A stretch of 26,214 nucleotides of DNA from a virus, in IMG/VR virus record IMGVR_UViG_3300025435_000076, positions 1-26,214 of that record; one strand, written 5' to 3'. Below the pieces are notes generated by a model. The model searched no databases, was not told the DNA's origin, and was given only the letters and a program-made list of their open reading frames with translations. A program made the translations under genes and the position numbers. Below, piece by piece: positions 1-26,214 of the stretch (its first letter is position 1; every line of letters begins with the position of its first letter).

Positions 1-375
1 CCTCTTGAGTGCGGCCTTAGCTCTTGGCGCGTCGCCTTTGCTGTGATGTACTACACCTGCCATGCGGGCACAGAAACTATCCTTACGCTTACCACCTTCA
101 GGCTGGGGGGCTTTAAGATGGCTACCAGTAGCTGCGTTGTACTTAGCGCGACCCTTGGCGGTCAGTCCTGCGCCTTTTTCGGTAGATAGCTTCTCTCCCC
201 GGCCAACAGCCAGAGATACACCTCCGCCATCTTTGTGCTTTGCTGTCTTAGCTGATTCTCTGAATGCTTTAGCAGTAGGTGCGCCAGCTTCTCCGGGTTT
301 ACGCATTTTTTCGCCTGATCCATGAGCTATGCGCTCCTGTTTTAGGTGAATGTTTCTGTAAAGTCCGGGTTTCAT
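1..375 (-). CDS. DUF6321-like conserved phage protein (C-terminus beyond window)
   Basis: This is a small basic protein of unknown function, cut by the left window edge after 125 codons. The N-terminus reads MKPGLYRNIHLKQERIAHGS, followed by GEKMRKPG and TAKAF at about residues 21-38. Further on come GEKLSTEKGAGLTAKGRAKYN and a KRKDSFCARMAGVV stretch rich in Lys, Gly and Ala. I recognise this pattern from a family common in uncultured phage genomes (the DUF6321 name is from memory). The ATG at 375 forms an ATGA overlap with the stop of the upstream gene. An internal ATG at 306 is possible, but the family normally includes the KPGLY...GSGEKM part, so I chose the longer start. The function is unknown. 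A nucleic-acid or structural role is only a guess from the charge. Confidence 0.75.
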   Translation of the reverse strand, partial: MKPGLYRNIHLKQERIAHGSGEKMRKPGEAGAPTAKAFRESAKTAKHKDGGGVSLAVGRGEKLSTEKGAGLTAKGRAKYNAATGSHLKAPQPEGGKRKDSFCARMAGVVHHSKGDAPRAKAALKR

Positions 376-728
376 GCAAAATCCACTTGCAGCCCGACTA
401 CGTTACCGTCATCGTCTTCCAGAAAGCGGATGGATTCCCATGTGCCCACGAAGGTTGCGGTGTCTTCTTCGTCTTCTTCGTCATCAAACAAAGGTGGCAG
501 ATGTGAGTCGTAATCGTCTTCGTCTTCAGGCTCTTCTTCTCCGCCGATTCCTAATTCTTGGCGAATAAAGTCAGAACAGTCATACAGATTGGAAATGATA
601 GTCTGAATGGTTTCGTAGTCGTTTTCGTCAATGTCAGCGCGCTCTACGAAAGACTCCAACCAAGAAGCGGCGGAATCAACTGACATATCTAGCTCTGTTT
701 CAAGATCATCTAGGAATTGGTCGTGCAT
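372..728 (-). CDS. Acidic hypothetical protein, 118 aa
   Basis: I do not recognise this gene. The protein is strongly acidic. It has a helical N-terminal half (MHDQFLDDLETELDMSVDSA, then the WLESFVERADID region), a Glu/Asp-rich linker at about residues 69-91, and a short C-terminal part with VGTWESIRFLEDDDGNVVGL that resembles a small beta unit. I start it at 728 rather than at the further upstream codon at 782. A GGAG Shine-Dalgarno site lies about eight bases before 728, and the longer form would run back into the TPR-glycosyltransferase gene. It ends in an ATGA overlap with the DUF6321-like gene, so the two are probably co-translated. The acidity could suit a DNA mimic or a scaffold, but nothing here shows that. 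Confidence 0.7.
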   Translation of the reverse strand: MHDQFLDDLETELDMSVDSAASWLESFVERADIDENDYETIQTIISNLYDCSDFIRQELGIGGEEEPEDEDDYDSHLPPLFDDEEDEEDTATFVGTWESIRFLEDDDGNVVGLQVDFA

Positions 729-756
729 GATACCGCTCCGGTTAAAGGTTTCCCTA

Positions 757-1938
757 TTATAACATTTTCTGGCGCTGTGCAATAAACTCAGTCAAATCTT
801 CAATTAAATCAACAGGCAACGTCTTTGGTGCGGGCATCCAGTATAGCCTCATATTCTCATAAAGCTCTGTGGTTTTAGTACCATACGGGCCCCAACGCCA
901 ATCAGATCCAAGGTATGGCAGGATAACCCAGCATGGTTTGCCCAGCGATCCTGTTAGGTGGGCTATAGCCGTGTCTACTGCAATAACTAGGTCTAGTTGA
1001 TCTATCACACTAGCCGTCTCGTCAAAGTCGCCCAGATTTCTTCCAATGTCGCATATATTCAATTTACTGCGGGATATTTCATCGGGATCGTCATTGAGCT
1101 TCTGTAAGCTTATATAGTTCGCATTAGGGAAGTTATCAAACTGCGATAAACGCATAGACCGATTAGCATTGTTGGCGTGTCTAGAATTACCCTTCCATGC
1201 CAAACCTATTTTCGTGCCCACGGGCATGATTTGATCTGTGGGCGTTGCTTTCAAGTAAGGATATGAGGAAGAATTGCCAAAGTACATAGGCAAAGACATC
1301 TGGTATACCCAATAGTCACACTCAGGCAAAGTCTCAAAGCTATCCACGAACGTGACATCTTGTGGATCAAACGACTGAGTGAATAAATTTACCAACGCAG
1401 GTTCACACAACCAATAAACGTGGGCGGCTTCATCCAATAAGGTATAAATGTATCTACAGAACTGAATAGCATCTCCGAATCCCTGTTCCTTAGATACAAA
1501 TATCTTCTTACCTACCAGATCCTCACCCTGCCATCTGGGCAGTCGACCTTTTACATACCGGTCCGAGAATCCTGTGTCAAAGATGTTTCTGTTCTCAAAT
1601 AACTTCCAGCCTTCCGCATACTGACCTACCCGTAATAACTCTAGGGATAGGTCGTGTAACGTACCAGGATGATTAGGGCGCAGCTTTAAGGATTGGCGGT
1701 AATGATCTATAGCCTGATCATAGTTATGTAGCCTTGAGGATACAAACGCCATATTGCTGTGGATCTCAGGAATGTCTGCGTAGAGTAACGCTTCCTGTAG
1801 TAATTCCAGCGCCTCGGGATAGCGCTCTTGCTTGATTAGCTTTACGCTGTAGTCAAACAGCACATCTAGCGGATTTTCAGCACCAGCAAGCAATCTGGTG
1901 AGGCGTAACTCTTTAGCTATCTGCTTTAATACTTCCAT
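757..1938 (-). CDS. TPR-repeat glycosyltransferase-like protein (GT9/heptosyltransferase fold)
   Basis: This 393-residue protein probably transfers a sugar or binds a nucleotide sugar. Residues 25-110 form tetratricopeptide repeats (YSVKLIKQERYPEALELLQE and YDQAIDHYRQSLKLRPNHPG are typical helices). A linker GWKLFENR...RWQGEDLVGKK leads into a C-terminal region like that of ADP-heptose:LPS heptosyltransferases. There KEQGFGDAIQFCRY (150-163) resembles the N-terminal GT9 loop, and DLVIAVDTAIAHLTGSLGKP is the donor-site signature, followed by LLPY-like and DWRWGPYG motifs. This TPR-GT9 arrangement is known in bacteria and phages; the acceptor is unknown. A GGAGG site precedes the ATG. Residues 238-243 (MPVGTK) are encoded by a copy of the dispersed TGCCC..GGGCA element, in the loop before the second Rossmann-like domain. 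Modification of virion or host surface glycans is inference. Confidence 0.85.
   Translation of the reverse strand: MEVLKQIAKELRLTRLLAGAENPLDVLFDYSVKLIKQERYPEALELLQEALLYADIPEIHSNMAFVSSRLHNYDQAIDHYRQSLKLRPNHPGTLHDLSLELLRVGQYAEGWKLFENRNIFDTGFSDRYVKGRLPRWQGEDLVGKKIFVSKEQGFGDAIQFCRYIYTLLDEAAHVYWLCEPALVNLFTQSFDPQDVTFVDSFETLPECDYWVYQMSLPMYFGNSSSYPYLKATPTDQIMPVGTKIGLAWKGNSRHANNANRSMRLSQFDNFPNANYISLQKLNDDPDEISRSKLNICDIGRNLGDFDETASVIDQLDLVIAVDTAIAHLTGSLGKPCWVILPYLGSDWRWGPYGTKTTELYENMRLYWMPAPKTLPVDLIEDLTEFIAQRQKML
1215..1226. repeat. Dispersed near-palindrome copy 1 (TGCCCACGGGCA)
   Basis: This exact copy of TGCCC(A/G)(C/T)GGGCA lies inside the glycosyltransferase gene. On the minus strand it encodes PVG within MPVGTK, in the same codon phase as the other copies. 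Confidence 0.6.
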
Positions 1939-1951
1939 CCCGCCTCCAATT

Positions 1952-2027
1952 TGGTGCCCCCAGCCCGACTCGAACAGGCCACCTACTGATTACAAATCAG
2001 TTGCTCTACCAGATGAGCTATGGGGGC
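1952..2027 (-). tRNA. tRNA-Thr (anticodon UGU), CCA encoded
   Basis: The minus strand folds as a complete cloverleaf of 76 nt. The acceptor stem is GCCCCCA with TGGGGGC, and the D arm is GCTC...GAGC. The anticodon stem ACTGA/TCAGT carries the loop TTTGTAA, which gives anticodon TGT (at 1992-1994) and decodes ACA. The T arm is GCCTG-TTCGAGT-CGGGC. The discriminator A is followed by an encoded CCA. It sits between a small gene (stop at 2035) and the glycosyltransferase gene (start at 1938), so it is probably cut from the same leftward transcript. Phages often carry such tRNAs to supplement host decoding. Confidence 0.96.
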
Positions 2028-2034
2028 TGTATTT

Positions 2035-2184
2035 CTATCCCGCAACCTTTGCGCGGTTCTCAATAACCTCTACCGAGATCATTATATTCTTGAACGCATT
2101 CCGTTCTACAGGATTAGCCCTGAACATCGTGGCTAACATCCGCTTGGTTGTCTTGCTTAACTTGAAGTTTGCTGTAGCTTTCAT
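2035..2184 (-). CDS. Small basic phage protein, 49 aa
   Basis: This small ORF encodes MKATANFKLSKTTKRMLATM and then a helical, charged remainder ending RAKVAG. A clear Shine-Dalgarno site (GAGGG, about four bases before the ATG) supports the start at 2184. The pattern of an N-terminal FKLSKTTKRMLA followed by ERNAFKNIMISVEV recalls a family of short uncharacterised proteins in environmental phage genomes, but I cannot name it. The high Lys/Arg content is compatible with nucleic-acid binding. It lies 23 bp after the 71-aa gene and 7 bp before the tRNA, probably in the same transcript. Confidence 0.65.
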   Translation of the reverse strand: MKATANFKLSKTTKRMLATMFRANPVERNAFKNIMISVEVIENRAKVAG

Positions 2185-2207
2185 ATTCCCTCATTATTTC
2201 ACAGTTA

Positions 2208-2423
2208 TTAAGTAGGTTTTGTGAAAAACCAGCGTGTTAGCGCTTGTTCTTTCCTGTAGTTGTTAGTACACATTATGCATACTCTTCTGTGATCCAGTTC
2301 TTGGTGGACTGTTTTATTGCCTTTCCTCATTCCACCGGTACTCAACATCTTGCAGTAAGTGTCACCATTATTCCATATATGTGCTGCTGAAGATGCTTTT
2401 TGCTTACTGTAGAAGTATTCCAT
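2208..2423 (-). CDS. Hypothetical small protein with Cys/His motif, 71 aa
   Basis: The function is unknown. The protein has YCKMLSTGGMRKG at about residues 23-35, then VHQELDHRRVCIMCTNNYRK at about 39-58. Three cysteines (one early, two as CxxC) and two histidines could hold one zinc ion. The first in-frame ATG at 2423 has no visible Shine-Dalgarno site and overlaps the -10 box of a predicted promoter (2417-2445). If that promoter is used, translation would have to begin at a later codon, for example the methionine of MLSTGG. The gene lies at the left border of the gene-poor island. Confidence 0.55.
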   Translation of the reverse strand: MEYFYSKQKASSAAHIWNNGDTYCKMLSTGGMRKGNKTVHQELDHRRVCIMCTNNYRKEQALTRWFFTKPT

Positions 2424-2445
2424 GTCGTGGTTTGAAAGTTGTCAA
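2417..2445 (-). promoter_or_regulatory. Candidate sigma70 promoter for the tRNA/glycosyltransferase unit
   Basis: On the minus strand a perfect -35 box TTGACA (2445-2440) is followed after 17 bp by TGGAAT (2422-2417, four of six consensus bases). It lies just downstream of stem-loop 2476-2509, where leftward transcription may stop, so a new start here would make sense. The clash with the annotated ATG of the 71-aa ORF lowers confidence. Confidence 0.35.
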
Positions 2446-2475
2446 CAGAGGGAGTGACTGAAGCTATGGACAAAA

Positions 2476-2509
2476 GCCACCCCATACCCAGAAAAAGATC
2501 TGGAGTGGC
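2476..2509 (-). terminator. Possible leftward terminator stem-loop
   Basis: On the minus strand, outer pairs GCCAC/GTGGC and inner pairs CCAGA/TCTGG form an interrupted hairpin, followed by TTTTG. The asymmetric internal loop and short T run make it a weak candidate. Confidence 0.35.
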
Positions 2510-2824
2510 TGGAAATCAAAGTCAACGTCGGTCGATCCTTCGCTTCTTTGGTTACGGTCATCTCTCAATGTTCCGCCGTAACTGTCAGACATTTAGGTCC
2601 ATTGTGAGACCCCATCTTAGCGCACTGACCGAGCTTGTCCCAAATGCTGCCCGTTGCTCTGGATCACCCCAATCTCACGACCTGGTTCCATTATGGCGGT
2701 ATACTTCATCAACATTTGGCGCTTTCTCCACCCGCGCTTGCCGCATCGAAACTTTTTACGGCTCTCAATCTGTGTCAAAACGTACAGGTTCCCGATAAAT
2801 ACACAAATCCAGTCTGACCAAACA

Positions 2825-2970
2825 AAAACCCCGCAATATTTAGGTGGGGTGGCTATGGGCTAGATAGCAGACCTGTGGGCGCCGAGAATGGATAAGTAGG
2901 AATTTCGCCGCAACGTGTGCAGTAAAACGCCTTACAGTCTTGACACCCCACCTAACTATTACGGGGTTTT
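2825..2970. repeat. 26-bp inverted repeats bounding a 146-bp unit (MITE-like or paired terminators)
   Basis: The left arm 2825-2850 is the reverse complement of the right arm 2945-2970 at 24 of 26 positions. Each arm reads outward as ACCCCACCTAA, then CGGGGTTTT. Each arm can also fold alone into a short CCCC/GGGG stem followed by T residues, so the left arm could stop leftward transcription and the right arm rightward transcription. Between them lies the candidate zinc-ribbon ORF. The geometry suits either a miniature inverted-repeat element or a pair of duplicated outward terminators. Confidence 0.55.
2853..2951 (-). CDS. Candidate 32-residue zinc-ribbon micro-ORF
   Basis: A GTG-initiated frame encodes MGCQDCKAFYCTRCGEIPTY and then a short proline-rich tail of 12 residues. 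Cys3, Cys6, Cys11 and Cys14 form CxxC-x4-CxxCGE, a compact pattern that could bind one zinc ion. The frame nearly fills the space between the two arms of the 26-bp inverted repeat, with its start codon inside the right arm. The start is GTG and the Shine-Dalgarno site is poor, so expression is uncertain. The cysteine spacing is the only argument that this is a real gene. Confidence 0.3.
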   Translation of the reverse strand: MGCQDCKAFYCTRCGEIPTYPFSAPTGLLSSP

Positions 2971-3049
2971 AAACCTACTTATCCTCTTATCTCGATGCCC
3001 AACCGGCCAAGGTCAGACAACCGCATTAGACCATACAAGTCCGTACAGG

Positions 3050-3169
3050 TCAAGCCTTCTTAGTGAACCAAGCCTGAACTTGAGCCTGAATATATTTTGC
3101 ATAAGCAGGCTGAGGAAAATTCCAACCAATGAAACAACCAGCAGCAACGTATAAAAGAATGTCTAACAT
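3050..3169 (-). CDS. Small membrane protein, 39 aa
   Basis: This short gene encodes MLDILLYVAAGCFIGWNFPQ followed by PAYAKYIQAQVQAWFTKKA. Residues 2-17 form one hydrophobic segment, then come a conserved-looking WNFPQPAYAK turn and an amphipathic basic helix. A strong GGAG site precedes the ATG, and the gene starts 15 bp after the stop of the gene upstream, so it is probably the last gene of the early operon. Single-span proteins ending the hydrophobic stretch with GWN(F/L)PQP occur in many environmental phages, but I know of no assigned function. Inner-membrane location is predicted. Confidence 0.7.
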   Translation of the reverse strand: MLDILLYVAAGCFIGWNFPQPAYAKYIQAQVQAWFTKKA

Positions 3170-3183
3170 AATGATCTCCTTAA

Positions 3184-3378
3184 TTAAATTTCAACTTCTT
3201 CAAAGAACTGGTCCAACCACTCGTCTAGTCTATCATGCAACGTGGTAGCCAATAACTCTGATCGGCTCATTTGACGATCTAAAGATAGCTCGTCGCTGTT
3301 GATCTCTTTCTCAAACCCTAGACCAGCAATGACTGTGAATGTCTCGCGGTCCAGTTTAATCATATAGGTAGGTATCAT
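3184..3378 (-). CDS. Hypothetical early protein, 64 aa
   Basis: I do not recognise this protein. It begins MIPTYMIKLDRETFTVIAGL, with alternating hydrophobic residues that suggest a beta-strand pair, then turns charged and helical, ending in an acidic WLDQFFEEVEI tail. The ATG at 3378 overlaps the stop of the HTH gene as ATGA and has a GAGG site, so translation is probably coupled. Its position directly after a predicted DNA-binding regulator hints at a partner protein, but no motif shows this. Confidence 0.65.
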   Translation of the reverse strand: MIPTYMIKLDRETFTVIAGLGFEKEINSDELSLDRQMSRSELLATTLHDRLDEWLDQFFEEVEI

Positions 3379-3578
3379 TCGTCATCCTCTCGTAATCCGG
3401 TTTTGATTTGCCACAATTCCCATAAGCCAGGATGGAGTTTGCGTTGACCTGCTTCTACTTTCTGCCATCCTGACCGCGTTAAGTAAACTACTTGTGCTGC
3501 CTCTTCCTGCGTCAATGATCCCTGTAATCGCAGATCTCTTACTTGCTGCGCTGTGGGTGCATTTTTAACTGCTGCCAT
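3375..3578 (-). CDS. Helix-turn-helix protein (XRE-like), 67 aa
   Basis: This is a small predicted DNA-binding protein. The segment PTAQQVRDLRLQGSLTQEEA (about 8-27) followed by AQVVYLTRSGWQKVEAGQRK (about 28-47) has the helix-turn-helix layout of a phage XRE-type family whose members carry LTQxEAA...W...E.G.R and a WELWxIK ending, seen here at about 53-59. The start at 3578 is chosen over the longer frame because a GAGG site lies just upstream and the ATG overlaps the previous stop as TGATG. It is a candidate for the protein that binds the dyads around the promoters near 4040 and 6220, in whose transcripts it lies. That link is inference. Confidence 0.75.
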   Translation of the reverse strand: MAAVKNAPTAQQVRDLRLQGSLTQEEAAQVVYLTRSGWQKVEAGQRKLHPGLWELWQIKTGLREDDE

Positions 3579-3745
3579 CAATAACCTCGTTGTGATGAAC
3601 TCCATGCCGCAAAGTCTCGGCAATCCTCTATGTAACTGTCACGATTACGCTCGTTTTCTGCTGCTAGTAATTCAAGATCTATTTCCTCGCCGTCCTCATC
3701 AAACAACTCATCAGGACAAGCGTCATGATAGTGAATGTCTATCAT
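3578..3745 (-). CDS. Acidic hypothetical protein, 55 aa
   Basis: This small gene encodes MIDIHYHDACPDELFDEDGE, then an acidic helix EIDLELLAAENERNRDSYIE and a short tail ending SSSQRGY. It is well supported by context: a GAGG site before the ATG, an ATGA overlap with the gene upstream and a TGATG overlap with the HTH gene downstream. The acidic character next to a DNA-binding regulator would suit an antagonist or DNA mimic, but I recognise no family and have no further evidence for that. Confidence 0.65.
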   Translation of the reverse strand: MIDIHYHDACPDELFDEDGEEIDLELLAAENERNRDSYIEDCRDFAAWSSSQRGY

Positions 3746-3987
3746 AATGACCTCACAGTGATTTCATAAACAGAACCGTATTTATCAACTACACCAATCT
3801 TCTTGTCGGCTGATAAGTACACCCCGTCCTTGTCTAAATCCATCTTGGGCTTGCCAACCATATTGATTAACCCATCTGATACCTGATCCGCTGCGGGTAA
3901 CATAGCCGCGATAAGGTGCGCTATATAGTCACAGTAAACAAGATCATGTTTCTTGGCTTTACGGAAAATTTCAGTTAGTTCGTTCAT
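3742..3987 (-). CDS. Hypothetical early protein, 81 aa
   Basis: This is the first gene after the promoter at 4023-4051. It has a strong GGAG site seven bases before the ATG. Residues 1-30 are helical (MNELTEIFRKAKKHDLVYCD, then YIAHLIAAML). The second half is a likely beta unit with DLDKDGVYLSADKKIGVVDK (about 50-69) and then YGSVYEITVRSL. No known motif is visible and the function is unknown. Confidence 0.7.
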   Translation of the reverse strand: MNELTEIFRKAKKHDLVYCDYIAHLIAAMLPAADQVSDGLINMVGKPKMDLDKDGVYLSADKKIGVVDKYGSVYEITVRSL

Positions 3988-4022
3988 CTCGTCTCTCCTC
4001 GGTTAAGCACAGCATGGGACTC

Positions 4023-4051
4023 AGTGTATACGCCCTCAGTCCACTTGTCAA
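4023..4051 (-). promoter_or_regulatory. Early promoter with dyad operator (P4040)
   Basis: On the minus strand TTGACA (4051-4046) is followed after 17 bp by TACACT (4028-4023). The -35 box directly follows the stop codon of the upstream gene. A dyad TGGACT...AGTCCCA flanks the -10 box. The spacer (AAGTGGACTGAGGGCGTATA) is closely similar to that of the promoter at 6209-6237, which suggests a shared regulator. Confidence 0.7.
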
Positions 4052-4357
4052 CTATTGCAACTCACCCACACAGCTTTTTAATACTGATGCTGCGTAGTTA
4101 ATTGCCATTTCGCCCTGCGCTGGATACAGCTCAGGATTGCTCAGAATAATGACGCATCGTGATAGTGAGTCAATGATTTTGGGCGTAGTCACCAACATAC
4201 GAGCAACATTTTTTAGCTCAGGTGCTACTGCCGCAACCAATAGCCCGTCACCGTTAATGATCTGTAGGAACTTACCATCCGAGCTGGACACTAGATTCCA
4301 GTTCAAATCGACTTGCATCAGTTCCTGTAGGGACAAATTGTGTTGGCTGATTTTCAT
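4052..4357 (-). CDS. Ead/Ea22-like hypothetical protein, 101 aa
   Basis: The protein contains LVSSSDGKFLQIINGDGLLV at about 23-42, followed by APELKNVARMLVTTPKIIDS and a C-terminal helix. This resembles, with substitutions, the common phage pattern in which an N-terminal beta unit is followed by ANARLIAAAPELLEAL and helices (Ead/Ea22-like proteins of unknown role). I start it at the methionine of MKISQHN (4357), where AGGA is correctly spaced. The 86-bp overlap with the DUF3310 gene is unusually long for this genome, so the DUF3310 C-terminus or this start may be misjudged. It ends immediately before the P4040 -35 box. Confidence 0.65.
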   Translation of the reverse strand: MKISQHNLSLQELMQVDLNWNLVSSSDGKFLQIINGDGLLVAAVAPELKNVARMLVTTPKIIDSLSRCVIILSNPELYPAQGEMAINYAASVLKSCVGELQ

Positions 4358-4604
4358 ATAGATTCCTGACATATTCTTGAGATTCCTTCTTGAAGTCCCG
4401 TCTCGTCTCCATCTCAATCAGTAGCTCTATATAGTGAATGGCTTTCTGAAGGTCCTGGATGCCGTTCTTGGCCTTCCAGCGGCACAAATACTTTATCGCA
4501 TTACCCTCACAGAAACCCAACCCGTTTTTCTGTATAAACTCAACTGGCTGGATGGTAAGTTCTTTATAGTGGTTGCCACCCACTTGCTTATCTGCTGCGC
4601 TCAT
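4272..4604 (-). CDS. DUF3310 family protein, 110 aa
   Basis: The family signature is clear. KQVGGNHYKELTIQPVEFIQ (about 6-25) is followed by LGFCEGNAIKYLCRWKAKNG (about 28-47) and DLQKAIHYIELLI. DUF3310 proteins are small phage proteins resembling nucleotide-kinase-associated domains; their role is unproven. The ATG at 4604 has an AAAGGAG site nine bases upstream. The C-terminal 28 residues extend beyond the usual domain and overlap the next gene, and they may be a phage-specific tail. It lies in the middle of the early leftward operon, downstream of the 6220 promoter. Confidence 0.85.
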   Translation of the reverse strand: MSAADKQVGGNHYKELTIQPVEFIQKNGLGFCEGNAIKYLCRWKAKNGIQDLQKAIHYIELLIEMETRRDFKKESQEYVRNLYENQPTQFVPTGTDASRFELESSVQLGW

Positions 4605-4623
4605 ACGTTTTTCTCCTTTCCAA

Positions 4624-4800
4624 TCAGTAATCGCCAAGCTCACCTGATAGCTTTGACAAGTTATCTAGGGCTGGCTCCCGATCTGCGCGTTGTTTTAATC
4701 CTTCAGCAACCCCGTCTTCGTAAGCCTGTTTGATGCTCTCCTTGCTGAACACCCAAGTTTTGGATTCAAAAGTCTTAAAAAACCATTCATCAAATGTCAT
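4624..4800 (-). CDS. Hypothetical early protein, 58 aa
   Basis: The protein reads MTFDEWFFKTFESKTWVFSK, then ESIKQAYEDGVAEGLKQRAD and a short acidic end. The pattern of an aromatic N-terminal helix followed by A(Y/W)xxGxxxG suits a small helical hairpin. I start at 4800 because the only codon further upstream is a TTG and a GGTGA site fits this ATG. About 140 bp of AT-rich sequence separates it from the previous gene, so a local promoter is possible, although I see no convincing one. The function is unknown. Confidence 0.6.
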   Translation of the reverse strand: MTFDEWFFKTFESKTWVFSKESIKQAYEDGVAEGLKQRADREPALDNLSKLSGELGDY

Positions 4801-4940
4801 GATCAAGTCACCGCCATTCAGTTGGCACGTTATATAAAAGAATCATTTAATAACCTTTTTATTCTAAAAATAAATTTGAATTGCAGCAACAGCCACACCC
4901 AATATGCCGCCAATGATAGGCCCAATTAAATATAAATAAG

Positions 4941-5258
4941 TTATGACATCAACCCCACATCAATTAGTTTTTTGATTCTGGAAGAAGCTGAATCAGGATT
5001 AAGTTTTTTATCCCAATCAATAGACTTCCAGCGATGGTCATCAAGATCTGGAGCAAAGTCCGTGTGAACCTCAAATTCTGGATCAAATTCTTCTTCGTCC
5101 TCGCAATCATATGACCAGCTTGCACAAAAACAAGTAGCTGGAATGTATAAACAATCTGCAGGGCTTGTTTGATGATCTACTGCCATAAACAATTCTTCCC
5201 AATCACGCCCTACTGCAATTCCAACCCAATCTCCGGCCTTCCACCAATATGCTTTCAT
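4941..5258 (-). CDS. Hypothetical protein with acidic centre, 105 aa
   Basis: I do not recognise this family. The start at 5258 overlaps the previous stop as ATGA and is preceded by GGAGG at good spacing, so the longer upstream frame is rejected. The protein begins MKAYWWKAGDWVGIAVGRDW, contains a cysteine cluster at about residues 36-52, then DCEDEEEFDPEFEVHTDFAP, a strongly acidic stretch, and a lysine-containing C-terminus. A compact domain with an acidic loop is all that can be inferred. Confidence 0.65.
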   Translation of the reverse strand: MKAYWWKAGDWVGIAVGRDWEELFMAVDHQTSPADCLYIPATCFCASWSYDCEDEEEFDPEFEVHTDFAPDLDDHRWKSIDWDKKLNPDSASSRIKKLIDVGLMS

Positions 5259-5530
5259 TCCCATCCCTCCGATTGTGCCAACGCTGAACAAGCGCTCTGT
5301 AATAAATCATTCTGAACATCTACGCTAAGTGGGCGCTCATGCCGTATATAAAACCGCAGCACCTTTACCATATCCAGTAAAGTTTCTTTCATAACTGGTG
5401 CTGCTTTTATCAGATCCAAATCCTCTAGCGAGTAATTGAAATCACAGCTCAATATGATGTAATCCTGTGCATCTACTAAAAACAATCCGTCCTGATCTGC
5501 CGCATTCACCCACCGCCAAGCTTTTTTCAT
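5255..5530 (-). CDS. Hypothetical early protein, 91 aa
   Basis: The start MKKAWRW at 5530 follows GAGG at about five bases, just after the stop of the 28-aa membrane ORF. The N-terminal half (VNAADQDGLFLVDAQDYIIL) reads like beta strands. The C-terminal half has helices with IKAAPVMKETLLDMVKVLRF, which recalls the AAPELLEAL helix of Ead/Ea22-like proteins, so a distant relation to the gene at 4052-4357 is possible. It overlaps the next gene by ATGA. The function is unknown. Confidence 0.65.
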   Translation of the reverse strand: MKKAWRWVNAADQDGLFLVDAQDYIILSCDFNYSLEDLDLIKAAPVMKETLLDMVKVLRFYIRHERPLSVDVQNDLLQSACSALAQSEGWE

Positions 5531-5537
5531 AATCGCC

Positions 5538-5624
5538 TCACTGAACAAAAAAGATAATTGCAGTCCCAATACCAATCAAAAACCATAAAGCATTGCCCAA
5601 CCAACCGTCTTCTGGATCACGCAT
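5538..5624 (-). CDS. 28-residue single-span membrane protein
   Basis: This very short gene encodes MRDPEDGWLGNALWFLIGIG followed by TAIIFFVQ. After a charged N-terminus, residues 12-27 are hydrophobic and long enough to span the inner membrane. The ATG lies inside the last codons of the gene upstream, and the stop is 7 bp before the start of the gene downstream, filling what would otherwise be a gap. Phages often use such proteins against host processes or in lysis, but no role can be assigned here. Confidence 0.5.
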   Translation of the reverse strand: MRDPEDGWLGNALWFLIGIGTAIIFFVQ

Positions 5625-5796
5625 TTGAAGCCTCCCGTTCTTTGGCAACCTCAATCAAAACCTGAATACGCATACGAAGCTCAGGAAAGTCCGCAGCAAA
5701 CGTATCAAACATATAACTCAACATCCCTAAACGGAATTCAGCATCACGTTTATCCCCGCCATATACTTTTAATAACTGTTCTGAAATGTTTTCCAT
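5617..5796 (-). CDS. Hypothetical helical protein, 59 aa
   Basis: The protein is mainly helical and acidic: MENISEQLLKVYGGDKRDAE, then FRLGMLSYMFDTFAADFPEL and a final helix. The start at 5796 has GGAG about seven bases upstream, and a GTG at 5808 is less well placed. A strong GC-rich stem-loop with a TACG loop sits directly upstream at 5809-5824. No family is recognised. Confidence 0.65.
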   Translation of the reverse strand: MENISEQLLKVYGGDKRDAEFRLGMLSYMFDTFAADFPELRMRIQVLIEVAKEREASNA

Positions 5797-5808
5797 TCTG
5801 ATCTCCAC

Positions 5809-5824
5809 GGGGGCCGTAGCCCCC
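5809..5824 (-). other. GC-rich stem-loop with UACG tetraloop in mRNA leader
   Basis: GGGGGC-TACG-GCCCCC forms a perfect 6-bp stem capped by a UNCG-class tetraloop between two genes. No T run follows, so it is not a standard terminator. Its position a few bases before a GGAG site suggests a role in mRNA stability or in uncoupling translation of the two genes. Confidence 0.6.
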
Positions 5825-5830
5825 TGTTAA

Positions 5831-6166
5831 TTAGCGGCTGGTTACTTTTACAGCAAACACTGCAGCAGTCTTGCTGGCTGCGGCTACACACTTGGCAATC
5901 ACGCCAGCATCTACACCAGATGCAATCAATGCAGCTTGGAATGCTTTGTTGTCTACAGTCGTGCGGTTGGATTCTGATACGGTAGCTTTGAAGAGATCAC
6001 CGACAAATGTCTTGTCAGCACCAGGCACTGTGGCCTCGTCTTTAAGCTGGTCTTTGATAGAGTCAGCTTGCTCTTTCAAGGTGTCGATCTGAGCAAGCAG
6101 TTGACCGAGATAGTCAACACGGTTGAGGGATAAAGCTAAGTTTTCTTGGGTGGTGAGTGCGTTCAT
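5831..6166 (-). CDS. Conserved phage hypothetical protein, coiled coil, 111 aa
   Basis: This is the first gene behind the strong promoter at 6209-6237. The N-terminal half is a coiled coil (VDYLGQLLAQIDTLKEQADS, then IKDQLKDE). The rest, GDLFKATVSESNRTTVDNKA followed by FQAALIASGVDAGVIAKCVA, matches the layout of a widespread phage family in which a coiled coil precedes a GDLFxATVS...R.T(V/L)D..A domain. Its function is unknown to me. The ATG at 6166 is chosen over codon 6184 because GGAG lies seven bases before it. A first-gene position implies high early expression. Confidence 0.75.
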   Translation of the reverse strand: MNALTTQENLALSLNRVDYLGQLLAQIDTLKEQADSIKDQLKDEATVPGADKTFVGDLFKATVSESNRTTVDNKAFQAALIASGVDAGVIAKCVAAASKTAAVFAVKVTSR

Positions 6167-6208
6167 TTTTCGCTCCTTTCGCATGCGGTCTCAAGTGACC
6201 GTGAGTGA

Positions 6209-6237
6209 ATAATATGCGCACTCAGTCACCTTGTCAA
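6209..6237 (-). promoter_or_regulatory. Strong early promoter with dyad operator (P6220)
   Basis: On the minus strand a perfect TTGACA (6237-6232) and TATTAT (6214-6209) are separated by 17 bp. The interrupted dyad GTGAC-TGAGTG...CACTCA-CG-GTCAC spans the -10 box, as expected for a repressor operator. The -35 box starts five bases after the stop codon of the upstream gene. Its spacer closely resembles that of the promoter at 4023-4051. Confidence 0.85.
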
Positions 6238-6241
6238 CACC

Positions 6242-6517
6242 CTAAGTCCACTTTTTTTGCATCTCATCTAATCTTTTTATTGTGACGTTGAGCGCATCCA
6301 TCTCATTCATCTTTCTAATCAACCACATACGCTTCTGCCCGTGTAATCCGAGGACAGGATTCTGGTGGCAATCTTTGCAGAGAGCCACACATATATAATG
6401 CAATCCCTGCTCAATATGATGGGCGTCACTAGGTCCAAGCGCATCACAAACAGAGCAGGGAAGCTCCTTAACCCGCTGGAGCCAGTCCCTTTCGTCTTTG
6501 GTAAGTTTAGAGTTCAT
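6242..6517 (-). CDS. Ref-like HNH nuclease, 91 aa
   Basis: The zinc and catalytic pattern is visible: Cys21-x2-Cys24 (CSVCDALGPSDAHHI with His33 and His34), then Cys47-x2-Cys50-His51 (CKDCHQNPVLGLHGQKR). This matches the Ref family, an HNH relative first described as the RecA-dependent nuclease of phage P1, in which a DAHH motif and a (G)LHG motif surround the active site. The protein is about half the length of P1 Ref and consists almost only of the core. It probably nicks or cuts DNA during phage recombination. RecA dependence is inferred from the family. It overlaps the gene upstream by ATGA. Confidence 0.75.
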   Translation of the reverse strand: MNSKLTKDERDWLQRVKELPCSVCDALGPSDAHHIEQGLHYICVALCKDCHQNPVLGLHGQKRMWLIRKMNEMDALNVTIKRLDEMQKKWT

Positions 6518-6837
6518 ACCGTTACGCGCTCAATCATACGGTTGTTAGCCTGTTCTGAGCGCCAGATTTCAATGCGCGCCTGTGCAGCTACTAACTCCCA
6601 TCTGATCTTCTCTTCTGCCTCTACAGCGACCCTTAAGCCATCTAAGAGAGCCGTATAGTCCTCATGGGCATAGGCGTCTCGCTCTTGGGCGCCAAGGCTC
6701 TGAGACCCGCTCTGACTCATTAACAATGCCTTAAGGCTCTTCCGGTACTCTTCAAGGTACACGCGCTCTGCCTTAGCTTTAGCAAACTGAGGAGCCATCT
6801 TGATAATGTAGTCAACCGCTTTATTAGGATCTGTCAT
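6514..6837 (-). CDS. Conserved helical phage protein, 107 aa
   Basis: The protein is helical throughout: MTDPNKAVDYIIKMAPQFAK, then AKAERVYLEEYRKSLKALLM, a Ser/Gln-rich linker, and a long helix EDYTALLDGLRVAVEAEEKI. Proteins with AxAERVYLEEYRKSLKALLM are common in phage recombination regions and of unknown function. The start at 6837 overlaps the HNH gene stop as TGATG, which argues against the longer frame. Lying between two nuclease genes, it may be a recombination accessory factor. That is inference. Confidence 0.7.
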   Translation of the reverse strand: MTDPNKAVDYIIKMAPQFAKAKAERVYLEEYRKSLKALLMSQSGSQSLGAQERDAYAHEDYTALLDGLRVAVEAEEKIRWELVAAQARIEIWRSEQANNRMIERVTV

Positions 6838-7244
6838 CACGCCACCTTCTTTCCAGAAATATAATCCCACGGACCAAGCTTCTTCTTAACGACAACCTTC
6901 TTGGCTACTTTGGAAAATCGCTTGTCATGGATGTTATCTTTTGCATAACCCCACTTGAGATTGGCCAATCTATTGTCAGTGCGTACCCCATTCTTATGTA
7001 TGCCCACCATGCCCGCTGGGCACTCCCCAACAAAAGCCTCAAGAACCAATCTGTGTACAAACACTTGCCTACCGCCAACCCTTACACGCTGGTATCCGTG
7101 TTCGTTTAGGCTAGGACTCATCATCCGCTCACATAAGAATCGCTGTCCTAGTTTCTTGTGCTCAGACATGTGCGGCTTTCTTTTAACCAATCCGCTGCTT
7201 GAAACTTCATAGTTCGGGTATTTTTCAAAAGTCTTCCAGCGCAT
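6837..7244 (-). CDS. NUMOD4/HNH homing-type endonuclease, 135 aa
   Basis: Residues 2-20 (RWKTFEKYPNYEVSSSGLVK) are a NUMOD4 motif. The HNH_3-type core follows, with HRLVLEAFVGECPAGMVGIH at 64-83, KNG, and TDNRLANLKWGYAKDNIHDK at about 89-108. His83 and the Asn of DNRLANLKW fit the usual histidine and asparagine of the ββα-metal fold. Such free-standing genes cut intron-less or gene-less alleles and copy themselves by repair. No intron is evident next to it, so it looks like an independent insertion in the early operon. I start at ATG 7244; the TTG one codon upstream is less likely. A variant TGCCC-GCT-GGGCA occurs in the CPAG codons. Confidence 0.85.
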   Translation of the reverse strand: MRWKTFEKYPNYEVSSSGLVKRKPHMSEHKKLGQRFLCERMMSPSLNEHGYQRVRVGGRQVFVHRLVLEAFVGECPAGMVGIHKNGVRTDNRLANLKWGYAKDNIHDKRFSKVAKKVVVKKKLGPWDYISGKKVA

Positions 7245-7552
7245 CAAGATATATCCTCTATTCTCATTACATATTCACCTTTAGAATTTTTACGGTGACC
7301 GTGAACCTCAATTCTGATTCCGGCTTCCCGCACTCTTCCCACCGTTTCGCTTTCTTGTATTTTCTTAATCCTTGCAGCCACACCAGTAGAAGTAACCTGC
7401 ACCGCTAGCACCTCATTCTTCTTGATGGCTAAGATGTCACACCACCCCCACAAGTCCTGCCTGATCCTAGCGTGGGGATTCCATTTCTCTACGATGGCGC
7501 ATAAATAACCCTGTTCTCGTAAGTATTTAAGACTGCGTTCAGTCGGGGTCAT
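7244..7552 (-). CDS. Restriction-endonuclease-fold (PD-(D/E)XK-like) protein, 102 aa
   Basis: The layout is MTPTERSLKYLREQGYLCAI (helix), WNPHARIRQDLWGWCDILAI, then KKNEVLAVQVTSTGVAARIK. An aspartate in GWCDILAI followed by a strand with (E/Q)-x-(K/T) resembles the core of the PD-(D/E)XK superfamily and of a phage family with RQDLFGFADLLAV...VQVTS. The usual catalytic lysine is replaced (AVQVTS), so it may be a degenerate or non-catalytic member, or use a shifted residue. A GGAG site lies eight bases before the ATG. It sits directly behind the primase and zinc-protein genes. A Holliday-junction or nuclease role is possible but unproven. Confidence 0.65.
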   Translation of the reverse strand: MTPTERSLKYLREQGYLCAIVEKWNPHARIRQDLWGWCDILAIKKNEVLAVQVTSTGVAARIKKIQESETVGRVREAGIRIEVHGHRKNSKGEYVMRIEDIS

Positions 7553-7733
7553 TTATAAGCTCCGAGTATGAGTACCAATGGTCTTTGTATTTCCACTTCG
7601 GACAAATCCGTCTGCTGGGTAGAGGTGCGAATCGTTCTCGCTTAAGACAGGCCTCAAACCATCTATCGCCGGTTTTGAATCGACAGTTTCTACAAGTGGG
7701 AGTGACATCTGGAATGTCTGTATTAGCTTGCAT
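7539..7733 (-). CDS. Small Cys-rich zinc-binding protein, 64 aa, overlapping the primase gene
   Basis: The sequence has CRNCRFKTGDRWFEACLKRE at about 14-33 and CPKWKYKDHW further on. That makes four cysteines as CxxC-x10-C-x14-C, like many small phage zinc proteins that begin PTCRNCRF. It lies almost wholly inside the 3' part of the primase gene in another frame (181 bp shared), which is exceptional here. The Toprim domain of the primase ends just before the overlap begins, so the two frames may have become fused late. The ATG has GAGG only two bases away, which is a weak site. Confidence 0.55.
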   Translation of the reverse strand: MQANTDIPDVTPTCRNCRFKTGDRWFEACLKRERFAPLPSRRICPKWKYKDHWYSYSELINDPD

Positions 7734-8536
7734 AACCTCAATAAGCCCTCGTCTTGATGATAGTCATTAGCATCCTGGCCTTCTTTGGGACACATCATCC
7801 AAGGCAATCCTGTCTCTTGGGCAGCCTTAGCGCCTACGCCAGAAGAGTCATGGTCCGCAAACACAAATCCACGCCCCTTAAAGCCTTTGGCCACCTTCAC
7901 AAGATTATGTGCGGAGAATGTACAAACAACCTGCGCTTTGATGTTCATCCAGTTTAACGCCTCTGCTATAGACTTCCCTGTAGCAAATCCTTCACAGAAC
8001 CAACTTTCATTCCCGCGTCCAATCTTGAATACCGCCCCAGATGTCTTCCCACCGGGCAAGAACTTCTTGTCGTATTTCCGTGTAGCAGCATTCCAAGTAA
8101 TAAACTGCACGCTTGTGAGGTTGTTATTCCAGTAATCCCGCATAGGCACAATAGTCACATCGCCATCCACATGGGCTTCTGTGTCCTTAACGCCCTTGTA
8201 TGACAGATAGGGACTCGTGCCCACGGGCACACTTTTAATCAAAGTCTGGGCACGCTCTGCGGCTTTCTGATAGGTATCCTGTTGTTTCTTAGCAGCTAAT
8301 AGCTTCTTGGCGTCCCATTCCGCTTTATCTGCCTCAGTCCACGGCTTGTCATCTTCCCACCAGATAACATCATCGCCTGCATCCCATCTCTGTATCCAGC
8401 CACGGCGTCCGTCAAAGAAATACGCGCCGTTAGTGGATCTGGGATGGTCTACAGTAGGACATCTCTGGATCTTGTCAGTAATCCTCAAGTCGCGGATCAG
8501 TAGCCCATGGGCACGAGCAAACTCAGCGAACTGCAT
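7553..8536 (-). CDS. Toprim-domain DNA primase-like protein, 327 aa
   Basis: This is probably the phage primase, which makes RNA primers for replication. The N-terminal part (RCPTVDHPRSTNGAYFFDGR) resembles the zinc-associated region of phage primases. Residues 60-100 are a charged helix. The Toprim domain follows: WFCEGFATGKSIAEAL carries the glutamate (Glu182), GRGFVFADHDSSGVGAKAA carries DxD (Asp228, Asp230), and KEGQDANDYH closes it. There is no helicase domain, which is supplied by the neighbouring gene. Residues 101-107 (KSVPVGT), in the linker before the Toprim region, come from a dispersed repeat copy. The last 60 residues have no clear fold and overlap the zinc-protein gene. It overlaps the helicase gene by 14 bp. 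Confidence 0.85.
   Translation of the reverse strand: MQFAEFARAHGLLIRDLRITDKIQRCPTVDHPRSTNGAYFFDGRRGWIQRWDAGDDVIWWEDDKPWTEADKAEWDAKKLLAAKKQQDTYQKAAERAQTLIKSVPVGTSPYLSYKGVKDTEAHVDGDVTIVPMRDYWNNNLTSVQFITWNAATRKYDKKFLPGGKTSGAVFKIGRGNESWFCEGFATGKSIAEALNWMNIKAQVVCTFSAHNLVKVAKGFKGRGFVFADHDSSGVGAKAAQETGLPWMMCPKEGQDANDYHQDEGLLRLCKLIQTFQMSLPLVETVDSKPAIDGLRPVLSENDSHLYPADGFVRSGNTKTIGTHTRSL
8218..8229. repeat. Dispersed near-palindrome copy 2 (TGCCCACGGGCA + CACTTTTA)
   Basis: An exact core copy is followed on the plus strand by CACTTTTA. It lies in the primase gene and encodes KSVPVGT in the minus-strand frame. Confidence 0.65.
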
Positions 8537-10049
8537 TTTGCTTTCTCCAGATCAACTGTTTCTGTCTGACTTTACTCACAATCTTCTTCTCAAGCGGGAC
8601 ATTAGTTCCCATAGGGTCATACTTAAACTCTGCAGGTGGCTTGCTCTTGGTCAGATCTTGGTAGAGATAGAAAGCCCTTTGCCGCGCCGTTTCCGGCTTC
8701 CCATGAGTCCTGACATAAGTACAAACTTGATTCCAGATGGCCCTATCGTGAGTAACGGATGCCTGCCCAATCTGCAACTCACGCATCTTGCCAATTTCTG
8801 CCTCAATAAGTGTTTGCGAAACGTGTTCGTGCCCACATGACATACAGCGCTTAAAGAACGGCTGATAGCCGCAAACTGGGCAAGATTTATCTTTCTTCTC
8901 ATCATCATCTTTACGTATCGTTTTATCGAGCTTTTCACCATTGTCTAATTGCCCCAATCCGTTAAAGTAAATTTCCTCGAAGTCTTTCTTGAATCGCACG
9001 ATGTTGCCTGAGTGATCCAACAATAAACAATCTTTCTTACCTGGATGTGACCGCAGCCCCCTACCCCACATCTGGATCGCCGTAGACAGGCTTTTACGCA
9101 GCGGACGACAGTCAGCCACACATTCCACGTCAGGCACGTCAAAACCCTTTGCAAGGGCTTCTACGCTGATCAGGATGCGGATCATAGAGTCAGGTCTACG
9201 GTACTCCTTCAGAAGCGCTGCACGCTCTTCTGTGGTCGTGTGAGAGGTAAATACTGCAGCCATGACGCCGATAGCATTAAACCTAGCTGCAAGCTCTTCA
9301 CAATGCTTGATAGTCGCACCAAAGATAATGGTCTTGCGGTTCTCGGCGCGATCCACCCATTCATCTACAACATCGCCGATAATCTCCATGCCGCGTGATT
9401 CGGCCTCAGAGTCTGCCCACTCGCCCGCCACGGTCTTAGCGCCGTACATATCTGGCTTAGTACCAGAGAAGACGCGCATGGGCACTAGAATCCCATCGCG
9501 TGTCAGGTCATACATCGTGGTGGCGTTAATCAGATTGGTAAACAACTTACCTAATCCGTCTGAGAATGGCGTAGCTGACAGCCCAATCACCGCAGCGTCA
9601 GTCTTCATAATGTGGTCGGTCCACACCTTTAATCGAGTGTGGGCTTCATCAACCACAATCACATCTGCCTGCGGCCATTTCCTGCGCGCCAACGTCTGGG
9701 CAGATGCAATCTGAAACGGCGCCCACGGATTCACCCGCCAGTGATTAGCTTGGATGATTCCGTGGTTAGTCAAACCATAACGGTCTGCCGTTTCCGATGT
9801 TTGGTTGATAAGGGTTGTCCTATCACACACAAACACCGCTCTCTTCCCGCGCTGTAAGGCCTCATGAACTATTCTCAGTCCTAGGTACGTCTTACCCGCA
9901 CCTGTAGGAGCCATAATCAACTGATTTTTATGGCCAGCCTTCAACCCGTCCCGTAATAGCTGATGTGCCTTGTTTTGGAACTCACGCGGCTCTGGAAATT
10001 GTGCCTGTAAGTTAGGCTCATCAACTATGTCACTCACTTGATCTAGCAT
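8523..10049 (-). CDS. SF2 DEAD/DEAH-box helicase with C-terminal zinc finger, 508 aa
   Basis: The protein unwinds DNA using ATP and probably drives phage replication or recombination. Motif I is APTGAGKT (47-54), motif II DEAH (134-137), motif III SATP (158-161), and motif VI QMWGRGLR (326-333). Motifs IV and V lie in between (TIIFGATIKHCEEL and SVEALAKGFDVP). This layout matches phage SF2 helicases related to UvsW/RecG-like and RAD25-like enzymes. After the core a zinc finger has Cys390-x2-Cys393...Cys402-x2-Cys405, then a basic tail. It follows the ParB-like gene with a 20-bp overlap and precedes the primase gene, so the three replication proteins are co-translated. Confidence 0.92.
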   Translation of the reverse strand: MLDQVSDIVDEPNLQAQFPEPREFQNKAHQLLRDGLKAGHKNQLIMAPTGAGKTYLGLRIVHEALQRGKRAVFVCDRTTLINQTSETADRYGLTNHGIIQANHWRVNPWAPFQIASAQTLARRKWPQADVIVVDEAHTRLKVWTDHIMKTDAAVIGLSATPFSDGLGKLFTNLINATTMYDLTRDGILVPMRVFSGTKPDMYGAKTVAGEWADSEAESRGMEIIGDVVDEWVDRAENRKTIIFGATIKHCEELAARFNAIGVMAAVFTSHTTTEERAALLKEYRRPDSMIRILISVEALAKGFDVPDVECVADCRPLRKSLSTAIQMWGRGLRSHPGKKDCLLLDHSGNIVRFKKDFEEIYFNGLGQLDNGEKLDKTIRKDDDEKKDKSCPVCGYQPFFKRCMSCGHEHVSQTLIEAEIGKMRELQIGQASVTHDRAIWNQVCTYVRTHGKPETARQRAFYLYQDLTKSKPPAEFKYDPMGTNVPLEKKIVSKVRQKQLIWRKQNAVR

Positions 10050-10818
10050 TTTGTTTGGTCGCCTTTTTCGCTAATCTAATCGCTTCGTTCGCTTGATTTT
10101 GTAAACCTACCATCTGTTCTCTATAAATTCGGATGCGGTCTTTAAGGTTCTTAATTTCCGCTAATGCTGCAGGGAATCGCTCATCTTCTTCAAGGATCTT
10201 TTGCATCATCTCATTCTCAGAGACTAAATCCTCTGCCATCGCTTGTAATTCTTCGTTACGGTCACGCAGGGCAGTTATCTCATTTTTGAGATCTTCTATC
10301 TGTTTCTTATATGCTTCTAGTGCATCAGTAGATACTGGAACTGTCTCGCGTATCCCTTTGACTTCACGCTCAACTTCACGCAAAGACTTCTTGCCAGTCA
10401 TGACTTCTTCGGTCTGTCCTGCCTCGTGGGCAATCTTAGCGCGAGCTATAGTTCTGACACCCACCTGAGCTTCTTCTGCCATTTGGGCATTCGTGGGCAC
10501 TCTGCCCGTGGGCATACTTTTACCCCATTCGTTACAGGCCACAATCGCCATAGCGCGCTGAGATTCAGATAAATGTCTGCGGAACAGATTCTTAGACTTC
10601 ACATACTGTACGGGATCAGCACCTTGATATTCAGTAAAGTAAGGCTTTACACCTGCTTCTTGGCAGGCTTGGTATCTATTCCAACCATCTAAGATTTGCT
10701 GTTCAAACAGTACAATAGGCTCATTGAGACCATTCTGACGAACATCTTCTATCAAATCCGCAAACTGTGACTCCGACATAGTTGGAAAGGCCGCTGATAA
10801 CGCATGACGTGAATACAT
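10030..10818 (-). CDS. ParB-like nuclease-domain protein with HTH and coiled coil, 262 aa
   Basis: The N-terminal ParB/Srx-type domain is seen in FADLIEDVRQNGLNEPIVLF (19-38), ILDGWNRYQACQEAGV (42-57) and NLFRRHLSESQRAM (77-90). A predicted HTH, QMAEEAQVGVRTIARAKIAH (112-131), follows, and then a long coiled coil from about 165 to the end. Many phages encode such proteins in replication operons. Roles in DNA binding, nicking or regulation are suggested for the family but not settled. The start at 10818 follows AGGAG at good spacing, so the longer frame is rejected. Residues 101-109 (SMPTGRVPT) between the two domains come from a dispersed repeat copy. Confidence 0.85.
   Translation of the reverse strand: MYSRHALSAAFPTMSESQFADLIEDVRQNGLNEPIVLFEQQILDGWNRYQACQEAGVKPYFTEYQGADPVQYVKSKNLFRRHLSESQRAMAIVACNEWGKSMPTGRVPTNAQMAEEAQVGVRTIARAKIAHEAGQTEEVMTGKKSLREVEREVKGIRETVPVSTDALEAYKKQIEDLKNEITALRDRNEELQAMAEDLVSENEMMQKILEEDERFPAALAEIKNLKDRIRIYREQMVGLQNQANEAIRLAKKATKQNARSSE
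10503..10514. repeat. Dispersed near-palindrome copy 3 (TGCCCGTGGGCA + TACTTTTA)
   Basis: An exact core copy is followed by TACTTTTA on the plus strand, with a half-site GTGGGCAC at 10493-10500. It encodes KSMPTGRVPT in the linker between the ParB and HTH domains. Confidence 0.65.
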
Positions 10819-10828
10819 ATTTTCGCTC

Positions 10829-11032
10829 CTACTTATTAAAGATTTCAGGCAATAGATCGTTTCGCTTAACCGCACCTTTGGTTAATTTCTCTATTTGAAT
10901 TGCTAAATACGACGATGGTTTAGATTTCCCGTGGCTAAGACGCGACATCCAAGTGGTGGATATACCTAGATGCCTAGCCATTTCTGCTCTAGCTCCTAGT
11001 GGTTGTTCAAGAAAATAATCATAAAGTGTCAT
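10829..11032 (-). CDS. Cro/YdaS-like repressor, 67 aa
   Basis: This is a small HTH regulator in the position of a lambda-like cro gene. LGARAEMARHLGISTTWMSR (about 12-31), followed by LSHGKSKPSSYLAIQIEKLT, is the classical YdaS/Cro layout, in which a recognition helix (STTWMSRLSHG) is followed by a dimerisation part ending near DLLPEIF. It is the first gene of the leftward early operon, next to the divergent promoter region it probably controls. A perfect AGGAGG site precedes the ATG. No second (CI-like) repressor or integrase is in the window, so lysogeny cannot be judged. Confidence 0.85.
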   Translation of the reverse strand: MTLYDYFLEQPLGARAEMARHLGISTTWMSRLSHGKSKPSSYLAIQIEKLTKGAVKRNDLLPEIFNK

Positions 11033-11051
11033 AGATTGACCTCCTGATCAA

Positions 11052-11081
11052 AGTATAACAGACTTAAACTACTTGCAACAA
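11052..11081 (-). promoter_or_regulatory. Leftward early promoter
   Basis: On the minus strand TTGTTG (11081-11076) and TATACT (11057-11052) are 18 bp apart, about 20 bp upstream of the Cro-like start. Its -35 region overlaps the -35 box of the rightward promoter at the self-complementary TTGCAA, so the two promoters probably compete or share control. Confidence 0.6.
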
Positions 11082-11101
11082 GAATTTTAATCCTGTACGA
11101 T
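11073..11101 (+). promoter_or_regulatory. Rightward promoter of the recombination operon
   Basis: TTGCAA (11073-11078) and TACGAT (11096-11101) are separated by 17 bp. Each box matches the sigma70 consensus at four of six positions, and a strong Shine-Dalgarno site follows. The weak boxes suggest activation or timing control. Confidence 0.5.
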
Positions 11102-11130
11102 TATGTTGTCTTTTGTTAAAGGAGGACATG

Positions 11131-11313
11131 ATGGGCGACATAGCAGAGATGTTGCATCAACTGAGTCTGGAGCGTCAGCAAGCGTTAGAGGAAGCGATAG
11201 AGCGAGCCGAAGCGTGTGAAGCGACATCTGAAGACTTTGATTTAATCAGAAGCGAATGTGGTTTAACTAAAGGAAAATATTATGGCTTTGATTGCGAAAG
11301 AAAGCAGTGGTAA
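11131..11313 (+). CDS. Hypothetical helical protein, 60 aa
   Basis: This is the first gene of the rightward operon. The start at 11131 is preferred over the ATG one codon before, because AAAGGAGG then has a five-base spacing. The protein is helical and charged (MLHQLSLERQQALEEAIERA), then ends with LIRSECGLTKGKYYGFDCER, which may be a small hydrophobic end domain. It overlaps the ssDNA-binding gene by 32 bp. No family is recognised. Its place suggests a recombination-associated role. Confidence 0.65.
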   Translation: MGDIAEMLHQLSLERQQALEEAIERAEACEATSEDFDLIRSECGLTKGKYYGFDCERKQW

Positions 11314-11908
11314 CAGTTTTACTCCAATTCCCTCAGGCGTACATCTAGCCTGTTGCTACCGGATCGTTGATCTGGGCACACAAAAGACATCCTTCCAAGG
11401 TAAGGATAATTTCTTACATAAGATTCTAATCCAGTTTGAGATTCACGGCGATGATGATTCAGGTATGCCCCTGATGACAGCGCAGGGTGAGCCTATGAGT
11501 ATATCCAAGCGGTATACACTCTCACTGGGCGAGAAAGCCTCTCTACGCAAGGATCTACAGTCTTGGCGTGGTAAACAGTTTACCGCAGAAGAACTGCGCG
11601 GATTTGAGCTACAAAACCTGCTAGGCGCGTGGTGTATGCTGAACGTCACCGAGGATAGCGGATCTGACGGCAAGTCATACACAAACATCAGCGCAATTAC
11701 ACCTGTTCCTGCAGCGATGCGTAAGACTCTGCCCGATATGCAGAACGAAAGCTGGATCTTTAGCCTAGATGACTTCAATCAAAAGCTGTTTGATCAGCTA
11801 TCCCCCAAGCTCAAAGAAACCATCCAAGCCAGCCCCGAGTATCAGGCTTTAGGTCAGCGTGATAGTTATGCTGCGCCTGTTGATGATATTGATGACGTGC
11901 CCTTTTGA
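11282..11908 (+). CDS. DUF669-type ssDNA-binding protein, 208 aa
   Basis: The protein fits the DUF669 family of phage proteins, thought to bind single-stranded DNA in replication and recombination. It begins SFTPIPSGVHLACCYRIVDL, then has KILIQFEIHGDDDSG and PMSISKRYTLSLGEKASLRK. These are followed by LQSWRGKQFTAEELRGFELQ and NLLGAWCMLNVT, the strand-rich core typical of the family. The extreme C-terminus DDIDDVPF is an acidic tail with a final phenylalanine, like that of bacterial SSB, which recruits partner proteins. The RecB-like nuclease encoded next is the obvious partner. An AAAGGAAA site precedes the ATG. Confidence 0.85.
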   Translation: MALIAKESSGNSFTPIPSGVHLACCYRIVDLGTQKTSFQGKDNFLHKILIQFEIHGDDDSGMPLMTAQGEPMSISKRYTLSLGEKASLRKDLQSWRGKQFTAEELRGFELQNLLGAWCMLNVTEDSGSDGKSYTNISAITPVPAAMRKTLPDMQNESWIFSLDDFNQKLFDQLSPKLKETIQASPEYQALGQRDSYAAPVDDIDDVPF

Positions 11909-11918
11909 GGATAATTAA

Positions 11919-12677
11919 ATGATAGTTTCTGATCCCAAAAAGGACGAAGGATCTGGCCACTGGTACACCCGCGAGGGTGAGGCGGCCTATCAAGTCTTGG
12001 GCAAGAATGGCAAGTGGCGCAACACGACCCTGAAGGATGCGAGGAATCTAAACCTCGTTCCTTCTGTCACCACTATCCTTAAAATCGTAGACAAGCCAGG
12101 TCTGACTAACTGGCTTATAGATCAGGCCATCCTAGCCTCTCTGACGCTTCCTAGACGCGACAATGAGATCGAGGAAGAGTATCTGGCCAGAATCAAGTCA
12201 GATGCGAAGGAGCAGGGTCTAGCGGCCGCCAATCTGGGTACTAGCATCCATACGGCCATAGAGAACTTCTACGAAGGCAGAGATGTCCCGCAGTACCTAG
12301 AGCATGCCCAAGGATGCAAAAACGCCCTAGACGACTATTTTGGCGTCAAGTATTGGGTGTCTGAGCGCGCCTTTGGGCACGAGCTAGGCTTTGGGGGCAA
12401 GGTAGATATGCACTGTGATGGTATCGTTGTGGATATCAAAACCAAAGACTTTACCGATCCCTCAAAGGTAGCGGCTTATGATGAACATCTGCTGCAACTG
12501 GCCGCCTATCGAGTGGGCTTGGGTATGCCAGAAGCCCGCTGTGCCAACATCTTTGTAAGCCGCACGATACCTGGCTTGTGTAAGATTATTGAATGGGATG
12601 CCGATGACCTCAACCGAGGCTGGGCTATGTTTTTACACCTGCTGCGCTACTGGCAGCTTAAAACCGGATACGAATGA
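11919..12677 (+). CDS. PD-(D/E)XK (RecB-like) exonuclease, 252 aa
   Basis: The RecB/Cas4-like nuclease motifs are in order: GTSIHTAIENFYEG with His111 and Glu115 (motif with GxxxH), GGKVDMHCDG with Asp163, VDIKTK with Asp172-x-Lys174, and LLQLAAYRVG with Gln193-x3-Tyr197. These are the metal and DNA-binding residues of the family. Its length suits a single-domain phage exonuclease. An N-terminal part with PSVTTILKIVDKPGLTNWLI (48-67) is common to phage members. With the upstream ssDNA-binding protein it probably forms a recombination or end-resection pair. It overlaps the next gene by ATGA. Confidence 0.9.
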   Translation: MIVSDPKKDEGSGHWYTREGEAAYQVLGKNGKWRNTTLKDARNLNLVPSVTTILKIVDKPGLTNWLIDQAILASLTLPRRDNEIEEEYLARIKSDAKEQGLAAANLGTSIHTAIENFYEGRDVPQYLEHAQGCKNALDDYFGVKYWVSERAFGHELGFGGKVDMHCDGIVVDIKTKDFTDPSKVAAYDEHLLQLAAYRVGLGMPEARCANIFVSRTIPGLCKIIEWDADDLNRGWAMFLHLLRYWQLKTGYE

Positions 12678-12910
12678 TGACAGAAGAAGAAGTCAAAATG
12701 ATTTATATGTACTGCCATAATAAGAATCCTGACGGGCTCTACCCCACGGAAGTTGACCTCATAGAGTTTGCCAACAAGCTTGAGTCGTATCTCAAGTTTC
12801 AACGCAACGCTATGCGTCAGGCGATTATGGATTGCATCTCTTGGTACGATTCCGGCGATCTAGAACCGTTTCCTATCAACGCACTCAGAGAGGTGATGAT
12901 CAATGCTTAA
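12674..12910 (+). CDS. Hypothetical protein, 78 aa
   Basis: The protein is helical, with PDGLYPTEVDLIEFANKLES in the first half and RNAMRQAIMDCISWYDSGDL later. No catalytic motif is visible. The start ATG overlaps the exonuclease stop, so translation is coupled. It may start at the second methionine. It lies between the recombination genes and small membrane proteins, which gives no firm hint of function. Confidence 0.65.
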   Translation: MMTEEEVKMIYMYCHNKNPDGLYPTEVDLIEFANKLESYLKFQRNAMRQAIMDCISWYDSGDLEPFPINALREVMINA

Positions 12911-13094
12911 CTGGCTTTGGAGAGGGCCTCTAATCCTGTTTATAATGGTTTTGCTGCACTACCAGAATGAACATATTCAAGTGCTACAAAAGCAGTTAGC
13001 AGAAACCAGAGCGGACCAAGAAGAGTTACAGAAGTACCAATATGATTGTATAGACCAGATCGCCAAACTATCATCCAAGTATAGAAAGAAATGA
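12903..13094 (+). CDS. Small membrane-anchored coiled-coil protein, 63 aa
   Basis: Residues 3-20 (NWLWRGPLILFIMVLLHY) form an N-terminal membrane segment and residues 24-60 a coiled coil (QVLQKQLAETRADQEELQKY). This is the layout of i-spanin-like or DNA-ejection-related small proteins, but the gene lies in the recombination operon far from the lysis cassette. Without a lipoprotein partner a spanin role is weak. The start overlaps the previous stop by 8 bp. Confidence 0.65.
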   Translation: MLNWLWRGPLILFIMVLLHYQNEHIQVLQKQLAETRADQEELQKYQYDCIDQIAKLSSKYRKK

Positions 13095-13192
13095 ACATTT
13101 GCCACTTTTATATACTGGTTATGGTTGGCGTGATTGTCCTGGCAATAGACGAATATCTTAGCGAACGAAAAAACGACAGGAGAGACAGATGA
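13091..13192 (+). CDS. 33-residue single-span membrane protein
   Basis: This very short gene encodes MNICHFYILVMVGVIVLAID followed by a charged tail ending ERKNDRRDR. Residues 5-19 could span the membrane, with a basic cytoplasmic C-terminus. It overlaps the previous gene and the next by ATGA, so it is tightly inserted in the operon. No lipobox is seen, so it is not an o-spanin. Confidence 0.5.
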   Translation: MNICHFYILVMVGVIVLAIDEYLSERKNDRRDR

Positions 13193-13368
13193 GCGAAATT
13201 CTAAATACACGTATCCCCCTACTAGCAGGCGGAGAGTATATCCCTTCCACTAAAACAGACATCCGCAAGACGTTTGCGAAGTTTGGCTGGGTTCCCCCTA
13301 GTCAGCAGGAAGGATATAAGCCCAATATCCACGAAGTAGAAAAAAGAACCCCCGTTTATAGGGGGTGA
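13189..13368 (+). CDS. Hypothetical protein, 59 aa, last gene of the rightward operon
   Basis: The protein begins MSEILNTRIPLLAGGEYIPS and ends EKRTPVYRG. A strong AGGAG site precedes the ATG. It has DIRKTFAKFGWVPPSQQ in the middle, a pattern I have seen near phage HTH or recombination genes but cannot name. Its last codons are also the terminator hairpin for the convergent late operon (13340-13366), so codon choice at the end is constrained by the hairpin. Confidence 0.6.
   Translation: MSEILNTRIPLLAGGEYIPSTKTDIRKTFAKFGWVPPSQQEGYKPNIHEVEKRTPVYRG
13340..13366 (-). terminator. Terminator of the leftward late operon
   Basis: On the minus strand ACCCCC-TATAAAC-GGGGGT is followed by TCTTTTTTC, a standard rho-independent terminator. 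It ends the structural-gene transcript 36 bp after the stop of the last late gene and lies inside the 3' end of the convergent rightward gene. The rightward direction lacks a T run. Confidence 0.85.
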
Positions 13369-13401
13369 AGATACATAACCCGGAGAAGGTTAGGTTACGT
13401 A

Positions 13402-15090
13402 TTATTGAGTGGGTAATCCGCCCGCAACGGTTCCAGACATAGAACCAGCGCTGACAGGCAGTCCTCCGCGAACTACAGGTCTAGTAAGCGGAGAGACTGA
13501 ACCTGTTTGAAATGGTCGGGATGCTGCAATAGATCTTGCCATGGCTGGAACTGCGGTTGCTGCAGTACCACCCATAATTGCAGGTAATACAGTATCACCT
13601 CCGAAATAATGCGCTCCGCCTGCCCCTAAACCAGCACCAAGCAGAGGAAGATACTTTTCTAAACCTTTATTAGCGCTTTGTGCTGCAGCTTCACCAGATG
13701 TTAATTTGGGGAAAGCCGTTCCCATTTGAGAGACAGCTTTTAATGGTCCGGTTAAAGGAATGCCCTTTGAAATATCGGCAAACTTTTTAGCATCAACCAT
13801 TCCTAAGTCTGGATTTAACGCATCTTCAATGTTGTAGGATTGCGCTATACGCTGACGCGCTTGTCTGTAGTTTGAAACCAAATCTGGCTGTTGATTCTTG
13901 GTCATAGTGCGATCAAGTAAATCATCAAGCGCATTTGCAGCAGCTTTGTTAGCCATCCCTAAACCACGGGCACCAGGATCGTCATACTTCTTCAAATAAT
14001 CAGTAGCGTCTGAGCGTAATTTCTTTACTAGCTCAACAACCGCATCTGTACTCATATTTGATTTCTGAAGCAGAGTTTGCTGTAACTTAACAGCGCCTTT
14101 CATGTTTGTGAAAAGCTCAGGAAACTCTCTCATGGCGTTCTTATAATCATCAGTCAAGCCACGAATTGAATCCTTAAAATCCTGATCAGGTATGTTTTTA
14201 ATTGGTAATTTTGCCTGCCCAGACGGCGTGATATTCGTAGAAGCATTCTTTAAGTCTTCATACGCTTTACCAGCATCAGCACGTATTTGACTTAAAGTAT
14301 CTGGGGTTAAATGTGCATCTTCAGGCAATCCCAAGCTTTGTTTTACCAATCTTTGTACAACCATTTCATTTTGACCGCCCAGCTTTTCTAACAAAGCAGG
14401 ATTGTCCGAAATCATTGAAATTGCTTTGTTAATAATGGTCGGATTGGTTTGTCCGGGGGGCAATGAAAATCCAGCGTTAATGACATCAGATGCTGTCTGT
14501 TCTGCAACGCTCTGTGCTTTAGGAACTCGTGGAGATCCGCCAGCCAACGCTCCACCGCCTAATCCAGCCATAAACTGACCTATAGGCGTAGCCCCATGCT
14601 CTGCCGCAGCCTGTGAGGCTAGGGAAGCACCTGTAGCGCTTAATGCCTGTCTACCGGGCTGTGCAGTCAGAAACTGAGCCACCGCAGATTCAGCGGGAAG
14701 TATAGAACCAACACCAAGTCCGGCCGCTAAACCCGACAAACCTTTAGTGACGGCAGATCCATACTTCTCTACAGGAGTTTCTGGTTGAGCAAAGTTACTC
14801 TGAAAGAATTTTCCCACTTCTTGACTTGGCAAGGGAAGTCTCTGTTCAGGCGGAATTCCCGCAATAGCTTGGGCTGTTCTTGCAACATGAGAAGGCAAAT
14901 CAAGGGCAAATAGAGGCAACCCTGCTGCGCCTTCTAATATATTACCTGCACCCATAGAAAGACCGCGCATAATCTCACTGCCAGTAGATTTAGTCTCCGG
15001 TAGTTTATGCCCTGCTATTGGATCTTTTTCCCAATCAGTAGCCTCATGGGGAGATTGAACAGCAACATCACTTTCCCAAGGATTAGCCAT
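13402..15090 (-). CDS. Candidate DNA-ejection/internal virion protein, 562 aa
   Basis: This large protein of the tail module has repeated Ala/Gly-rich amphipathic segments (GLSGLAAGLGVGSILPAESA near 115, and GAGLGAGGAHYFGG near 483). A helical central region of about 200-450 contains coiled-coil-like stretches (VELVKKLRSDATDYLKKYDD). This architecture of glycine-rich hydrophobic patches around long helices is typical of podovirus ejection proteins (P22 gp7, gp16 and gp20 or T7 gp15 and gp16 roles). The assignment rests on composition and on its position after the gp10-like gene. No lytic transglycosylase motif is visible. The ATG overlaps the previous stop as TAATG. Confidence 0.6.
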   Translation of the reverse strand: MANPWESDVAVQSPHEATDWEKDPIAGHKLPETKSTGSEIMRGLSMGAGNILEGAAGLPLFALDLPSHVARTAQAIAGIPPEQRLPLPSQEVGKFFQSNFAQPETPVEKYGSAVTKGLSGLAAGLGVGSILPAESAVAQFLTAQPGRQALSATGASLASQAAAEHGATPIGQFMAGLGGGALAGGSPRVPKAQSVAEQTASDVINAGFSLPPGQTNPTIINKAISMISDNPALLEKLGGQNEMVVQRLVKQSLGLPEDAHLTPDTLSQIRADAGKAYEDLKNASTNITPSGQAKLPIKNIPDQDFKDSIRGLTDDYKNAMREFPELFTNMKGAVKLQQTLLQKSNMSTDAVVELVKKLRSDATDYLKKYDDPGARGLGMANKAAANALDDLLDRTMTKNQQPDLVSNYRQARQRIAQSYNIEDALNPDLGMVDAKKFADISKGIPLTGPLKAVSQMGTAFPKLTSGEAAAQSANKGLEKYLPLLGAGLGAGGAHYFGGDTVLPAIMGGTAATAVPAMARSIAASRPFQTGSVSPLTRPVVRGGLPVSAGSMSGTVAGGLPTQ

Positions 15091-16802
15091 TATTTTTTAG
15101 TCCTTAAAGTTCCTGTTGGATCGTAATATTGTGATCCAGAAGGAATTTTACTGTATTCAGTATTGAAGTTTTCTTTTGTTGTTGTAGGTATACCGCCGCG
15201 CTCAGGAATATATTCAGCAGGAATATCAGTCTTAAATATATCGCTCAAATGTTTTGTGTTGGGTGAAATTTGTGATAATTGTTCAACACGACTGTTTGAA
15301 AGCTTTAACCGCTCTCTTGCCGTATCTTCCATCAATTTCAATGTTTCTTTAACTGCAGGTAATCCCATAGACAAATCACCAACAGCCGCTTTCTCAAGCT
15401 GTACATCCATGTTTGTCATACGGCTACCAACAGCATCTTTCATAAGAGGCAAGTTATCTCGTGTAATCTGAGCCATCGCCTGCAAACCTTTCATGGTTTG
15501 ATCTCGTACTGCCGGATCTTTCAAACCAAATGTAGCAAGAGCATTTTCAATGTTTGTTACCGATCCTGAGCCAAATCCTGCAATTACTTTAGGATCTTCA
15601 AAAATCTTTCTTGCTCTTTGGATAGTGGCAATCTGTGTTGGGATTGATTGTCCTACTTCAACTTGCTTATTTAGAACAGGAATCAATCCTTTTACCAACT
15701 CAGCCTGTTCTGTCTGTGCGGTATTGAGAGCAACTTTGGTAGCACCAGCAGCAACTTTAGTTAATACTAAATTCTGAAGTTGTTGTTTTTGAGCGAGACT
15801 TAATTTACTCAAATCAGTTGCAATCGGAAGCCCCATCATAGGCAATGCTTCTTTAATTGCTGTGGGCATTGTTTCCGTACCCACATGGTTAGCAACAAGT
15901 TGCTTTTGTTCTTGAGTTAAATTTGCAAATGGAGTGCTAGGATCAATACCATTAGCAACCATAGCGCTTTTTACTGCTTCTGGTAATTTAGATGCACCAG
16001 CAGCAGCTTCTTTCATTTCATAATTTACTTGCCCTGTTTGTGGATCAATACTAATCGGGCTTTGCGTATATAAACGCTCACCCTCTCCAAGTTTAATCTC
16101 TTTGGGAGCCATTGCTGTTCTTTGAACCTGCACAATAGATTGAAGTGCAGCGGCTCTAGTAGGATCAATAGCAGCAATTTGCTGAAGAACAGCAGGATCA
16201 GCAATAGGCATTCCAATTTTATCTGTAGTAATTGCTTGTGCGGCTAAATCTTGTACTTTTTGATTATTAACAATACCTTGTCTAATCTCTTCTGCTTTTA
16301 ATCCTGCCTGCATTAGAGGTAGCTTACGAGCTTGTTGTTCTTCTTGATACTTGCCCATAGCGCCAGCAGCACTACCCAAAGCCTCACCGAATGATCCTGT
16401 TTTTCCGGGGTTTAGGAAAGCAGCAGCAAGTTGAAACCAAGGAACCTGTGATGAATTTGTCTGGTTTTTGATTTCTTTCTGTATCGCTGTAATTTGATCA
16501 AGATAATCTTGATTCTGATTGGGCTTGGTTTGAAATGCAGTCTGGGCAGTAGGCGGAACATCTGGTTGTGGGGCAATTGCAGCCAAACCGCCCATAGGAG
16601 GTGTACCAATACCTTGATCGGTATTTAAACCACCACCCATAGGTTGAGCTAATGCTTGGTTGATAATCTGTGGGTCGCGTACACGAGGCGCCTCATCACT
16701 CATCCCTTCTCGCAAAGGATTAGGAATAGGAGGTACGTCTCCATCTCCCGCAGCCGCAGGAACAGATGTCATTTGGCTAATATCTTGATCATTACCTGCC
16801 AT
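15090..16802 (-). CDS. Candidate ejection/internal virion protein, 570 aa
   Basis: The N-terminal 90 residues are Pro/Gly-rich and disordered. Then come DQITAIQKEIKNQTNSSQVP and a small-residue stretch GSFGEALGSAAGAMGKYQEE (about 130-160) like a membrane-active patch. The remainder is a long helical region rich in Gln and Ala. There is no enzymatic motif. Length, composition and the neighbouring genes indicate a minor virion protein that is probably ejected with the DNA. A stretch VGTETMPTAIK near residue 315 resembles the dispersed-repeat peptide without the full palindrome. The ATG has AAGGAT upstream. Confidence 0.6.
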   Translation of the reverse strand: MAGNDQDISQMTSVPAAAGDGDVPPIPNPLREGMSDEAPRVRDPQIINQALAQPMGGGLNTDQGIGTPPMGGLAAIAPQPDVPPTAQTAFQTKPNQNQDYLDQITAIQKEIKNQTNSSQVPWFQLAAAFLNPGKTGSFGEALGSAAGAMGKYQEEQQARKLPLMQAGLKAEEIRQGIVNNQKVQDLAAQAITTDKIGMPIADPAVLQQIAAIDPTRAAALQSIVQVQRTAMAPKEIKLGEGERLYTQSPISIDPQTGQVNYEMKEAAAGASKLPEAVKSAMVANGIDPSTPFANLTQEQKQLVANHVGTETMPTAIKEALPMMGLPIATDLSKLSLAQKQQLQNLVLTKVAAGATKVALNTAQTEQAELVKGLIPVLNKQVEVGQSIPTQIATIQRARKIFEDPKVIAGFGSGSVTNIENALATFGLKDPAVRDQTMKGLQAMAQITRDNLPLMKDAVGSRMTNMDVQLEKAAVGDLSMGLPAVKETLKLMEDTARERLKLSNSRVEQLSQISPNTKHLSDIFKTDIPAEYIPERGGIPTTTKENFNTEYSKIPSGSQYYDPTGTLRTKK

Positions 16803-16826
16803 GATTTATCCTTGTACGATTGATGT

Positions 16827-17750
16827 TTAGCCGAATAAACTACTAATAGCACCCAAACCAGATCCAATCAAACTAGGAATACTTGTATTCTGTTGTCCAG
16901 TAATCTGTTGCAATAAGTTTTGAGTAGATCCCAAAGGCGTTTGATATAACCCACCCAATACTGAGCCTAATCCAGAAATCTGTTGCAAAGGCGAAGCCGC
17001 ATAAGCACCAGGCATAGGGCCCGTATATTGCGAAGACACGCTCGTGGGTACTGTTAGACCTTTTAGGATACCCGACTCAGCAGTCAATGCCTGTAAGGGG
17101 AATAGTTGCTGATTCTGTGCGATCTGTTGTTGTTGCGCGCCAAGCGTAGAAAGCGCATTTACATCTTGTAATCCCAAAGCCTGCTGTTGACCGGCTAAAT
17201 TACCCATCTGAGCACCAGCACCCAATCCTAACTGCTGTTGATTCTGTGCCGCCTGTAAAGCCTGTGTATAGCCTTGCTGTAAGGCTTGATCCTGCAAAGA
17301 TGTGATGTTGGTGGCAGCATCTCTTAAAGTGTTCCCTAAGACCTGTGCGCCCCTTTGGGAGCCAAACTGTCCCGTACCTACTGCTCCTGCTGTAGCTTGG
17401 GGCGCAAGATTCTCTTGAATGTTACGCTGACCTAATGTACCAATCTGGTTTACGACATCCTGTGTGTAAGGATTCATAAATTGATTGATGTTCGGGCCTT
17501 GTGCGGCTTGGGTCGTTAAGTTCTCTGCCTGTGTCAGTGCAGGCTGATAGTTACCTACGTTTTGCGCTACATTCTGAAAAGCCTGATTCTGTAATCCAGT
17601 AGCACCAACAAACTGAGCACCTGCTCCCGCCTGTTGCCCCTGTGATGCAAGATTGCTTAGATAATTAGTGTAATAATCAGGCGCAGTTGTGGCCTGCGTC
17701 TGTGTTGTAGTTACGTTTGGTAGCGCACTACCTTGGAATAAGTCAGCCAC
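16827..17750 (-). CDS. Gln-rich virion-associated protein, 307 aa
   Basis: The protein is exceptionally rich in glutamine and alanine. It begins MADLFQGSALPNVTTTQTQA and contains NPYTQDVVNQIGTLGQRNIQ (about 92-111), then helical Gln/Ala repeats and a Gly/Ser-rich end. Phage genes with the same MADLF(x)G...PN(V/I)TTT opening and an NPYTQxVV motif lie in the tail or ejection module and are annotated as structural or of unknown function. A GTG start at 17750 is used, with GGAGG upstream. It overlaps the previous gene by 8 bp. Ejection-protein status is inferred. Confidence 0.65.
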   Translation of the reverse strand: MADLFQGSALPNVTTTQTQATTAPDYYTNYLSNLASQGQQAGAGAQFVGATGLQNQAFQNVAQNVGNYQPALTQAENLTTQAAQGPNINQFMNPYTQDVVNQIGTLGQRNIQENLAPQATAGAVGTGQFGSQRGAQVLGNTLRDAATNITSLQDQALQQGYTQALQAAQNQQQLGLGAGAQMGNLAGQQQALGLQDVNALSTLGAQQQQIAQNQQLFPLQALTAESGILKGLTVPTSVSSQYTGPMPGAYAASPLQQISGLGSVLGGLYQTPLGSTQNLLQQITGQQNTSIPSLIGSGLGAISSLFG

Positions 17751-18993
17751 GTTCGGCCTCCTTCAAATAGCTAGTAAGCTTCTTAGCTTTGGGTGGGATT
17801 TTACTGTCAGGCGCAGAACGCTTATGTCTGCGGATTGCCTCTCTAAATTTGTCTAATTTCTCTGCACCGGCTTTGTTAGACCCATCGCCTAACTGGCTTA
17901 CCGTATCTGCGTCGATCACGTATTCGCCATCAGCAAGCATCGCAGGAATATCATCTGACTGTCCATCACCTTTACCTTGCACATAATGGCTAGGACCACC
18001 TGTGCGGAAAATAGGCTCACCCGGCTCTGCTTCTGGGTGTTGGACGTGATGAGGCTGACCTCCACGCGCAAACATATTTTGTCGCACTGCTTTAATTAAC
18101 TTTGGATCATATTCAGAAAGAGGCAATTTAGTAGAATCAGGAGAAAGATTTAATTGCCTTAACGCCCCAAGCAAATTAGTCAATCCTTGAGGATTAGAAG
18201 TTGAAAACATAGAAGGCTGTAATAAAGTGCGCCCTGTCTTGTCTCCAGATAAGCCAGTCTGTGCCAGCGATCCTAAAATATCTGTAAAATTATTGGTTGT
18301 ATTGGATGTTGGCAAGGAACCTGTCGGTAATGTATTTTGAACGCTAGAGGGTAATCCCGTAGAAGGCGCAGGCGTACCTGTAAGTGACTGACCAGTTGGC
18401 ACATTAGTAACAGTACCAGTAGTAGGATCAACTACTGCGTTAGTCTGTAATCCGCTGGCAAAGTTAGAGGTCGTGCCAATTACATTAGGATTGACTGCAG
18501 TAGGCGCAGAACTTACTCCTGTTGCGGCTGCAGATGTATCTAGTCCACCGCCTGTTGGTAAGCCTCCACCAATGTTACCGGGAATATTTGCTAGCGATCC
18601 CATAGAAGAAGCAACAGGACTTGCGGACAATCCAGCCTGAATGGCAGAGGTTCCTGCATCTACAGCAGGTGCAGCGGCTCCAAACGCGTCAGCAGCACTT
18701 GCAACACTGCTGGGCAAAGATGATAGTCCTGTAGCCGCAACATCAGCCGCCGCAGCATCAGCAGCACCTGCGCCTAAAGCATCAGCAGCACCAGTGCCTA
18801 AAACATCTGCAGCAGTAGCCCCTAAGGCATCAGCAGCAAGACTTGCGCCACCTGTTAGCGCAGCAGCACCAATAGCCGCAATAGGATTGCTGGCTACCGC
18901 TTGCACCACATTTGATGCTACATCAATAATCGGCGAGACAACATCGCTTACTACATTGCTTGCCGCATCAAATACCGAGCTGACTGCGCCCAT
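17743..18993 (-). CDS. Virion protein with Ala-rich N-terminus and C-terminal ADGEYVI domain, 416 aa
   Basis: The first 90 residues are hydrophobic Ala-rich repeats (ADALGATAADVLGTGAADAL). The middle is Thr/Ser/Pro-rich and flexible. The last 85 residues form a recognisable domain with GGPSHYVQGKGDGQSDDIPA, then MLADGEYVIDADTVSQLGDG and KAGAEKLDKFRE. This domain is frequent at the C-terminus of phage virion or tail-module proteins and has no proven role. The Ala-rich repeats could insert in membranes, as expected of an ejection protein. GAGGG lies before the ATG. Confidence 0.7.
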   Translation of the reverse strand: MGAVSSVFDAASNVVSDVVSPIIDVASNVVQAVASNPIAAIGAAALTGGASLAADALGATAADVLGTGAADALGAGAADAAAADVAATGLSSLPSSVASAADAFGAAAPAVDAGTSAIQAGLSASPVASSMGSLANIPGNIGGGLPTGGGLDTSAAATGVSSAPTAVNPNVIGTTSNFASGLQTNAVVDPTTGTVTNVPTGQSLTGTPAPSTGLPSSVQNTLPTGSLPTSNTTNNFTDILGSLAQTGLSGDKTGRTLLQPSMFSTSNPQGLTNLLGALRQLNLSPDSTKLPLSEYDPKLIKAVRQNMFARGGQPHHVQHPEAEPGEPIFRTGGPSHYVQGKGDGQSDDIPAMLADGEYVIDADTVSQLGDGSNKAGAEKLDKFREAIRRHKRSAPDSKIPPKAKKLTSYLKEAERG

Positions 18994-18995
18994 AA

Positions 18996-19361
18996 TTAAA
19001 CCCTCGCCATCCAGTTATATTTATGAAGATTAGATGGCTGTATAGGGAAGCCAATTCTTTTCATAAACTCAATAATCTGCGGCTGATCTGCTTTCCCATA
19101 TACCGCTTTTAGATGGGAATTCTGTAAATGCTGATAAAAGACTTTTAAGGCGGATACTAAAGCCAGAGGTGCGTCAAGAGTAAATAAGTGAAGCTCGCCC
19201 AAATCTTTGTTAAATACGCGTACAACCAAGACTGAGTTGCCTTCTTGCATAAGGATCGCATGATCGCGCTTAATCATCCCACTAACGGCGCGCAAAGCAG
19301 TCTCTGGGTTTACCCCATGAGCCTGCGCGTCAGCCATAATAATTTGAGCAGCATCCATCAT
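18996..19361 (-). CDS. Small tail-module protein (possible GNAT-like fold), 121 aa
   Basis: The sequence has a helical N-terminus (MDAAQIIMADAQAHGVNPET), then strands NSVLVVRVFNKDLGELHLFT, a helix LVSALKVFYQHLQNS, and a C-terminal IIEFMKRIGFPI followed by HKYNWMARV. The order of strand pair, helix and FMKRxGF resembles a reduced acetyltransferase (GNAT) fold, but no acetyl-CoA loop is seen. Similar small genes accompany podovirus ejection genes in other phages. It overlaps the gene upstream by ATGA. The function is unknown. Confidence 0.65.
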   Translation of the reverse strand: MMDAAQIIMADAQAHGVNPETALRAVSGMIKRDHAILMQEGNSVLVVRVFNKDLGELHLFTLDAPLALVSALKVFYQHLQNSHLKAVYGKADQPQIIEFMKRIGFPIQPSNLHKYNWMARV

Positions 19362-19597
19362 TTATCCTCAATCGTCATTATTCCTATTACTGCCATCGCC
19401 CAATCTTGCCAGTTCTGAAATCCTCTAGGATCAGGCACACCACTTTGAGCAAAATATCCTATTCCAAATACCCCCGCCGCCCATTCTTTCCATCGCTCTT
19501 CTGGCATCGTCCCCAAGTCGTTGGCGGCAAACTGTTCAGCCATATAGCGGCAGTAATTATCCCAAGTAAGACCTCTAGGGTCGTAAGTAACACTCAT
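19358..19597 (-). CDS. Small tail-module protein, 79 aa
   Basis: The protein is rich in aromatic residues: MSVTYDPRGLTWDNYCRYMA, then NDLGTMPEERWKEWAAGVFG, and VPDPRGFQNWQDWAMAVIGI. The two halves look alike (DPRGLTWDNYCRYMAEQF against DPRGFQNWQDWAMAVIG), which suggests an internal duplication of a DPRG...W..W/Y helix unit. It lies between the gp10-like gene and a small unknown gene, with ATGA overlaps at both ends. It is probably a minor structural or assembly protein; I recognise no family. Confidence 0.65.
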   Translation of the reverse strand: MSVTYDPRGLTWDNYCRYMAEQFAANDLGTMPEERWKEWAAGVFGIGYFAQSGVPDPRGFQNWQDWAMAVIGIMTIEDK

Positions 19598-21162
19598 GGG
19601 CTCGCTGTTCCGCGCTCATCACCGGCTTCAACCAACATCAGGACCTTACCTAACTGGTAATCGCCGCCTGATACGTTGGATTCAAACCGTAAGCGCATCT
19701 CACGTCTCTGTTCTCTCAGATCAATCTTGAGGGTGCCCGGCTGATAGATATACGGACCCGTGGTGACATCCACATCATCAGCGTATCCCTTGCCCGTCAC
19801 ATATAAGTTCATAGATTGATTTTGAACAAAATCGGGCTCAACCCGAATCAATCTTAGCCATCTATTCGCGCCTACTACGTCACTAGCGCCTGGCCCACCC
19901 GTCACTAAACCAATGTTGTTGGTCTCAAAGTAACTCTGCACCGCATCTACATTGGTCAAATAAACCATGTCTGTGCCGCTTTCGTGCTGCCAGTTCGTAT
20001 ATTTCCCGCTCGTATTCACTTCATTTCCAGCCCATATAGGCTTACGGAATACCTCAGAGAATGTACCGGCAGATCTGCGCGCACCTAATGCCTGTCCTGC
20101 ATCATACCAAGTTTGTTCACGGATATTATATATGATTGCATCATTACATTCAGTAGAATCCCCACGCGGGTAAAACCACCAGATCTCACCGTAGCGCGGG
20201 ACTTTTGTAACCCATACTTTCTGACGCTGATTATAGTTTAAGTTATCAAAGAAGTAGTTTTGATTAACTGTGTTTGGCATCTCCTGCACAACACCGTTAT
20301 ACATCAAGAATCTGTCTACGCCGCACCAGAAATATATGCCGTCATACTCAATCACACATGAGCTAGACATAATAGAGGTTTGTGACGAAATTAAGTCATA
20401 CCGCCAATAATAGGGAGCAGAACCTGTGAAAGTTACGCGGACTAGCGCGTCTAGAGCCCAGAATAGCCCCGCAGGAGAGGTTGTACCACCGCGTACAGGT
20501 AAACCCTTTACGATCTTACCTGTTGCTACGTTGTTGCTATTGGAGTCAGCAGAATTCCAGTCTTGGAAATTTCCCGCAGAGGAATTCTGAATCAGACCGT
20601 GATCACCATACACAAATAGGTACGGGTGAAGGATTACACATCCCCCAGAGACCGCAATCGTGTTACCCGTCGGGTTGGCACCGGAGGTGTCTTTAACGGC
20701 TGATAGAGACGACCCCGGAAAAGCACCGTAGAGCACAGGAGTACTAGTAGTGCTATCAATATTAGTAAGATTTTGCCCAGGGTGAGCAACGATGGTTTGA
20801 GTAGTTCCGTTCGTGTCATAACCAATATCAAATTGCCAAAGATTATTAGGACTTTGAGTAAAATCAGACAGCGTATATTGATACGGACCAGAACCTACGC
20901 CATCATCGTTATCGGTCTGCCATTGCTCTAATCCGTTGTTATACCCAGATACAACATAGTTTAGTCCGTTCTGAGAGGTCATAGTCATCCCGCGAGAGAT
21001 GTTTGTCCCATTCAGAAAAATACCCTTATAACCGCCTATCTTACGCGGACGACCACGCTGAAATCGCACCCACGAGCCATCCCGATAGGATGGAGCATCA
21101 AGCGTGGTTCCATCTCTCTGGATACCGGGCTTGATTTGTAGGGATATAACCTTGTCGGTCAA
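19594..21162 (-). CDS. Packaged-DNA stabilisation protein (P22 gp10-like), 522 aa
   Basis: The protein fits the phage stabilisation family of P22 gp10, a tail-hub component that closes the portal after packaging. It begins VISLQIKPGIQRDGTTLDAP, then YRDGSWVRFQRGRPRKIGGY, followed by beta-propeller-like repeats with many aromatic residues (IYFWCGVDRFLMYNGVVQEM and KVPRYGEIWWFYPRGDSTEC). This N-terminal layout of PG...RDG...VRFRxGxPxKIGG is characteristic. The start is TTG at 21162, overlapping the fibre stop as TTGA. This is the only coupled start in the window that replaces ATGA with TTGA. It is the strongest marker for a short-tailed virion. Confidence 0.85.
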   Translation of the reverse strand: MTDKVISLQIKPGIQRDGTTLDAPSYRDGSWVRFQRGRPRKIGGYKGIFLNGTNISRGMTMTSQNGLNYVVSGYNNGLEQWQTDNDDGVGSGPYQYTLSDFTQSPNNLWQFDIGYDTNGTTQTIVAHPGQNLTNIDSTTSTPVLYGAFPGSSLSAVKDTSGANPTGNTIAVSGGCVILHPYLFVYGDHGLIQNSSAGNFQDWNSADSNSNNVATGKIVKGLPVRGGTTSPAGLFWALDALVRVTFTGSAPYYWRYDLISSQTSIMSSSCVIEYDGIYFWCGVDRFLMYNGVVQEMPNTVNQNYFFDNLNYNQRQKVWVTKVPRYGEIWWFYPRGDSTECNDAIIYNIREQTWYDAGQALGARRSAGTFSEVFRKPIWAGNEVNTSGKYTNWQHESGTDMVYLTNVDAVQSYFETNNIGLVTGGPGASDVVGANRWLRLIRVEPDFVQNQSMNLYVTGKGYADDVDVTTGPYIYQPGTLKIDLREQRREMRLRFESNVSGGDYQLGKVLMLVEAGDERGTASP

Positions 21163-22373
21163 AATGTTCCCCCGCCTACTCCGGCTGGGAATGTCACACC
21201 AGTAGAGGAAAAGCTTGCAGACGTTGTTCCGCCAGAGCTAATTGACATCGTTCCGGCTGAAGGTAGGTATAAACCTGTATTAGTGCTGCCTGAAAAGTTC
21301 AGAGAAGGACTAGCAGCAGATCCATTGCCTAAAGTAAGGCTAGTAATCGTGCTTAAAGAGGCCGTAGACGCGTTATAGACGTTTGTACCATCACAGATGG
21401 CTATAACTGTCTGGTTCTGCGGCAAAACGACTGTAGAGCCTCCAATCGCAGAGGTTCTGAATGTTAGGGTAAACGCACCAGTTGTATTATTCTGGAGCGA
21501 ATAGAGCTGTACCGTAGATGGCAAGATAACCGTACAGTTAGAAGTCAGCGTTCCGTAATATTCCTGAATCGCATTCTGACCTTCCACGCTTGTCAGCGTT
21601 ACCGTCCCGCCTGTTACTAGCTTAGACAGAATGGTGAAGTTAAACTGTGAGGGTAATGACGATCCAAACGAGTTAAATCCTGATCCAGAACAGACAATTA
21701 CGATAGATTGCGTAAGTTGAAGCTGAATAGACGCAGATCCATCAATTAAGTCTGTACCCTGACAGGCAATCGTTAAGATTCCAGATCCGTTGTTGCGGAT
21801 CATCACAAACCAGTTATTACCCACTCCAGATGATGGCAAGGTAACTGTACCTACACCCGCATCCCAGACTATGAAAGAGGCTCTATCAGCCGCTGACAGC
21901 GTTCTGGCACTATAAGTAGCAGAATAGTTATAGGCTTGGTTAAGCGTTGTGCCGATTGGCGTTAATCCATAACCAGCCAAAGAAGAAGCATTGGCAGAAG
22001 AGGTACCAGCACCAAATGTAACAATAGACCAGGTACCAGCAAGAGTAGTATTGTCAGTGACATAGATATATTCCGCCATTCCCGATGAAATCGAGATAAT
22101 TGTCCCTAAACTGTTATCCAAAACAGTAAAGGGATTGGATCCTACGTTACGGATAATAGTCGCCTGACCCACCGAGACTTCGGTAGCAGGAGGCATAATC
22201 AGATTTAATCCGGCTGTGGAAGCGGTTACTTCTACAATATTCGCAACAACCGAATTGGTATTACCATTGACTGGCCACTGCAAATAAGTATCCGCAGTAA
22301 TAGATAGCTTCTCGTATCCTACTTGTGAGGGGCTGATTGTTTGACCAGTGAACGGAGAGGTATACGAGGTCAT
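21159..22373 (-). CDS. Tail fibre/virion surface-like protein, 404 aa
   Basis: The protein is rich in Ser, Thr, Gly and Asn and is predicted to be all beta. It has repeated strands like GTVTLPSSGVGNNWFVMIRN and NATIIRNVGSNPF-type units, and ends with SLNFSGSTNTGLYLPSAGTM followed by SISSGGTTSASFSSTGVTF. The NTGLY...GT(M/V)xIS.GG...F element is common near the end of phage tail-fibre proteins. There is no intramolecular chaperone after it. I place the start at 22373 (MTSYTSPFTGQTI), because the longer frame overlaps the adaptor gene. A receptor-contact role is inferred. Its position between adaptor and gp10-like genes is unusual for a main fibre. Confidence 0.7.
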   Translation of the reverse strand: MTSYTSPFTGQTISPSQVGYEKLSITADTYLQWPVNGNTNSVVANIVEVTASTAGLNLIMPPATEVSVGQATIIRNVGSNPFTVLDNSLGTIISISSGMAEYIYVTDNTTLAGTWSIVTFGAGTSSANASSLAGYGLTPIGTTLNQAYNYSATYSARTLSAADRASFIVWDAGVGTVTLPSSGVGNNWFVMIRNNGSGILTIACQGTDLIDGSASIQLQLTQSIVIVCSGSGFNSFGSSLPSQFNFTILSKLVTGGTVTLTSVEGQNAIQEYYGTLTSNCTVILPSTVQLYSLQNNTTGAFTLTFRTSAIGGSTVVLPQNQTVIAICDGTNVYNASTASLSTITSLTLGNGSAASPSLNFSGSTNTGLYLPSAGTMSISSGGTTSASFSSTGVTFPAGVGGGTF

Positions 22374-22374
22374 A

Positions 22375-23010
22375 TTAGGAATCCAGTGCCACAGCCTGGC
22401 GATCCGCAATTCGAGTAACATCCTCGGCTTTCAGCGCTTGCATGGCTTGATCGTATTTTTGTTGGAAAATCTGACGCTGATCGTCTTTTAAGAACATCTG
22501 CGCCTGTAATAGCGTCCCAAATAACATCACATTAGGCGCATTCGTAGTCAACCAGTTGGTCTGATTGGTAGAGGAAAGCGGAGCTATACGCTCGTAATAC
22601 AACACTTCAAATTTATAATTCTTGTCCGGCATAGGAGCTAAGATCCACCAGTCATAGTTATAATCAGCATAGAACTGAGGATAACCTGTTACTGTCGCAT
22701 CCGGCGCATATTCCAGAATATATTCATATTTACGCAATAAAACAGGTTGCTTGATGCCGTTTACAGTTACGTTGAAAGAAACTGTCTTCCTCCAACGGGC
22801 GGGCTTCTGCAAAAGATTGTTCCCGCCTAATATCTGGCCTTCAGCAACCTGTAACTGACCTAGCGTCTTAATTTGCTGGGCAACCTCATACTCACATAGC
22901 GTAATGAATGTGGGAATTTGGTTAATAGTAGCCTGATCCGAACGCTCCAAATATTGAAGAACGGTATCCGTCAAACTGCTGTATGTCATTACCCAGCTGG
23001 GAGTTGTCAT
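22375..23010 (-). CDS. Tail adaptor (head-tail joining) protein, 211 aa
   Basis: The protein is a likely adaptor, related to phage adaptor families (P22 gp4-like or T7 gp11-like roles) that link portal and tail. MTYSSLTDTVLQYLERSDQA, then LITLCEYEVAQ-type helices and a strand-rich centre with GGNNLLQKPARWRKTVSFNV and YPQFYADYNYDWWILAPMPD, then FEVLYYERIAPLSSTNQTNW and helices near the end, are characteristic. The LP..WR..(K/R)...(D/N)W...P.P pattern is typical of this family. The Shine-Dalgarno site is poor. The gene is followed 1 bp later by the fibre-like gene. Confidence 0.75.
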   Translation of the reverse strand: MTTPSWVMTYSSLTDTVLQYLERSDQATINQIPTFITLCEYEVAQQIKTLGQLQVAEGQILGGNNLLQKPARWRKTVSFNVTVNGIKQPVLLRKYEYILEYAPDATVTGYPQFYADYNYDWWILAPMPDKNYKFEVLYYERIAPLSSTNQTNWLTTNAPNVMLFGTLLQAQMFLKDDQRQIFQQKYDQAMQALKAEDVTRIADRQAVALDS

Positions 23011-23016
23011 TTTACT

Positions 23017-23976
23017 TTACACTTCAATTAGTTCGCCCCTAAACTCTATCACATTTTCATCCCACTTGCGAACGAGTTCGGGTGACAACATCTTGCCATT
23101 CTTAAAAGTCAATACCGCAAATCCACTGCACCAGTTCACGGGATTTCCTTCAGTATAATCAATAAACTGTGGGCCGTAAGGATCAGCCAAAGTACCTGTG
23201 TCCACACCATAACGCCGACCATTATAGTCAGAGAACGGAGTTACTTTTAATTGGTGTAAATGTCCTGTCACAATTGACTTACCGGCGTTGATTGTATTAT
23301 TCCAAGTCGCATGAGCCCCGCCCTTCCAGCGATGCTTCACCACAACTTCGTCATTGATCCAACACGACCAGCAAGCCTTCCATTCAGGGAAGTGATCCTT
23401 AAGGTGGAATCCGTCTACGCCCTGAAACTGGGGCACTTGTGAGGCCAAGAAGGTCTCATAGCGCGAGTCGTGATTACCTAGAGGCCAGATCAATCTACAT
23501 CCCCTTGGAGCGATGTCAGAGATCTCCATAAGCCGTTCTGTTACAACTCTTAGCTCATCTATCACAGTAGGCTTAGAGTCCCAGCCTATGCGCGGATGAC
23601 GCGATATACCCGCACCATCAAACGCATCGCCATTGTTAATAATCGCAACAGGCTTTAATTTCTTAATCATCTTCAACAGACCCAAATGAGCCGTTGAAAT
23701 CATATCTGGGTAGTAATGCGCATCTGAAAAGACAATGACAGACCCATTCAATACTTCAAGGTCTACGCGTCCTTCATGGGTTTTAACAGTAATAGGGGCT
23801 CTTCTGTCAGTTCTTAAAGGAGCAAAAGTATTTAACTCAATACCTTTAATTTTTAGATCATTGCGGTAATTATAAACGTGCCTGACTGTCACTCCCAACT
23901 CTTTCGCTACTAAGGTGGGAGATCCCAGACGGTTCCATGCTTCAACAAACTTTTCTTGCGTCTCAAGCTGCGTCAT
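23017..23976 (-). CDS. Calcineurin-like metallophosphatase with N-terminal HTH, 319 aa
   Basis: The metal-binding motifs are complete: SDAHYY (Asp85, His87), NNGDAFD (Asp117), GNHD (168-170), His215 and GHLHQ (239-241). This marks a calcineurin-like phosphoesterase. The first 40 residues form a predicted HTH with SPTLVAKELGVTVRHVYNYR. Phages carry this HTH-phosphatase fusion near structural genes; its substrate is unknown, with DNA-end or cyclic-nucleotide hydrolysis as possibilities. A terminator stands directly before the gene, so expression may depend on read-through. AAGGG precedes the ATG. Confidence 0.85.
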   Translation of the reverse strand: MTQLETQEKFVEAWNRLGSPTLVAKELGVTVRHVYNYRNDLKIKGIELNTFAPLRTDRRAPITVKTHEGRVDLEVLNGSVIVFSDAHYYPDMISTAHLGLLKMIKKLKPVAIINNGDAFDGAGISRHPRIGWDSKPTVIDELRVVTERLMEISDIAPRGCRLIWPLGNHDSRYETFLASQVPQFQGVDGFHLKDHFPEWKACWSCWINDEVVVKHRWKGGAHATWNNTINAGKSIVTGHLHQLKVTPFSDYNGRRYGVDTGTLADPYGPQFIDYTEGNPVNWCSGFAVLTFKNGKMLSPELVRKWDENVIEFRGELIEV

Positions 23977-23989
23977 TATGAACCCTTAT

Positions 23990-24012
23990 AAAAAAAGGCA
24001 CCGTAGTGCCTT
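23990..24012 (-). terminator. Rho-independent terminator after the lysis cassette
   Basis: On the minus strand AAGGCAC-TACG-GTGCCTT is followed by a run of T residues. The stem is perfect and the loop is of the stable UACG type. It lies 6 bp after the endolysin stop and ends about 15 bp before the metallophosphatase start, leaving no room for a full promoter between the two. Confidence 0.9.
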
Positions 24013-24017
24013 CTTGG

Positions 24018-24455
24018 TTATGAATAGTAGCGAACGCCACCCTTATCAATTATGAGTGCTTGACGTCTGGGCGTATCACCCTCATGGTTAGGCACAGAGA
24101 TGTGCGTCCACGAGTTAAACTCTCTAATCACTTGGTCAAACTGTAGATCAGAGGCGATTACAGCCTGTACAACCTCATCAGGGGTCATTCCTGGTACTCT
24201 GATATCAGCCGCACATCCTAAACGATGCTGCGAGGTATCCTTGGATCCTACAGCGTCATTTACCTTCTTAGAGCGATAAGCCGAGTTAATCATAACAGGC
24301 TTGCCGCCTAACATATCCTTGACCTGCTCCAGAAACGCCGATAGGCGCGTCAGGTTCGCTAATTCGCCTTCGGTTGGGATGTTATCCCATCCATTGCGTA
24401 CAGCCACGTCAGAATGAGTCATTTCCTCGTAGGAAAAGTGTTCGCTTAATTGCAT
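24018..24455 (-). CDS. Endolysin, M15-type peptidase, 145 aa
   Basis: The protein is an M15 (peptidase_M15_3-like) zinc D,D- or L,D-peptidase that cuts peptidoglycan cross-links. INSAYRSKKVNDAVG (56-70) precedes the zinc motif HRLGCAADI with His77 and Asp84, and WTHIS supplies His118. These three residues hold the zinc in this family. The start MQLSEHFSYEEMTHSDVAVR is typical of phage members. There is no signal peptide, so a holin is needed for release, and the previous gene supplies a candidate. GGAG is eight bases before the ATG, inside the end of the holin gene. Confidence 0.92.
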   Translation of the reverse strand: MQLSEHFSYEEMTHSDVAVRNGWDNIPTEGELANLTRLSAFLEQVKDMLGGKPVMINSAYRSKKVNDAVGSKDTSQHRLGCAADIRVPGMTPDEVVQAVIASDLQFDQVIREFNSWTHISVPNHEGDTPRRQALIIDKGGVRYYS

Positions 24456-24456
24456 A

Positions 24457-24780
24457 TTATTCTCCGCAATCTATGGGTTGGGGTGTGCCCGTGGGCACAG
24501 TATTTACAGGTACACTTTTAGTGCCCGTGGGCATTGTGCCCATAGGCATAGATTGATGCAGTAACTCGTCTTTATGCTGACTGCCGGCTGAGGACCCAAA
24601 GTAAAAAGAAACAACCTGCTCACACTTGGCTGATAAATACCCCATCAGAGTACCAGCCAGTACAGAATCAACCTTGGTTAATCCAAACAAAGTCATTCCT
24701 GCCGTAACTAGAAAGGTTACTACTATCAGTAACGCTAACCCGTACAGAAAGAAGAAGTGTGTTTTCTTATCATCAGACAT
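24457..24780 (-). CDS. Holin-like protein with repeat-derived C-terminal tail, 107 aa
   Basis: Two hydrophobic segments, residues 8-28 (HFFFLYGLALLIVVTFLVTA) and about 37-62 (SVLAGTLMGYLSAKCEQVVS, then FYFGSSAG), resemble a common phage holin or holin-like family that ends with a YFGSSAGS motif. It is directly upstream of the endolysin gene by one base. The last 30 residues (SMPMGTMPTGTKSVPVNTVP, then TGTPQP) are built from several copies of the dispersed repeat. This tail does not belong to the family and looks acquired. Inner-membrane pore formation is inferred. Confidence 0.75.
   Translation of the reverse strand: MSDDKKTHFFFLYGLALLIVVTFLVTAGMTLFGLTKVDSVLAGTLMGYLSAKCEQVVSFYFGSSAGSQHKDELLHQSMPMGTMPTGTKSVPVNTVPTGTPQPIDCGE
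24486..24548. repeat. Dispersed near-palindrome copies 4-6, clustered in the holin gene
   Basis: Exact copies lie at 24486-24497 and 24522-24533 and a variant TGCCCATAGGCA at 24537-24548, with ACTTTTA (24514-24520) between the first two. Together they encode the MPMGTMPTGTKSVPVNTVPT tail. This cluster is the densest in the window and suggests local duplication. Confidence 0.65.
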
Positions 24781-24947
24781 TAAATCGTCTTGTACCAGTT
24801 GCGGAGAATGTTAAAGGTCTCTAATGGTAGAGACTCATCATCTAGTTCGTTTAGCGCTTTACGAATTTCATCCGCTCTTTTTGTAAGATCTACTATCTTT
24901 TGATGAAGCTCTTCTAACTCCATCTGATAAATCTCTTTAGCGCTCAT
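24780..24947 (-). CDS. Small coiled-coil protein of the lysis region, 55 aa
   Basis: This short gene encodes MSAKEIYQMELEELHQKIVD, then LTKRADEIRKALNELDDESL and a tail ending ILRNWYKTI. It is a soluble coiled coil of about 40 residues. It overlaps the membrane-protein gene upstream by ATGA and the holin-like gene downstream by TAATG. It lacks a signal or membrane segment. Position suggests a regulator or partner of the holin, but no evidence shows this. Confidence 0.6.
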   Translation of the reverse strand: MSAKEIYQMELEELHQKIVDLTKRADEIRKALNELDDESLPLETFNILRNWYKTI

Positions 24948-25090
24948 TTTTTGTTCCATAGCTCAAATAATGTCTTGATCTTTTCTTCTAGTACATTAAT
25001 TCGTACATCCATCTTGGCTAACACAATCACCAAGGTGATGAATCCAAGCAATACTGGCCAAATCTTTACTAAGAGGTCTAAGGTGTCCAT
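24944..25090 (-). CDS. Small membrane protein with coiled coil, 48 aa
   Basis: Residues 8-26 (KIWPVLLGFITLVIVLAK) form one membrane segment. The tail (MDVRINVLEEKIKTLFELWN) is an amphipathic helix. The gene overlaps its neighbours as TAATG upstream and ATGA downstream. The layout of a short N-terminal anchor with a coiled coil resembles a reduced i-spanin or antiholin. Its place in a tandem of small membrane proteins before the endolysin supports a lysis role. No o-spanin is recognised. Confidence 0.6.
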   Translation of the reverse strand: MDTLDLLVKIWPVLLGFITLVIVLAKMDVRINVLEEKIKTLFELWNKK

Positions 25091-25323
25091 TATTTGTCTG
25101 CCTTAGCGTCTAATTTATCAATAATCCGCTCCAAGGTAGACTTAATGTCTGCTAGAGCGTCTTTGAAATCTTCCTTTCTTACATACTTCTCACCTATGTG
25201 GTGATCTAGGTCTTTAAGATCATTCTTAAGGTCTCTGATCGCTTCCCACATGGTTTTCAGAACCCAACCGGCTAACGAACCAAATACTGCAAATGCTATG
25301 TCAATCAGGCTCTGAAATTCCAT
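25090..25323 (-). CDS. Conserved phage membrane protein with coiled coil, 77 aa
   Basis: The protein starts MEFQSLIDIAFAVFGSLAGW with a hydrophobic segment at 6-22, then VLKTMWEAIRDLKNDLKDLD and HHIGEKYVRKEDFKDALADI. This pattern (membrane anchor, W(E/D)A(I/V)xDL, then EKYV(R/K)(K/R)(E/D)DF) is widespread among phages in lysis regions and is often labelled holin or hypothetical. It overlaps the next gene by TAATG. It is probably the first gene of the lysis cassette. A spanin or holin function is inferred. Confidence 0.75.
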   Translation of the reverse strand: MEFQSLIDIAFAVFGSLAGWVLKTMWEAIRDLKNDLKDLDHHIGEKYVRKEDFKDALADIKSTLERIIDKLDAKADK

Positions 25324-25346
25324 TTTTAGTCATTCCGTAGGATGTT

Positions 25347-25532
25347 TTAGTCGAAACCACGCAAGGTCTTAGCTAGACGGGCACGTTGGCCTGTCTTGCC
25401 TGGAGCCTTAGCGGCTTTGTTAAGCTTCTTGAGAGGAATCTTCTTCCCCTCAGGAACTCCCAACTCTTCCCTCAACATCCCACGGTGAGCAGGTTCAATA
25501 GCTTCTTGAATCCACTTTTTTGACTTAGCCAT
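25347..25532 (-). CDS. Conserved basic phage protein, 61 aa
   Basis: The protein reads MAKSKKWIQEAIEPAHRGML, then REELGVPEGKKIPLKKLNKA and a final KPGKTGQRARLAKTL. The order W(I)xxAI...P(G/H)xL(R/E)xxLGV.(E)G.KIP...L..A...G..G.RA.LA.TL is a common family in phage structural regions, of unknown role. It is basic throughout and might bind DNA or a virion protein. The Shine-Dalgarno site is unclear. Confidence 0.75.
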   Translation of the reverse strand: MAKSKKWIQEAIEPAHRGMLREELGVPEGKKIPLKKLNKAAKAPGKTGQRARLAKTLRGFD

Positions 25533-25535
25533 AAT

Positions 25536-26009
25536 TTATACTTGCGTTGTAGTTAAAGCAGCTACTTGTGTTGTATCCAAAGATGCAACTTGTGTAGTGT
25601 CTACAGCAGCGATTTGCGTTGTATCAACAGGAGGCGTTGCTTGTAATGCGGCAACTTGGTCTGTTGTCAATGCAACGGTTTGATCTGTTGTCAAAGCAGC
25701 AGCCTGATCAGTAGTCATAACCAAAAGCTGACTTGTGGTCATTGCAGCTACTTGATCAGAAGTTAATGCAGCTACTTGATCTGTAGATAATGTAGCAACA
25801 GTATCTGTAGGCAATGCTGCAACATCATCTGTGCTCATTGTTGTTACATCAACAGTATCATCAGAATCGCTAGAATCATCTTGATCATCAGAATCATCTC
25901 CGATCAATCCTAATTTTTCAGACAAGTAATCCACAAAAGCCTGGATTTCTTCTTTGACTTCGCTTTGGAATTCCGCCAAGTGATCTTGAATCTCTTGAAG
26001 TATACTCAT
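25536..26009 (-). CDS. Octapeptide-repeat protein, 157 aa
   Basis: After a helical N-terminus (MSILQEIQDHLAEFQSEVKE) and an Asp/Ser-rich linker (about 38-58), eight tandem octapeptides run from residue 59 to 122 with consensus (S/T)TDQVAAL. A proline-containing break (123-128) and three further units with (D)TTQVA(A/S)L end the protein. Such TTxQVxAL repeats are known from large bacterial secreted or adhesion-like proteins, where they form regular solenoids. In a phage it may be a fibre or decoration protein, or interact with the host surface. A GAGG site precedes the ATG. Copy number may vary through slippage. Confidence 0.75.
   Translation of the reverse strand: MSILQEIQDHLAEFQSEVKEEIQAFVDYLSEKLGLIGDDSDDQDDSSDSDDTVDVTTMSTDDVAALPTDTVATLSTDQVAALTSDQVAAMTTSQLLVMTTDQAAALTTDQTVALTTDQVAALQATPPVDTTQIAAVDTTQVASLDTTQVAALTTTQV
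25539..25835 (-). repeat. Imperfect 24-bp tandem coding repeats
   Basis: The region encodes eleven full octapeptide units and one partial, matching a 24-bp period. Third-position differences between units show that the array has diverged at DNA level while the peptide pattern is kept, with an 18-bp interruption after the eighth unit. Confidence 0.75.
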
Positions 26010-26018
26010 AATAGCCTC

Positions 26019-26198
26019 TTAGTTGGTAGAACTAGGTGCGGTATCAGGAGCAGCAGGAGCCTCTACTGGCTCAGGAAACTGCCCATTTGCTTCTTGCTGA
26101 ACTGCGGCAATAAAACCCTGCACTTCAACAAAGGGTTGCTTACCCAAGTAACCTAAAATTGCGTTTACTAACTCTACTGATAAAGTGATTTTATCCAC
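26019..26198 (-). CDS. Small hypothetical protein, 59 aa
   Basis: A GTG-initiated gene encodes MDKITLSVELVNAILGYLGK, then QPFVEVQGFIAAVQQEANGQ and a Pro/Ala-rich tail ending PDTAPSSTN. GGAG lies seven bases before the GTG. The first half is an amphipathic helix-turn-helix-like unit (LSVELVNAILGYLGKQPF) and the second is flexible. A family with a (L)VNAILGYLGxQP(F/Y).(E)V core occurs in phage genomes near structural genes; no role is known. It is directly upstream of the octapeptide-repeat gene. Confidence 0.6.
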   Translation of the reverse strand: MDKITLSVELVNAILGYLGKQPFVEVQGFIAAVQQEANGQFPEPVEAPAAPDTAPSSTN

Positions 26199-26214
26199 GT
26201 CTCTTCTCCATTGA

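Follow-up and report, generated by a model that had tools for sequence, protein, structure and literature searches.

The stretch of DNA analysed here, referred to as the window, is a complete IMG/VR virus record of 26,214 bases. Close to its end, a gene on the minus strand codes for a small protein in which eight-residue units are repeated in tandem, and the gene context of the window includes tail-fibre-like, adaptor and endolysin genes. The features of this region are as follows.

26019-26198, minus strand: upstream small protein of the VNAILGYLG type, array-free in the window; its homologues in loci L100, L101 and L209 are array-bearing
26010-26018, minus strand: nine-base gap GAGGCTATT upstream of the repeat-gene start, containing GAGG
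25536-26009, minus strand: repeat gene, open reading frame of 157 amino acids plus stop, matching PF20080 with 78.9 bits (cut-off 26.4)
25908-26009, minus strand: N-terminal helical head, residues 1-34; helix predicted for residues 3-34, pLDDT block means 87-94 over residues 1-30
25839-25907, minus strand: acidic linker, residues 35-57, seen in the sequence; pLDDT block means 62 and 54 (residues 31-50) and 83 (residues 51-60)
25647-25838, minus strand: first block of eight octads, residues 58-121, from sequence and model; unit order as in L209
25629-25646, minus strand: six-residue break LQATPP, residues 122-127, aligned to the LNAAP that follows unit 8 in L209
25539-25628, minus strand: second block, residues 128-157, three octads and a terminal hexamer up to the stop; low pLDDT
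25347-25532, minus strand: downstream gene KSKKWIQEAI, 93% identical in L019, L100 and L101, used as junction marker
24018-24455, minus strand: endolysin (context), peptidase M15_3 / phrog_894
21159-22421, minus strand: tail-fibre-like protein (context), phrog_12796, E 2.5e-10

The reading frame and the eleven octapeptide units given in the first-pass annotation were found to be exact; a terminal hexamer, which forms a twelfth unit, and the six-residue break had been left unmentioned there. The array is split by LQATPP into 8 + 4 units. In the first block, the units read, in order, MSTDDVAA, LPTDTVAT, LSTDQVAA, LTSDQVAA, MTTSQLLV, MTTDQAAA, LTTDQTVA and LTTDQVAA, and the second block consists of VDTTQIAA, VDTTQVAS and LDTTQVAA, followed by LTTTQV and the stop. 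The helical head, which reads MSILQEIQDHLAEFQSEVKEEIQAFVDYLSEKLGL, and the acidic linker had also been proposed before, and both were recovered in the sequence and in the AlphaFold2 model; the proposed phage context agrees with the tail-region genes around the repeat gene. The GAGG in the nine-base gap could serve as a ribosome-binding site for the repeat gene. Elsewhere in the window, a tRNA-Thr (TGT) gene was identified at 1952-2027 (minus strand), just upstream of the 757-1938 frame, and tandem repeats of period 15 and 24 are present at 18734-18838, in an Ala/Gly-rich stretch of the gene at 17743-18993.

Repeat family and predicted structure

For the 64-residue first block, a lag-8 self-identity of 32 positions was obtained, compared to a maximum of 18 in shuffled sequences (0 of 10,000 shuffles reached 32), and Tandem Repeats Finder reported rows of period 24 nt between 25540 and 25832. 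In addition to this tandem octad period, the protein has a PF20080 (ALTTAQ repeat) score above the curated cut-off, with E 2.2e-22. The repeat family is already known; its arrangement here is new. Searches of Pfam, PHROGs and NCBIfam for a known structural family gave PF20080 and weak matches without a known structural role. Head and linker alone matched phrog_846 weakly (E 0.0077; E 0.0052 for the whole protein), and an NCBIfam match to DNA polymerase III psi (E 0.0079, 16.4 bits compared to a cut-off of 150.55) was rejected as a chance match. Among the papers listed in literature searches, none dealt with what ALTTAQ repeats do, nor with ALTTAQ repeats in phages.

In the AlphaFold2 model of the window protein, the helix of the head is followed by a low-confidence linker and by one short helix per octad, with pLDDT block means of 90-97 over residues 61-120 and of 52-67 beyond, in the second block. 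As the 22-sequence alignment used for the model consists of slices of the repeat, it may have biased the prediction towards a repetitive structure. For the L209 protein, which has a different head, likewise one helix per octad was predicted, with block means of 92-95 over residues 51-120. The compact solenoid suggested in the first-pass annotation is supported as a prediction. Foldseek searches gave no match to a solved or a viral structure with an E-value as low as 0.001.

Arrays at the junction, in other phages and in bacteria

At the syntenic junction, three states of the array were identified among relatives whose junction neighbours are 60-95% identical: it is a separate gene in the window, it is fused to the upstream small protein in L100 and L101, and it is absent from L019. 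In L019, the KSKKWIQEAI gene starts four bases after the end of the upstream small protein. In L100 and L101, the upstream protein ends in the four-unit array VSTDSIDA LTTDSVAA LSTDQ[VA]AA LSTEQV. Among 80 loci with the downstream gene, the upstream frame was called by script in 67, and only the two of L100 and L101 carry an array. Since arrays are this rare even among syntenic relatives (2/80), the module is dispensable. One of the 67 upstream frames, in L176, codes for a helix-and-linker protein that closes with a single unit. The frames L176:2699-2995 and L203:292-588 both have a helix-like head and an Ala/Pro/Glu-rich linker, end in AVTTEQV and lie directly upstream of a KSKKW-type gene; judged by their sequences, these proteins might be a one-unit analogue of the window repeat gene. 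No arrays were found in 80 relatives of the endolysin, except insofar as L019 doubles as a junction relative, so that the endolysin is no useful marker for the array.

Since tblastn with the repeat protein gave no relatives in viral contigs or INPHARED phages, where low-complexity filtering possibly hides repeats, DNA patterns were used to find arrays. Two patterns resulted in 14 and then 17 viral stretches with an ALTTAQ match. Of the 17, six are short arrays at the C-terminus of small proteins (L004, L009, L010, L013, L014 and L016), nine are long phage-type arrays, several of them mutual copies (L005, L006, L007, L008, L012, L017, L190, L191 and L192), and the remaining two, L011 and L015, are frames of very great length. 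The array ends flush with the C-terminus in five of the six short-array loci, all but L013, as it does in the window and in L101. In contrast, none of the 50 visible ends of bacterial arrays is flush (77 loci, 27 of which run off); judged by their titles, these loci belong mostly to Burkholderiales and Rhizobiales. Of the description of the repeat as best known in bacterial proteins and not in phages, the first part is supported in that the repeat also occurs in long bacterial proteins, and the second is not supported, given the 17 stretches on viral contigs and phrog_15773. The latter, of unknown function, matches the long phage arrays L006, L008, L190 and L192, but the window protein gave no match to it with an E-value of 1 or less. 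In L008, L190 and L192, the long ALTTAQ array is N-terminal, and the C-terminal stretch has a similar sequence near its end, which we read as beta-like.

Comparison of these loci shows the array to be a swappable, portable C-terminal module, carried in this group of phages by different small proteins of the tail-fibre region. After the array, L209 has a baseplate wedge gene and L016 has head-tail adaptor and head closure genes.

Unit divergence and the conserved eight-unit block

According to the first-pass annotation, a variable copy number would make the array a fast-evolving trait. No pair of window units exceeds 88% DNA identity, with strong differences at synonymous sites, and pN/pS is 0.40 among adjacent units and 0.56 among all pairs. 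These values, below 1, suggest constraint at the protein level among the array units. L100 and L101, with about 87% DNA identity, have four units each, and L004 and L014 (93%) have five each by counter. Direct comparison of L004 with L010/L016 (78%) showed a difference of one unit; the simple counter gave five for all of them, as some units are imperfect. From these few pairs, array length changes look slow. Fast copy-number variation is unsupported, because the units have diverged at synonymous sites and unit number is kept in close relatives.

A further array was identified in L209, a locus found through a different gene. Here, a homologue of the upstream small protein (38% identity over 39-40 residues, E 3e-4) is fused to eight units, which align without gaps and in conserved order to units 1-8 of the window and the following LQATP (54% over 69 residues). 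The in-register score was 176, while all seven cyclic shifts gave 113-137 and 25 of the 40,320 permutations scored as high; this order test rests on a single array, and a few bacterial segments came near the same order excess in a scan across all the loci collected. Identity to L209 was 0.70, 0.84 and 0.45 at first, second and third codon positions. In our interpretation, selection would preserve the unit order and the shape of this block, without varying its length.

These data bear on the possibility that recombination has spread the array as a low-complexity expansion, close to neutral, on genes that the phage can do without. The absence of the array from L019 and most of the 80 syntenic loci would fit such an expansion, as would the one-unit difference between L004 and L010/L016. 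However, the pN/pS below 1 among units, the conserved unit order and the excess of second-position (84%) over third-position (45%) identity to L209 argue against it, and we consider it improbable.

Possible roles and comparison to known systems

The reading we favour, with about an even chance of being right, is that the repeat gene, from an uncultured tailed phage, codes for an accessory protein of its tail-fibre region, in which the ALTTAQ short-helix solenoid is a portable module and the array a docking surface. Each octad is predicted to start a helix at [TS]T, with Leu/Met/Val and Ala probably packed inside. The N-terminal helix would bind or oligomerise in tail assembly, the acidic linker would give reach, and the rigid solenoid would present a docking face to a partner, for instance a protein of the fibre, the baseplate or the host surface. 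The genes of the small array-bearing proteins lie between those for tail fibres and those for lysis, the baseplate or the connector, and the protein would act in tail assembly or in the virion.

The tail-fibre neighbourhood is also what would be expected if, as proposed in the first-pass annotation, the virion displayed the array as an adhesion or decoration domain in contact with the host, a role for which the beta-like C-terminal stretch after the long phage arrays (L008, L190 and L192) speaks as well. Short arrays, however, end the protein with no extra domain, and no sugar- or receptor-binding homology was found in Pfam, PHROGs and NCBIfam, so that we regard this role as rather unlikely, though worth keeping in view. 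Alternatively, the protein might act in the cytoplasm as an assembly factor or chaperone of the tail fibres, with the array holding the client. The protein is small and its gene lies beside fibre genes, and one array-bearing protein (L016, phrog_21526) has a weak similarity to XkdW; but at E 0.071 this match does not reach significance, and the window protein matched no chaperone family in Pfam, PHROGs and NCBIfam. A chaperone is an unlikely assignment on this evidence.

A variant of the docking reading concerns the C-terminal end itself. In L016, small proteins at 5869-6261, 6297-6659 and 8737-9114 end in AFTTSQV, IFTTTQV and ALTTDQI; the L014 frames ending at 3327 and 4574 have terminal PALTTSQV and ALTTDQI, and L209:3001-3423 ends in AATTAQI. 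Over 288 loci, a flush [ST]Tx[QE][VIL] end was counted in 11 of 4,818 frame ends compared to 0.89 expected, an excess which is partly circular, since array genes account for 6 of the 11 and some of the loci had been selected because they carry arrays. The MSHFAKV family makes it less likely that the flush end is a tag common among phages, as it has this end in only 1 of 80 viral loci and in none of 10 proteins from 9 INPHARED records (of 30 listed). The [VI]-COOH end may be incidental.

A phrog_81-like 2OG-Fe(II) oxygenase is encoded near the array genes on the contigs of L100, L101, L010, L016, L014 and L209, of which L010 and L016 are nearly identical. It was not found in L004, where the contig begins at the array gene, nor in L013, L176 and L203. 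Because the oxygenase is also present in 4 of the 80 loci with the downstream gene and in 39 of 80 with MSHFAKV, its link to the array may be one of shared neighbourhood. In animals, FIH hydroxylates ankyrin repeats. It is a doubtful proposal that ALTTAQ arrays form a shared C-terminal docking tag, by which unrelated small proteins of one phage bind a common tail partner or each other, even via one unit ending in [ST]Tx[QE][VI]-COOH, and, by extension, that the oxygenase encoded just upstream in several loci hydroxylates the array as FIH does ankyrin. In a passage of a cyanophage paper (PMC9146016), such oxygenases are proposed to act in DNA repair.

If the accessory tail-region reading is right, phages reuse a simple helical screw of eight-residue units as a C-terminal plug-in that passes from one tail-region protein to another, and the short phage arrays offer a small, well-defined system in which to study the function of ALTTAQ repeats. 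The bacterial members of PF20080 differ from this phage protein of 157 residues with its 12-unit C-terminal array, since their frames comprise 367-1399 amino acids (seven with both ends in the locus). Among the top Foldseek rows for both models were weak, non-significant matches to the short-helix superhelices of mesothelin and the MgtE N-domain (E 0.37 or worse), with VIA Z scores of 5.5 and 6.0 to the window model, under 8. As mesothelin, according to a passage in PMC10035497, folds into a right-handed solenoid built from short helices, the likeness to the array model is one of arrangement, and for both proteins a shared arrangement is at most what the models suggest. TAL effector repeats have similar helix starts, of the type LTPxQVVAIA, and gave a whole-chain phmmer E of 9.2e-9, yet no single stretch passes E 1, and their repeat length of 33-35 residues, as given in a section of PMC3978159, is unlike the octads described here.

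The closest solved structure by sequence is HeliScrew4 (PDB 9zem), with a phmmer E of 2.6e-20 over residues 54-123 and a profile E of 2.9e-25, so that the octads resemble those of a HeliScrew-type solenoid. HeliScrew4 was absent from the Foldseek matches, and the likeness described here is one of sequence. A literature search on the HeliScrew name found no paper; from its name and regular sequence, HeliScrew4 is presumably a designed protein. If the interpretation of the array as a portable docking module is right, this octad protein of the PDB is linked to natural, short examples in phages.
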